This document shows, in pieces, positions 1-64,000 of a stretch of 64,000 nt of DNA. Location of the stretch: the NCBI RefSeq assembly GCF_000166355.1, contig NC_014652.1, forward strand, positions 1,313,001-1,377,000. The letters run 5' to 3'. The position numbers and the translations under genes were made by a program. Source of the DNA: Caldicellulosiruptor hydrothermalis 108. Lineage in GTDB: Bacteria; Bacillota; Thermoanaerobacteria; Caldicellulosiruptorales; Caldicellulosiruptoraceae. The notes beneath the pieces were generated by a model. That model was not told the origin of the DNA. It did not search any database and saw only the letters and a program-made list of their open reading frames with translations. The stretch's first letter is position 1, and each line of letters starts with the position of its first letter.

Positions 1-711
1 GCTACAATTGTTGGGACTGATGCTTTGAGTGACATAGCGCTTTTGAAAATTGACCCGAAATATGTAAAGGCTGTTGCTCCACTTGGAGACTCATCAAAAG
101 TAAAAGTTGGGGAGTTTGTGGTTGCAATAGGAAATCCTCTGGGGCAAGAGTTTGCTGGGACAGTTACATTTGGTGTTGTGAGCGCGGTCAATAGAAAGCT
201 TGATATGGGAAATGGTATTCAGATTCCACTGATTCAAACTGATGCTGCGATAAACCCAGGTAACAGTGGAGGAGCACTTGTAAATAGCAGTGGTGAGGTT
301 ATTGGCATCAACACAGCAAAGATTTCTCAAACAGGTGTTGAAGGAATGGGTTTTGCTATACCAATAAACTATGTAAAACCGATTATAAACGATTTGATGA
401 AGTATAAAAAAGTTTTAAGACCAACTATAGGTATATCTGTTATGGAGTACTACGACAGATCTGGTAATATTATGGGGATGTATATTTCAAGGGTTTATCC
501 AGGTACAGGTGCAGCAAAAGCTGGTTTAAAAGAAGGAGATATAATTTTGCAGATAGATGGTAAGAAAGTTACTACATTTTCAGATATTCAGTCAATACTT
601 TCAAATCATAAGATTGGTAACGTAATAACCATAAGAGTTCTGCGGGATGGCCAGACCAAGGACTTCAAAGTGACCTTGGGTACTCCTGTTGATACAACTA
701 CTAACGACTAA
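1..711 (+). CDS. htrA: HtrA/DegP-family trypsin-like serine protease, 5' part missing
   Basis: The reading frame is open from the first base, so the gene starts upstream of the window; 236 residues are visible. Seen: a catalytic-Asp context (SDIALLKID, Asp at visible residue 11) and the catalytic-Ser motif PGNSGGALVN (Ser at about residue 89). From about residue 140 there is one PDZ domain (GAAKAGLKEGDIILQIDG). The catalytic His and any membrane anchor would lie upstream. HtrA proteins degrade or refold misfolded proteins at the cell envelope, and Firmicute members are usually membrane-anchored with one PDZ domain, as here. A strong terminator follows, so this is the end of its transcript. 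The paralogue (HtrA, HtrB or YyxA type) cannot be assigned from the fragment. Confidence 0.93.
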   Translation, partial: ATIVGTDALSDIALLKIDPKYVKAVAPLGDSSKVKVGEFVVAIGNPLGQEFAGTVTFGVVSAVNRKLDMGNGIQIPLIQTDAAINPGNSGGALVNSSGEVIGINTAKISQTGVEGMGFAIPINYVKPIINDLMKYKKVLRPTIGISVMEYYDRSGNIMGMYISRVYPGTGAAKAGLKEGDIILQIDGKKVTTFSDIQSILSNHKIGNVITIRVLRDGQTKDFKVTLGTPVDTTTND

Positions 712-734
712 AATTAATTTCGGAAAGATTTGAT

Positions 735-775
735 CAGGTCACATCTTTTAAAAAAGAGGTGTGACCTGTTTTTTT
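735..775 (+). terminator. Rho-independent terminator after htrA
   Basis: A long stem (CAGGTCACATCTTTT pairing with AAAAGAGGTGTGACCTG, with one G-U pair) is followed directly by a run of seven T. It closes the protease transcript. Confidence 0.9.
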
Positions 776-788
776 GTATATTATCATT

Positions 789-911
789 CCGAATATTATT
801 TAAGCGCATTTTAATTTTGTTCACAATTAATTATTGACATAAAGGCTTTTGCTTTGATAATATGTACTTGTAGATACCAAACATTCGGATGTTATATTTA
901 AAAAATGTTCG
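789..911. promoter_or_regulatory. Cluster of PurBox-like sites upstream of the purine permease
   Basis: Three sequences resemble the Firmicute PurR PurBox core (CCGAAC followed by A/T). They are CCGAATATT on + at 789-797, CCGAATGTTT on - at 879-888, and TCGAACATTT on - at about 903-912. The first lies about 75 bp upstream of the predicted transcription start; the other two are in the leader. The middle site is also a small hairpin (AACAT-TCGG-ATGTT). The gene downstream is a purine permease beside the pur operon, which makes purine control plausible. The assignment is by consensus only, and two sites differ from it at one core base. Confidence 0.45.
834..861 (+). promoter_or_regulatory. Sigma-A-type promoter of the permease gene
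   Basis: A perfect -35 TTGACA (834-839) and a -10 GATAAT (856-861) are 16 bp apart. The predicted start near 868 leaves a leader of about 60 nt before the GTG start. Confidence 0.65.
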
Positions 912-929
912 AAGAAAGGTGGTATATTT

Positions 930-2318
930 GTGTTAGAAAATATTTTTAAGCTCAAAGAAAGAAGAACTGATGTAAAGACAGAGGTAATAGCAGGTTTTAC
1001 TACATTTATCACAATGGCGTACATAATCTTTGTCAATCCTTCTATTCTTAGCACGACCGGACTTGACAAGCATGCTGTATTTTTTGCAACATGTATTGGT
1101 GCAGCAGTTGGAACGCTTATAATGGCACTCTATGCTAATCTTCCATTTGCTCTTGCACCTGGGATGGGCCTTAACGCTTTCTTTACCTACACTGTATGCC
1201 TTCAAATGAAATATACTCCACAGCAGGCATTAGCAGCAGTGTTTATATCAGGTATTATATTTGTTATCATCACAGCAGTTGGGCTCAGACAAGCAATAGT
1301 TCGTTCTATACCTCAATCTTTAAAACATGCTATGACAGCAGGTATTGGACTTTTTATAGCTTTTATCGGGTTTATAAACAGTGGAATAGTAGTAATAGAC
1401 TCCGGTTCCAAACTTCCAAAGTTCGGCGATTTTACATCTGCTTTTAAGTCTTTGACAAATGACCCAAATATAAACTCAGCAATAATATCTTCACGTGGTG
1501 CGATTGTTGCTCTTATAGGACTTTTAATTATAGGAATTTTGATTGCAAAAAGAGTAAAAGGCGCAATTATTATTGGAATAATTATAGCCACAGTAATAAG
1601 CTTTCCTTTGAAAATTGTGGATTTGTCGAAATTTAAATTTTCGCTGGAGGCATTTAAAGTCTCTGCCTTCAACTTTGATTTTGCAGGTCTATTTGCGGCA
1701 CATGGCCAAGGAGGCGGCATAGGTGCGGTTCTTCTTAGTCTTTTTGCGGTGATATTGACATTTACTCTCATAGATATGTTTGATAGCATCGGGACATTTG
1801 TAGGTCTTGCTGATAAGGCTGGGATGCTTGATGAAAAAGGAGATATTCCAAATATGGACAGGGCATTGATGTCTGACGCGATTGCAACAATTGTTGGGGC
1901 TATCTTTGGTACTTCTACAGTAACAACTTATATCGAAAGCGCAGCTGGTATAGAAGAAGGTGGAAGAACAGGTCTTACATCCTTGGTCACAGGTATTTTA
2001 TTTATCCTTGCATTGGTGATTGCGCCGTTTATAGGGCTTGTGCCATCCCAGGCAACTGCTCCAGCGTTGATTGCTGTTGGTGTTATGATGATAAGCTCTA
2101 TCAAAAAGATTGACTTTAACGATTTTGAAGAAGCTCTTCCAGCATTTTTAACAATTGTAATTATGCCGTTTACTTACAGCATTGCAAATGGTATTTCAGC
2201 AGGTATTATATTCTATGTTCTGGTTAAACTTTTAAGAGGAAAAGCAAAAGAGGTTCATCCAATAACATACATTCTTGCTATACTCTTTATTTTGAGATTT
2301 ATGATTATTGCACACTAA
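930..2318 (+). CDS. pbuG: NCS2/AzgA-family purine (adenine/guanine/hypoxanthine) permease
   Basis: A 462-residue polytopic membrane protein that should import purine bases by proton symport. Family signatures seen: TTFITMAYIIFVNPSIL near residue 30, the loop FALAPGMGLNAFF near residue 75, DMFDSIGTFVGLADKAGML near residue 285, and the TSTVTTYIESAAGIEEGGR segment near residue 335. These are characteristic of AzgA/PbuG transporters rather than uracil or xanthine NCS2 members. GTG start with AAAGGTGG eight bases upstream. Gene position just before purC and PurBox-like upstream sites support a purine substrate; the exact base cannot be told from sequence. Length is normal. Confidence 0.9.
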   Translation: MLENIFKLKERRTDVKTEVIAGFTTFITMAYIIFVNPSILSTTGLDKHAVFFATCIGAAVGTLIMALYANLPFALAPGMGLNAFFTYTVCLQMKYTPQQALAAVFISGIIFVIITAVGLRQAIVRSIPQSLKHAMTAGIGLFIAFIGFINSGIVVIDSGSKLPKFGDFTSAFKSLTNDPNINSAIISSRGAIVALIGLLIIGILIAKRVKGAIIIGIIIATVISFPLKIVDLSKFKFSLEAFKVSAFNFDFAGLFAAHGQGGGIGAVLLSLFAVILTFTLIDMFDSIGTFVGLADKAGMLDEKGDIPNMDRALMSDAIATIVGAIFGTSTVTTYIESAAGIEEGGRTGLTSLVTGILFILALVIAPFIGLVPSQATAPALIAVGVMMISSIKKIDFNDFEEALPAFLTIVIMPFTYSIANGISAGIIFYVLVKLLRGKAKEVHPITYILAILFILRFMIIAH

Positions 2319-2323
2319 AAGAA

Positions 2324-2352
2324 AAAGGGGAGCATGCAGATTGCTCCCCTTT
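2324..2352 (+). terminator. Intercistronic hairpin between permease and purC (weak or partial terminator)
   Basis: An uninterrupted 11-bp stem (AAAGGGGAGCA with TGCTCCCCTTT) has only three T at its end, followed by AAAAATCC. It lacks a proper U-tract, so it may be a partial terminator or a 3'-end stabiliser. No strong promoter is visible between it and purC (best candidate TTGCTA-17-TAGCAT at 2382-2410), so some purC transcription may come by read-through. Confidence 0.45.
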
Positions 2353-2441
2353 AAAAATCCAGGTATTGCATAAATATACATTGCTATCTCTCAAAGAAGG
2401 CTTTAGCATTTACACTAATTGATAATTGGGAGGCTTTTAAA

Positions 2442-3164
2442 ATGAGTTATGTTATTACAAAACTTTTGTATGAAGGCAAAGCAAAAAAAGTTTATGAAAC
2501 TGAGAACCCAGATGTTGTTGTAATTGAGTACAAAGATGATGCAACAGCTTTCGACGGTACAAAAAGAGGTATAATTAATAATAAAGGAGTTGTCAACAAC
2601 TTAGTGGCAAACCATTTCTTTAAAATATTAGAGACCAACAAAATTCCCACACATTTTATTGAGCAAATTGATGAGAGAAAGACAGCTGTTAAGAAAGTGC
2701 AGATAATTCCAGTTGAAGTTATTGTGAGAAATGTAGCTGCAGGTTCACTATGCAAAAGACTTGGACTTGAAGAGGGAGCGATTTTGAAAAGACCTATCTT
2801 AGAATTTTGTTACAAGAACGATGCCCTTCACGACCCTCAGGTAAATCAATACCATATCCTGGCTTTGGAACTTGCAACCGAAGGGGAAATTAGGAAGATT
2901 GAAGAGTATTCATTTAAAATTAACGACGTGCTCAGAAATTATTTAAAACAAGTTAACATTGACCTCATTGATTTCAAACTTGAATTTGGCAGGTACAAAG
3001 GAGAGGTAATCTTGGCTGATGAGATTTCTCCCGACACCTGTAGGTTCTGGGATACTACAACTAAGGAAAAGCTTGATAAGGATAGATTTAGAAGAGACCT
3101 TGGAAATGTGGAAGAGGCATATATGGAAATATTAAGAAGACTTGGTCTTGATAAAAATAAGTAA
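2442..3164 (+). CDS. purC: Phosphoribosylaminoimidazole-succinocarboxamide synthase (SAICAR synthetase)
   Basis: Joins aspartate to CAIR with ATP to give SAICAR in de novo IMP synthesis. The 240-residue length is normal for bacterial PurC. Seen: N-terminal [16 protein letters not shown], the central [19 protein letters not shown] stretch, and SPDTCRFWD near residue 200. ATG start with GGGAGGC seven bases upstream. It is the first gene of a nine-gene purine operon; purE, purK and purB, which precede purC in Bacillus, are absent here. Confidence 0.97.
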
Positions 3165-3197
3165 AATCAAAATAATTATTTGAAAGGGGATATAGAA

Positions 3198-3446
3198 ATG
3201 CTCAAGGCAGAAATCTTTGTATATTTAAAAAAATCAATTTCAGACCCACCTGGTATTGCTGTGTTGAATTCTTTAAAAAGTCTGGGATTTGACAATGTAG
3301 AGAAAGTTAGAATGGGAAAGTATATTGTGGTATATTTGAACGAAAATGATATTGAAAAAGCAAAAGAATTGGTAAAACTTATGTGTGAAAAGCTTTTATG
3401 CAACCCTGTTATGGAAGAGTACAAGTTTAACATTTTGGAGGAGTAA
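3198..3446 (+). CDS. purS: Phosphoribosylformylglycinamidine synthase, PurS subunit
   Basis: A small subunit of 82 residues that links PurL and PurQ in the three-part FGAM synthetase of Firmicutes. Seen: KAEIFVYLKKSISDPPG at the start, then SLGFDNVEKVRMGKYIVV, typical of PurS. A TTG 18 bases upstream would also be in frame, but the ATG at 3198 is chosen because AAAGGGG lies eight bases before it and it gives the normal length. It sits between purC and purQ with only three bases to purQ, the standard order. Confidence 0.95.
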   Translation: MLKAEIFVYLKKSISDPPGIAVLNSLKSLGFDNVEKVRMGKYIVVYLNENDIEKAKELVKLMCEKLLCNPVMEEYKFNILEE

Positions 3447-3449
3447 GAG

Positions 3450-4148
3450 ATGAAGTTTGGCGTTGTAGTTTTTCCGGGTTCTAACTGTGACAGTGATTGT
3501 TTTCATGTAATTAAAGATGTAATAAATGAGGATGTCGAGTATATTTGGCACGACAGTGATGAAAAATTAACGGGGTTTGATTGTATAATCTTGCCTGGAG
3601 GATTTTCGTACGGGGATTATTTGAGGGCTGGAGCAATAGCAAGGTTTTCAAAAATAATGCCAAGAATAGAGGAATTTGCCCAAAATGGAGGACTTGTGAT
3701 AGGTATATGCAATGGGTTTCAGATTTTAACTGAAAGTCATCTTTTGCCAGGCGCGCTGATAAGAAACAAGAATCTTAAGTTTATTTGCAGTGACCAGTAT
3801 GTAAAGGTAGTGAATACAAACACTCCTTTTACTAATCTCTACAAAGAAGGAGAGGTAATAAACCTGCCTATTGCCCATGGCGAGGGTAACTATGTTGTGG
3901 ATGAAGAAACATTAAAACAAATAATTCAAAATCAACAGATTGTGCTGCAGTATTGTGATAAATATGGCAACGTCAATGATGAAACAAATCCTAATGGTTC
4001 TATTCTAAACATAGCAGGTATATGTAACAAGGAAAAAAATGTTTTTGGACTCATGCCTCATCCTGAAAGAAGCAGCGAGAAAATCCTTGGTTGTGAAGAT
4101 GGTAAAAGAGTATTTTTAAGCATTGTCAATTATTTGAAGTCGAGGTGA
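3450..4148 (+). CDS. purQ: Phosphoribosylformylglycinamidine synthase, glutamine amidotransferase subunit PurQ
   Basis: Releases ammonia from glutamine and passes it to PurL. The protein has 232 residues. The nucleophile Cys87 lies in [10 protein letters not shown], and the His/Glu pair of the class I triad is in [11 protein letters not shown] near residue 206. [13 protein letters not shown] near residue 49 is typical of PurQ. The stop overlaps the ribosome site of purL. The separate PurS-PurQ-PurL arrangement agrees with the small PurL encoded next. Confidence 0.97.
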
Positions 4149-4154
4149 GAGGTT

Positions 4155-6347
4155 TTGAAAAAACATCTTTATGAAGAAGTGGGACTGACATACAATGAGT
4201 ATAAAATAATTGTGGAAATTCTGGGGAGAGAACCGAATGAGCTTGAGCTTAATCTTTTTGGGGTTATGTGGTCTGAGCATTGTGGGTATAAAAACTCAAA
4301 AGCGTTTTTAAAGAATCTTCCTACAAAAGGTGAGCATATCCTTCAAGGTCCAGGAGAAAATGCAGGGATTGTTGACATTGGTGATGGATATGCAGTGTGT
4401 TTTAAAGTAGAGAGTCACAATCACCCATCAGCAGTAGAACCGTACGAAGGTGCAGCAACAGGAGTTGGCGGGATAATACGAGATATATTTACAATGGGAG
4501 CAAGACCAATAGCTCTTTTGGATTCACTCAAGTTTGGCAACCTCAATGATAACAGAACAAAATACTTGTTTGAAGGGGTTGTAGCTGGTATTGCAGGATA
4601 TGGCAACTGTGTAGGTATTCCCACTGTAGGTGGTGAGACCACATTTGACCCTGTTTACAAAAACAATATCTTGGTCAATGTCATGTGTGTAGGTATTATG
4701 AAGAAAGATAAAATTTTCAAAGGGGTTGCCCAGGGAGTAGGCAATTCTGTGTTTTATGTTGGACATACCACTGGTAGAGATGGAATGGGTGGAGCAACAT
4801 TTGCGTCAACAGATCTTACAGCTGAATTAGAGGAGAAAAGGTCTGCTGTGCAGGTTGGAGACCCATTTATGGAAAAGCTCCTTTTAGAAGCGTGTCTAGA
4901 ACTTTTTCAGACAGATGCAGTTGTTGGTATTCAAGACATGGGTGCAGCAGGGCTTACTTCTTCAACATGTGAGACAGCGGCAAGAGCGGGAACAGGAATC
5001 GAGATAGATGTAGCACTCGTTCCAAAAAGAGAAGAAGGTATGAACCCAATTGAGGTTATGCTTTCAGAGTCACAGGAGAGAATGCTTGTCATTGTTAAAA
5101 AAGAAAGAGAAGAAGAGGTATATAAAATATTTGAAAAATGGGGACTTCATGCAGTAAAAATAGGAAAAGTTACAGATGATGGTATGCTAAGGGTTCTTGA
5201 AAATGGAAAAGTAATTGCAGAGGTTCCTGCAAAGGCACTTGCTCATGCGCCAGCTTATGTCAGAGAGATAAAAGAGCCAGCGATAATAAAAGAGGCTGAA
5301 AAATTTGATATATATTCAATTCCGCAACCAAATGATTTAAACGAGGCAATCTGCAAGATGATTTCAAATCCTAACCTTGCAAGCAAAGAGTACATCTATC
5401 GCCAGTATGACCATATGGTCAGAACAGATACTGTCATAAGACCAGGTCATGATGCAAGTCTTTTGAGAATAAAAGGAACAAAGAAAGGAATTGCTGTCAC
5501 AATAGATAGTAACGGCAGATACTGTTATTTAAATCCATATGAAGGAGTTCAACTTGTGTTGGCAGAAAGTTATAGAAATATTGTAGCTGTTGGGGCAAAG
5601 CCACTTGCAATCACAGATGGACTTAACTTTGGAAATCCGCACTATCCGGAAATTTACTACCAGTTTGTCAAGACAATTGAAGGAATGAAAGTTGCATGCG
5701 AGCATTTTGAAACACCTGTGACTGGTGGAAATGTATCATTCTATAACCAGTCAGAAGAAGGAGCTATTTACCCTACGCCTGTAATTGGAATGGTAGGTAG
5801 AATTGATAATATTGAAAAAGCTGTTGATATTTCATTTAAAAATGAAGGTGATTTGATTGCAGTTGTTGGTAGAACCTCAGATGATATTGGAGCAAGCGAA
5901 TATTTAAGTTTTTATCATGGGATAGTTTCTGGTAGGGTACCAAAACTCGATTTAAAGCTTCACAAAAAAATATGTGATAAGATCTTAGAATGTATCAACA
6001 AAGGACTTTTCAGTTCTGTTCATGATATTTCGGATGGAGGTTTTGCAATTGCTCTTATAGAAAGTGCATTAAGAGGTTCAAAGGGTGCTGAGCTGCAAAT
6101 TAAAACAGAGCTAAGAGAAGATTTTTATCTTTTTAGTGAAACACCAGGAAGGTTTGTTGTTACATTCCAAGAAAATAATTTAAGAAAAATACAGGATATA
6201 TTAGATGACATTGAGTTTACTGTAGTAGGAAGAGTAACAGATGAGTTTGCGATAAATGGTAAAATAAATGATAAAGATATTCATTTGGACTTAAAAGAGG
6301 TGGAGAGAATATATCAGGAGGCAATACCATGTGCTTTAAAGAGTTAG
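4155..6347 (+). CDS. purL: Phosphoribosylformylglycinamidine synthase, PurL subunit (small type)
   Basis: ATP-dependent amidation of FGAR to FGAM, using ammonia from PurQ. At 730 residues this is the small PurL that needs PurS and PurQ, not the fused enzyme of about 1300 residues. Seen: [12 protein letters not shown] near residue 37, [20 protein letters not shown] near residue 83, and duplicated PurM-like folds ([26 protein letters not shown]). The start is TTG with AGGTGA six bases upstream. The 3' end overlaps purF by 19 bp, which suggests translational coupling. Confidence 0.97.
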
Positions 6348-7753
6348 AAGAAAACTTTAAAGACCATTGTGGGATATTTGGCATATATTGCCCGGATGGT
6401 AAGCTTGACGTTGCAAAGATTACTTATTTTGGACTTTACGCTCTTCAACACAGAGGCCAGGAAAGCAGCGGTATTGCTGTAAATGACTCGGGGAATATCA
6501 TTTATCATAAGGACAATGGTCTTGTCAATGAAGTTTTCAACGAGGTTGTGCTAAATCATCTTAAAGGATATTCAGCAATTGGTCATGTAAGGTATTCTAC
6601 TACAGGCAAAAGTGACAGGGAAAACGCTCAGCCTCTTGTCATAAAATACAGAAAAGGTCATATGGCTCTTGCGCACAATGGCAATCTTGTCAATGCACAT
6701 ATAATAAGAGAGAAACTTGAGCAGGAAGGCGCAATCTTTCAAACAACTATCGATTCTGAAGTTATTGCAAGTTTGATTTCTCGCAACAGGATAAAATCCG
6801 AAAATATCGAAGAAGCCATTTTAAAAACTATGGATGAAATAAAAGGGGCATATTCTTTGCTGATTTTAACACCCAACAAACTTATTGCAGTAAGAGACCC
6901 TTATGGACTTAGACCTTTGGTAATGGGAAAGATAAGCAACAGTATTTGTTTTGCATCAGAAACATGCGCCCTGGACACTATCGGAGCCGAATATATCCGA
7001 GATGTTGAACCAGGAGAGATAATTTCGGTAACTAAAAGTGGTATTAAGAGTGTAAAATACAATAATAGCACTAAACACTTATGTGTATTTGAATTTATCT
7101 ACTTTGCAAGGGCTGACTCATACTTGGAAGGAATAAGTGTTTATGAAATAAGAAAAAGGCTTGGGAAACAACTTTGCAAAGAGTCTTATGTTGACTGCGA
7201 CATTGTAATTGGTGTGCCCGACTCTGGAACAACTGCTGCAATTGGCTTTGCGGAAGAGGCCAATATTCCATTTTCAGAAGGTTTTATAAAAAATAGATAT
7301 ATAGGAAGGACATTCATAAAACCAGAACAGACACAAAGAGAAATCGCTGTGAGAATAAAGCTTAATGTCTTAAAAAGCAATGTAGAGGGAAAAAGGGTGG
7401 TTTTAATTGATGATTCTATTGTAAGGGGAACAACATCGCGAAAGATTATAAAAATGCTGCGAGATGCAGGGGCAACAGAGGTTCATCTTAGGATAAGCTC
7501 TCCACCAGTTGTTTTTCCTTGTTACTACGGTATAGATACACCTGACAGAAAAGAGTTGATTGCAGCAAATTACTCAACTGAGGAGATTGCAAGGATTTTA
7601 GGTGCTGACTCATTAGAGTACTTGAGCTTAAACGGACTGAATGAGGTCTTTGATGGGAGAATCCATCAGTTTTGTACAGCATGTTTTAGCGGGGAGTATG
7701 TAACCGAGATACCAGAGAATTTTAATAAATATATTCTTGAAGAGGGTGTTTGA
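6329..7753 (+). CDS. purF: Amidophosphoribosyltransferase (glutamine PRPP amidotransferase)
   Basis: The committing step of purine synthesis: PRPP plus glutamine gives phosphoribosylamine. The protein has 474 residues. The glutaminase nucleophile is Cys14 (DHCGIFGIY), preceded by a 13-residue propeptide that must be removed, as in the Bacillus enzyme. The PRPP-binding loop is [13 protein letters not shown] near residue 355. Cysteines in [18 protein letters not shown] and CTACFSGEY match the positions of the four iron-sulfur ligands of the Bacillus type, so an oxygen-labile 4Fe-4S cluster is expected. CAGGAGG precedes the ATG by seven bases, inside the end of purL. Confidence 0.97.
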
Positions 7754-7756
7754 AGA

Positions 7757-8782
7757 ATGACCACATATAAGGATGCGGGCGTGAACATTGAAGAAGGTTA
7801 CAAAGCAGTGAATTTGATTAAAAGCTTGGCGAGAGAAACTTTTGACTCAAATGTTATTACTGACATAGGTAGTTTTGGGAGTATGTATCTTTTGAATATT
7901 GGAAGTTCTGAATATATTTTGGTTTCTGGCACAGATGGAGTTGGTACTAAACTGAAGATTGCATTTTACCTTGATAAGCACGACACTGTTGGTATAGACT
8001 GTGTTGCAATGTGCGTCAACGATGTTTTATGTCATGGTGCAAAACCACTTTTCTTTTTAGACTATGTTGCATGTGGTAAACTAAACAGTAGCAAGATTGC
8101 AAGCATTGTGAAAGGCATTGCAGAAGGTTGCAAAATGGCTGGATGTTCACTTGTAGGCGGAGAGACTGCTGAGATGCCAAGATTTTACAAAGAGGATGAG
8201 TACGATTTGGCAGGGTTTGCAGTTGGAATTGTAGAAAAGCAAAAAGCGGTGTATGGCAAAGATGTGAACCAAGAAGATATTATAATTGGCCTTGCTTCAA
8301 GCGGTGTTCACAGCAATGGTTATTCACTTGTAAGAAAAGTTTTTGGGATAGATGATAATCCAAAAGTGCTTGGAAAGATATATGAAGAGCTTGGGGTGTC
8401 ACTTGGGGAAGAGCTATTAAAGCCTACAAGGATATATGTAAAACCTGTTTTGAAAGTGCTTGAAAGGGTAAATGTTAAAGGAATAGCTCATATTACTGGC
8501 GGTGGATTTTTTGAAAATATACCTCGTGCTTTTCCGAAAGGTTACTCTGCCATCATCGAAAAAGGTAGTTGGGAAGTTCCTGCTATATTTAGGTTGATTC
8601 AGGAACATGGAAAAGTAGAAGAAAGAGAGATGTTTTCAACATTTAACATGGGAATAGGTATGATTCTAATAGTTTCTAAAGAAGGTGTGGATTTGACATT
8701 GAAGATTTTAGAACAAGAGAAAGTAAATGCATGGGTAATAGGTGCAATTCAAAAAGGTGAAGACGGAGTTGTTTTAAAATGA
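7757..8782 (+). CDS. purM: Phosphoribosylformylglycinamidine cyclo-ligase (AIR synthetase)
   Basis: ATP-dependent ring closure of FGAM to AIR. The length of 341 residues is normal. Seen: VSGTDGVGTKLKIAF near residue 57, the metal-binding region VAMCVNDVLCHGAKPLFFLD near residue 80, GGETAEMPRFY near residue 135 and the C-terminal HITGGGFFENIPRAFP motif. The gene starts three bases after purF and its stop overlaps the purN start (ATGA), so the two are probably translationally coupled. Confidence 0.97.
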   Translation: MTTYKDAGVNIEEGYKAVNLIKSLARETFDSNVITDIGSFGSMYLLNIGSSEYILVSGTDGVGTKLKIAFYLDKHDTVGIDCVAMCVNDVLCHGAKPLFFLDYVACGKLNSSKIASIVKGIAEGCKMAGCSLVGGETAEMPRFYKEDEYDLAGFAVGIVEKQKAVYGKDVNQEDIIIGLASSGVHSNGYSLVRKVFGIDDNPKVLGKIYEELGVSLGEELLKPTRIYVKPVLKVLERVNVKGIAHITGGGFFENIPRAFPKGYSAIIEKGSWEVPAIFRLIQEHGKVEEREMFSTFNMGIGMILIVSKEGVDLTLKILEQEKVNAWVIGAIQKGEDGVVLK

Positions 8783-9435
8783 AAAAATTAGCTGTATTTG
8801 TTTCAGGTTCAGGTTCTAATCTTCAGGCAATCATTGACCAGATTAAAATTGGAGAGATACCAGCTACTATCTCATGTGTCATATCCAACAAAAAAGATGC
8901 ATATGCACTTGAAAGGGCAAGAAAAAACGGTATTCAAGCAATTTATATATCCAGGAGAGATTTTCCTTCTTCTTTGGAGTATGAAAAATATTTGGTAAAG
9001 TTACTTAAATGTCAAAAAATTGATTACGTCATTTTAGCAGGTTTCCTTTATATATTTTCAGAGTATTTTGTGGAAGAGTTCAAGAACAGAATTGTAAACA
9101 TTCATCCTTCCTTGCTACCAGCATTTGGTGGTAAAGGTATGTATGGCATAAACGTACACAGAAGTGTGTTAGAATATGGAATGAAGGTAACAGGTGCAAC
9201 AGTCCATTTTGTTGATGCAGTACCTGACGGTGGTCCAATAATCTTGCAAAAAGCTATATATGTAAGGGAAGATGATACTCCAGAGACTCTTCAAAAGAGG
9301 GTACTTGAAGAGGTTGAATGGAAGATATATCCTTTAGCTATAAAGCTTCTTTGTGAAGATAAGATAGAAGTCATAGGAAGAAAAGTTATCATAAAGGACA
9401 AGGAAATCTTAAAAAAGGTGGGAATTGAGATATGA
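8779..9435 (+). CDS. purN: Phosphoribosylglycinamide formyltransferase
   Basis: Transfers a formyl group from 10-formyltetrahydrofolate to GAR. The protein has 218 residues, slightly longer than the common 190-205. Seen: N-terminal [17 protein letters not shown], the catalytic [12 protein letters not shown] (Asn and His, about residues 111-113), and the conserved Asp in [13 protein letters not shown]. The variant loop [10 protein letters not shown] is common in clostridial PurN. It overlaps purM and purH by 4 bp each. Confidence 0.96.
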
Positions 9436-10973
9436 ACAAGAGGGCGATTATAAGTGTTTACAATAAAAACGGGATAGTAGAATTTGCAAAAAAGCTAAGA
9501 AAGTTTGGATATGATATTATCTCAACAGGTGGTACCATGAAGTACTTGACCGAAAATGGGATTGAGGTTATAAATATCTCTGATGTGACCCGTTTTCCAG
9601 AGATTTTGGATGGCAGAGTAAAAACTCTTCATCCAAATATTCACGCAGGAATTCTTGCAATGAAGGATAACAAAGAACACTTAGAAACTTTAAAGGCATT
9701 GGATATTCTGCCAATTGACATGGTTGTGGTTAACCTTTATCCATTTAAAGAGACTATTTTCAAGAAAGATGTTACGCTTGACGACGTTATAGAAAATATA
9801 GATATAGGCGGGCCCACCATGATTCGAGCAGCTGCAAAAAACTTCAAATACACAACAGTAATAGTTGACCCTGAAGATTACGATACAGTAGCAATGGAAA
9901 TAGAAAAAAATGGAGAGGTTTCTTTTGAGACAAGATTTTATCTTGCCACAAAGGTTTTTGAATACACCTCGTATTATGATTCAATGATTTTTAACTATTT
10001 CAAACATGTGCGAAAAGACCAGTCGTTTTCGAAGTATTTTACAGTCCCACTTGAACTTTTGCAGAACTTAAGATATGGTGAAAATCCTCACCAGAAGGCA
10101 TGTTTTTATAAGATATCGTTACCCTTCATCAAAACTTCAAATGTTGTGAATTGTACGCAGCTTCATGGTAAAGAACTTTCATACAACAACATCCTTGACA
10201 GTGACAGTGCTATAGAGCTTTTGAAGGAGTTTGATGAACCTACATGCGTTGCTATAAAGCACAATAACCCATGTGCAGTAGCATCGGCAGAGAATATCTA
10301 TGAGGCTTATAAAAAGGTATATGAAAGTGATCCAGTGTCAATATTTGGCGGCATTGTTGCTTTCAATAGAAAGGTTGACAAGGGTACAGCAGAGCAGCTC
10401 AAAAAGATATTTCTTGAAATTGTGATTGCTCCGGAATTTGACGAGGATGCTCTTTCTATCCTGTGTTCCAAAAAAGATTTGAGAGTTTTAAAATTAGCAT
10501 CCTTAGAAAAAACCAATACTTTCTATGATATAAAATCTGTGAATGGTGGCGTTTTAGTACAAGAAAAGGATAAAATGCTTTTCAAAGACGGATTTCAGGT
10601 TGTCACAGAAAGAGAGCCGTCAGAAAAGGAACTGGAAGATTTAATCTTTGCCTGGAAGGTTGTAAAACATGTAAAATCGAATGCTATAGTTGTAGCAAAG
10701 GATAAAATGACCCTGGGCATTGGAATGGGTCAGACAAATAGAATATGGGCTGTTGAACATGCAATTTCAAGGTCGCGATTTGATTTAAAGGGAGCAGTGC
10801 TTGCATCCGACGCATTTTTCCCATTTTCAGATAGTGTTGAAACTGCGGGCAAAGCAGGAATTAGTGCTATTATCCAGCCAGGTGGTTCTATCCGCGACAA
10901 GGATTCTATTGAGATGGCAAATAAGTTCAATATAGCTATGGTGTTCACAGGAATGAGACATTTTAGGCATTAA
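9432..10973 (+). CDS. purH: Bifunctional AICAR formyltransferase / IMP cyclohydrolase
   Basis: Carries out the last two steps to IMP. The protein has 513 residues in two domains. The N-terminal MGS-like cyclohydrolase (about 1-195) carries [30 protein letters not shown] and [16 protein letters not shown]. The C-terminal transformylase contains [11 protein letters not shown], the catalytic-Lys/His stretch [11 protein letters not shown], and a terminal GMRHFRH. The start overlaps purN by 4 bp. All domains look intact. Confidence 0.97.
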
Positions 10974-10994
10974 GAAAGAGGTGGTATTTTAACC

Positions 10995-12263
10995 ATGAGA
11001 GTACTAATTGTAGGAAATGGTGGACGTGAACATGCTATTGCATGGAAGATATACAATGAAGGTTACAAAGATTTGTTCTGCATTCCAGGAAATGCAGGAA
11101 TAAGCGAAATAGCTGAGTGTGCTGATATTAAAGTGAATGAGTTTGACAAGATAAAGGACTTTTGTTTAGAGAAAGGAATAGATTTTGTGGTTGTTGGTCC
11201 TGACAATCCACTGGCTGACGGGATTGTTGACTATCTTGAATCTTTTGGTATAAAGACATTTGGACCTACAAAAGATGCTGCAATGATAGAAAGCAGTAAA
11301 GCTTTTGCGAAAGATTTGATGAAGAAATATGGAATTAAAACTGCAAGATATGAGGTGTTCACTAACTATGAAGATGCATACAAGTTTGTAAATCAAACAT
11401 ATAAGTATCCAATTGTTATAAAAGCAGATGGGCTTGCTCTTGGCAAGGGTGTGATTATTGCAAATAACCAGCAAGAGGCAGTTGATGCCTTGAATCTTAT
11501 TATGAAAGAAAAGGTTTTTGGAGCTGCAGGCAACAAAGTGGTTATTGAAGATTACCTTGTTGGTGAAGAAGTTTCAGTGTTTGTTGTTTCTGATGGTAGG
11601 GATATTGTTCCTCTTACAACAGCAAGAGACCACAAAAAGGCATTTGATGGTGACAATGGACCAAATACAGGTGGAATGGGTGCTTTTTCGCCGTCTAAAC
11701 TTGTCAACAAAGATATTTTTGAAGATATGTTAGAAAACATAATGCTCAGAGCAGTGTATGGCATGCGAAAGGAAGGACGACCTTTCAAAGGAGTACTATA
11801 TGGAGGACTTATCCTGACAGAAGAGGGGCCAAAGGTTTTAGAATTTAATGCACGTTTTGGAGACCCAGAAGCCCAGGCAATTTTACCGCTTATGAAAAGT
11901 GAACTTATGGAAATAATGGTAAAGGCGAGAGAAGGAAATTTAAAGGGTGTTGAGGCAAGGTTTGAGCAAGAGTATTCTCTGTGTGTTGTGCTTGCCTCAA
12001 AAGGTTATCCTGACAAATATGATACTGGCTTTGAAATAAGCGGATTAGAAAATCTGGATGAAAGGACCATAGTATTTCACGCAAATACAAAGAAAAAAAA
12101 CGGTAAGATAAAAACTGCTGGTGGAAGGGTACTGAATGTGGTAAGAAAAGAAAAGACTCTAAAAGAAGCGAAAGATAAGGTATATGAAGAGATTAAGAAG
12201 ATTTGGTTTGAAAATATGTTCTACAGAAATGATATAGGAGATAAAGAGATTGAGATTGAATAA
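10995..12263 (+). CDS. purD: Phosphoribosylamine-glycine ligase (GAR synthetase)
   Basis: An ATP-grasp ligase joining phosphoribosylamine and glycine. The length of 422 residues is normal. Seen: MRVLIVGNGGREHAIAWK at the start, the central ATP-binding stretch YPIVIKADGLALGKGVI near residue 138, and VLEFNARFGDPEAQAILP near residue 280, which holds metal-binding residues. It is the last pur gene; no terminator follows immediately, so the rubredoxin gene 70 bases on may share the transcript. Confidence 0.97.
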   Translation: MRVLIVGNGGREHAIAWKIYNEGYKDLFCIPGNAGISEIAECADIKVNEFDKIKDFCLEKGIDFVVVGPDNPLADGIVDYLESFGIKTFGPTKDAAMIESSKAFAKDLMKKYGIKTARYEVFTNYEDAYKFVNQTYKYPIVIKADGLALGKGVIIANNQQEAVDALNLIMKEKVFGAAGNKVVIEDYLVGEEVSVFVVSDGRDIVPLTTARDHKKAFDGDNGPNTGGMGAFSPSKLVNKDIFEDMLENIMLRAVYGMRKEGRPFKGVLYGGLILTEEGPKVLEFNARFGDPEAQAILPLMKSELMEIMVKAREGNLKGVEARFEQEYSLCVVLASKGYPDKYDTGFEISGLENLDERTIVFHANTKKKNGKIKTAGGRVLNVVRKEKTLKEAKDKVYEEIKKIWFENMFYRNDIGDKEIEIE

Positions 12264-12342
12264 AATTTGTGTTTTAAGAAGAGAAAAATGAGGTATAAAT
12301 TATTTGACAGTTTAAATTCTAAGAAAGGAGAGAATGTTTAAA

Positions 12343-12501
12343 GTGGAAATTTGGGTATGCAGTATATGCGGATACGAGTACAATCCTGAAAATGGAGACC
12401 CAGAAAACGGTATTGCGCCAGGAACAAAGTTTGAAGATTTGCCAGACGATTGGGTTTGCCCTATTTGCGGTGTTGGCAAGGACATGTTTGAGAAAAAATA
12501 A
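12343..12501 (+). CDS. rub: Rubredoxin
   Basis: A 52-residue iron protein with two Cys-X2-Cys knuckles ([11 protein letters not shown] and [12 protein letters not shown]) and the family core [16 protein letters not shown]. It carries single electrons at low potential. GTG at 12343 gives the usual rubredoxin length; an in-frame ATG at 12334 (55 residues) is the alternative, but GGAG is only three bases before it. Rubredoxin is the known partner of rubredoxin reductase and flavodiiron proteins, both encoded about 10 kb downstream, so a shared role in oxygen reduction is likely. It lies between purD and a strong terminator. Confidence 0.95.
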
Positions 12502-12522
12502 GTTCGAGAAGTAAAGCGGGAG

Positions 12523-12571
12523 TACCCTAAGTCATCTTTGGTAGTTTATTGGGATGGCTTAGGGTATTTTT
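12523..12571 (+). terminator. Terminator after rubredoxin
   Basis: A 14-bp stem (TACCCTAAGTCATC with GATGGCTTAGGGTA, one G-U pair) is followed by five T. It ends the purine/rubredoxin transcript and overlaps the in-frame upstream extension of the next gene, so that extension is probably not translated. Confidence 0.88.
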
Positions 12572-12618
12572 ATGGTATAATAATTTTTATAGGAATGCCA
12601 AAGAGGTATAAGAAAAGA

Positions 12619-13911
12619 ATGATAGCAAACATTCCTTCATATATTTTTTTAAACGATGTATTTACACAAGCCGGTCGAGGTTTGAAAAAGGTTTCGTATG
12701 AAATCGTAAATGAAAAGGATGGTTTTACTGCAAAGCTTTCTTTTACTGACAGCTGTGAAGTTAATAACATAGGAGTGGCTTTTGACCTTCAAGAAGCAGA
12801 AATTTTTTTTATGCCAAGGCTTCAAAGAGGAAAGAAAGGACTTGTGTGTAACAACTCGAATACACAAATTATCCTTTTGAGAACTAAAGATTCGTTTTTT
12901 CTATTAAAAGTTTGTGGTATTTTACAACTGGATGAAATATATTTGAGATTTGCCACGAAGATAAAAGAAAACTTATTGTGTATAGGGTTTTTCCATTCGT
13001 TCTGGATAGATGAAACACAGAATAGTTTTTGTTTTCAAAATTTACTACCGATGTCGAGGATAAAAAAAGGCTCAAATATAAAAATAGAAGTCAAGGTACA
13101 GAAAGGAAGTTCAATTTATGATTGCGTTGAAAACTTTAATCCAAAATTGAAATCTTTTGAAGCAGGACTTAATTTAGAACCGGCAAACAATCCAAAGTAC
13201 GTTGGTATAGTAGATATAATGAAGTATTCAAAAATAGACATTGCGAGAAGGTACCGATTATCACTTGGCGTTCCAGCAAAGATGTTAAAACTTTACTTTT
13301 TATATCTACCCAGAAAACTTATAAATTTCAAGCTTTCCTATACATCCTCGTTACAATCTTCCAGTTTTTATTATATAAAAATTTTAAGCGAGCTTAGAAA
13401 AAGTGAAATTTTAAGTCTTAAAGAAAACATAGAACTATTATCCACAAAAGAAAATATTTATTTTAATTTTTACAATAAAAATCTTATGTTAACCTCAATA
13501 AAAACTTATTATCATCTGCCTTATATTTTACTTCTTTATACTAAGCTTTGTTCTTTGACAGGAAAAGAAATAAAAACTTCTATTGAGAGACTCATCGGTG
13601 AGATAGAATGGCATGTTATAAGAAACTATAAATTTTTCACAGATGAGACTTTGATGAATATAGAAGAGTTTGATAGAAAATTTGAGAATGGAATGTATCC
13701 AAATGAAACCCTAACAATATATATTTGTTATGAGCTGTACAGGTTTCTCTTCAACTACTATGAAGATTTAAGTTACTATAAAACAAGCAATGACTTAAAG
13801 GCTTTATTGTTTCTATACTATGATTTTGAGTATGAATACTTTTATAAAAACAACTATTCATTCAAAAAAGAAGAACTTTTAAGAATTAATGAAAGGGAAG
13901 ATAGAAGATGA
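12619..13911 (+). CDS. Protein of unknown function upstream of polA
   Basis: A 430-residue protein that I do not recognise. The frame is open from 12538, but that GTG lies inside the terminator, so the ATG at 12619 is preferred (AAGAGGT about 12 bases before). The N-terminal half is rich in alternating hydrophobic residues and looks like beta sheet; the C-terminal half is Lys/Asn/Tyr-rich with helical segments (LPYILLLYTKLCSLTGKEI). No signal peptide, transmembrane helix or catalytic motif stands out. The stop overlaps the polA start by 4 bp (ATGA), so it is co-translated with polA. A role in DNA metabolism is only a guess from position. Confidence 0.75.
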   Translation: MIANIPSYIFLNDVFTQAGRGLKKVSYEIVNEKDGFTAKLSFTDSCEVNNIGVAFDLQEAEIFFMPRLQRGKKGLVCNNSNTQIILLRTKDSFFLLKVCGILQLDEIYLRFATKIKENLLCIGFFHSFWIDETQNSFCFQNLLPMSRIKKGSNIKIEVKVQKGSSIYDCVENFNPKLKSFEAGLNLEPANNPKYVGIVDIMKYSKIDIARRYRLSLGVPAKMLKLYFLYLPRKLINFKLSYTSSLQSSSFYYIKILSELRKSEILSLKENIELLSTKENIYFNFYNKNLMLTSIKTYYHLPYILLLYTKLCSLTGKEIKTSIERLIGEIEWHVIRNYKFFTDETLMNIEEFDRKFENGMYPNETLTIYICYELYRFLFNYYEDLSYYKTSNDLKALLFLYYDFEYEYFYKNNYSFKKEELLRINEREDRR

Positions 13912-16460
13912 AGCTGGTTATATTTGATGGGAACAGCATTTTATATAGGGCTTTCTTTGCTCTTCCTGAACTGACAACCTCAAGCAATATTCCAACAAAC
14001 GCTATATATGGGTTTATAAATGTGATATTAAAATATTTAGAACAAGAAAAACCTGATTATATTGCTGTAGCATTTGACAAGAGAGGAAGAGAGGCTCGAA
14101 AAAGCGAATACCAAGAATACAAAGCTAACAGAAAACCTATGCCAGATAACCTTCAAGTGCAAATTCCTTATGTTCGAGAAATTCTTTATGCCCTCAACAT
14201 TCCAATTGTTGAGTTTGAAGGTTATGAAGCAGATGATGTAATCGGCTCACTTGTTAACAAGTTCAAAAATACTGGTTTGGATATTGTTATTATTACAGGT
14301 GATAGGGATACTCTTCAATTACTTGACAAAAACGTGGTTGTAAAAATTGTCTCGACGAAGTTTGACAGAACAATGGAAGATTTGTACACCATCGAGAATA
14401 TAAAAGAAAAATATGGAGTTTGGGCAAATCAAGTTCCTGATTATAAAGCGCTTGTTGGAGATCAATCAGATAACATTCCCGGAGTGAAGGGAATTGGCGA
14501 AAAGAGTGCTCAAAAACTCTTGGAAGAGTACTCGTCTTTAGAAGAAATATACCAAAATTTAGATAAAATTAAAGGTTCTATCAGAGAAAAATTAGAAGCT
14601 GGAAAAGACATGGCGTTTTTATCCAAGCGTTTAGCAACAATTGTATGTGACTTACCACTAAATGTTAATCTTGAGGACTTAAGAACAAAAGAGTGGAACA
14701 AGGAAAGGTTATATGAGATTTTGGTCCAATTAGAGTTCAAAAGTATAATAAAACGATTAGGCCTATCAGAGAATATACAATTTGAATTTGTTCAGCAACG
14801 AACTGATATTCCTGACGTAGAACAAAGAGAGCTTGAAAGTATCTCACGAATAAGATCAAAAGAGATTCCATTAATGTTTGTACAGGACGAAAAGTGTTTT
14901 TATTTGTATGACCAAGAAAGTAATACTGTATTTGTGACAAGGGATAGACATTTGGTAGAGGAGATTTTAAAAAGTGACACTGTGAAAATTGTATATGATT
15001 TAAAAAATATATTTCATCAACTCAACTTGGAAGACACAGATAATATTAAAAATTGCGAGGATGTAATGATTGCTTCTTATGTTCTTGACAGCACAAGAAG
15101 TTCATATGAGTTAGAAACGTTGTTTGTATCCTACTTGAACACTGATATAGAAGCTGTAAAAAAAGATAAAAAGATGGTATCTGTAGTACTTCTAAAACGG
15201 TTATGGGATGATCTTTTAAGATTAATAGATTTAAATTCGTGCCAGTTTCTGTATGAGAATATAGAAAGACCTCTTATCCCAGTTCTATATGAGATGGAAA
15301 AAACGGGGTTTAAGGTGGATAGAGATGCCCTCCTTCAGTATACCAAGGAGATTGAAAACAAAATATTAAAACTTGAAACGCAGATATACCAGATTGCGGG
15401 TGAGTGGTTTAATATAAACTCGCCCAAACAGCTTTCTTACATTTTATTTGAAAAGTTAAAACTTCCTGTGATCAAGAAGACAAAAACAGGATATTCCACT
15501 GATGCCGAGGTTTTAGAAGAGCTTTTTGACAAACATGAAATAGTTCCTCTTATTTTGGACTACAGGATGTATACCAAGATACTAACAACCTACTGTCAGG
15601 GATTACTTCAGGCAATAAATCCTTCTTCGGGCAGAGTTCATACAACCTTTATCCAAACAGGTACAGCAACAGGAAGACTGGCAAGCAGTGATCCTAATTT
15701 ACAAAATATACCTGTAAAATATGATGAGGGGAAATTGATAAGAAAGGTTTTTGTACCTGAAGAAGGACATGTACTGATTGATGCAGATTATTCTCAAATT
15801 GAGCTGAGAATACTTGCCCATATTTCTGAAGATGAAAGACTTATAAATGCTTTCAAAAATAATATTGACATCCATTCGCAGACAGCAGCTGAGGTTTTTG
15901 GTGTAGACATAGCCGATGTTACTCCAGAGATGAGAAGTCAAGCTAAAGCAGTGAATTTTGGTATAGTTTATGGAATTTCTGATTATGGCCTTGCAAGGGA
16001 CATTAAGATTTCCCGAAAAGAAGCTGCAGAGTTTATAAACAAGTATTTTGAACGTTATCCTAAGGTTAAAGAGTATTTAGATAATATTGTCAGGTTTGCT
16101 CGTGAAAACGGATATGTTTTAACCTTATTTAACAGAAAGAGATATGTAAAGGACATAAAATCTGCAAACAGAAATGCAAGAAGCTATGCCGAAAGGATTG
16201 CAATGAATTCGCCGATTCAGGGCAGCGCTGCTGATATCATGAAATTGGCAATGATTAAGGTATATCAAAAGCTCAAGGAAAATAATCTTAAATCAAAAAT
16301 AATTTTGCAGGTACACGATGAGCTTTTGATTGAAGCCCCATACGAAGAAAAGGATATAGTAAAAAGAATAGTAAAAAGAGAGATGGAAAATGCAGTAGCT
16401 CTAAAAGTGCCTCTGGTGGTTGAGGTAAAAGAAGGACTGAACTGGTATGAGACAAAATAG
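13908..16460 (+). CDS. polA: DNA polymerase I (5'-3' exonuclease plus polymerase; proofreading site degenerate)
   Basis: Gap filling and Okazaki-fragment processing. The protein has 850 residues. The N-terminal flap/5' nuclease covers about 1-290 (LVIFDGNSILYRAFFALP, FEGYEADDVIGSL, VGDQSDNIPGVKGIGEKSA). A middle domain at about 300-460 occupies the place of the 3'-5' exonuclease but has no DxE motif where the metal-binding ExoI residues should be (PLMFVQDEKCFYLY), so it is probably inactive, as in Taq and Bst polymerases. Polymerase motifs are intact: A (DADYSQIELRILAH, near 622), B (AKAVNFGIVYGISDYGL, near 678) and C (LQVHDELLIE, near 800). It overlaps the gene before by 4 bp and coaE by 14 bp. 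Confidence 0.96.
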   Translation: MKLVIFDGNSILYRAFFALPELTTSSNIPTNAIYGFINVILKYLEQEKPDYIAVAFDKRGREARKSEYQEYKANRKPMPDNLQVQIPYVREILYALNIPIVEFEGYEADDVIGSLVNKFKNTGLDIVIITGDRDTLQLLDKNVVVKIVSTKFDRTMEDLYTIENIKEKYGVWANQVPDYKALVGDQSDNIPGVKGIGEKSAQKLLEEYSSLEEIYQNLDKIKGSIREKLEAGKDMAFLSKRLATIVCDLPLNVNLEDLRTKEWNKERLYEILVQLEFKSIIKRLGLSENIQFEFVQQRTDIPDVEQRELESISRIRSKEIPLMFVQDEKCFYLYDQESNTVFVTRDRHLVEEILKSDTVKIVYDLKNIFHQLNLEDTDNIKNCEDVMIASYVLDSTRSSYELETLFVSYLNTDIEAVKKDKKMVSVVLLKRLWDDLLRLIDLNSCQFLYENIERPLIPVLYEMEKTGFKVDRDALLQYTKEIENKILKLETQIYQIAGEWFNINSPKQLSYILFEKLKLPVIKKTKTGYSTDAEVLEELFDKHEIVPLILDYRMYTKILTTYCQGLLQAINPSSGRVHTTFIQTGTATGRLASSDPNLQNIPVKYDEGKLIRKVFVPEEGHVLIDADYSQIELRILAHISEDERLINAFKNNIDIHSQTAAEVFGVDIADVTPEMRSQAKAVNFGIVYGISDYGLARDIKISRKEAAEFINKYFERYPKVKEYLDNIVRFARENGYVLTLFNRKRYVKDIKSANRNARSYAERIAMNSPIQGSAADIMKLAMIKVYQKLKENNLKSKIILQVHDELLIEAPYEEKDIVKRIVKREMENAVALKVPLVVEVKEGLNWYETK

Positions 16461-17046
16461 AGTTTTAGGAATTACAGGAAAGATGGGTTCAGGTAAGAGT
16501 ACCATCAGTAGCATATTAGCGCAGAGTTACGGTTTTAAAGTAATTGATGTTGACAAGGAGTATCATACCCTTTTAGAAGAGAACGAAGAACTCAAGAAAA
16601 AGTTGACTGATGTTTTTGGGGAAGAAATATTGGTATCAGGGAGAATAGACCGAAACAGGTTGAGAGCTTTAGTTACTGCTGACAAATCCCGTTTTGATGT
16701 TTTAAATAAAATAACTCATGAATTTATTTTTGAAAGGGTAAGCTACTTGGTTTTAGAGGTCTTTAAAGAATACCCTACTGTCATAGATGCTGCGCTTTTA
16801 TTTGAGATAGGACTCAACAAACTCTGTTCGGTTGTGTGGTTTGTGGAGGCAGAAGAAAATGTATTGGTTGAGAGAATAATAAAAAGAAATGGATGGAGTG
16901 AAAAAGAGATAAAATCTTTTTTAGAAAGGCAAAAAGTATTAGAGAGCCATAAGAAGCTTGCTAACAGGGTTATAATGAATAATTTTGACATTGAAGAGTT
17001 AAAAAGTGTAATAAAAAAATATCTCAAAGAGGATGGGTTGATTTGA
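16447..17046 (+). CDS. coaE: Dephospho-CoA kinase
   Basis: Phosphorylates dephospho-CoA in the final step of coenzyme A synthesis. The length of 199 residues is normal. Seen: P-loop GITGKMGSGKSTISS at residues 8-22, VIDVDKEYH just after, and DAALLFEIGLNKLC near residue 117, typical of CoaE. The ATG overlaps the end of polA by 14 bp, and the stop overlaps the next TTG start by 4 bp. The polA-coaE-transglycosylase order is a common Firmicute arrangement. Confidence 0.95.
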   Translation: MRQNRVLGITGKMGSGKSTISSILAQSYGFKVIDVDKEYHTLLEENEELKKKLTDVFGEEILVSGRIDRNRLRALVTADKSRFDVLNKITHEFIFERVSYLVLEVFKEYPTVIDAALLFEIGLNKLCSVVWFVEAEENVLVERIIKRNGWSEKEIKSFLERQKVLESHKKLANRVIMNNFDIEELKSVIKKYLKEDGLI

Positions 17047-17606
17047 AGAAGAAGGTTATAATAATAGTCTTGCTACTTGTTTTTCTTTTATTCTTTGAAA
17101 GATTTTATTTTTTTGTTCTAAAGCAAATATATCCTCTGAAATTTTCTGAAAGTATAAGTAGATATAGCAGTGAAATAGGGGTAGATCCATATTTGATATG
17201 TGCAATAATAAAATCTGAAAGTAACTTTAACCAGTATGCAGTTTCAAGAAAAGGCGCTGTTGGACTTATGCAGCTTTCACCTTCAACTGCAAAGTGGGTT
17301 GCTCAAAAGCTTAAAACGGAATATGTAGAAGATAGCCTCTATAATCCTGATTACAATATAAGGCTTGGTTCGTGGTATATAAAATATCTTATAGACTACT
17401 ACTCTGGTGATACAAAGCTTGCAGTTGCAGCTTACAATGCTGGTATGACAAATGTAAATAAATGGCTTTCGATTAGAAAAAGAAACACCATTGAAATAAC
17501 AGAAATTCCTTTTAAAGAGACAAACCATTTTGTAAAAAGAGTTTTTAAGAGTTACGAGATGTACAAAAAACTTTATCCAAAAGCATTTAAAAATACAGAT
17601 TATTGA
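17043..17606 (+). CDS. Membrane-anchored lytic murein transglycosylase (SLT domain)
   Basis: A 187-residue protein with an N-terminal hydrophobic segment (KKKVIIIVLLLVFLLFFE) that should act as signal anchor, followed by an SLT domain. Seen: the catalytic Glu in CAIIKSESNFNQYAVS near residue 58, GAVGLMQLSPSTAKWVA, and the YNPDYNIRLGSWYI and AVAAYNAGMTNV motifs of the Slt70/YjbJ group. It cleaves the glycan strands of peptidoglycan at the outer face of the membrane. TTG start overlapping coaE (TTGA). Confidence 0.92.
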   Translation: MKKKVIIIVLLLVFLLFFERFYFFVLKQIYPLKFSESISRYSSEIGVDPYLICAIIKSESNFNQYAVSRKGAVGLMQLSPSTAKWVAQKLKTEYVEDSLYNPDYNIRLGSWYIKYLIDYYSGDTKLAVAAYNAGMTNVNKWLSIRKRNTIEITEIPFKETNHFVKRVFKSYEMYKKLYPKAFKNTDY

Positions 17607-17628
17607 GGAAACCGCGGCACAGATTTTC

Positions 17629-17642
17629 CAAACATACGTTTG
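17629..17642. promoter_or_regulatory. LexA-like (SOS) box upstream of uvrB
   Basis: CAAACATACGTTTG is a 14-bp dyad of the form AAAC-N4-GTTT that matches the Firmicute LexA/DinR box CGAAC-N4-GTTCG except for outer positions. It overlaps the -35 of the predicted uvrB promoter. A near-identical dyad occurs at 60443-60456 before a YneA-like gene. Confidence 0.65.
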
Positions 17643-17668
17643 AAATTTGAGGATGAATGAGATAAAAT
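17640..17668 (+). promoter_or_regulatory. Predicted uvrB promoter
   Basis: TTGAAA (17640-17645) and TAAAAT (17663-17668) are separated by 17 bp. The start of transcription would be only about 12 bases before the ATG, giving a short leader, so the exact -10 is uncertain. Confidence 0.5.
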
Positions 17669-17686
17669 AAAATTTGGTGATTTGAT

Positions 17687-19672
17687 ATGAAAAAATTTAA
17701 GCTTGTTTCAGACTTTAAACCAACTGGCGACCAGCCAAAAGCAATTGAGATGTTAACAGAAGGAATTTTAAAAGGTGAAAAATTTCAGACCCTTTTAGGT
17801 GTTACCGGGTCGGGCAAGACATTTACAATGGCAAAGGTCATAGAGAATGTTCAAAGACCTACACTTGTCTTGGCACATAACAAAACTTTAGCAGCACAGC
17901 TTTGTAGTGAGTTTAGAGAATTTTTCCCAGAAAATGCAGTGGAATTCTTTGTGAGTTATTATGACTATTATCAGCCTGAAGCTTATATCCCGGAGACTGA
18001 CACATATATTGAAAAAGATTCGTCTATAAATGAAGAGATTGACAAGCTGAGACATTCAGCTACATCTGCCTTATTTGAAAGAAGAGATGTTATAATTGTT
18101 GCAAGTGTATCCTGTATTTACAGTTTGGGTAGTCCTGAAGATTATTTAAATCTTACTATTTCTTTGCGCCCTGGCATGACAAAAGACAGAGATGAGGTCA
18201 TAAGAGAACTTATAAGAATGCAGTATGAAAGAAATGATGTTGACTTTCGAAGAGGCAGATTTAGAGTAAGAGGGGACGTACTTGAAGTTTTCCCTGCTTC
18301 TAATACGGACAGGGCGATAAGAATAGAATTTTTCGGAGATGAAATAGAGAGGATTACAGAATTTGATGTTGTGACAGGTGAGGTAATTGGGCGAAGGAAC
18401 CATGTTGCAATATTTCCAGCATCTCACTATGTAACAACAGCAGAGAAGTTGAAAAGAGCGATAAAAAGTATAGAAGAAGAACTTGAACAAAGGCTAAAAG
18501 AGCTAAGAAGTATGGGGAAGCTTGTTGAAGCTCAGAGGCTTGAACAGAGAACGCGCTATGACATAGAGATGCTTCAGGAAATGGGTTTTTGTAAAGGGAT
18601 AGAGAACTACTCAAGGCACTTAACTGGCAGGCCACCAGGAAGTCCACCGTATACCCTACTTGATTATTTTCCGAAGGATTTCATAATGTTCATTGACGAG
18701 TCACATGTTACTATACCTCAAGTAAGAGCTATGTACAATGGTGACAAAGCAAGAAAAGATGCTCTTGTTGAATATGGTTTTAGACTTCCATCAGCATACG
18801 ACAACAGACCATTGACATTCGAAGAATTCGAAGAGAAGCTAAATCAAGTGATTTTTGTAAGTGCAACACCCGGGCCGTATGAACTCAAAAAATCTTCACG
18901 CATTGTTGAACAAATTATAAGACCGACAGGACTTGTTGACCCTGAAATTGAGGTTCATCCTGTACAAGGTCAGATTGACCATCTGATTGGCGAGATACGA
19001 AAGCGAGTGGAAAAGAACCAGAGAGTTCTTGTTACTACCCTTACCAAAAAGATGGCTGAAAGCCTTACTGACTATTTAAAAGATGTGGGAATCAGGGTCC
19101 GATATATGCATTCAGACATAGACACAATTGAGCGTATGCAGATTATCAGAGATTTACGGCTTGGCAAGTTTGATGTGCTGGTAGGGATAAATCTGCTCAG
19201 AGAAGGACTTGACCTTCCCGAGGTGTCACTTGTTGCAATTTTGGATGCAGACAAAGAAGGTTTTTTGAGGTCAGAGACTTCGCTTATCCAGACAATTGGA
19301 CGTGCTGCAAGAAATGTTTATGGAAAGGTTATAATGTATGCAGATAGAATCACAAACGCTATGCAAAGAGCCATTGATGAGACAAACCGACGTAGGAAAA
19401 TCCAGATAGAATACAATCAGAAACATGGCATTGTACCTCAAACTGTAAGAAAAGGTATAAGACAGATAATTGAAGCGACAGTGTCTGTGGCTGAAGAGGA
19501 AGAGAAATATGAAGTTGTGGAGAAAGACATTGTAGAAAATATGACAAAGGAAGAGATAGAAGAATATATCAAGGAACTTGAACAGGAGATGAAAAAGCAT
19601 GCTATTGAACTTGAATTTGAGAAGGCTGCAAAAATAAGGGACAAAATATTTGAACTCAAAAAACTTCTTTAA
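17687..19672 (+). CDS. uvrB: Excinuclease ABC subunit B
   Basis: The damage-verifying helicase-like subunit of nucleotide excision repair. The length of 661 residues is normal. Seen: Walker [17 protein letters not shown] near residue 38, the beta-hairpin region [20 protein letters not shown] near residue 90, the helicase motif [14 protein letters not shown], and a C-terminal UVR domain (about 625-661) that contacts UvrC. GGTGAT lies five bases before the ATG. uvrA follows after 30 bases, giving a uvrBA operon, and a LexA-like box precedes it, so DNA-damage induction is likely. uvrC is not in the window. Confidence 0.97.
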
Positions 19673-19702
19673 TGGCTTTATCGCTTGGAGGAGAAAAGGA
19701 AG

Positions 19703-22531
19703 ATGTCAAAAGAGTATATAGTTATAAAAGGTGCGAAGGAACACAATCTCAAAAATATTGATTTGGTACTTCCACGAGACAAACTCATAGTTTTTACTGG
19801 TCTTTCTGGTTCTGGCAAGTCATCTTTGGCGTTTGACACAATCTACGCCGAGGGACAGAGAAGATATATAGAATCTCTCTCTTCTTATGCAAGGCAGTTT
19901 TTAGGAATGATGGAAAAACCAGATGTAGAATACATTGAAGGACTTTCTCCGGCTATTTCAATTGACCAAAAGACAACTTCTAAAAATCCGCGTTCAACTG
20001 TGGGGACAATTACTGAGATTTACGACTATTTGAGACTTTTGTTTGCAAGAGTTGGAAAACCTCATTGCTATATATGTGGAAAACCTATTTCACAGCAAAC
20101 AGTTGACCAGATGGTAGACGAGGTATTGAAACTTAAAGAGGGTACAAAGATTCAAATACTTGCGCCGGTTGTAAGAGGAAGAAAAGGTGAGTACCAGAAG
20201 CTATTTGAGGAGCTGAGAAGAAGTGGGTTTGCAAGAGTTAGAGTAGATAGTATTGTGTATGAGCTTGAAGAAGAGATAAAACTTGATAAGAACAAAAAAC
20301 ATAGTATTGACGTCATTGTAGATAGGCTCATAGTAAAAGAGGGGATAGAATCAAGGCTTGCGGGTTCAATAGAAACAGCGCTCCAGCTCGCAGGGGGGAT
20401 TGTAACTGTATCTATTGTTGATGGAGATGAGATTGTGTTTTCACAAAACTTTGCATGTGTAGACTGTGGAGTTTCGTATGAAGAAATAACTCCACGTCTT
20501 TTTTCTTTCAACACACCATATGGTGCATGCCCAACGTGCATGGGCCTTGGTTATTTGCAAAAGGTTGATCCTGACCTATTAATTTCAGATAAATCTATTC
20601 CCATAGGTCAGGTTGCAATAAATGGGTGGAACTTTACTGAGACAAATTCATATGCAAGAATGATTTTGGAATCACTTGCAAAAGAGTATAATTTCAGTCT
20701 AAATACTCCTGTTGAAAAACTGGACAAGAAAATTTTGGATATCTTTTTATATGGAACAGGTGACGAGAAGATAAAAATTTATACTCCACGTGGTATATAC
20801 TTTGCAAAGTATGAGGGGCTTATAAATAATCTTGAAAGAAGATATAAAGAGACCCAGTCAGAATATGTCAAGCAAGAGATTGAAGAGTATATGAGTACAT
20901 TTACATGCCCTGACTGTCAGGGTAAAAGACTTAAAAAAGAGGCTTTGGCGGTTTTGATAGAGGGTAAGTCTATAGCAGATGTTGCTGACATGACAGTATT
21001 GCAAGCAAAAGAATTTCTTCAGAGCCTGAACCTTCAGGGTAAGGATAAAGTAATTGCCCAGCCAGTAATAAAAGAGATTGTGGCAAGACTGGACTTTTTA
21101 ATAGATGTGGGACTTGACTATTTAACTCTTTCGCGGTCAGCGGGCACACTTTCTGGGGGTGAAGCACAGAGAATAAGGCTTGCTACCCAGATAGGGTCTG
21201 GACTTGTTGGAGTTTTGTATATTCTTGATGAGCCGAGTATAGGGTTGCATCAGCGTGACAATCACAGACTAATAAAAACTCTCAAAAAACTAAGAGACCT
21301 TGGCAACACATTGATTGTTGTGGAACATGATGAGGACACAATAAGGTCGGCAGACTTCATTGTGGACATTGGACCAGGAGCAGGCGAGCACGGTGGAAAA
21401 GTGGTTGCTGCAGGGACACTGGATGATATAATTTCATGTGAAGAATCTATAACAGGACAGTATCTTTCTGGAAAGAAAAAGATTGAGATACCTGAGAGAA
21501 GAAGAGAACCTGATGGTAGATGGCTTACCATAAAAGGCGCAAGCGAGAATAACCTCAAAAATATTGATGTGAGTTTTCCTGTAGGACTTTTTACTTGTGT
21601 AACCGGCGTTTCGGGCTCTGGTAAAAGCACTCTTGTGAACGAGATACTTTACAAGGCAGCGAGCGCAATTTTGAACAAGTCCAAAGAAAAACCAGGTAAA
21701 TTTCAAGAGATAATAGGCCTTGAACATTTTGACAAGGTTATAAATATAGACCAATCACCTATAGGAAGAACTCCACGGTCAAACCCTGCAACTTACACAG
21801 GTGTTTTTGATTATATAAGGGAAGTTTTTGCCCAAACGCCCGAGGCAAAGCTCAGAGGTTATAAGGCAGGAAGATTTAGCTTCAACTTGAAAGGTGGGAG
21901 ATGTGAAGCTTGTTCGGGAGATGGTATTATAAAGATAGAAATGCATTTTTTACCTGATGTATACGTACCGTGCGATGTGTGCAAAGGGAAAAGGTATAAC
22001 AGAGAGACGTTAGAGGTAAAGTACAAGGATAAGACCATTGCTGATGTGCTTGAAATGACAGTGGAAGAGGCGTTGGAATTTTTCAAGAACATTCCGAGGA
22101 TAAAATCCAAGCTTCAAACACTTTATGATGTAGGGCTTGGTTATATAAAACTGGGTCAGCCTTCCACCACTCTGTCTGGTGGAGAAGCGCAGAGAGTAAA
22201 ACTCGCAACAGAACTTTCTAAAAAAGCAACTGGAAGAACCCTGTATATCTTGGACGAGCCTACAACTGGTCTTCATATGGATGACGTCAACAAGTTAATT
22301 GGTGTTCTTCAACGCCTTGTGGATATGGGCAACACGGTAATTGTAATTGAACATAATCTTGATGTTATTAAAGTAGCAGATTATATAATTGATTTGGGAC
22401 CGGAGGGCGGAGATAAAGGCGGCGAGGTAGTTGTGTGCGGCAGTCCCGAGGAAGTGGCTATGTGCGAAAGGTCATATACAGGAATGTTTTTAAAAGAAAT
22501 CCTGAAAGATAGGATTTATGCTAAAAAATAA
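19703..22531 (+). CDS. uvrA: Excinuclease ABC subunit A
   Basis: The damage-recognition ATPase of nucleotide excision repair. The protein has 942 residues. There are two ABC ATPase modules, with Walker [15 protein letters not shown] near residue 32 and [14 protein letters not shown] near residue 634, and two signature motifs ([32 protein letters not shown]). Zinc-binding Cys pairs are visible in [10 protein letters not shown] with [10 protein letters not shown], and CEACSGDG with CDVCKGKRY. An in-frame TTG at 19685 exists, but ATG 19703 with GGAGGA ten bases before gives the normal start ([19 protein letters not shown]). Confidence 0.97.
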
Positions 22532-22558
22532 GCGGAGCGTTTGCCAGCTCCGCTTTTT
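22531..22558. terminator. Bidirectional terminator between uvrA and the rubredoxin reductase gene
   Basis: An 8-bp stem AGCGGAGC/GCTCCGCT has a T-tract on both strands (CTTTTTATTT on +, TTATTTTTTAG on -), placed between convergent genes. Confidence 0.88.
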
Positions 22559-23738
22559 ATTTCAAAAGGTTTTCTAGCAATTTTATGTTAACATGACTAT
22601 TTAAAAACTTAGAAAGCTGCAAATGTGTTTTGGTGTCATTTAAGAGAAGGTAGGCGGTTAACTTGTTGTTTTTTACCACAAATTTTTTATAAATCATTCT
22701 ACTCTTATCTAAAAATTCGAGTATATTTGCGTTTTGCAGATTTTGCATATCACCTGCTGAAACAATCTCGAGTCCAAAGGCTTTTAAGAAATATGGTAGT
22801 GGATTATTTTGATAAAAAGCTGCAAATCCTAAAATATTCCTTGCAACTATTTTTGCACTCTCTAAAGCAAACGTCCATGTTCCAGGATTTTGACCATCAA
22901 TATATGCAACATCACCACAAGCATACACATTGGTAAGCTTAGTCTGCATCTTGTAATTAACATCTATACCTCTTTTGCTATTTAGTATATCTTCCTGCGA
23001 ATTTATAAACTCAGTATTTGGTACAACTCCAGCCGAAAAAATGAGTATATCACATTCAATAGCCTGACCACTTGAAAGTGTTATTTTTAATCCATTTTGA
23101 TGAGGTTCAATATTTTCAATTTTATTGTCCAAAATTATCTTAATTCCTTTTTTTACAATATGTTCTTCCAGTAGAAAAGAGGCAACTTCATCCAACTGTT
23201 TTGACAATATTCTTTTGCTCAGCTCAACTATTGTTATCTCCTTACCTTCAAGTGCAGATGCAAGTTCTAATCCCAAAAGTCCAGCACCAACAATTACAAC
23301 TCTGCCAGCCTGTGACAGTCTTTTTTTAAGCGCAAGCAAATCTTCATAGCTTCTAAATGTGAAGACAAAGTTTTGCAACTTTTCATTTCGCATCTGCTCA
23401 GGAAGGTAGGGTTTTGAGCCTGAAGCAATAACAAGATAGTCCCATTCTATCTTTTGGCTCCTTGAAACTACAATTTTTTCCTCAAAATTACATTCCTCAA
23501 CCTTACTATTCAACATCAATTTTATATTGTTCACTTGGTACCACTCTGAAGATTTCAAGAAGAACTTTTCATCTATAGGATTTTGAAGATAATATCCAAG
23601 TCTTAACCTATAATAAGGCAAAACCTTTTCTTCACTTAAGATACAGACTGAAATATTCTTGTTCTCTTTTCTTATCTGTTCTGCAATGGTTACACCCGCA
23701 GGTCCCCCACCAATTATAACAATGTCATACTTTTCCAT
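22557..23738 (-). CDS. NAD(P)H:rubredoxin oxidoreductase (FAD/NAD-dependent)
   Basis: A 393-residue flavoprotein of the pyridine-nucleotide-disulfide oxidoreductase superfamily. Seen: FAD-binding VIIGGGPAGVTIAEQI near residue 6, a second dinucleotide fold VVIVGAGLLGLELASAL near residue 146, and the FAD-proximal VYACGDVAYIDG near residue 270. There is no CxxxxC redox-active disulfide, as expected for rubredoxin or ferredoxin reductases. It lies 18 bp downstream of the flavodiiron gene on the same strand, and a rubredoxin is encoded 10 kb away. The inferred role is electron delivery from NADH to rubredoxin for oxygen reduction. A more general NADH oxidase is the alternative. Confidence 0.82.
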   Translation of the reverse strand: MEKYDIVIIGGGPAGVTIAEQIRKENKNISVCILSEEKVLPYYRLRLGYYLQNPIDEKFFLKSSEWYQVNNIKLMLNSKVEECNFEEKIVVSRSQKIEWDYLVIASGSKPYLPEQMRNEKLQNFVFTFRSYEDLLALKKRLSQAGRVVIVGAGLLGLELASALEGKEITIVELSKRILSKQLDEVASFLLEEHIVKKGIKIILDNKIENIEPHQNGLKITLSSGQAIECDILIFSAGVVPNTEFINSQEDILNSKRGIDVNYKMQTKLTNVYACGDVAYIDGQNPGTWTFALESAKIVARNILGFAAFYQNNPLPYFLKAFGLEIVSAGDMQNLQNANILEFLDKSRMIYKKFVVKNNKLTAYLLLNDTKTHLQLSKFLNSHVNIKLLENLLK

Positions 23739-23756
23739 TGTATATGCACCAGCTTT

Positions 23757-24959
23757 TTATTCTTTTATCTTTTCAGCAAATAGTATACCAAATTCAAAAG
23801 ATTTTTTTAACTCCTCTTCGTTTGGCTTAAAATTCACCTTTAACCCGGGCTGGACAACTTTTAATCTTAGCTGCTTAAGACGGCTTTCAATATTTGGCAC
23901 AGCTTCACCACTCCATCCGTATGAACCAAATGCAGCTGCTACCTTTCCGCCGTGCACAATAGGATTTAATCTTGTGAGTATGTCATAAATAGGTGGCAGG
24001 GCATCAGAATTTATGGTTGGTGAACCAAACAACACACCGTTTGCAAAATAGATTTTCTCTACAATCTCTTCAGGCTTGTGTTCAATTGCGTTGTATACAA
24101 AAACATCTACACCACTTTGCTCAATACCTTCTGCAATCTTTTTTGCAAGCATTTCTGTGTATCCATACGCCGATACATATACTATCACAACATAAGGTTT
24201 AGACGGCTTTTCTAAAAGTTTTTCAGACCATGATTTATATAACGAAATCAATTCCTCTTTATAATTTGTTAATATAGGACCATGCCCTGGAGCAATTATA
24301 TCAATTTCTAAATCTTTTATCTTATCTATTGCTTGCAGAACATAACTTTTAAACGGTGACATAATAACTTCGTAATAGTACTTATAAGCATCCATAAAAC
24401 CTTCTTTTTGGTTTTGCATAACCCAGTTTATATCAAGGTTTTCAGTACTAAAATGGCAGCCAAATGAGTCACAGGTAAAAAGAATTTTGTCTTCGACCAA
24501 ATACGTATAAATGGAATCAGGCCAGTGCAAAAAAGGAGCAGAGATAAATTTTAAAGTTTTATTTCCAAGCGAAATCTGGTCGTTGTGATTTACAACTTGA
24601 AATTGAAAGTCCTTATTTGTGATCTTTTTCAAAAATTTTATTGCTGTACTACTGCCAAAGACCTTTATATTAGGATTTAGCTCTAAAAGTTTCTCAATTG
24701 ACCCTGAATGATCTGGTTCTGTGTGGTTTATTATCAAGTAGTCTATTTTTTCTGGTGAGATAACCTCTTTTATGTTACTTAAAAATTGGTCAAAAAACTT
24801 ATATTTCACGTTTTCGATTAAAGCTATTTTTTCACTGTCAACTATCAAATAAGAATTATAGGTAGTCCCATATTTAGTATACATCACAATATCAAATATT
24901 CTCAGGTTTGGATCTTGTACACCAACTGAATATATTCCATCTTTTAGTTTTGTGTGCAT
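23757..24959 (-). CDS. fprA: Flavodiiron protein (FprA-type oxygen/NO reductase)
   Basis: A 400-residue protein with an N-terminal beta-lactamase-like diiron domain and a C-terminal flavodoxin domain (about 252-400, FMN loop VSAYGYTEMLAKK). All expected diiron ligands are present: His79, Glu81, Asp83 and His84 in HTEPDHSGS, His145 in FLHWPDS, Asp164 in TCDSFG and His226 in APGHGPIL. These enzymes reduce O2 to water or NO to N2O with electrons from rubredoxin. ATG 24959 is chosen because GGAGGG lies nine bases before it; the GTG further upstream is part of that site. It forms a two-gene operon with the rubredoxin reductase. Confidence 0.94.
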   Translation of the reverse strand: MHTKLKDGIYSVGVQDPNLRIFDIVMYTKYGTTYNSYLIVDSEKIALIENVKYKFFDQFLSNIKEVISPEKIDYLIINHTEPDHSGSIEKLLELNPNIKVFGSSTAIKFLKKITNKDFQFQVVNHNDQISLGNKTLKFISAPFLHWPDSIYTYLVEDKILFTCDSFGCHFSTENLDINWVMQNQKEGFMDAYKYYYEVIMSPFKSYVLQAIDKIKDLEIDIIAPGHGPILTNYKEELISLYKSWSEKLLEKPSKPYVVIVYVSAYGYTEMLAKKIAEGIEQSGVDVFVYNAIEHKPEEIVEKIYFANGVLFGSPTINSDALPPIYDILTRLNPIVHGGKVAAAFGSYGWSGEAVPNIESRLKQLRLKVVQPGLKVNFKPNEEELKKSFEFGILFAEKIKE

Positions 24960-25005
24960 TATTTTTCCCTCCACTTCTGAAGATGAATTTTAGTATTCAA
25001 AGATA

Positions 25006-25035
25006 TTTATACCCTAATATTTTTTCGGTAAACAA
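25006..25035 (-). promoter_or_regulatory. Candidate promoter of the fprA-reductase operon
   Basis: Read on the minus strand, TTGTTT (25030-25035) and TATAAA (25006-25011) are 18 bp apart, about 45 bases before the start codon. Confidence 0.45.
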
Positions 25036-25107
25036 GTAGTGATAGAAAATGCACTTGAATAATATATTTTAGTAGAAACATTATTTGGCAAGGGAGATAA
25101 TGAAGAT

Positions 25108-25725
25108 ATGCTTAGCAGGGTTTCAAACAGGTTTTTAGCTGTTACAATTTTAGCTATATTTGTTATTGCCTTGGTAGGAATAATTTCCAACAAAAGCTTG
25201 GAAAGTTCAAAATTAACCTCTACAGAAGTCAAAAAAAATTCTTCTGTGCCAGCATCTGAGCAGGTCTCTAAAACTGAGGGTTTGAAAGGTTATTTGCAGG
25301 TTATGGTTGTTGACAGCAAAACTGGTCTTCCTGTTGAAGGTGCAAATGTAGTGTTTTCAAATCTGGACCAGCTATACACCACAGGCAAAGATGGAAAAAC
25401 TCAGATTATTCCCATGCAGATTAAAGCCTCAGAGTCTTCAAAGATTCTATCGCAGCCATATGAAGAAGTGGTAATTGGAGTATTCAAACAGGGATATGCT
25501 GATTACATTTTGATGGGTTCAAAGGTTCGTCCTACCACTCAAGACAAACCACAGCTAAAAATAATTAGGATAGTAAAGGCATCAACTCCTACCACAACGC
25601 CTGTTTTTGCAATGGAAAAGTATTCTGCTGATGTTGCGAAAGAAGTGATGAGTAAGATGAAAGAAAAACTCAACTCGCTTGCGAACACCTCACAAGAGGT
25701 TGAAGAAATAGAGATTACAGAATAA
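25108..25725 (+). CDS. Membrane-anchored protein with a carboxypeptidase-regulatory-like domain
   Basis: A 205-residue protein of unknown function. There is one N-terminal transmembrane segment (FLAVTILAIFVIALVGIIS, about residues 8-26). A Ser/Lys-rich linker follows, then at about 55-150 a predicted beta-sandwich of the CarboxypepD_reg/CnaB type (LQVMVVDSKTGLPVEGANVV, with a later TTGKDGKTQI turn). The C-terminal 35 residues are a charged helix (DVAKEVMSKMKEKLNSL). The sandwich should face outside the cell. It is a single gene with its own terminator, divergent from fprA. Confidence 0.78.
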   Translation: MLSRVSNRFLAVTILAIFVIALVGIISNKSLESSKLTSTEVKKNSSVPASEQVSKTEGLKGYLQVMVVDSKTGLPVEGANVVFSNLDQLYTTGKDGKTQIIPMQIKASESSKILSQPYEEVVIGVFKQGYADYILMGSKVRPTTQDKPQLKIIRIVKASTPTTTPVFAMEKYSADVAKEVMSKMKEKLNSLANTSQEVEEIEITE

Positions 25726-25754
25726 AGTGCCTTGTAAAAAGGCACTCTTTTTTT
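25726..25754 (+). terminator. Terminator
   Basis: Stem AGTGCCTT/AAGGCACT, directly after the stop codon, is followed by a run of T (CTTTTTTT). Confidence 0.85.
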
Positions 25755-25811
25755 ATATAATAGAGCTTGAACATTTAAAACGCACTTTTTATTAGAAGGG
25801 TTTTGACAGCA

Positions 25812-26774
25812 ATGAATGATGAAGTTCTGATTCTCTTGAAAAATTTACTGTTTCTTTTCGCTATTATATTTATAGGATTTATGGGAACAAAGCTAAATCT
25901 ATTTTCAAATACAGTAAAAGACTCTGTAAGTGAACTTATTGTAAAAGTGACAGCGCCCATTTTGCTTTTTACAACAATAAGTAGCAAACCTTATTCCTCT
26001 CAAGTAGTAAAAAATGTATTTATTTTGATACTTTCAGCTTTTGTGGGGATTATGATTTTGCTTCTACTTGGCTACATAACAGGGTCTTTATTTAAGCTTC
26101 AAGGAAAAACTTTTTATACTCATATTTTTTGTTCAGCCTTTGGCAACACAGGATTTTTGTCTTTCCCCTTATTGTATTCAATCTTTGGTGAAAAGGGAGT
26201 CTTCTTTGCTGCAAGTTACAATATCATGCATGATTTTTTGGCTTGGTCTTTAGGACTTTCGATAATAAGCCGGCACAATCGTGAGAAAACTAAATTTGGG
26301 TTTGTAAATGCAAATTCTATTGCTGTTTTTGTTGCATTTATCATTTATCTCATAAAAGGAATATTGCCATATGATATAAAAAGTTCATATGACAAAGTAT
26401 TTCTAACAATTTATGACGCTTTAAATCCCTTTGGAAAAACTACAATTTATCTTTCGATGTTTTTTATTGGATGTTTGCTGGCAGAAGTATCGTTTAAAGA
26501 GACATTAAAAACTTCTTCTGCCTATGCAATAACACTATTCAAGATGGTCTTGTTACCACTTGGTATTATGTATCTTACCAAATATTTATCAATAGACAAT
26601 TTTACAAGACTCATAATTGTACTTCAGACTGGGATGCCAACAGCTATAACAAGCTCTGTCTTATCTTACCGATATGACGGCGATAGCCACTATGCGACCC
26701 GGACTATATTCATAACAACCATTTTTTCGCTCATAACAATTCCTTTACTGGTGTTTCTATACTATCATATTTAA
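25812..26774 (+). CDS. AEC (auxin efflux carrier)-family transporter
   Basis: A 320-residue protein with about ten hydrophobic segments. Family traits seen: an N-terminal IGFMGTKLNLFSNTVKDSVS motif, the SAFGNTGFLSFPLLYSIFGE segment near residue 110, and a C-terminal half with VLQTGMPTAITSSVLSYRY near residue 277, a pattern found in AEC permeases that carry malate or other organic anions. Substrate unknown. ATG 25812 is preferred over TTG 25803, which sits too close to AGAAGGG. It stands alone between a terminator and guaA. Confidence 0.85.
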   Translation: MNDEVLILLKNLLFLFAIIFIGFMGTKLNLFSNTVKDSVSELIVKVTAPILLFTTISSKPYSSQVVKNVFILILSAFVGIMILLLLGYITGSLFKLQGKTFYTHIFCSAFGNTGFLSFPLLYSIFGEKGVFFAASYNIMHDFLAWSLGLSIISRHNREKTKFGFVNANSIAVFVAFIIYLIKGILPYDIKSSYDKVFLTIYDALNPFGKTTIYLSMFFIGCLLAEVSFKETLKTSSAYAITLFKMVLLPLGIMYLTKYLSIDNFTRLIIVLQTGMPTAITSSVLSYRYDGDSHYATRTIFITTIFSLITIPLLVFLYYHI

Positions 26775-26802
26775 TAACTTTATGAAGAAAGGATGAGAAA
26801 GT

Positions 26803-28338
26803 TTGCAACATGAGATTGTAGTAGTTCTGGACTTTGGTGGTCAGTATAACCAGCTTATTGCAAGAAGAGTAAGAGAATGCGGAGTGTACTGTGAAATTTG
26901 GCCATACGACACACCTCTTGAAAAGATAGTTAGTAAAAATCCAAAAGGAATTATATTTACAGGTGGACCGTCAAGTGTATACGAGCCAAACGCTCCTATG
27001 ATTGACAAAGAACTATTCGAAAGGGGTATTCCAATACTTGGGATATGTTATGGGAACCAGCTGATTGCTCATGTTTTGGGCGGAAAAGTGTCAAGGGCGC
27101 TATTTAGAGAGTATGGAAAGACGCATATAAAATACGACATCTCTTCTCCTCTTTTCAGCGGAATACCTGAACATTCTGTGTGTTGGATGAGCCACACAGA
27201 CTTTGTAGAGAAGCTTCCAGAGGGGTTTAAGGCTTTGGCATCCACCGAAAATTGCGCAATTGCAGCGTTTGGAGATGATATCAAGAAAATTTATGGTGTT
27301 CAATTTCATCCTGAGGTTGTCCATACCGAATATGGACGGGAAATTATAAAAAACTTTTTATTTAACATTTGTCAATGCAGCGGTGATTGGAAAACTTCAT
27401 CATTTATTGAGGAAAAGGTTAATGAGATAAAAAGTATTGTAGGCAACCAAAAAGTGGTATGTGCTCTTTCAGGTGGTGTTGACTCTTCTGTTGCAGCAGT
27501 CCTTGTTCACAAAGCGATAGGGAAAAATCTTTACTGCATATTTGTTGACCATGGTCTTTTGAGAAAGGGCGAAGCTGAGGAAGTTATGAGTGTTTTTAAA
27601 GATCAATTTGACATGAATGTAATCAAGGTTGATGCGAAAGATAGATTCTTAGATGCTTTAAAAGGTGTTACTGAACCAGAGGAAAAACGGAAGATCATTG
27701 GAAGAGAGTTTATCAGGGTATTTGAAGAGGAAGCAGAAAAGCTTGGCGATATAAAGTTTTTGGTTCAGGGAACAATTTATCCTGACGTTGTTGAGAGCGG
27801 GGTTGGCAAGGCTGCAACTATAAAAAGCCACCACAATGTCGGTGGTCTTCCTGAAAAAATAAAATTCGAACAAATAATTGAGCCTCTCAGAGAGCTATTT
27901 AAAGATGAGGTAAGAAGAGTAGGAATAGAATTGGGAATACCTGAAAAGATTGTCAAAAGACAGCCTTTCCCCGGACCTGGTCTTGCAATAAGGATAATTG
28001 GAGAGGTTACAGAGGAAAAATTGGAGATACTGCGCGAGGTTGATTGGATCTTTAGAAAAGAGATTGAACAGAGCGGTCTTGACAATGAAATATGGCAGTA
28101 CTTTGCGATATTAACCAATATGAGAAGTGTTGGTGTAATGGGTGATGAAAGAACGTATGATTACACAGTTGCTCTAAGAGCTGTTACAAGCATTGATGGG
28201 ATGACGGCTGACTGGGCTAAAATACCTTATGAGATTTTAGAGAGGGTTTCAAATGAGATTGTAAACAGTGTGAAAAAGGTCAACAGGGTGGTGTATGACA
28301 TCACTTCAAAACCTCCTGCTACAATTGAATGGGAATAG
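26803..28338 (+). CDS. guaA: GMP synthase (glutamine-hydrolysing)
   Basis: Converts XMP to GMP. The length of 511 residues is normal. The N-terminal class I amidotransferase has Cys82 in [10 protein letters not shown] and a His/Glu pair in [10 protein letters not shown] near residue 168. The ATP-pyrophosphatase domain has the PP-loop [14 protein letters not shown] near residue 224 and [13 protein letters not shown] near residue 386. The C-terminal dimerisation domain ends PPATIEWE, as usual. TTG start with AAAGGA nine bases upstream. It is separated from the pur operon by about 14 kb. Confidence 0.97.
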
Positions 28339-28360
28339 CAAAAAAATTTTTTTGATGGGC

Positions 28361-28389
28361 TTGAAATTTCTCACAGAAGGGTGTAACAT
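28361..28389 (+). promoter_or_regulatory. Candidate promoter of the ATP synthase operon
   Basis: TTGAAA (28361-28366), a 17-bp spacer and TAACAT (28384-28389) lie in the 88-base gap after guaA. The -10 is weak, so read-through from guaA is also possible. Confidence 0.35.
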
Positions 28390-28426
28390 ATTTATAAGTT
28401 TTCTCTTTGGAAAGTAGAGAAGAGAA

Positions 28427-28801
28427 ATGAAGTCTTATGTGGTAAGCTTGAGTTTAAAGTTAGTTTCGTTTATCTACCTGTGCCTGTGCATATGCTTATT
28501 TATATATTCTAAAGAAGCAGATGTTTTGTTAATTTCAGCGGTATTGAGTATACTGATTGTTTCTACAGTTTATACCTTAAGTAAAGTAGTGGAAAAAGCT
28601 CTTACAAAACAATTTAGCATCTTCTACTTTATAATTCACTATTTGATTGTCGTTCTCTTGATCATGTTGTCTTCTTTTATATCCGCCTGCATCAGACAAA
28701 GAGCTTTATATATTGTGATTCTTCTAATAAGCTATCCTATAGCCTTGTTAATCTCGTTTGGTATTGCCTATGTTTACTCTAAAAAGCTCTCAAGGAAGTG
28801 A
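28427..28801 (+). CDS. atpI: ATP synthase protein I-like small membrane protein
   Basis: A 124-residue protein with four predicted membrane helices (at about 8-26, 32-50, 66-86 and 94-116), the layout of AtpI, which helps c-ring assembly and often opens F-type ATP synthase operons. Sequence similarity to AtpI cannot be judged by eye, so the call rests on size, topology and the position just before atpB, nine bases away. The ribosome site is weak. Confidence 0.6.
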   Translation: MKSYVVSLSLKLVSFIYLCLCICLFIYSKEADVLLISAVLSILIVSTVYTLSKVVEKALTKQFSIFYFIIHYLIVVLLIMLSSFISACIRQRALYIVILLISYPIALLISFGIAYVYSKKLSRK

Positions 28802-28809
28802 AGTGAAAG

Positions 28810-29490
28810 ATGGGCGAAAGCGTATTGAAGGTTTTATTTACCATCCCTATTGGAAAAGGCATACCAGTAAGAGTCGCAGTTGTTGAAATGTGGGCTGTGA
28901 TGCTATTTTTGATTGCTCTTGCTTTTTATTTAACATCTAATATGAAACTTGTGCCCACGAAAAAACAGATGATTGCTGAATTTATTGTTGATTCTATGAA
29001 TAAGATAACCAAAAATTTTTTAGGTCATTATTGGCGTATTTTTTCGCCATATTTAGGGACTCTGTTTTTGTTCTTGCTAAGCCTGAATCTGTTGGGACTT
29101 TTTGGTTTTCAGCCACCAACAAGTAACTTGAATGTTACTGCAAGTTTTGGTGTAATGTCTATTTTAGTATTGATAATCTCTACAATAATACTAAAAAATC
29201 CAATAAGATGGTTTTTAGATCACTTTAGACCCATCCCAATCATTTTCCCGTTTAAGTTCTTGGACTATTTCACAAGAACTCTTTCTTTGTCTGCCCGATT
29301 ATTCGGTAATATTCTTGCTGGGACTACCATCATGGAGCTCATTTACCATGGCCTTATAAAGTTCCACATACCTCCTGTTGGTATTCCAGCAGTAGCAAGT
29401 TTATATTTTGATATATTTGATGGGGTTCTTCAGGCAATAATCTTTACATTTCTTTCCTTAATTTACCTTTACGAAGCCTTAGAAGAATAA
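28810..29490 (+). CDS. atpB: F1Fo ATP synthase subunit a
   Basis: The membrane stator subunit that forms the ion half-channels against the c-ring. The protein has 226 residues and five to six helices. The essential Arg is in LSLSARLFGNILAGTTIMEL, near residue 160, the family hallmark. Subunit a genes in Firmicutes are 220-250 codons, so length is normal. It sits directly before atpE in the standard order. Confidence 0.95.
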   Translation: MGESVLKVLFTIPIGKGIPVRVAVVEMWAVMLFLIALAFYLTSNMKLVPTKKQMIAEFIVDSMNKITKNFLGHYWRIFSPYLGTLFLFLLSLNLLGLFGFQPPTSNLNVTASFGVMSILVLIISTIILKNPIRWFLDHFRPIPIIFPFKFLDYFTRTLSLSARLFGNILAGTTIMELIYHGLIKFHIPPVGIPAVASLYFDIFDGVLQAIIFTFLSLIYLYEALEE

Positions 29491-29498
29491 TTTATTAA

Positions 29499-29729
<231 letters not shown>

Positions 29730-29754
29730 GCGCTCTCCATGCTTTTTGGGGAGC
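29730..29754 (+). other. Hairpin in the atpE-atpF gap
   Basis: CGCTCTCC and GGGGAGCG pair (one G-U) around an ATGCTTTTT loop, directly after the atpE stop. The following sequence (TCATCTCTTTT) is a poor U-tract, so it looks like a partial terminator or a stabilising 3' end for the atpE message rather than the end of the operon. The rest of the 109-base gap has no gene. Confidence 0.55.
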
Positions 29755-29838
29755 GTCATCTCTTTTCAGTACCTGAATTTTGCTAAAATAGCAATTATTC
29801 TCCATAAATGAGGACTAAAAAGGAGATGATAGAATAAG

Positions 29839-30330
29839 ATGTTCGAACTTAAGATATTTGAGAATATATTCTTTTGGGCAATTATAAACTTTTTGATACT
29901 TTATCTCATATACAAAAAGTTTTTCTTCCAAAGAGTTACACAGTTTATGGAAAAAAGATCCCAGATAATTCAAGATCAGCTTGATTTTGCAGCAAAGTCA
30001 AAAGAAGAGGCAATAAAGCTAAAGGAAGAATATGAGAATATACTTGCCCAGGCACATGCCAAAGCAAATGAAATTGTTGAAAGTGCAACCTTGGAGGCAC
30101 AAAGACAGGCGGCAGAAATCATTGAAAATGCAAAGCTTGAGGCTAACAGAATTATGGAAAATGCGCTCAGACAATTTGAGATTGAAAAGAAGAAGCAAAT
30201 AAATGAACTCAAAAATCAGTTTGTTTCAATTGCGCTTCTTGCTGCATCAAGAGTTATTGAGAAGAATTTGAATACAGAGGAAAATAGAAAGATGGTTGAG
30301 AACATATTTGATGAGGCAGGGGTTGCTTAA
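29839..30330 (+). CDS. atpF: F1Fo ATP synthase subunit b
   Basis: The peripheral stalk subunit. The protein has 163 residues. An N-terminal membrane helix ([20 protein letters not shown], about 11-30) is followed by a long charged alpha-helical coiled coil rich in Ala, Glu and Lys, ending in the delta-binding region ([17 protein letters not shown]). ATG start with AAGGAGATGAT upstream at a slightly long spacing. It is two bases from atpH. Confidence 0.94.
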
Positions 30331-30332
30331 AG

Positions 30333-30875
30333 ATGTTGCCAGCAAAAAGATATGCAGAGGCTCTTATAAAGCTTGGTCAAGAGGAAGGTAAGCTGGAAAA
30401 ATTTTATGACCATTTGTTCAAATTATTTGAGATTATCAAAAGTAATAATGAATTTAATAATATTTGGTTCGATTTAGAAATGAAGCGTTCAGAAAAGAAA
30501 CAAAGAATCAAAGTATTCTTTGGTGATGACATTGATAGTTATATCTTGAACCTTCTTTATCTTCTCATTGATAAACGCAGGGAAATAATTCTTCCCTATA
30601 TACCTTTTTATTACAAAGAGATATATGACAAAATTGTAGGCAATGTAGATGTGCAGGTTATTGTTGCTCATGAAATTGGAAGCGATGTGTTAAACAAAAT
30701 TTCTAAATGGCTTTTGAAAAAGTACGGAGTCAAAAATCCAAGATTCATTGTAAAGGTTGACAAAAGCATAATTGGTGGGATAAAGCTGTTATTTAATAAC
30801 ATTGAAGTTGATGCTTCAATAAAAGGTGCTCTTGATTCAATGAGAAAAGAGCTTGTAAAGATAGCTATTTTGTAG
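30333..30875 (+). CDS. atpH: F1Fo ATP synthase subunit delta
   Basis: Connects the peripheral stalk to the top of F1. The protein has 180 residues. The N-terminal helical domain begins [20 protein letters not shown], the usual opening of delta. The C-terminal region ends [20 protein letters not shown], matching the conserved Gly-Gly segment. Between atpF and atpA in the standard order. Confidence 0.94.
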
Positions 30876-30881
30876 GGGTGA

Positions 30882-32414
<1,533 letters not shown>

Positions 32415-32427
32415 GTGAGATTACAAG

Positions 32428-33306
32428 ATGGCGAACAAAACAAGATGGATAAAATCAAGGATCAGAAGTGTCAATGAAACAAAAAAGATCACAAGAGCAA
32501 TGTATCTTATCTCTGCATCAAAGGTGAAAAGGCTCCGAGATAGGCTTGATAGTACAAGACCTTATTTTGAAAAGGTAAATGAGTTTATGAAAGATTTGAT
32601 TTTGCATGGAGTGAAAACCCCGCACATTCTTTTTGAAGGATCATATAAAGAGGGGAAAAAAAAGATTGGGGTTATAGTTATCAGTGGCGACAAAGGTTTA
32701 TGTGGAGGATACAATGCCAACGTTCTGAGAAGTACAACCAGCTTATATGAAAATTTTGCAAAAGAAGCGGATGTGACGTTTTTCCCTATTGGTATGGTGG
32801 GACGAAACTTTTTGGTTCGCCATGGGTATCAGGTTGATGAAGGTTTTAATTACCAGACACAGTCTGTTTCTGTAAAACTTGCAAGACTCATTTCGCAAAA
32901 GATTGTGAGAAAATATTATACCGGTGAAGTTCATGAAGTTTACATCATTTACACAAAACTTGTTTCAACCATAAAACAAGAAGTTACTATCAAAAAACTT
33001 TTGCCTCTTGACAAGACTGAATTTGGTATAGAAGAGGGTAAAAGCGATGAGATTATAATCTACGAGCCAGACCCAGTTTCTGTACTTGACATCGTTATTT
33101 ATGAATACATCAAAGGAATTATCTTTGGTGCTATGATGGATTCATATGTGAGTGAACTTGCTGCAAGAATGACAGCAATGGACAATGCCACAAAAAGTGC
33201 TGATGAGATGATACAAAAACTTATTTTAAAACTTAACAGAGAACGCCAGGCTGTGATAACCCAGGAAATTTCAGAAATTATAAGTGGTGCCGCAGCTTTG
33301 AAATGA
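32428..33306 (+). CDS. atpG: F1Fo ATP synthase subunit gamma
   Basis: The central shaft of F1. The protein has 292 residues. The N-terminal coiled-coil helix ([20 protein letters not shown]) and C-terminal helix ([20 protein letters not shown]) are the conserved parts that enter the alpha/beta hexamer. [15 protein letters not shown] near residue 90 is the family signature. Confidence 0.97.
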
Positions 33307-33345
33307 TATTTTTAACAATCTTGATTTTAGTTTGAGGGAGTGTAG

Positions 33346-34755
<1,410 letters not shown>

Positions 34756-34775
34756 ATCTTGAGGTGAATTTAAAG

Positions 34776-35189
34776 ATGGCTGAATTTGAATTGGAGGTTC
34801 TCCAGCCTGAAAGGGTGTTTTTTAAAGACAGGGTCGAAATGGTTGTTGTGCGAACAATAGATGGTGAGATAGGTATTATGGCAAACCATCAGCCTATTGT
34901 TGTACCCATTGGTATTGGGAAGTTGAGGATAAAGAAGGATGGAAAGTGGAAAGAAGCAGCCATTGCAGGTGGTTTGCTTGAAGTGAAAAATAATAAGGCA
35001 ACAATATTGAGTGATGCTGTAGAGTGGCCAGAGGAGATAGACAGACAAAGAGCACTTTTGGCAAAAGAAAGGGCAGAAAAGAGACTCGAGCAAAAGCTTC
35101 CTCCTGATGAGTTTGAAAGATACAAAGCGGCGCTGTACAGAGCGCTAAACAGGCTAAAACTTGCCGAAGAAAATAGAAAAGATGTATAA
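34776..35189 (+). CDS. atpC: F1Fo ATP synthase subunit epsilon
   Basis: A regulator of F1 rotation. The protein has 137 residues: an N-terminal beta sandwich (FELEVLQPERVFFKDRVEMV, then RTIDGEIGIMANHQPIVVPI) and a C-terminal two-helix part rich in Arg/Lys/Glu (about 90-137). ATG 34776 with GAGGTGA eight bases before is preferred to an in-frame GTG at 34764 that lies in the ribosome site. Last gene of the operon, closed by a terminator. Confidence 0.95.
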   Translation: MAEFELEVLQPERVFFKDRVEMVVVRTIDGEIGIMANHQPIVVPIGIGKLRIKKDGKWKEAAIAGGLLEVKNNKATILSDAVEWPEEIDRQRALLAKERAEKRLEQKLPPDEFERYKAALYRALNRLKLAEENRKDV

Positions 35190-35193
35190 AAAG

Positions 35194-35219
35194 GGCAGTG
35201 CAACCTCGGTTGCACTGCC
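35194..35219. terminator. Bidirectional terminator after atpC
   Basis: A perfect 11-bp stem GGCAGTGCAAC/GTTGCACTGCC has a CTCG loop. The minus-strand reading has a clean CCTTTTTAT tail; the plus strand has a looser T-rich tract after a few bases. It serves the convergent genes atpC and the zinc-ribbon gene. Confidence 0.85.
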
Positions 35220-35756
35220 TCATTTACTTTTTTTCTTTCCTTTTTTCTTTTCAGTTTTTGTTTCTTTTTTGGTTTTGCTACTGGACTCTTCTTCTGATGG
35301 GATATTTTCATCCTCAATCTCAGTTTTTTCTTCATAGTCTTCTGATTCTTCCTTTATTTCTTCATCATCCAATAGTATTTCTTCGTCCACTTCTAATTCT
35401 TCTAAGTCTATTGGTGTGTCAACAAGGTCGAGCTCATCATCAGGTAGTTGAGTTAGGATATCTGGTTCTATATCTGCAAAATCATTTTCAAATATCTCTG
35501 AGCCAGTTTCTTCCTTGATTGCTTCTTCTTCAATTTCAGAGTCGTCAACAACTCCTGTCAACAGTCTTTCTTCAAAGCAAGACTCACACATGTCTTGATC
35601 TTCCGGAATATACTCTTCATGGCAATATGGGCACAGTTTCATGTTTGCCTCTGTAACTTTTTTTAGCTGTTCTAAGTCCTTTTTGCAGACTGGACACAGA
35701 TCTTGGTCTTCCGGGATTCTATTCAATTCGCATCTTGGACAGTATTTATAACCCAT
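35220..35756 (-). CDS. Tandem zinc-ribbon protein with acidic linker and Lys-rich tail
   Basis: A 178-residue protein of unknown function. Two zinc knuckle pairs repeat at the N-terminus: Cys6, 9, 21, 24 and Cys42, 45, 57, 60, each pair joined by the same spacer IPEDQD. Residues about 70-150 are very acidic and low-complexity, and the last 20 are Lys-rich (TKKETKTEKKKGKKKSK). ATG 35756 is chosen because GGGGGAAAG lies just before; an upstream in-frame ATG adds 11 residues. The layout suggests a nucleic-acid- or ribosome-associated protein, but no family is recognised. Confidence 0.8.
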   Translation of the reverse strand: MGYKYCPRCELNRIPEDQDLCPVCKKDLEQLKKVTEANMKLCPYCHEEYIPEDQDMCESCFEERLLTGVVDDSEIEEEAIKEETGSEIFENDFADIEPDILTQLPDDELDLVDTPIDLEELEVDEEILLDDEEIKEESEDYEEKTEIEDENIPSEEESSSKTKKETKTEKKKGKKKSK

Positions 35757-35906
35757 TTTCTTTCCCCCTAAAATGTGATATGCTATCACAATAATATTAA
35801 TTACTCTTCAAGAAAAAATCAACTAAAATTTGCTTAACATTATCAATCATTTTTGCTACTATAAAAACATAAGAAGTAAAAGAGAAAAAGGAGAAAAGAG
35901 ACTTTA

Positions 35907-36758
35907 GTGTTCGGATATGTGGTTCCTTATAAGCCAGAGCTAAAAGTGCGAGAATATGAATATTACAAGGCAGTTTACTGTGGTATATGTCTTCAGACAA
36001 AAAAGATAGGAAACCTTCCGCGGGTATTTCTTAACTATGATTTTGTTTTTTTGTATCTGGTGCTAAAAGAGCATTTTAAAGTCAAAGATGAGTTAGGAAA
36101 AACAAGGTGTATTGTTCACCCAATTAAGGAAAGGTTCTTTTTGAAACCTAATGAAATCTTGGAATATGTGAGCAACCAAATGGTTCTTTTGAGTTTTTTT
36201 AAGCTTTATGATAACATTCTTGATGAAAAGAATATATTTAGTTATGCACCTTATAGTATTTTGAAATTATATATAAGGAAAATAACAAAATCACATCGAG
36301 AACCGTTTGAGAAGATAAAAGAACTATTTAACAAGCAGATATCGCTTGAGAAAAGTGGTTGTGAAAATATAGATGAACTTGCGCACAATTTTGGCAATAT
36401 TTTGGCCGAAATATTTGCTTACAATGACGAAGAACTTTTGAGACAAATTGGGTATTATACAGGTGTGTGGGTATACATCATCGACGCTATTGACGACTAT
36501 ATTGATGATGTGAAGAAAAAGAGATATAATTGTCTGAAACACCACTTTGAAAAGTGTAGGCAAGATAAAAGACTTTTTGAATATGAACTCAGCATTTTGA
36601 AGGTTAGTTTGGAAAATTATCTTGCTATATTAAGTGACTATGTTAAGGGGTATAATAATTCAATACTGAACAACATTGTTCAGGTTGGTATGTACTCAAA
36701 AACACAGCAGGTCTTAGAGCGTTTTACAACAAACTTCTTTAAGGAGTTGAAGGAGTAA
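35907..36758 (+). CDS. DUF5685-family protein
   Basis: A 283-residue protein whose opening ([20 protein letters not shown], then [12 protein letters not shown]) is characteristic of DUF5685, a Firmicute family of unknown function. A Cys-X2-Cys pair lies near residue 31. Near residue 190, an Asp-rich helix ([19 protein letters not shown]) recalls the second aspartate motif of all-alpha isoprenyl synthases, but the first is not evident, so this is only a resemblance. GTG start, AAAAGGAG 14 bases before. The stop shares a base with the ATG of the J-domain gene, so they are co-translated. Confidence 0.8.
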
Positions 36759-37333
36759 TGAGAGACCCATATGAGGTTTTGGGTGTGAGAAAAGGTGCTT
36801 CAAAGGAAGAAATAAAAAAAGCTTATCTTGAACTTGTAAAAAAGTACCATCCAGATAAGTTTAAGGACAATCCTTTAAGAGAACTTGCAGAAGAAAAGTT
36901 AAAAGAGATAAATGAAGCATATAATATCCTTATGAACGATCAATATTCAAACTATGAATACTCTACATACGATCAAACCTCTCTCTACCAACAGGTGAGA
37001 GACTTGATTATGCAGGGTAATATAGCTCAAGCAGAAAGTCTGCTAAATCAAAACCCTCGAAATGACGCAGAATGGTTCTATTTGATGGGAATAATATATC
37101 AAAAAAGAGGATGGATAAATCAAGCATACCGATACTTTATTGAAGCCTATAATCGTGATCCTGGAAACTATGAGTACAGGCGCGCAAAAGAACAGTTTGA
37201 AATGGCTTCAAGAAATTATGAATGGTCAGCATACAATAGGGGATATAGAAGACATGATGACTGCGATATTTGTACAATATGTCAAATAATTGCATGTTGG
37301 GAATGCTGTTGTGATAACGATATAGACTGCTAA
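36758..37333 (+). CDS. J-domain (DnaJ-like) protein with Cys-rich tail
   Basis: A 191-residue protein. The N-terminal J domain (about 1-65) has the HPD motif at residues 31-33 (KKYHPDKF), so it should stimulate an Hsp70 ATPase. The middle (about 80-140) looks like a TPR-type helical repeat ([20 protein letters not shown]). The last 26 residues carry eight Cys ([19 protein letters not shown]), a possible metal site or membrane-surface patch. It lacks the Gly/Phe and zinc domains of true DnaJ. Coupling to DUF5685 suggests a dedicated co-chaperone for that protein. Confidence 0.88.
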
Positions 37334-37348
37334 GGAGGTTTCCTTTTT

Positions 37349-38617
37349 GTGATAAAACTTCACACACTTTCAAACGGTATAAGGCTTGTATATGAAAAAA
37401 TTGATACAGTAAAAACTGTGAGTATAGGTATTTGGGTCTTGGCTGGTTCAAGGTATGAGACAAAAAAGATAAATGGAATTTCCCATTTTATCGAGCATAT
37501 ATTGTTCAAAGGAACTAAAAACAGAAGTTCAAGAGAGATTGTATATGAAATTGAATCAATTGGTGGACAGATAAATGCCTTCACAGCAAAGGAGTACACC
37601 TGTTTTTATGTAAGAGTTTTGGATGAGTTTTTACAAAAAGGTTTTGATATATTGTCAGACTTAATTTTAAATCCTGTCATAGCAGCAGAAGAGATAGAAA
37701 AAGAGAAGACAGTAATCATTGAAGAGATAAATATGACAAAAGATGACCCGGAAGAGATGTTGTATCAGTCACTGAATGATTTGATATGGAAAAGCCAAGC
37801 TCTTTCGTATCCTATAATCGGAAAAGAATCTACTGTTAAGAAAATAGATAAGATCAAAATTGAATGTTATATGAAAGAAAGATATATACCTCAAAACATT
37901 GTAATATCTGTTGCTGGAAACTTTGCAGAAGAAAAGCTTATAGAATTTGTGAAGATGTACTTTGGGGATTGGAAGTGTTCAAACAAAACAGATGTGAGTT
38001 ATTGCATATCAAAGCCAGTTTTTAATAGAGGTGTTGTCATCAAAAACAAAAAGAGTGATCAGGCTCATTTAGCAGTAACTTTTGAAGGTTTTGGACAGGA
38101 AGATGAAAAGGTTTATGAGCTTTTAGTTTTATCTAATATTCTTGGCGGGGGAATGAGTTCACGACTTTTCCAGCGAATAAGAGAAGAGTTAGGACTTGTA
38201 TATAGCATAAGTTCGTTTGTGAGCACATTTAAAGATGCGGGAGTTCTTATCATCTACGCAGGAACAAATCCCAAAAATATTGCAGCGGTGTACAAAGAAA
38301 TCATGAACCAGTTAAATCTCTTTTTAAAAGGTGAAATCTTACCTGATGAGGTAGAGGTCGCAAAACAGCAGATAAAGGGAAGTATCATATTTGGGCTTGA
38401 AAACACAAGTAGTCGAATGTCCAACATAGGGAAAAATATGCTGCTTTTAAACAAAATTATGGAGATAGAGCACATTACAAAGATAATAGATTCCATTGAC
38501 TATACAAACGTGATTGACACAGCAAGAGAGGTTTTGTCAAAGGAATTTTCAGTTGCTGTTGTTGGGAATAAAAAAGAGATGGATTTGAAAATCTTTGATC
38601 AAAGAGTACTGACATAA
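37349..38617 (+). CDS. M16-family zinc metallopeptidase (processing-peptidase-like)
   Basis: A 422-residue protein with the inverted zinc motif HFIEH (His46, Glu49, His50) and the distal Glu in [19 protein letters not shown] near residue 126. The C-terminal half has the partner-domain motif [20 protein letters not shown] near residue 268. This single-chain size matches the Bacillus YmxG/MlpA type and mitochondrial processing-peptidase beta. GTG start with AAGGAGG ten bases before. Followed closely by dut, an arrangement seen in other Firmicutes. Confidence 0.93.
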
Positions 38618-38636
38618 TAGAAAGGAGAAAGCATTT

Positions 38637-39080
38637 ATGGTCCTGAAAGTAAAAAGAGCAGTCGATGCAAAGGATCTGCCGCTTCCAACATATATTTCAA
38701 GCGGGGCGGCAGGAATGGACCTGTTTGCATGTGTTGAAAAAGAAGAGATTATAAACCCTGGTGAGATAAAGCTCATCCGAACAGGTCTTTACATTGAACT
38801 TCCGGAAGGATATGAAGCACAGGTACGACCTCGCAGTGGCCTTGCTTTAAAACATGGCATTACTGTTTTAAATTCTCCTGGAACAATTGATAGTGATTAT
38901 AGGGGGGAGATAGGAATAATATTGATTAACCTTGGCAAGGAACCTTTTGTAGTAAAGAGAGGAGATAGGATAGCCCAGATGGTAATATCAAAGTTTGAAA
39001 GGATAGAAAAGATTGAAGAGACAGAAGAGCTATCAACAACGTCCAGAGCAGACAGAGGATTTGGTTCAAGTGGTGTGTAG
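38637..39080 (+). CDS. dut: dUTP diphosphatase
   Basis: Hydrolyses dUTP to dUMP, keeping uracil out of DNA. The protein has 147 residues of the trimeric family, with all five motifs visible: [51 protein letters not shown] and the C-terminal [10 protein letters not shown] arm that closes the site. ATG preceded by AAAGGAGAAA. Confidence 0.96.
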
Positions 39081-39101
39081 AAAAGGTAGGTGGGTAAAAG
39101 T

Positions 39102-39338
39102 ATGCTTTTGAGCGAAATAAAAAATTCAAAACCTGTTGTATCTCAGCAGTCAGGCAGAATTGTAGGAAGTTCTGAGTCGTTGGAGTTGGTAATTGACGAT
39201 GAGGGAAATATACTGAGCATTGAACTTAAAAAGAAACGGGGGTTTAGGTGGGAGACAGAAGTAATTTCATGGGATGATATTGTTGTGATAGGTGAGGATG
39301 TAATAATTGCAAATATAAAAGAGGGGGAACATGAATGA
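39102..39338 (+). CDS. YlmC/YmxH-family PRC-barrel protein
   Basis: A 78-residue protein resembling the small PRC-barrel proteins YlmC/YmxH of sporulating Firmicutes (MLLSEIKNSKPVV, then a SWDDIVVIGEDVII end). Function unknown; some are annotated as sporulation-linked. ATG 39102 is chosen with AGGTGGG before it. It overlaps the next gene by 4 bp (ATGA). Confidence 0.75.
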   Translation: MLLSEIKNSKPVVSQQSGRIVGSSESLELVIDDEGNILSIELKKKRGFRWETEVISWDDIVVIGEDVIIANIKEGEHE

Positions 39339-39922
39339 TTCTTCCAACCTCTTTTTTTGGTTTTTCTAAGCCTCAAGTGAGAAGTTATATTGAAAATCTT
39401 ACACAGAGTTTTGGAAATTTGATTTCTAAGCTTGATAGAGAAAGAGACCTTTTGACTTTAGAAAACGAAAGACTTGCAAAGGAGATAGAGAAGCTCAAAA
39501 AGAATTTGACTAATTTACATATCAAGGATATCGAATATTATAAAGCTTTCATTGAGGATTTTTTTGTAAGCGAATGGGAAGAATACTATTCAAAAAAAGC
39601 ACAAGAAGTTCAGATAGAATATTCAAAAACTTTAGATGAGCTTGAAAAGATTAAAGAAAGTATAATTCAGCATATTCAATATCTTGAAAAATACAAAGAA
39701 GAAATCTTAAAAAGACTCTGCACTTTGGTTGATGAGATAGAAAAGTTTTTGGGCGATGATGGAAGTTTGCCCGCTAAAAAACTCCAAAGAGACTTTTATG
39801 TAGACGATGAGTTGGTACTACCTGCAGGAATTGTTATAAACCATGAGGTAATTGAAAGTATGAGGAAGAAAGGCTTTTTGATTGAATTTTTAAAACATCT
39901 TGCAAAGGAGGAAGAAGAATGA
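39335..39922 (+). CDS. Coiled-coil protein with DivIVA-like N-terminus
   Basis: A 195-residue protein of unknown function. The start (FFGFSKPQVRSYIENLTQSF) resembles the membrane-binding opening of DivIVA/GpsB proteins. Residues about 30-60 and 85-130 form charged heptad-like coiled coils (RERDLLTLENERLAKEIEKL). The C-terminal part ends in a Glu-rich tail. Position between YlmC-like and an Lrp regulator gives no direct clue. DivIVA relation is a weak inference. Confidence 0.65.
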   Translation: MILPTSFFGFSKPQVRSYIENLTQSFGNLISKLDRERDLLTLENERLAKEIEKLKKNLTNLHIKDIEYYKAFIEDFFVSEWEEYYSKKAQEVQIEYSKTLDELEKIKESIIQHIQYLEKYKEEILKRLCTLVDEIEKFLGDDGSLPAKKLQRDFYVDDELVLPAGIVINHEVIESMRKKGFLIEFLKHLAKEEEE

Positions 39923-40407
39923 ACATAGAAGTGAAGGTTTTAGAGATTTTAGAACAAAATCCCAAACTCTCTGCCGAAGAGATTGCAATAATGCTGGGTG
40001 AAAACAAAGAAAATATCGAAAAAACCATTAAAAAGCTTGAACAAGATAAGGTTATTGTAAAATATCACACAATTGTGAACTGGGAACGAACAGAAAAGGA
40101 AGTGGTTGAAGCAATTGTTGAGGTGAAAGTAACTCCCCAGCGAGGGTTTGGTTATGACGCCATTGCTAAAAGAATTTACAAGTTTCCTGAAGTAAAAGCT
40201 GTATATTTGCTTTCGGGAGATTATGACCTGCACGTTGTTGTAGAGGGCAAGAGCATGAAAGATATTGCTCAGTTTGTTGGCTCTAAACTTGCACCGCTTG
40301 AATATGTCCTTTCAACAGCAACCCACTTTATAATGAAAAAGTACAAAGATGCAGGAGTAATACTTGAAGATGGCGAAAAGGACGACAGGGAGGTTATAAC
40401 ACCGTGA
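39919..40407 (+). CDS. alaR: Lrp/AsnC-family transcriptional regulator
   Basis: A 162-residue protein: an N-terminal winged helix-turn-helix (about 5-60, LSAEEIAIMLGENKENIEKT) and a C-terminal RAM ligand-binding domain (about 75-150, VKAVYLLSGDYDLHVVVEG). It overlaps by 4 bp both the gene before and the aminotransferase after. The Lrp-aminotransferase pair matches Bacillus alaR-alaT (yugG-yugH), which controls alanine synthesis, so local control of the next gene is likely. The symbol rests on this pairing. Confidence 0.85.
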   Translation: MNIEVKVLEILEQNPKLSAEEIAIMLGENKENIEKTIKKLEQDKVIVKYHTIVNWERTEKEVVEAIVEVKVTPQRGFGYDAIAKRIYKFPEVKAVYLLSGDYDLHVVVEGKSMKDIAQFVGSKLAPLEYVLSTATHFIMKKYKDAGVILEDGEKDDREVITP

Positions 40408-41627
40408 GTAATTTAGAAAAGTACATTTCAAAGAGCGTTCAAAGCGTTCCACCCTCAGGTATTAGGAAATTTTTTGATATTGTATCTGAGATGAAAGATG
40501 CTCTTTCGCTTGGAGTTGGTGAACCTGACTTTGTCACTCCATGGAACATTCGCGAGATGGGAATATATTCTATTGAAGAAGGGCACACCCACTATACATC
40601 AAACTTCGGACTTTTGGAGCTGAGAAAAGAGATTAGCAGGTATTTGAAAGATAGATTCGACCTGGACTATCCAAATTACAGGGAGCAGATTTTGGTAACT
40701 GTTGGGGCGAGCGAAGCAATCGATATTGCTTTAAGAAGCATAGTAAATCCTGGTGATGAGGTTTTGATTCCTGAACCCTGTTTTGTTTCTTACAAACCAT
40801 GTGTAATTTTTGCAGGTGGTGTACCGGTAGAGATTGAAACAAGACCGGAAAACGACTTTAAACTTAGAGCAGAGGATATTTTGCCCAAAATATCTTCCAG
40901 AACTAAGGCTATTATTTTATCTTATCCCAACAATCCAACAGGTGCTATTATGACAAAAGATGATTTAAAAGAGATTGTTGATATATTGAAAGACAAAGAA
41001 ATCATAGTAATTTCCGACGAAATATATGCTGAGCTTACATATGAAGGAAATCATGTTTCAATTGCCAACTTCTCTGAAATGAAAGAAAAGACCATTGTTA
41101 TAAACGGTTTTTCAAAAGCATTTGCTATGACAGGTTGGAGACTCGGGTTTATTGCTGCAAATGAGGTTTTTATCAAAGCAATGGCAAAGGTGCATCAGTA
41201 CATCATAATGAGTGCTCCTACTTTTTCACAGTATGCGGCTATTGAAGCGCTAAGAAATGGGCTTTTAGAAGTTGAAAAGATGAGAGATGAATACAATAGA
41301 AGAAGACGCTATATGGTAAGCAGATTTAATAAGATGGGGCTTGAATGTTTTGAGCCAAAAGGAGCGTTTTATGTTTTTCCATCCATAAAGTCCACCGGCC
41401 TTTCCTCAGAGGAGTTTGCAGAGAGGCTTTTGTACGAACAGAAAGTAGCAGTTGTGCCAGGCACTGCATTTGGGAGGTCAGGAGAAGGATTTATAAGATG
41501 TTCGTATGCCTATTCGATTGAAACCATAAAACAAGCTTTGGACAGAATAGAAAAGTTTGTTTTAAACCTTAAAACTCAAGGTGTCTTCCAGCAAACTCGT
41601 GAAAATAATGTGGTAGTGGAGAAGTAA
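40404..41627 (+). CDS. alaT: Class I/II PLP-dependent aminotransferase (AlaT-like)
   Basis: A 407-residue aminotransferase. Seen: SYPNNPTGAIMTKDDL near residue 173, the PLP-ring Asp in ISDEIYAELTYEG near residue 202, the Schiff-base Lys in INGFSKAFAMTGWRLGF near residue 236, and the carboxylate Arg in GFIRCSYAYS near residue 370. Family subgroup is consistent with alanine or aromatic/aspartate transamination; the Lrp partner favours alanine. GTG start overlapping alaR (GTGA). Its last 59 bases overlap the 3' end of the convergent RluA gene. Confidence 0.88.
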   Translation: MSNLEKYISKSVQSVPPSGIRKFFDIVSEMKDALSLGVGEPDFVTPWNIREMGIYSIEEGHTHYTSNFGLLELRKEISRYLKDRFDLDYPNYREQILVTVGASEAIDIALRSIVNPGDEVLIPEPCFVSYKPCVIFAGGVPVEIETRPENDFKLRAEDILPKISSRTKAIILSYPNNPTGAIMTKDDLKEIVDILKDKEIIVISDEIYAELTYEGNHVSIANFSEMKEKTIVINGFSKAFAMTGWRLGFIAANEVFIKAMAKVHQYIIMSAPTFSQYAAIEALRNGLLEVEKMRDEYNRRRRYMVSRFNKMGLECFEPKGAFYVFPSIKSTGLSSEEFAERLLYEQKVAVVPGTAFGRSGEGFIRCSYAYSIETIKQALDRIEKFVLNLKTQGVFQQTRENNVVVEK

Positions 41628-42450
41628 TATCATAGACTTTATTATTAATTAGTTTGAAATTAAATCTTATCGAATAAGCGTGAAGAAGTAAAGGGGTATT
41701 TTGTGTTTTTTCTTCGCCGTAAATGTAGTCCCCTACAATCGGATGACCAATTGATGATAAGTGAACTCTTAGCTGATGTGTTCTGCCCGTAATTGGTTTT
41801 AACTTTAACACTGAGAAGTTTTCAAAAGTATCAATAACTTCATAGTAGGTGGAAGCAAAACTGCCATCTTGATGAATTTCTCTTTTGATACCATCATCTG
41901 AGCGTTTAATGGGTTTTTCAATAAGCCCACTTTTTTTTGTGAGTCTTCCGTGAACAATTGCAATATATGTCTTATCAACTCGTCTTTTTTCAAACTCGTA
42001 TGAAACGATGCTGTGAAAGTAAGAGTTTTTAGCAAATACAACTATCCCTGAGGTCTCTTTATCTAACCTGTTTATTATGTGTGAAGTGAGGTTCTTAGAA
42101 TTTAAATAATATTCAACATAGTTTGCGATGGTATCAAAATAATGTCCTTTAGATGGATGTGAAGGTAGACCGGAAGGTTTGTTTACAAATAAAAAGAAGT
42201 TGTCCTCATACAATATGTCTATGCTTCCTTCAACAGGAACTATGTTTGATTTGTAAGATATCAAATCAACTTCAATTACAGCATTTTCTTGTGGATATTG
42301 ATGGATAGAATAGATTGGAGGAATAAATCTTATTTGACCATGTGCCTTTAACCTGCTCATCAGCGTTGAAGAAAAAAAGAGTCTTTTTTGCAATATCTGT
42401 TTATATGTCATGTTCAAATCTTCTTTTTTGACCACGTATATTAGCTTCAT
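41569..42450 (-). CDS. RluA-family 23S rRNA/tRNA pseudouridine synthase
   Basis: A 293-residue protein. The catalytic Asp is in HIINRLDKETSGIVVFAKN near residue 130, the RluA signature. Further family motifs: PSGLPSHPSKGHYF and GRTHQLRVHLSSIGHPIVGD near residue 220. The N-terminal region (about 12-65) looks like a partial S4-type domain. ATG with AGGAAGGATG upstream. It runs against the neighbours and overlaps the aminotransferase tail-to-tail by 59 bp. Target RNA unknown. Confidence 0.92.
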   Translation of the reverse strand: MKLIYVVKKEDLNMTYKQILQKRLFFSSTLMSRLKAHGQIRFIPPIYSIHQYPQENAVIEVDLISYKSNIVPVEGSIDILYEDNFFLFVNKPSGLPSHPSKGHYFDTIANYVEYYLNSKNLTSHIINRLDKETSGIVVFAKNSYFHSIVSYEFEKRRVDKTYIAIVHGRLTKKSGLIEKPIKRSDDGIKREIHQDGSFASTYYEVIDTFENFSVLKLKPITGRTHQLRVHLSSIGHPIVGDYIYGEEKTQNTPLLLHAYSIRFNFKLINNKVYDITSPLPHYFHEFAGRHLEF

Positions 42451-42571
42451 AGTGTTTTTTCATCCTTCCTGTTAAAATTTTTTAACATATGATATGATAA
42501 TTTATTGAGGGTATCGCTCGCTATCATTTTTAAAACAATTATATCACAAAACAATAGAGGTGATATGCTCT

Positions 42572-43474
42572 ATGGCATTCAAATCCGGATTTGTTGCGTT
42601 AATTGGTCGTCCTAATGTTGGTAAATCTACTCTTATGAACTACCTTGTTGGTAAAAAGATCTCTATTATTTCTCCCAAACCACAGACAACCAGAAACAGT
42701 ATAAAAGGTATCCTCACATTAGAAGATGCTCAGATTATATTCATCGACACACCAGGTGTTCATCCTCCAAAGAACAAGCTGGGTGAGTATATGGTAAAGG
42801 TGTCTGAGAAGACTTTAAAAGAAGTAGATTTGATTTTGTATATTGTAGAAGCAATCGACAATGGAATTGGACCATGGGATGAAGCAATAATAGAAAAGTT
42901 AAAGGAAGTGGAAACTCCCAAGATTCTGGTTTTGAACAAATCTGACCTTGCTTCAAAAGAGAATATGGAGATACTGAAAAGCATTTTCTCCACAAAACTG
43001 AATTTTGAATCTATAGTTGACATAGCTGCAATTAACGGGTACAATTGCGACCTGCTTCTTAGCAAAATAAAGGAACTGCTTCCAGAAGGGCCAAAGTATT
43101 ATCTTGACGATATGACAACTGATGTGAGAGAAAGCTTCATTGTAGCAGAGATTATAAGAGAAAAGATTTTGCTCAATCTTTCTGAAGAAGTACCGCACGG
43201 CGTTGGAATTGCGATTGAGAGGTTTGCAGAAAGAGAAAACAAGGATATACTGGATATTGAAGCCACCATCTATTGTGAAAAAGATTCGCACAAAGCAATA
43301 ATTATTGGTAAAGGCGGTCAGATGCTTAAGAAAATTGGAATGCAAGCACGGGAAGAGCTTGAGATGATATTCGGAATAAAAGTAAATCTTCAGCTTTGGG
43401 TAAAAGTTAAGAAAAACTGGAGAGATGACATCTCTGCCATGAAAATGCTCGGTTATAACCTTAAAGAGGTCTGA
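42572..43474 (+). CDS. era: GTPase Era
   Basis: A ribosome-assembly GTPase binding the 3' end of 16S rRNA. The length of 300 residues is normal. Seen: G1 [11 protein letters not shown] (12-22), G2 around [14 protein letters not shown]3 [10 protein letters not shown]4 LNKSDLAS, and a C-terminal KH domain with [14 protein letters not shown] near residue 245. ATG 42572 with GAGGTGAT eight bases before is preferred to an in-frame GTG at 42560 inside that site. recO follows after seven bases, the usual Firmicute order. Confidence 0.96.
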
Positions 43475-43481
43475 GGAATAG

Positions 43482-44216
43482 ATGAAATTAATTAAAACTA
43501 AAGGAATTGTGCTAAAAGAGACAAACTTTGAAGAGTCGAGTAAGATTTTGACTGTGCTCACAAGCGACTTTGGCAAAATTCAAGTTTTATCGAAAAATTG
43601 TAGAAGGCTATTGAGTGTACTTTCTGCTGTATCTCAGCCGCTCATGTTCTGTGAGTTTGTTATAAGAAGAACAAAAGATATATACTCAATTTCTTCAGCA
43701 TCTGTGATTGAATCATTTTTTGAACTGTCTCAAGATGTAAATCTTGCAATTTATTCGGGATATCTTATTGAACTTGTTGACACTTTCTTGGAATTTGAAC
43801 AAAAAAATGAGGATGTTTTAAGGCTTCTTTTAAACTCTCTTTATCTTCTGAAAAAAGGAAAAGACCCTGAAGTGGTCAGCAGGATATTTGAAATAAAAAT
43901 TTTAGTATATACAGGCTTTTTCCCTCAGTTTACCCAGTGTGTAAAGTGTCAGAGAAAGGACATTACAAGAGCTTTCTTTTCTTTCGAAAATAGTGGTCTT
44001 ACTTGCGAAAAGTGCAAAGAAGAGAACGATATAGAAATTGAGATTGAAGTTGTAAAGAGTATTTTGGTTATTGCAGCAACCAACTTAAAAAAGCTCAACA
44101 AGATTTCGCTTGACAGGTCTTTGAATAACAAGATAAAGACCATAACGCTACCATATATTAAAATGGTGCTGCAAAAAGATATCAAAATTCTTGATTTTTT
44201 TAGGTTTATACAATAA
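43482..44216 (+). CDS. recO: DNA repair protein RecO
   Basis: A RecF-pathway mediator that loads RecA and anneals strands. The protein has 244 residues. The N-terminal OB fold opens [20 protein letters not shown] four-Cys zinc site lies in the middle (CVKCQRKD, then CEKCKEEND, about residues 152-180). Downstream of era with GAGGAATAG before the ATG. All expected parts are present. Confidence 0.93.
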
Positions 44217-44268
44217 AATAAATTCGACTCGTGATAAAAATAATAAATTTGAAGGTGGTAAGAGCAAT

Positions 44269-45573
44269 ATGGTGACAATGGATGAAATAGTTGCCCTTTG
44301 CAAACGTCGTGGATTTATATTCCAATCAAGCGAGATATACGGTGGACTCAATAGCTGCTGGGACTATGGTCCTCTTGGTGTAGAGATGAAAAATAACATA
44401 AAAAGACTGTGGTGGAAAGCAAACGTCCAGCTCAGAGACGATGTTGTGGGGCTTGACTCGAGCATCTTGATGAACCCAAAGGTGTGGGAAGCAAGCGGAC
44501 ACTTGAGTAATTTTGCCGACCCTATGGCTGACTGCAAGGTGTGCAAAAAAAGATGGAGAGTAGACCAGTTACAAGAGTATAAGTGTCCTGAATGCGGCGG
44601 TGAACTTACGGAGGCAAGGATGTTCAACCTTATGTTCAAAACATTTATGGGCCCTGTGGAGGACGAGTCGGCAGTAGTGTATTTGAGACCTGAAACAGCA
44701 CAAGGTATTTTTGTAAACTTTGTAAACGTACAGCAGACCATGAGAAAAAAACTTCCTTTTGGGATTGCTCAGATTGGTAAGTCGTTCAGAAATGAAATCA
44801 CGCCTGGTAACTTTATTTTCAGGACAAGAGAGTTTGAACAGATGGAAATAGAGTATTTTGTAAAGCCAGGGACTGATGAGTACTGGCACAAACACTGGAT
44901 TGAGCAAAGGATAAACTGGTATTACAAGCTGGGAATAAGAAAGGAAAACTTGAGAGTTCGTGAACACGGCAAGGACGAGCTTGCACACTATGCAAAAGCA
45001 TGTGTGGACATTGAATATTTATTCCCGATGGGATGGTCTGAACTTGAAGGTATTGCGAACAGGACCGATTTTGACCTGACACAGCATCAAAAATACAGTG
45101 GCGAAAATTTAACATACTTTGACGATGAGACAAAACAAAGGTATATTCCATATGTAATTGAGCCATCTGCGGGCGTGGACAGGTCTTTACTTGCATTTTT
45201 AATTGATGCATATGAATACCAGCAGATTGATAAAGATGACTTTAGAGTGGTACTTCACCTTCATCCTGCGATTGCGCCTGTAAAAGCTGCTGTGTTCCCG
45301 CTTATGAAAAAAGAAGAGCTTGTAAAAAAAGCAAGGGAAATTTACAATGAGCTTAAATACAAGTGGATTGTTCAATACGATGAGAGTGGTAGCATAGGTA
45401 AAAGATACAGACGCCAAGATGAGATAGGAACACCGTTCGGGATCACGGTGGATTATCAGACTTTAGAAGATGAAACTGTTACGATAAGAGATAGAGACAC
45501 CATGGAGCAAGTGAGGGTGCATATAAAAGAAATAATTCCTTACCTTGAAGAAAGAATTGAGGTAAAGTTTTAA
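44269..45573 (+). CDS. glyQS: Glycyl-tRNA synthetase (single-chain, alpha2 type)
   Basis: Charges tRNA-Gly. A 434-residue class II synthetase of the eukaryote/archaea-like single-chain kind found in Bacillus and some clostridia, not the two-gene GlyQ/GlyS form. Seen: [20 protein letters not shown] near residue 13, a Cys4 insert ([16 protein letters not shown]), motif 2 [10 protein letters not shown], motif 3 [15 protein letters not shown], and a C-terminal anticodon domain. ATG 44269 has AAGGTGG ten bases before; a further upstream in-frame ATG at 44191 overlaps recO and lacks a site. No T-box fits in the 52-base gap. Confidence 0.95.
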
Positions 45574-45583
45574 ACAAAATATA

Positions 45584-45611
45584 TTCTCAAACTGCAAAAA
45601 TATGCTATAAT
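45584..45611 (+). promoter_or_regulatory. Candidate ppdK promoter
   Basis: A perfect -10 TATAAT (45606-45611) has only a weak -35 (TTCTCA, 45584-45589) 16 bp away. The leader would be about 70 nt. Confidence 0.45.
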
Positions 45612-45685
45612 ATTTTATGTTGTAACATGCCAAGTTTCCCCTTTATATATTTTCCCTAATAAATTTCACATAGGAGGGATTTTAA

Positions 45686-48337
45686 TTGAGCAAAAAGAAA
45701 TACGTCTACATGTTCTATGAAGGTAACAAAGACATGAGAGAGCTTCTTGGTGGAAAAGGTGCGAATCTTGCTGAGATGACAAATCTTGGACTTCCTGTTC
45801 CTCCTGGATTTACTGTCACAACAGAAGCTTGTACAAGATACTATGAAGAAGGCGAAAAGATAGCAGATGAGATTGTAGAAGAGATCTTTGAAAAACTTGC
45901 TGAACTTGAGAAGATCACAGGCAAGAAATTCGGTGATCCAAGCAACCCACTTCTTGTCTCTGTTCGAAGCGGTGCAAGAGTTTCAATGCCAGGTATGATG
46001 GATACAATCCTCAACCTTGGTATCAATGATGAAGTTGTTGAAGGGTTAGCAAAACTTACAAACAATGAGAGGTTCGCATACGACTCATACAGAAGATTCA
46101 TTCAGATGTTCTCTGACGTTGTTATGGGCATTGAAAAGAACAAGTTTGAAAAGATACTTGATGAAGTCAAAGAAAAGTATGGTGCAAAATACGACACAGA
46201 CTTGACAGCTGAGCATTTAAAAGAGGTTGTTGTAAAGTACAAAGAGCTTTACAAAGCTGAAAAAGGTGAAGATTTCCCGCAAGACCCTAAAGTTCAACTC
46301 TTAGAAGCGGTAAAAGCAGTTTTCAGGTCCTGGAACAACCCAAGAGCTATTGTATACAGAAGACTTAACGAGATCCCACACGATTGGGGAACAGCTGTAA
46401 ACGTTCAGATGATGGCATATGGTAACATGGGCAACGACTCTGGTACAGGCGTTGCATTTACAAGAAATCCTGCAACAGGTGAAAAAGAGCTTTATGGCGA
46501 GTTCTTGATGAACGCACAGGGTGAAGACGTTGTTGCAGGTATCAGAACACCACAGCCAATCTCTGCTTTGAAAGAGACAATGCCAGAGGTTTACCAGCAG
46601 CTTGCTGACATTGCAAAGAAACTTGAAACATATTACAAAGACATGCAGGATATGGAGTTTACAATTGAAAGAGGCAAACTCTATATGCTTCAGACAAGAA
46701 ATGGTAAGAGAACTGCACAGGCAGCGCTTAAGATTGCAGTTGATATGGTGGAAGAAGGTCTTATTACAAAAGAAGAAGCAATGTTAAAAGTTGACCCCAA
46801 ACAGCTTGATACACTACTTCACCCAACATTTGAGCCAGATGCACTCAAAGCTGCAAAACCAATTGCAAAGGGTCTTCCTGCATCACCTGGTGCTGCAACA
46901 GGTAAGATTTATTTCACAGCTGAAGAAGCAAAAGCTGCTGTTGAAAGAGGAGAAAAGAAGGTTATTCTTGTTAGAACAGAAACATCTCCAGAGGACATTG
47001 AAGGTATGGTTGCAGCTCAGGGTATTTTGACATCAAGAGGCGGTATGACATCACACGCTGCAGTTGTTGCAAGAGGTATGGGTAAATGCTGTGTTGCAGG
47101 ATGTGGCGACATTACTATAAACGAAGAAGAGAAATATTTCACGACACCTGATGGAAAAGTTTATCGTGAAGGGGATTGGATTTCACTTGACGGTTCAACA
47201 GGATACGTATATGCTGGAGAGCTTCCAACAAAAGAGCCAGAGCTCACAGGTTATTTTGCAACATTTATGCAATGGGCTGATGAGATAAGAAGACTTAAAG
47301 TTAGAGCAAACGCAGATACACCAAGAGATGCTGCACAGGCAAGGAAGTTTGGTGCAGAGGGTATTGGTCTTTGCAGAACAGAGCACATGTTCTTTGAAGA
47401 AGATAGAATTCCTGCAATGAGAGAGATGATTGTTGCAAGAACAGAAGAGCAGAGAAGAAAAGCTCTTGAGAAGCTCCTACCAATGCAAAGAGGAGACTTT
47501 GAAGCACTGTTCAGAGAAATGAAAGGTTACCCTGTTACAATAAGACTTTTAGACCCACCACTCCATGAATTCTTGCCAAAAGAAGATGATGCTATAAGAG
47601 AACTTGCAGCACAGATGGGCATCACCTTTGAAGAACTCAAGGCAATTGTTCAGAGTTTGCACGAGCTCAACCCGATGCTTGGACACAGAGGTTGCCGTTT
47701 GGCTGTAACATATCCTGAGATTGCTGAGATGCAGACAAGGGCTATTATCGAGGCAGCAATCAATGTAAAGAATGAAGGTATTGATGTTGTTCCTGAGATA
47801 ATGGTTCCTCTTGTTGGTGAGTTAAAAGAGCTCAAATATATTAAAGACATCATTGTAAAGACAGCTGAAAAAGTTATGGAAGAAAAAGGTGTTAAGATTG
47901 AATACAAAGTTGGGACAATGATTGAGGTACCACGTGCTGCACTTACTGCTGATGAGATTGCAAAAGAAGCTGAGTTCTTCTCATTCGGTACAAACGACTT
48001 GACACAGATGACATATGGTTTTTCCAGAGACGACATTGGTAAGTTCTTAAATGACTACTTTGAAAAGAAAATATTCGAAACAGATCCATTTGCAAGACTT
48101 GACGAAAAAGGTGTTGGCAAACTCATTAAGATGGCTGCAGAACTTGGAAGAGCAACAAGACCAGACATCAAACTTGGTATCTGTGGTGAGCATGGCGGCG
48201 ATCCATCCAGCATAGAGTTCTGCCACAACGCAGGGCTTGACTATGTATCATGTTCACCGTTCAGAGTACCAATTGCAAGACTTGCTGCAGCTCAGGCTCA
48301 AGTAAAATCAAAGATGAAGGCATTTATTGATAAATAA
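45686..48337 (+). CDS. ppdK: Pyruvate, phosphate dikinase
   Basis: Interconverts pyruvate, ATP and phosphate with PEP, AMP and PPi. The length of 883 residues is normal. The N-terminal ATP-grasp part holds [20 protein letters not shown], the central swivelling domain has the phospho-His in [17 protein letters not shown] near residue 455, and the C-terminal PEP-binding barrel has [33 protein letters not shown] and [13 protein letters not shown] start with a strong AGGAGGGAT. Placed just upstream of the glycolytic operon with its own terminator; in PPi-using anaerobes it can run glycolytically. Confidence 0.97.
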
Positions 48338-48354
48338 GACTATTGTGAAGAGGA

Positions 48355-48393
48355 GCAGAGGAAGGCAAAAAAATGTCTTCCTCTGCTTTTTTT
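48355..48393 (+). terminator. Terminator after ppdK
   Basis: Stem GCAGAGGAAG/CTTCCTCTGC is followed by seven T. Confidence 0.9.
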
Positions 48394-48405
48394 GTATGTA
48401 TACAC

Positions 48406-48433
48406 TTGAATGGAAATAAAAAAATGGTATAAT
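48406..48433 (+). promoter_or_regulatory. Promoter of the cggR-gap-pgk/tpi-gpmI-eno operon
   Basis: TTGAAT (48406-48411) and a perfect TATAAT (48428-48433) lie 16 bp apart. Transcription should begin near 48440, exactly where the GGGAC half-site begins. Confidence 0.7.
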
Positions 48434-48439
48434 ATTATT

Positions 48440-48476
48440 GGGACCAAAAAGCAAGATATGTGGATAAATTTGTCCC
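48440..48476. promoter_or_regulatory. Candidate CggR operator
   Basis: GGGAC (48440-48444) and GTCCC (48472-48476) form an inverted pair just downstream of the -10. The Bacillus CggR operator is likewise built of GGGAC/TGTC elements placed after the promoter of cggR. The match is to half-sites only, so this is a candidate. Confidence 0.5.
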
Positions 48477-48495
48477 GCTGGAGAATGAGAGAGTT

Positions 48496-49518
48496 ATGGA
48501 AAGTTATTTTGAATCTATAAAGAAAATTGCTCCTGAAATTGTTGAAATTATTGAAAGAAGATATGAGATTCTCAAAAATATTAGTTATTATCAACCAATT
48601 GGTCGAAGAGTTCTTGCAGAAAAGCTCAGCCTCACTGAAAGGATTGTTAGAAATGAAATAGACATATTGAGAAATTTAGGACTCATAAATGTAACTGAAA
48701 ACGGAACGTTTTTAACAAATGAAGGCAAAGAGATTCTTGAAAAACTTTCTAACATAGTATATGATATAAAGGGATTAGAAGATATAAAGGCAAAGGTAAA
48801 AGAGATTTTAAAAGCAAAGGATGTATATGTTGTCCCGGGAGATGCTGATTTAAACCCTTATGTGCTAAAAGAAATTGGAATTTTGGCAAGTAAGGTCATT
48901 CTTACATTGATAGAAGATGTAAAGATAATTGCTGTAACAGGTGGGCAAACTGTAAAAGAAGTTGTTGATAGTTTTCCAACATGTTCTTTTAAAGACATAT
49001 TGGTTGTTCCAGCAAGAGGCGGGATAGGTCAGGAAGTTGAAAAACAGGCAAATACACTTGCGGCAAACTTAGCGAAAAAGATAAATGGTAGTTATAAGCT
49101 TCTTCATCTACCTGATACAATGGATGAAGAGGTTTACAATCTTTTGATTAAAAAAGAAGAGGTTCAAGAGGTTCTAAACGATATTAACAACGCAGATATG
49201 CTTGTATTTGGAATAGGAAATGCAATTGAAATGGCAAAGAGAAGGAAATTGAGCCAAGATATGATAGAAAAACTCAAAAAGGTTGGAGCAATTGGTGAAA
49301 TATTTGGGTATTATTTTGACAAAGCTGGCAGGATTGTGTATTCGACCACTACAATAGGTATAAAACTTGAAAAAATAAAAAACATTAAATATATGATAGG
49401 AGTTGCAGGAGGTTCACACAAAGCAGAGGCGATTTTATCGCTTGGAGAGATAAAAAACAATACCGTATTTGTTATAGACGAAGGAATAGCTAAAAGAATT
49501 ATAAGTTTAGAAAAGTAA
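48496..49518 (+). CDS. cggR: Central glycolytic genes regulator CggR
   Basis: A SorC/DeoR-type repressor released by fructose-1,6-bisphosphate in Bacillus. N-terminal helix-turn-helix (YYQPIGRRVLAEKLSLTER) and a sugar-phosphate-binding C-terminal domain (IIAVTGGQTVKEVVDSFP; GVAGGSHKAEAILSLG). ATG 48496 gives 340 residues and a start that lines up with the Bacillus protein as I recall it. A GTG at 48460 is in frame, but it has no clear ribosome site and lies inside the candidate operator. The gap gene follows, as in Bacillus. Confidence 0.9.
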   Translation: MESYFESIKKIAPEIVEIIERRYEILKNISYYQPIGRRVLAEKLSLTERIVRNEIDILRNLGLINVTENGTFLTNEGKEILEKLSNIVYDIKGLEDIKAKVKEILKAKDVYVVPGDADLNPYVLKEIGILASKVILTLIEDVKIIAVTGGQTVKEVVDSFPTCSFKDILVVPARGGIGQEVEKQANTLAANLAKKINGSYKLLHLPDTMDEEVYNLLIKKEEVQEVLNDINNADMLVFGIGNAIEMAKRRKLSQDMIEKLKKVGAIGEIFGYYFDKAGRIVYSTTTIGIKLEKIKNIKYMIGVAGGSHKAEAILSLGEIKNNTVFVIDEGIAKRIISLEK

Positions 49519-49534
49519 AAGGTAAGAGGCAAAA

Positions 49535-49565
49535 ACACTGCAAGAGCAGGCAGCTTTTGCAGTGT
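49535..49565 (+). other. Stem-loop in the cggR-gap intergenic leader
   Basis: A 13-bp stem (ACACTGCAAGAGC with GCTTTTGCAGTGT, one G-U) and a five-base loop. It is followed by AAAAATAAAAAAATA, not T, so it cannot be a plus-strand terminator. A stem-loop at the same place protects processed gapA mRNA in Bacillus; the same role is inferred. Confidence 0.7.
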
Positions 49566-49595
49566 AAAAATAAAAAAATAACGAAGGGATGGTAG

Positions 49596-50615
<1,020 letters not shown>

Positions 50616-50638
50616 TTTTAAATTAAAAAATAGTTATT

Positions 50639-50691
50639 AAGACTGGTCCGGGAAAGATTGTATGACAGCAAATATCTTCCGGACCAGTCTT
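50639..50691 (+). other. Long hairpin between gapA and the pgk-tpi fusion
   Basis: A perfect 13-bp stem (AAGACTGGTCCGG with CCGGACCAGTCTT), extended inward by further partial pairing (GAAAGAT with ATCTT). The 3' side continues GATTTGAAAA, so no U-tract is present. It fits a processing or 3'-stabilising element of the operon mRNA. Confidence 0.7.
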
Positions 50692-50725
50692 GATTTGAAA
50701 AATATATTTTGGGGTGATTGGAACA

Positions 50726-52678
50726 ATGCCTAAGCTCAACAAAAAGACCATAAGAGATATAGATGTAAGCGGTAAAAGGGTTCTTGTGAGGGTTGACTTT
50801 AATGTTCCTCAAGATGAAAATGGCAATATCACTGATGATAGAAGAATAAGAGAAGCTCTTCCTACAATAAAGTATCTCATTGACCACAACGCAAAGGTAA
50901 TATTGGTATCCCATTTGGGAAGACCGAAGGGCAAATTTGACCCGAAATACTCGATGGCTCCTGTTGCAAAAAGACTTTCTGAGCTTCTCGGCAAGGAAGT
51001 TGTTCTTGCAAAAGACGTTATAGGCGATGATGCAAAAAAGTGTGTTGAGCAGATGAAAGAAAGAGATGTAGTTCTTCTTGAAAATGTCAGATTCCACAAA
51101 GAGGAAGAAGAAAATGATAGAGAATTTGCAAAGGCTTTAGCCTCGCTTGCAGACATTTATGTCAATGACGCATTTGGTACAGCTCACAGAGCACATGCAT
51201 CAACAGCAGGTGTTGCAGAGTTCTTGCCTGCAGTTGCTGGATTTTTGATGGAAAAAGAGATAGAAATGCTTGGCAATGCTCTTGCAAATCCGCAAAGACC
51301 TTTTGTTGCAATCTTGGGTGGCGCAAAAGTTTCTGATAAGATTGGGGTTATTACAAATCTTCTTGAAAAGGTTGATAGTCTCTTAATTGGCGGTGCAATG
51401 GCTTATACCTTCTTGAAGGCAAAAGGATATAAAATCGGGAAGTCAAAATGCGAAGATGATAAGCTTGATGTTGCAAGAGAGATAATGAAAAAGGCAGAGG
51501 AAAAAGGAGTAAACCTTCTGCTGCCTGTTGGAAGCATAGTAGCAAAAGAGTTTAAAAATGATACAGAGTTTATGTACGTACCATCAGATGCAATGCCAGA
51601 CGATATGATGGGTATGGACATAGGGAATACCACAATTGAGCTTTTCTCAAAAGAGATAAAGAAGGCAAAGACCATTGTTTGGAACGGACCAATGGGTGTA
51701 TTTGAATTTCCAAACTTTGCAAAGGGAACAGAAGCTATCGCAAGAGCTGTTGCTGAGGCTGTTGAAGAAAATGGCGCAATTGCAATTATCGGTGGTGGCG
51801 ACTCTGCGGCTGCTGTTGAAAAACTGGGGTTTGCTGATAAGATGACACATATTTCAACAGGTGGCGGTGCTTCATTAGAGTTCTTGGAAGGCAAAGTTTT
51901 ACCAGGTATTGCATGTCTTCTTGATAAAAATCCAAGAAAAAAGATAATCGCAGCAAACTGGAAGATGAACAAGACTCCTATTGAGGCGAAAGAGTTTGTT
52001 GAAGAGCTGAAAAAATATATTGATGATGTTCAGGCAGAAGTAGTTATCTGTGCTCCATCAATTCTTGTTCCTTATGTCAAAGAAGCAATAGAAGGAACAA
52101 ATATAAAACTTGGAACACAAAACATGTTCTATGAAGAAAAAGGTGCATATACAGGTGAGATCTCAGGTCCAATGTTAAAGGAAGTTGGAGTTGAGTATGT
52201 GGTAATTGGTCACTCTGAAAGAAGGCAGTACTTTGGTGAAACTGATGAGATTGTGAACAAGAAAGTGTTAGCAGCGCTCAAGTTCGGTATCAAGCCTATT
52301 GTATGTGTTGGTGAGACACTTAAGCAAAGAGAATATGGTATTACAGATGAGCTTGTAAGGCTTCAGGTCAAGATTGCACTAAATGGTGTCTCAAAAGAAG
52401 ATGTTGAAAAGGTTGTCATTGCATATGAGCCTATCTGGGCAATAGGTACAGGTAAGAATGCAACACCTGAAGAGGCAAATAGAGTAATTGGGGTTATCAG
52501 AAATGTAATTGCAGAGATTTACGATGAAGATACTGCGCAAAAGGTTAGAATTCAGTATGGCGGAAGTGTAAACTCTGCAAATTCAGCAGACATTTTCAAT
52601 ATGCCAGAGATTGATGGAGGCTTAGTTGGCGGTGCAAGCCTTAATGCTCAGGAATTTGCAAAGATATTACACTACTAA
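50726..52678 (+). CDS. pgk-tpi: Bifunctional phosphoglycerate kinase / triosephosphate isomerase fusion
   Basis: One uninterrupted frame of 650 residues carries two enzymes. Residues 1 to about 400 are phosphoglycerate kinase ([50 protein letters not shown], then a terminal [11 protein letters not shown]). Residues about 405-650 are triosephosphate isomerase, with catalytic Lys in [10 protein letters not shown], His in [11 protein letters not shown], Glu in [20 protein letters not shown] and phosphate loop GGLVGGASL. The linker is only a few residues. A PGK-TIM fusion is known in Thermotoga. ATG 50726 with GGGGTGAT seven bases before; an in-frame GTG lies within that site. Confidence 0.96.
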
Positions 52679-52702
52679 TTATGGCAAGTAAAGGGGAATA
52701 AG

Positions 52703-55593
<2,891 letters not shown>

Positions 55594-55642
55594 ATCCACA
55601 AAAGTCCAAAGATAAGCTTTGGATTCACAATGGAATTAAGAT

Positions 55643-55672
55643 AGAGGGAAAGTGTTGAACTTTCCCTCTTTT
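55643..55672 (+). terminator. Terminator of the glycolytic operon
   Basis: A 9-bp stem GAGGGAAAG/CTTTCCCTC is followed by TTTTCATTTT. A weaker hairpin (TCCAAAG/CTTTGGA) lies about 30 bases before it. The downstream uxaC promoter is built into the loop and 3' arm. Confidence 0.85.
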
Positions 55673-55683
55673 CATTTTATAAT
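55655..55683 (+). promoter_or_regulatory. uxaC promoter embedded in the eno terminator
   Basis: TTGAAC (55655-55660), exactly 17 bp, then a perfect TATAAT (55678-55683). The -35 sits in the loop and 3' arm of the terminator hairpin. Confidence 0.7.
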
Positions 55684-55685
55684 AT

Positions 55686-55720
55686 ATTCAAACAGATTCT
55701 GTTGTGAATTTTGTTTGAAT
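55686..55720. promoter_or_regulatory. Inverted repeat downstream of the uxaC -10 (possible operator)
   Basis: ATTCAAACA (55686-55694) and TGTTTGAAT (55712-55720) are perfect 9-bp inverted arms 17 bp apart, starting at the expected transcription start. The position suits a repressor of hexuronate genes. No regulator gene is present nearby. Confidence 0.5.
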
Positions 55721-55765
55721 CTTTTAGAAATTGTGTTGAAACAAGTTTCAAGGAGGTTTGGAAAG

Positions 55766-57160
55766 ATGAAAAGATTTATGGATGAGGATTTTCTCTTGAA
55801 TAACAAGACTGCTAAAGTGCTTTACGAAAAATATGCAAAGGATATGCCAATTGTAGATTTCCACTGTCATTTAAACCCAAAGGAAATTTATGAAAATAAG
55901 ACGTTTAAAAACATAACAGAGGTTTGGCTTGGAGGAGACCATTACAAGTGGAGGCTTATGAGAACAAACGGAATCGAAGAAAAGTATATAACAGGAGATG
56001 CAGATGACTATGAAAAGTTCTTGGCATGGGCAAAGACCATTCCGATGGCAATAGGAAACCCAATTTATCATTGGACACATTTAGAACTCAAAAGATACTT
56101 TGGAATAGATGATGTATTGAATGAAAGATCTGCACCTATCATTTGGGAAAAGACAAACAAAGTTCTCAAAGAGCTTGGTGCAAGAGATATAATTTTAAAG
56201 TCCAATGTAGAAGTAATCTGCACAACAGACGACCCTGTTGATACACTTGAGTATCATTTAAAACTGAAAGAAGATAAAGACTTCAATGTCAAAGTTTATC
56301 CTACTTTCAGACCTGACAAGGGTGTGAACATCGAAAGAGAAACCTTCATCCCGTGGGTAAAAAAGCTTGCAGAGGTATATGGAAAAAAGATAGAAAGCTA
56401 TGATGAGTTTTTAGATGCTCTAAAGTCAAGAGCAGAGTTTTTCCACTCTGTGGGGTGTCGCATCTCAGACCATGCTATTGACGATATGGTTTTTGCTGAT
56501 GCATCTTTTGATGAAGTAGCTAATATTTTCAAAAAAGCTTTAGCAGGTGAGAAACTTACTGATATCGAAGTTGCAAAATATAAAACATATACATTGGGAT
56601 TCTTAGGGAAAGTTTATTCAAGTCTTGGCTGGGCAATGCAGCTTCATATAAATGCTCTGAGAAACAACAACACACGAATGTTCAATATTTTGGGGCCTGA
56701 CACAGGATATGATTCAATAAACGATGGTCATATAGCCTCTGCACTTGTCAAATTCCTTGATTCATTAGAAAAGGAAAACTCTCTGCCAAAGACAATTTTG
56801 TATTCCTTAAATCCAAAAGATAGCTATGTTCTTGCAACAATCATGGGGTCTTTCCAGGATGGTAGCGTTCCTGGCAAGATGCAGCTCGGTGCAGCTTGGT
56901 GGTTCAACGATAGCAAAGATGGCAACCTTCAGCAGATGAAAGACCTTGCAAATCTTGGGCTTTTGAGCCGATTTGTTGGAATGGTAACAGATTCTCGAAG
57001 CTTTCTGTCTTACGCAAGACATGAATACTTTAGAAGACTTCTTTGCAATTTGATTGGCGAGTGGGTAGAAAACGGCGAATATCCTTATGATTTGGAAACA
57101 CTTGGCAAAATAGTTCAAGGCATTTGTTATTATAATGCAAAAGAGTATTTTGGGTTTTAA
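55766..57160 (+). CDS. uxaC: Glucuronate (uronate) isomerase
   Basis: Isomerises D-glucuronate to fructuronate and galacturonate to tagaturonate. The protein has 464 residues, normal for UxaC. Seen: MPIVDFHCHLNPKEI near residue 24 (metal-binding HxH), EVICTTDDPVDTLEYH near residue 149, GCRISDHAIDDMVFA near residue 232, and MVTDSRSFLSYARHEYFRRL near the end. The frame is open further upstream, but AAGGAGG nine bases before ATG 55766 fixes the start. No other hexuronate genes are adjacent, so it is a single-gene unit. Confidence 0.96.
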   Translation: MKRFMDEDFLLNNKTAKVLYEKYAKDMPIVDFHCHLNPKEIYENKTFKNITEVWLGGDHYKWRLMRTNGIEEKYITGDADDYEKFLAWAKTIPMAIGNPIYHWTHLELKRYFGIDDVLNERSAPIIWEKTNKVLKELGARDIILKSNVEVICTTDDPVDTLEYHLKLKEDKDFNVKVYPTFRPDKGVNIERETFIPWVKKLAEVYGKKIESYDEFLDALKSRAEFFHSVGCRISDHAIDDMVFADASFDEVANIFKKALAGEKLTDIEVAKYKTYTLGFLGKVYSSLGWAMQLHINALRNNNTRMFNILGPDTGYDSINDGHIASALVKFLDSLEKENSLPKTILYSLNPKDSYVLATIMGSFQDGSVPGKMQLGAAWWFNDSKDGNLQQMKDLANLGLLSRFVGMVTDSRSFLSYARHEYFRRLLCNLIGEWVENGEYPYDLETLGKIVQGICYYNAKEYFGF

Positions 57161-57184
57161 AATAAGAAAAGATTATGGCAAAAT

Positions 57185-57217
57185 GGGTGGGCTAAACAAC
57201 CACCCTTATTTTTTTTA
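57185..57217 (+). terminator. Terminator after uxaC
   Basis: A 6-bp GC-rich stem GGGTGG/CCACCC, then TTATTTTTTTT. Confidence 0.75.
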
Positions 57218-57775
57218 ACTGTGGTTCATATAAAGTTAATTTTGGACTTAAATCCTACGATAGTAGCAACTCTGCCTTATTCTAAACCCAAGAAAATTGA
57301 AGCAATTTTAAGCTATTTCAAGAAAAACATAATTTTAGCTCAAAAATTGGCGAAATATTGTCTAAAAAAAGAAATAAACGGGATTGACAGTGTGAAAATG
57401 TATAAGATAAAATTTGCATAGAAATTCCAAGAATAAGTTTACAGAAAAAATAGTTTAAGTATAACAAACCCTAAATAAGATAATAAAGAATCAATTACAC
57501 TAAAAATCAAATAGAATGAAGAAATGAGAAGAATATACTATTGTTTAAAGTAGGATAATGTAACAAAATAAATGTTAGTTTCAAAAGTTTTTGTTGATTT
57601 AAAATAATCACAGTACTAATAGTAAGTTTGTATAATGGATCGAGGAACGAATTTAAGATAGAACAATAAAATTATTTAAGAAGTCAAGCCAAAAGCGAGG
57701 TTTGTATAGAGTATAACGTTTTTATGTGATCATATAAAATATGTGTTTACATATTTAAAAGGTGGAGTTTTGGGT
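57218..57775. other. AT-rich region without a convincing gene
   Basis: About 560 bases, very AT-rich, with scattered stop codons in all frames. A 66-codon frame at 57221-57421 starts with GTG inside the terminator tail and has no ribosome site, so it is not called. No tRNA-like fold, terminal inverted repeat or transposase remnant was recognised. A possible -10 (TATAAA, 57734-57739) lies upstream of the caspase-like gene. It may be decayed sequence. Confidence 0.5.
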
Positions 57776-58445
57776 GTGAGCAAATATAGTAGTATATTCG
57801 GTTCATGCTTATATGGTGATAGAGCAGGCGCTGAATATGTTACCAACCTAAAAAATAAACTTTCTCCAATTATGAATGCAGCTTTTGTTAGACTTAACAG
57901 TGATGCAAATGAATCTCATTTAAAAGATATTACATTAACCTCAAATGTTGATTTGTTAGTATATTCAGGACATGGATTAAAATTTACTAAAGAGAATGCT
58001 GCTCATTTTTTTTGCAAGAAGTACAGGGCAATCTTGGCATAATAGTTCAATGGAATACAATGACGAAGTAAATGCAAAAACAAATGAAGTTCGATTTGGG
58101 CACAACATGCTGAAATGGGTAGTAATGTATACATGCAACTGGCTTACTAACGATGGTGACCAAGAAAAGTTAGAGAATATTTATAAAACATTTGAAGGTG
58201 CAACTTTAGTTATGGGTTTTGCATCAACAATGTATTTAGATAGTCGTGAAGCAAACTATTTTGGTGATCTTTTGGTGAACAGTAAAAAATCTTTTAAAGA
58301 TGCATTTTTTACCGCAGCAAGGAAGTATCAGGTACAAAGGCAAAATGGTGACAGTATAGCTCGTGTTATGGGCTACACATTAGCAAAGAATGATTCATTG
58401 TTTAATAATTTTTACGGATGCCGTCCCAAAATGAGTGGTATGTAA
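57776..58445 (+). pseudogene. Caspase-like (DUF6345-type) cysteine peptidase homologue, frameshifted
   Basis: Two overlapping frames together form one protein of about 222 residues. The first frame (SKYSSIFGSCLYGDRAGAEY) ends in a beta strand and His motif VDLLVYSGHG. The second continues GQSWHNSSMEYND and then WVVMYTCNWLTNDGD, where the Cys follows a hydrophobic strand, as in caspase/gingipain folds. They are joined at a run of eight T (58006-58013); reading seven T restores a single frame through FFARSTGQSW. GTG 57776 is used as start with AAAGGTGGAG nine bases before. DUF6345 assignment is from memory of the family. It could be a pseudogene, a sequencing error or a slippage-expressed gene. 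Confidence 0.7.
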
Positions 58446-58541
58446 ACTAAAAGCAAGGATATTCAATAATAGACACTATAACAATTCCTCATACTGGTCA
58501 AATAATACCATAAATATTGGAAGAAAAGGGAGTGAGAAAAA

Positions 58542-59456
58542 ATGACAATGCGAAAAAATATTAAAATTTATTTGTTGTCTTTTTTAACAATTTTGATTAT
58601 TTTTGCTATAAGTTTTGTTTTGTATATTAATTCAAACAAAATACCAAAACTCAATATTCCTATGCCCGGACAGGAAATTCCTCAAATAGACTATAAAGTG
58701 ACTGCAAAATTTGATAATTTACCTACTGAAGCTATGGTATATAGATTTAAAAAGCCACAGGATGTCGACTTTTACTCAATTGCAAAGAAATTTGGCATTA
58801 GCGGAGATGTAAAATATGACTCAGAAAACAAAAGATACACAATAAATGATGAATCTGGACGTTATTTCGAATACGAAGTAGAGACAGGAAAATGGCTTTA
58901 TATTGATTTCAAGGAAAAGAATAATTACGAACCACAAAATATACCTTCTGATGAAGATTCCAAGAGGATTGCAATTGAATTTTTGAAAAAAGAAGGTCTT
59001 TACAATGAGAGATTTAATTACTGTACAGTTGTTCCTGAAGCATCGGGAGATAAGCTTACAAATGATTATAAGATTCATTGTTGGGATGTATATTTTTATC
59101 CATCGATAAATGGGAAACCAGTATATGGAGTTTCAAGGATAATGGTAAGTGTAGGTGATAATGGCAAGATAATAGAAGTCGACAAACTATACAAGGATAT
59201 TGAGGAATATAAAAAAGTTAAAATAGTTCCTGCAGAAAAAGCTTTAGAAAAAGTTAAAAAAAGGCAAGCTTCAAACAATATTAATCCAAGGGCTAAGTCT
59301 GCCACTATCAATAAAGTTTTTCTTGCCTACTGGGAAGATGCAGGGACAATTGAAGAACAGCCATATTTGCAACCTGTCTGGGTGTTTGCTGGAGAGGCAG
59401 TTACTGAGGATGGGAAATATGAATCATTTGATGCTGTTGTTCCAGCTATTGAATAA
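58542..59456 (+). CDS. Membrane-anchored extracytoplasmic protein, PepSY/YycI-like
   Basis: A 304-residue protein of unknown function. A transmembrane segment (IYLLSFLTILIIFAISFVLY, about 9-28) anchors a large outside part. Two repeats look like PepSY/YycI-type alpha-beta units: about 60-140 (KKFGISGDVKYDSENKRYTI) and about 185-290 (GKPVYGVSRIMVSVGDNGKI, then EEQPYLQPVWVFAGEAV). Such domains often act as protease inhibitors or signal modulators. GGGAGTGA precedes the ATG. It lies 96 bases after the caspase-like gene on the same strand and may be its functional partner, which is inference from position. Confidence 0.72.
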   Translation: MTMRKNIKIYLLSFLTILIIFAISFVLYINSNKIPKLNIPMPGQEIPQIDYKVTAKFDNLPTEAMVYRFKKPQDVDFYSIAKKFGISGDVKYDSENKRYTINDESGRYFEYEVETGKWLYIDFKEKNNYEPQNIPSDEDSKRIAIEFLKKEGLYNERFNYCTVVPEASGDKLTNDYKIHCWDVYFYPSINGKPVYGVSRIMVSVGDNGKIIEVDKLYKDIEEYKKVKIVPAEKALEKVKKRQASNNINPRAKSATINKVFLAYWEDAGTIEEQPYLQPVWVFAGEAVTEDGKYESFDAVVPAIE

Positions 59457-59575
59457 GATTTTGAGGTTCATTGTTAAAGGTTGAGAAGATAGTCAAAAAA
59501 CAATAATTTTCAATAACCAAAATCAAGCATTTGATGGTATTAAATGTTAATATTGAACTATACAGTAAAAAGGCA

Positions 59576-59609
59576 AGAGGGTTGGCTGGCAATTTTGCCC
59601 CAACCCTCT
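59576..59609 (+). terminator. Terminator or hairpin after the PepSY-like gene
   Basis: AGAGGGTTGG/CCAACCCTCT with an inner GGCA/TGCC extension; a long stable stem followed by ATTATTATCTT, a moderate T-tract. The remaining sequence to 59714 (about 105 bases) shows nothing recognisable. Confidence 0.7.
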
Positions 59610-59714
59610 ATTATTATCTTCGCTAACCTTTCTATGTTATAGACAATACAAATCAAACTCTACTTTAGCTTCACACCCTTCATACCCTTGAGCAGAAATC
59701 TTCTAAGTCCTTTG

Positions 59715-59753
59715 TTGAATCTCACGTAAATATGTGATACACTATTTTACGTG
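59715..59753. promoter_or_regulatory. Promoter with overlapping inverted repeat before vapBC
   Basis: TTGAAT (59715-59720), 17 bp, and TACACT (59738-59743) with an extended TGA in front. Perfect inverted arms CACGTAAA (59723-59730) and TTTACGTG (59746-59753) flank the -10. This fits an autoregulatory operator for the ribbon-helix-helix antitoxin. Confidence 0.6.
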
Positions 59754-59766
59754 GAGGTGAAATAGT

Positions 59767-60015
59767 ATGCGTAAATATCAGAACATTACTTTGTCTCTTC
59801 CTAAGGAACTAATTCAAAAGATAAAACATATTGCTGTTGAAAGGAATACATCTATTTCTGCGCTGCTCACAAGCTTGTTAGAAGAACTTGTAAATAGAGA
59901 AGAGTCATATCAAAAAGTCTATTTACAACATCTTAAACTTTTAGAAGAAGGATTTGACCTTGGAACAGGTGGAGCAATCACGTGGAGGAGAGAAGATTTA
60001 TATGAAAGAAAGTAA
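59767..60015 (+). CDS. vapB: Ribbon-helix-helix antitoxin (VapB/CopG type)
   Basis: An 82-residue protein. The N-terminal half is a ribbon-helix-helix DNA-binding fold (NITLSLPKELIQKIKHIAVE then NTSISALLTSLLEELV). The C-terminal part (GFDLGTGGAITWRREDLYER) is the flexible toxin-binding tail. It overlaps the PIN toxin gene by 14 bp. Antitoxin and complex are expected to repress their own promoter through the inverted repeat just upstream. Confidence 0.88.
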   Translation: MRKYQNITLSLPKELIQKIKHIAVERNTSISALLTSLLEELVNREESYQKVYLQHLKLLEEGFDLGTGGAITWRREDLYERK

Positions 60016-60445
60016 CTATCAATTTGTTGACACAAATATTTTGGTCTATGCTTATGATAAATCTGCAGGTGAAAAGCACGTAGTAGCTAAACAAATTGTG
60101 GAGAAACTTTGGAAAGAAAGAAATGGTGCTCTGAGCACTCAAGTTCTTCAAGAGTTTTTTGTTGTTGTTACAAAAAAGGTTAAAAATCCTTTAAGTTTTG
60201 AAAGCGCTTTTCAAATCATATCAGACTTAAAGTTATGGAAGATAGCCACAATTGAAGTAGAAGATATTTTAGAAGCTATAAAGATTTCACAAAGATATAA
60301 AATATCTTTTTGGGATGCTTTGATACTTTGCAGCGCTATAAGTTTAGGGTGTTCGGTAATATGGAGTGAAGATTTAAATTCTGGTCAGTATTTTGGGAAA
60401 ATAAAAGTAGTAAATCCTTTTTTGTGTTCACCTCTTGACATCTAA
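60002..60445 (+). CDS. vapC: PIN-domain toxin ribonuclease (VapC type)
   Basis: A 147-residue PIN nuclease with all acidic metal ligands: Asp10 (QFVDTNILVYAYD), Glu51 (LQEFFVVVT), Asp105 (ISFWDALIL) and Asp124 (IWSEDLNSGQ). The frame is open upstream inside the antitoxin gene, but GGAGGAG 11 bases before ATG 60002 sets the start. VapC toxins usually cut tRNA or rRNA. The target is unknown. No truncation is seen, so the pair looks functional. Confidence 0.9.
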   Translation: MKESNYQFVDTNILVYAYDKSAGEKHVVAKQIVEKLWKERNGALSTQVLQEFFVVVTKKVKNPLSFESAFQIISDLKLWKIATIEVEDILEAIKISQRYKISFWDALILCSAISLGCSVIWSEDLNSGQYFGKIKVVNPFLCSPLDI

Positions 60446-60463
60446 ACATTTGTTTGATATCCT
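60435..60463 (+). promoter_or_regulatory. LysM-gene promoter with LexA-like box in the spacer
   Basis: A perfect TTGACA (60435-60440), 17 bp, and TATCCT (60458-60463). Between them lies TAAACATTTGTTTG (60443-60456), an AAAC-N4-GTTT dyad like the one before uvrB. Binding here would block RNA polymerase. Confidence 0.65.
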
Positions 60464-60500
60464 TTATATAGAACATTTTATCGGAGAGAATGAATATTTT

Positions 60501-60830
60501 ATGAGAACAAAGGTTGTTATAAGAAATAAGTTTCGTTTTGGAATTGCATTGCTTCTTCTAATGGTATTTGTTATAACGGTTTTGATGATATCAATTGGAG
60601 AAGGGAAGGGCATTGATAAAGAAAAAGATATAAATTGGATATTTGTGAAGGTAAAAGAGGGAGATTCGCTGTGGACAATTTCAAAGGATTTTGTTGATGG
60701 AAGTGTAGACATTCGCGATTATATCTCTTTTATACGAAAAGTAAATAAATTGGAAAATGCAATATTGTATCCTGGGCAAGTATTAAAATTTGTGGATGTA
60801 AAGACATACAAACTTTTGTGCACAAAATAA
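60501..60830 (+). CDS. Small membrane-anchored LysM protein, YneA-like (probable SOS cell-division inhibitor)
   Basis: A 109-residue protein with one N-terminal membrane helix (FGIALLLLMVFVITVLMISI, about 13-32) and a C-terminal LysM domain (about 50-102: VKVKEGDSLWTISKDF, ILYPGQVLKFV). Size and layout match Bacillus YneA, which blocks division during the SOS response. The LexA-like box in its promoter supports this. GGAGAG lies about 13 bases before ATG 60501; the open frame upstream overlaps vapC. It ends in a terminator that runs into the convergent recombinase gene. Confidence 0.78.
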   Translation: MRTKVVIRNKFRFGIALLLLMVFVITVLMISIGEGKGIDKEKDINWIFVKVKEGDSLWTISKDFVDGSVDIRDYISFIRKVNKLENAILYPGQVLKFVDVKTYKLLCTK

Positions 60831-60832
60831 AA

Positions 60833-60887
60833 TCCCCTTGTCAGGAGTCCAACATATCTTGGTTTTCTCCTGAGAGGGGGTTTTTTT
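60833..60887 (+). terminator. Terminator of the LysM gene, lying in the recombinase 3' end
   Basis: CCCC...TCAGGAG pairs with CTCCTGA..GGGG and is followed by seven T on the plus strand. It overlaps the last 15 or so codons of the minus-strand recombinase. Confidence 0.8.
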
Positions 60888-61827
60888 CAAATGCTTTTTT
60901 AATATCATCGTCATTTACATGAGTATAAATCTCTGTTGTGGAGATACTTTGATGACCCAAAATAGTCTGAAGAGACCTTATATCAACTTTGCCGTGCCTG
61001 TACATGAGAGTTGCTGCTGTATGACGAAGCTTGTGGGCAGAGATCTTTTTCTGATTTATACCTGCCATTTTCACATACTTTTCAACAATGTATTGAACAG
61101 TTCTTCTGCTGATTCTTTTCTTTCTTTCACTCAAAAAAAGAGCATCTTTGTCTTTTACGCCTTCTGTAGGGCGGACCTTTAAATAGTTTTCAATTGCTTC
61201 TTTACATGCTTTGTTTAAGTATATTATTCTCTCTTTATTGCCTTTACCAACAATCCTAAGCATATCATCTTTTATATCCGAAAGGTTTATATTTACAAGC
61301 TCTGAAAGTCTAAGGCCGCAGTTTAGAAAAAGAGTAATTATTGCAAAGTCCCTTTCTTTATTTTCACCATCAATTGCAGAAAGTAGCTTTTTGCTTTCAT
61401 CAAGGGTAAGATAACGAGGGTTTCTTTTGCCAAGTTTTGGCGATTCTAAATCTTTTGCAGGGTTATCGGGAATGAGTTTAGCTTTGCTGTAAAGGTATTT
61501 AAAGAAGCTCCTGATTGATGCAACTTTTCGGGCTCTTGCATATGGACCATTGTTAAAGCGCGTAGCAAGAAAAGAAAAATATTCATACAGATTGCTAAGA
61601 GTTAAGGCTTTTAGCTTTTCAATTTCAAAATTGCTTACATCAATATTTTCAAGGTCTTCAATCTTTTCGATTTGGCTGAGCATATTCAGATCTTTTGCTT
61701 TTAGATATCTTAAAAAGGTTCTCAAGTCGTAATAATATTCTTTGATGGTATTTGGAGATTTATTTTTGATTGTAATCATATAATTCAAAAAATCTGCAAC
61801 ATAAGATGGAATATCAGAAAAATTCAT
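60841..61827 (-). CDS. Tyrosine recombinase (XerC/XerD-like)
   Basis: A 328-residue site-specific recombinase. The N-terminal SAM-like DNA-binding domain covers about 5-115 (SPNTIKEYYYDLRTFLRYL). The catalytic domain has every active residue: Arg173 (NCGLRLSELVNI), Lys195 (VGKGNKER), His265 and Arg268 (AHKLRHTAATL), His292 (LGHQSISTTEIYTHV) and Tyr301. The overall form resembles chromosomal Xer proteins more than phage integrases. ATG 61827 is chosen with GAAGGGAATGAG before it. The leader contains a 28-bp palindrome. Confidence 0.9.
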   Translation of the reverse strand: MNFSDIPSYVADFLNYMITIKNKSPNTIKEYYYDLRTFLRYLKAKDLNMLSQIEKIEDLENIDVSNFEIEKLKALTLSNLYEYFSFLATRFNNGPYARARKVASIRSFFKYLYSKAKLIPDNPAKDLESPKLGKRNPRYLTLDESKKLLSAIDGENKERDFAIITLFLNCGLRLSELVNINLSDIKDDMLRIVGKGNKERIIYLNKACKEAIENYLKVRPTEGVKDKDALFLSERKKRISRRTVQYIVEKYVKMAGINQKKISAHKLRHTAATLMYRHGKVDIRSLQTILGHQSISTTEIYTHVNDDDIKKAFEKNPLSGENQDMLDS

Positions 61828-61842
61828 TTTCTCATTCCCTTC

Positions 61843-61870
61843 ATTGCACAAAATTTTTATTTTGTGCAAT
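61843..61870. repeat. 28-bp perfect palindrome in the recombinase leader
   Basis: ATTGCACAAAAT-TTTT-ATTTTGTGCAAT: 12-bp perfect arms and a four-base centre, between the promoter and the start codon. The arm core GCACAAAAT recurs at 60820-60828, inside the palindrome TTTTGTGCACAAAA at 60814-60827 just beyond the other end of the gene. Confidence 0.8.
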
Positions 61871-61888
61871 TATATTTTCTTAAAATCT

Positions 61889-61918
61889 ATTATACTTCTC
61901 TTCTTTTTATCATGTCAA
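61889..61918 (-). promoter_or_regulatory. Promoter of the recombinase gene
   Basis: Read on the minus strand: TTGACA (61913-61918), 18 bp, TATAAT (61889-61894). Both hexamers are perfect. The predicted start near 61882 puts the palindrome in the untranslated leader. Confidence 0.75.
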
Positions 61919-61958
61919 CCTTTTTTCTTTTTCTTGTTTAACAACCCTATGTGGCTTC

Positions 61959-62504
61959 TTAAAATTCATAAGGTTTGCAAATTATTTCTTTAATCTTTGT
62001 TTCAAATATAGAAGCTGCATGTGAAGGTCTTATAATTACAGCAGTGTCTGCGCCTTCAGATGTTCCACCAATCGCAATTATATCTTCACCATATGGTATT
62101 AATCCTGCATCTAAGGCCATAACAGAAATCTCCACTGCAACCTTTACGCCTTGCCCGAGCATTCTAAGTGTGTGTGCCATGATTTCAACTGGATATACTC
62201 CGCCAAATTTTCTTGATATTCCTCTTTCCGCACCTGATAAAACATGTGTTCCTGTATAGACCTTAAACCCCATTGCTTTAAGCTCTTCAATAGTTTCCTG
62301 GCTTATTTCCATCTTTCCAGGTTCAGAAAAACCACTTACATGAGTTACAACTACAACATTTTTCCCACAATCTTTTAGAAGTTTAGCTGTACTTCCACTG
62401 CACGAAGCCACCACAATATGGTTAATATTTCTTTCGTTAGCAGTTTTTATCGCAAGCTCAACTGTCTTTAGAGTATTATGAGGACCTGCCGACTTAAAGT
62501 ACAT
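61959..62504 (-). CDS. Stand-alone pyruvate kinase alpha/beta (C-terminal) domain protein
   Basis: A 181-residue protein matching the C-terminal regulatory domain of pyruvate kinase without its catalytic barrel (TVELAIKTANERNINHIVVA, SGSTAKLLK, then GTSEGADTAVIIRPSHAASI). Related stand-alone proteins are known in clostridia and archaea; their role is not settled. ATG 62504 has GGGAG eight bases before; GTG 62513 lies in that site. It is 39 bases upstream of the recombinase promoter and divergent from the transporter genes. Confidence 0.8.
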   Translation of the reverse strand: MYFKSAGPHNTLKTVELAIKTANERNINHIVVASCSGSTAKLLKDCGKNVVVVTHVSGFSEPGKMEISQETIEELKAMGFKVYTGTHVLSGAERGISRKFGGVYPVEIMAHTLRMLGQGVKVAVEISVMALDAGLIPYGEDIIAIGGTSEGADTAVIIRPSHAASIFETKIKEIICKPYEF

Positions 62505-62687
62505 ATTACTCACTCCCTGCCCTATGGTTTTCCTTCAGTATATTAATTTTACAACGTGGAAGTGATGATGTCTATAACAGCAGCAGAAAAACAATCTGAA
62601 TACTTGTATTCAATCTAAAGATATTTTATACTATAAACTATAAAGACAAAATACATACAAAAATTTTCAAAAGGAGAGTGAACTTTA

Positions 62688-63860
62688 GTGAAAAGAGTTG
62701 TTTCAATTATCCTCATATTAATATTCGCGCTTTCAATATTTACTGTATCATTTGCTTCTTCTAAAAATGTCATCAAGATAGGTGTGGACTTAGAACTTTC
62801 ACAGGCAGTTGCTCAATATGGACAAAAAGAACTTGAAGGTATAAGACTTGCAATTGACGAAATCAATCAAAAAGGCGGTATTGCAGGTAAAAAGATTGAA
62901 CTTGTAGTTATTGACAACAAATCTGACAAGACCGAAGCTCAAAATGTTGCAACAAAACTGGCTGTAAGAGAAAATGTTCTTGCTATTTTAGGACCGGCAA
63001 CTTCAGGTGCAACAAAGTCAGCTGCAGTTGCTGCAACAAAGTATAAAGTTCCAATCATCTCACCTTCTGCAACAGATGATACTGTTACAGTTGATGAAAG
63101 AACTGGTAAAACAAAGACATATGTTTTCAGAACATGTTTTAACGACTCATTCCAGGGAAATGTAATGGCAAACTTTGCATTGAAAACTTTAAAAGCTAAA
63201 AAAGCAGCTATAATTTATGATGCAACATCGGATTATAGTAAAGGTCTTTTGAAAAATTTCAAGAATACATTTGAAAAAGGCGGCGGAAAAGTTATTGCTC
63301 AAGAGGCATTTGGCAAGGGTGAACAAGATTTTAGCAGTATACTTACAAAGATAAGAGACAAAAAACCAGATGTGTTGTTTGCCCCTGTTTATTATGATGA
63401 AGCAGGACTTATCATTAAACAGGCTCGTGAACTTGGAATGAGTATTCCTATACTTGGTGCAGATGGTTTTGACGATCCAAAAGTTGTTGAAAAGGCTGGC
63501 AAAAATAATGCTAACAACGTATTTTTCTCTGCTCATTACTCTTCCCAAGATACAGATGTAAAGGTTCAAGAGTTTATAAAGAAGTTTAAGGCAAAATACA
63601 AGCAAGAACCAAATGCATTCGCTGCTCTTGGTTATGATCTTGGATATTTCATTGCAGATGCTCTCAAAAGAGCTAACTTGAAGTTTGACAGTGTAGCAAA
63701 GGATAGAGAAAGATTGAAAGCGGCAATCGAAAATACAAAGAACTTTGTTGGCGTTACAGGAATTGTGAGCATAAACAAATATCACAATGCTGAAAAATCT
63801 GCTGTTATTATTGAGCTCAAGAACGGTGTTCAGAAATTCAAACAAAAACTCAATCCATAA
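62688..63860 (+). CDS. livJ: Branched-chain amino-acid-type ABC transporter substrate-binding protein
   Basis: A 390-residue periplasmic-binding-type protein of the LivJ/LivK family. The N-terminal signal sequence (RVVSIILILIFALSIFTVSF) is followed by IKIGVDLELSQAVAQYGQKE, GPATSGATKSAAVAATKYK, and VLFAPVYYDEAGLIIKQARE in the usual order. There is no Cys near the end of the signal, so it lacks the lipobox of most Gram-positive binding proteins. GTG start with AAGGAGAG. The permease gene starts 118 bases downstream after a hairpin. Substrate is probably a branched-chain amino acid, but amides or urea are possible in this family. Confidence 0.9.
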   Translation: MKRVVSIILILIFALSIFTVSFASSKNVIKIGVDLELSQAVAQYGQKELEGIRLAIDEINQKGGIAGKKIELVVIDNKSDKTEAQNVATKLAVRENVLAILGPATSGATKSAAVAATKYKVPIISPSATDDTVTVDERTGKTKTYVFRTCFNDSFQGNVMANFALKTLKAKKAAIIYDATSDYSKGLLKNFKNTFEKGGGKVIAQEAFGKGEQDFSSILTKIRDKKPDVLFAPVYYDEAGLIIKQARELGMSIPILGADGFDDPKVVEKAGKNNANNVFFSAHYSSQDTDVKVQEFIKKFKAKYKQEPNAFAALGYDLGYFIADALKRANLKFDSVAKDRERLKAAIENTKNFVGVTGIVSINKYHNAEKSAVIIELKNGVQKFKQKLNP

Positions 63861-63879
63861 ATAACTGCAAGCAAAAACT

Positions 63880-63912
63880 GGAAGGGGCATTTGTGGGTAG
63901 CAAGCCCCTTCC
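63880..63912 (+). terminator. Hairpin between substrate-binding protein and permease
   Basis: A 9-bp stem GGAAGGGGC/GCCCCTTCC; the tail GTTATGTTATTATT is a weak T-tract. It probably lets part of transcription through, giving more binding protein than permease, a common arrangement. Confidence 0.65.
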
Positions 63913-63978
63913 GTTATGTTATTATTCCCCTTTTTGTTGTAAATGATTTTAAAGATTTTGAAAGAGGTGAAAAGCAAA

Positions 63979-64000
63979 TTGTCCACTTTTATCCAACAAT
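63979..64000 (+). CDS. Start of an ABC transporter permease (LivH-like), cut by the window end
   Basis: Only seven codons are visible: TTG then STFIQQ. GAGGTGA lies nine bases upstream. LivH permeases commonly open with a Phe-x-Gln-Gln-type segment, and the gene follows a LivJ-type protein. The call rests mainly on context. Confidence 0.5.

What the first reader, a model, noticed from the sequence alone, without database searches (positions are those of the whole stretch)
57776..58445. Caspase-like gene split by a T8 homopolymer, between its His and Cys motifs
The sequence shows a His-Gly motif (VYSGHG) in one frame and a strand-plus-Cys motif (WVVMYTCNWL) in the next, with a run of eight T (58006-58013) at the switch. 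Removing one T gives one continuous protein. Caspase-like peptidases in bacteria are often effectors, and homopolymer runs can be phase-variable or rescued by polymerase slippage. It may be a contingency switch, a fresh pseudogene or a sequencing error.
Basis: partly seen in the sequence, partly recalled or inferred. Interest (0 to 1): 0.68.

Follow-up and report, generated by a model that had tools for sequence, protein, structure and literature searches.

The report
Broken caspase-like gene in decaying island
The split gene is a dead copy of a secreted caspase-like protein of unknown function: it carries several lesions, not just the T-run frameshift, and lies in a decaying DNA insertion beside an intact partner gene, so it is unlikely to be an on/off switch.

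Summary
A run of eight T (58006-58013) splits one gene into two frames, with His-Gly (VYSGHG) in one and the Cys motif (MYTCNWL) in the other. Both halves belong to Pfam DUF6345. Related genomes of the genus carry intact 281-282 aa versions with six or seven T at this point.

The contingency-switch reading is not supported. The copy has at least four lesions: no signal peptide (homology starts at residue 28), the T8 frameshift, a second frameshift at about 58427, and a stop at 58448. It lies in a 2.55-kb insertion absent from most relatives, between a transporter-gene stub and a transposase stub. Five of the window's seven 8-base A/T runs sit inside long open frames, including purD and atpG. 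The decay is young: dN/dS is 0.23 and all 37 tested family-invariant residues are kept. A sequencing error at T8 would not rescue the gene.

The caspase-like call is plausible, not proven: His and Cys are invariant in 14 homologues, but the fold model failed (pLDDT 44).

DUF6345 is usually followed by an exported YycI-like partner; several loci have a truncated DUF6345 beside an intact partner, which suggests, without proving, an effector-inhibitor pair.

The parts
55652..57160 (+). Left flank of the insertion: glucuronate-isomerase-like gene (uxaC; name from my own reading of the protein); its 3' end (the matched 163 bp) is 88-99% identical in genus relatives
57163..59712 (.). 2.55-kb stretch absent from relatives (about 103 bp stand between the same two flanks in G008 and G005): decaying inserted island
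57203..57565 (+). 5' leader and first ~10 codons (57524-57553, MRRIYYCLK*) of a C39-peptidase ABC transporter gene whose body is gone; the same leader precedes long transporter frames in G008 and G009
57743..58042 (+). Upstream fragment of the DUF6345 gene with the His-Gly motif (57959-57976); homology to intact genes begins at 57750-57755 (residue 28), signal peptide missing
58006..58013 (+). T8 run; intact relatives have T6 or T7; +1 frameshift in the conserved AAHFFAR stretch
57996..58445 (+). Downstream fragment of the DUF6345 gene with the Cys motif (58116-58145)
58418..58513 (+). Homologous C-terminal tail stranded in another frame by a 1-base loss after ...GCRP (about 58427), with an in-frame TAA at 58448-58450
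58542..59456 (+). Intact partner gene, 304 aa, one N-terminal transmembrane segment and YycI-like exported domains; purifying selection (dN/dS 0.23-0.27)
59492..59717 (-). 3' stub of a DDE transposase gene (DDE_Tnp_1_6/DUF772 type); full copy read in G008 (L039)
59767..60445 (+). Right flank: VapB/VapC-like pair (DUF6364-type antitoxin, PIN-domain toxin), conserved in the genus at this site

Best explanation
The locus is a recently killed copy of an exported DUF6345 gene. The ancestral two-gene cassette (DUF6345 protein with a probable clan-CD His/Cys dyad, plus a membrane-anchored YycI-like partner) sits in an insertion between uxaC and vapBC. The caspase-like gene lost its 5' end, including the signal peptide, probably at a recombination breakpoint near 57750. 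It also gained one T in a T7 tract by ordinary replication slippage, lost a base near its 3' end, and acquired a stop codon. The partner gene stayed intact. Shown: the lesions, the empty site, the stubs on both sides, and purifying selection until recently. Inferred: order of events, slippage as the cause of T8, and peptidase activity of the intact relatives (probably an extracytoplasmic peptidase regulated or inhibited by the YycI-like partner).
For: Three tblastn pieces in alternating frames covering residues 28-280 of 281. Six intact homologues of 281-282 aa, with a Sec-type signal (peak hydropathy 2.7-3.0; the window has no comparable signal in any frame), in five genus mates. 3' alignment showing the lost base and TAC to TAA. 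Empty site in G001, G005 and G008, flanks 93-98% identical. Transporter stub and transposase stub within the same 2.55 kb. dN/dS 0.23 and 37 of 37 invariant residues kept, so the decay is young. Truncated DUF6345 remnants also occur in G007 and at a second site in G002.
Against: Only one genome per species is held, so fixation of the lesions in the species is untested. C-terminal tails vary across the wider family, so the 3' lesions alone might be tolerated. All 37 invariant core residues are kept, which a still-used gene would also show. A GTG at 57776 preceded by AGGTGGAG could start a shorter, signal-less product.
Confidence: 0.83

Rival explanations
1. Phase-variable contingency gene: T7/T8 changes switch an active caspase-like effector on and off.
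For: The T8 lies exactly at the frame change; slippage changes such runs; the core is otherwise well conserved.
Against: No signal peptide and a broken 3' end in either state. Relatives carry T6 or T7, not a long tract. Five of seven 8-base A/T runs in the window lie in long open frames, including purD, atpG and a pseudouridine synthase.
Confidence: 0.04
2. The T8 is a sequencing or assembly error and the real run is T7.
For: Single-base homopolymer miscalls are common; the core looks selected.
Against: Two further disabling changes and a missing 5' end are not in homopolymers of that length and would remain. The gene would still be a truncated, signal-less copy.
Confidence: 0.12
3. A still-used shortened protein: transcriptional slippage on T8 yields some joined cytoplasmic product from the GTG at 57776.
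For: Shine-Dalgarno-like AGGTGGAG before 57776; Baranov et al. 2005 warn that such genes can be miscalled pseudogenes (PMC1088944); all 37 tested invariant residues are kept.
Against: The same paper puts the selected-against length at nine in a large share of genomes. A start at 57776 removes the first core strand that aligns with Peptidase_C14 strand 1. Intact relatives are exported. Neighbouring genes in the insertion are stubs.
Confidence: 0.05

Closest known systems
DUF6345 (Pfam PF19872), function unknown
   Same: Window fragments and all intact relatives match it; the intact relatives are exported, about 280 aa
   Different: The window copy is truncated at the 5' end and twice frameshifted
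Clan CD cysteine peptidases (Peptidase_C14: caspases, metacaspases, orthocaspases)
   Same: His-Gly after a hydrophobic strand, then Cys after the next strand, in the right order; the full-length profile alignment pairs strand 1, His and Cys
   Different: No Pfam C14 match in the scans; no confident fold model; no activity data; exported, whereas caspases act inside the cell
YycI, regulator of the WalK (YycG) histidine kinase (PDB 2o3o), for the partner
   Same: N-terminal anchor, similar two-domain exported part; Foldseek probability 1.00, E about 1e-6, TM about 0.5
   Different: 11-12% identity, no Pfam YycI match, paired with DUF6345 rather than lying in a walRK operon
Frameshifted pseudogenes in IS-rich islands
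   Same: Several lesions, truncated neighbours, empty site in relatives
   Different: Nothing notable beyond the gene's identity

Membership tests
DUF6345 (PF19872) | Score above Pfam gathering cut-off | tested here: met
   Downstream half 73.6 bits against 26.9; upstream half 16.8, below it; intact relatives 76-82 bits
Clan CD / caspase-like peptidase | Catalytic dyad in the order His then Cys, at the ends of consecutive strands | tested here: met
   His and Cys invariant in 14 of 14 homologues, in the right order; window keeps both. That they end strands is read from sequence only. Clan definition from PMC4357240
Clan CD / caspase-like peptidase | Caspase/haemoglobinase fold | tested here: inconclusive
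   AlphaFold2 pLDDT 44; Foldseek best E 2.0, though caspases recur in the list. hhalign to C14: P 4e-4, probability 35%, score 33.4 against a maximum of 20.1 in 100 shuffles
Clan CD / caspase-like peptidase | Peptidase activity lost on His or Cys mutation | not testable with these tools
   Needs expression of an intact relative
Peptidase_C14 (PF00656) | Score above Pfam cut-off | tested here: not met
   No C14 hit up to E = 1 for window halves or intact relatives
Phase-variable contingency locus | Gene otherwise intact, so that run length alone decides expression | tested here: not met
   5' truncation, second frameshift and stop codon
Phase-variable contingency locus | Run length varies within the species | not tested
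   One genome per species is held
Pseudogene | More than one independent disabling lesion relative to intact homologues | tested here: met
   Four lesions
YycI (partner gene) | Similar fold to solved YycI | tested here: met
   Model pLDDT 88; 2o3o chains at probability 1.00, TM about 0.5
YycI (partner gene) | Sequence match to the YycI family | tested here: not met
   No Pfam or NCBIfam YycI match

The most novel reading that the evidence does not exclude
DUF6345 and its YycI-like partner form an undescribed exported two-gene system of Gram-positive-type bacteria, in which a caspase-like peptidase is held in check (or reported on) by a membrane-anchored partner. The peptidase gene is repeatedly lost while the partner is kept, as expected for a costly effector with its inhibitor. 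The window is one such loss.
Probability: 0.27. Interest if true: 0.6.

Novelty: new member of a known kind. Interest (0 to 1): 0.33.

Why it matters
It removes a tempting but unsupported case of a phase-variable bacterial caspase. It also points to something undescribed in the open papers searched: a conserved gene pair joining a probable clan-CD peptidase to a YycI-like exported protein, with a pattern of peptidase loss and partner retention that can be tested directly.

Tried and rejected
Contingency switch and slippage rescue: rejected because of the extra lesions and shorter runs in relatives. Defence-system membership: no PADLOC match for DUF6345; one trivial weak hit for a partner. Phage or plasmid carriage: no match of the DUF6345 gene in either collection; a viral-contig scan found no relative, though its pattern fell largely in the signal peptide. 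RNA element in the insertion: no Rfam match. AlphaFold2 of an intact DUF6345 homologue from four sequences failed (pLDDT 44), so its Foldseek list was not used as evidence. The first scan of genome contigs found nothing, with one of its two patterns in the signal peptide; the core alignment worked. No solved structure matches either protein by sequence. No paper in the library mentions DUF6345.

Full report
What was claimed and what is there. The window is part of a 2,770,676-base single-contig genome. The T8 run is at 58006-58013. The frame before it carries VYSGHG and the frame after it carries WVVMYTCNWL. Both halves fall in Pfam DUF6345, the second well above the cut-off, the first below it.

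Relatives. Seven of twelve genomes of the genus, counting this one, carry DUF6345 DNA. Five hold intact genes (six copies; G011 has two) of 281-282 aa that start at a TTG after an AAGGGGG stretch and open with a Sec-type signal, MIKNKF(F/Y)ISLALIIILIFNF. At the T run they read CAC TTT TTT GCA or CAT TTT TTT GCA, i.e. T6 or T7; the window has one T more.

More than one lesion. tblastn with an intact protein of 281 aa finds three pieces in the window: residues 28-117, 114-254 and 254-280, in frames 1, 2 and 1. So the signal peptide is missing (no comparable hydrophobic stretch in any frame upstream), the T8 shifts the frame, a base is missing after GCRP at about 58427, and the tail holds a TAA (58448-58450) where most relatives have TAC. 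The C-terminal tail is otherwise recognisable up to 58513.

Age. Over the comparable core, dS between the window copy and relatives is 0.86-1.13 with dN/dS 0.19-0.25, and all 37 testable columns that are invariant among eleven intact homologues are kept in the window. The gene was therefore under selection for most of its history and the lesions are young. The flanking genome is far closer to relatives (about 89-98% identical) than this cassette (about 74-76%), so the cassette is probably a horizontally acquired or paralogous lineage rather than the orthologue of the copies beside gltX in the other species.

The insertion. In G008, G005 and G001 the same left flank (uxaC end) and right flank (VapBC-like pair) are joined by about 100-160 bases; in the window they are separated by 2,550. 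Inside lie four things: the leader and first ten or so codons of a C39-peptidase ABC transporter (57203-57565; the long transporter frame follows the same leader in G009 and G008); the broken DUF6345 gene; an intact partner gene; and the 3' end of a DDE transposase gene (59492-59717) whose full copy was read in G008. G009 has about 9 kb at the same site, with transporter, HlyD-like and transposase-like genes (the last two named from my own reading). This is a decaying island; a broken gene there needs no special explanation.

The T run. Seven A/T runs of eight occur in the window; five lie inside long open frames, three of them purD, atpG and a pseudouridine synthase. Baranov et al. 2005 (PMC1088944) found that the length selected against in coding regions is nine in a large share of genomes; they also warn that slippage can rescue apparent pseudogenes. 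Here the other lesions make rescue moot.

Is it caspase-like? The His and Cys are invariant in 14 homologues, including very distant ones with SGHG and the Cys after a second hydrophobic strand. A profile alignment to Peptidase_C14 domains taken from other genomes of the phylum gives P 4e-4 but only 35% probability; at low stringency strand 1, His and Cys all pair. The score of 33.4 compares with a maximum of 20.1 in 100 column shuffles, 13.5 for the reversed profile and 17.1 for the unrelated partner. The AlphaFold2 model is unusable (pLDDT 44). Verdict: plausible, unproven.

The partner and a wider pattern. The gene after DUF6345 is the same family in every genus copy and in Anoxybacillus, Paenibacillus, Acetocimmeria and Syntrophomonadaceae loci. 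Its model is good (pLDDT 88) and matches YycI (2o3o) with probability 1.00. An intact DUF6345 with an intact partner is seen in L002-L006, L008, L017 and L024-L027. A truncated DUF6345 beside an intact partner is seen in the window, G007, a second site in G002, L019 and L030; the L023/L029 partner runs off its contig. The reverse was not seen among loci that have this partner, although the search was made from DUF6345. Three divergent loci (L020-L022) lack a detectable partner. This asymmetry fits an effector with an inhibitor, but also fits upstream truncations that simply hit the first gene; some loci are draft contigs, and the number of independent events is small. It is a lead, not a result.

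Noticed in passing
58542-59456; L002-L008, L017-L019, L023-L027, L029, L030: DUF6345 is almost always followed by a YycI-like exported partner gene; the partner stays intact in several loci where DUF6345 is truncated.
   Followed up: partly
57203-57565: Leader and first ~10 codons of a C39-peptidase ABC transporter gene with the rest missing; related leader sequence occurs several times per genome across the genus, often in clusters.
   Followed up: partly
59492-59717: 3' stub of a DDE transposase gene (DDE_Tnp_1_6/DUF772); more than ten copies of the stretch in G008.
   Followed up: yes
L038 (G009:C1:1275700-1286000): The same uxaC-vapBC site holds about 9 kb with a C39 ABC transporter, an HlyD-like gene and transposase-like genes in G009: a shared insertion site.
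   Followed up: partly
L003, L005, L008 (gltX flanks): In several species the DUF6345 cassette is flanked on both sides by a gltX 5' segment, longer on one side and fragmentary on the other, as if duplicated with it.
   Followed up: no
G003, G005, G008, G011 (one search places): Short C-terminal remnants of the partner lie within 0.1-1.3 kb of the transporter-leader repeats in four genomes.
   Followed up: no
L022 (1354-3103, - strand): A divergent DUF6345 gene also appears frame-split, with the rest of the protein continuing in the next frame.
   Followed up: no
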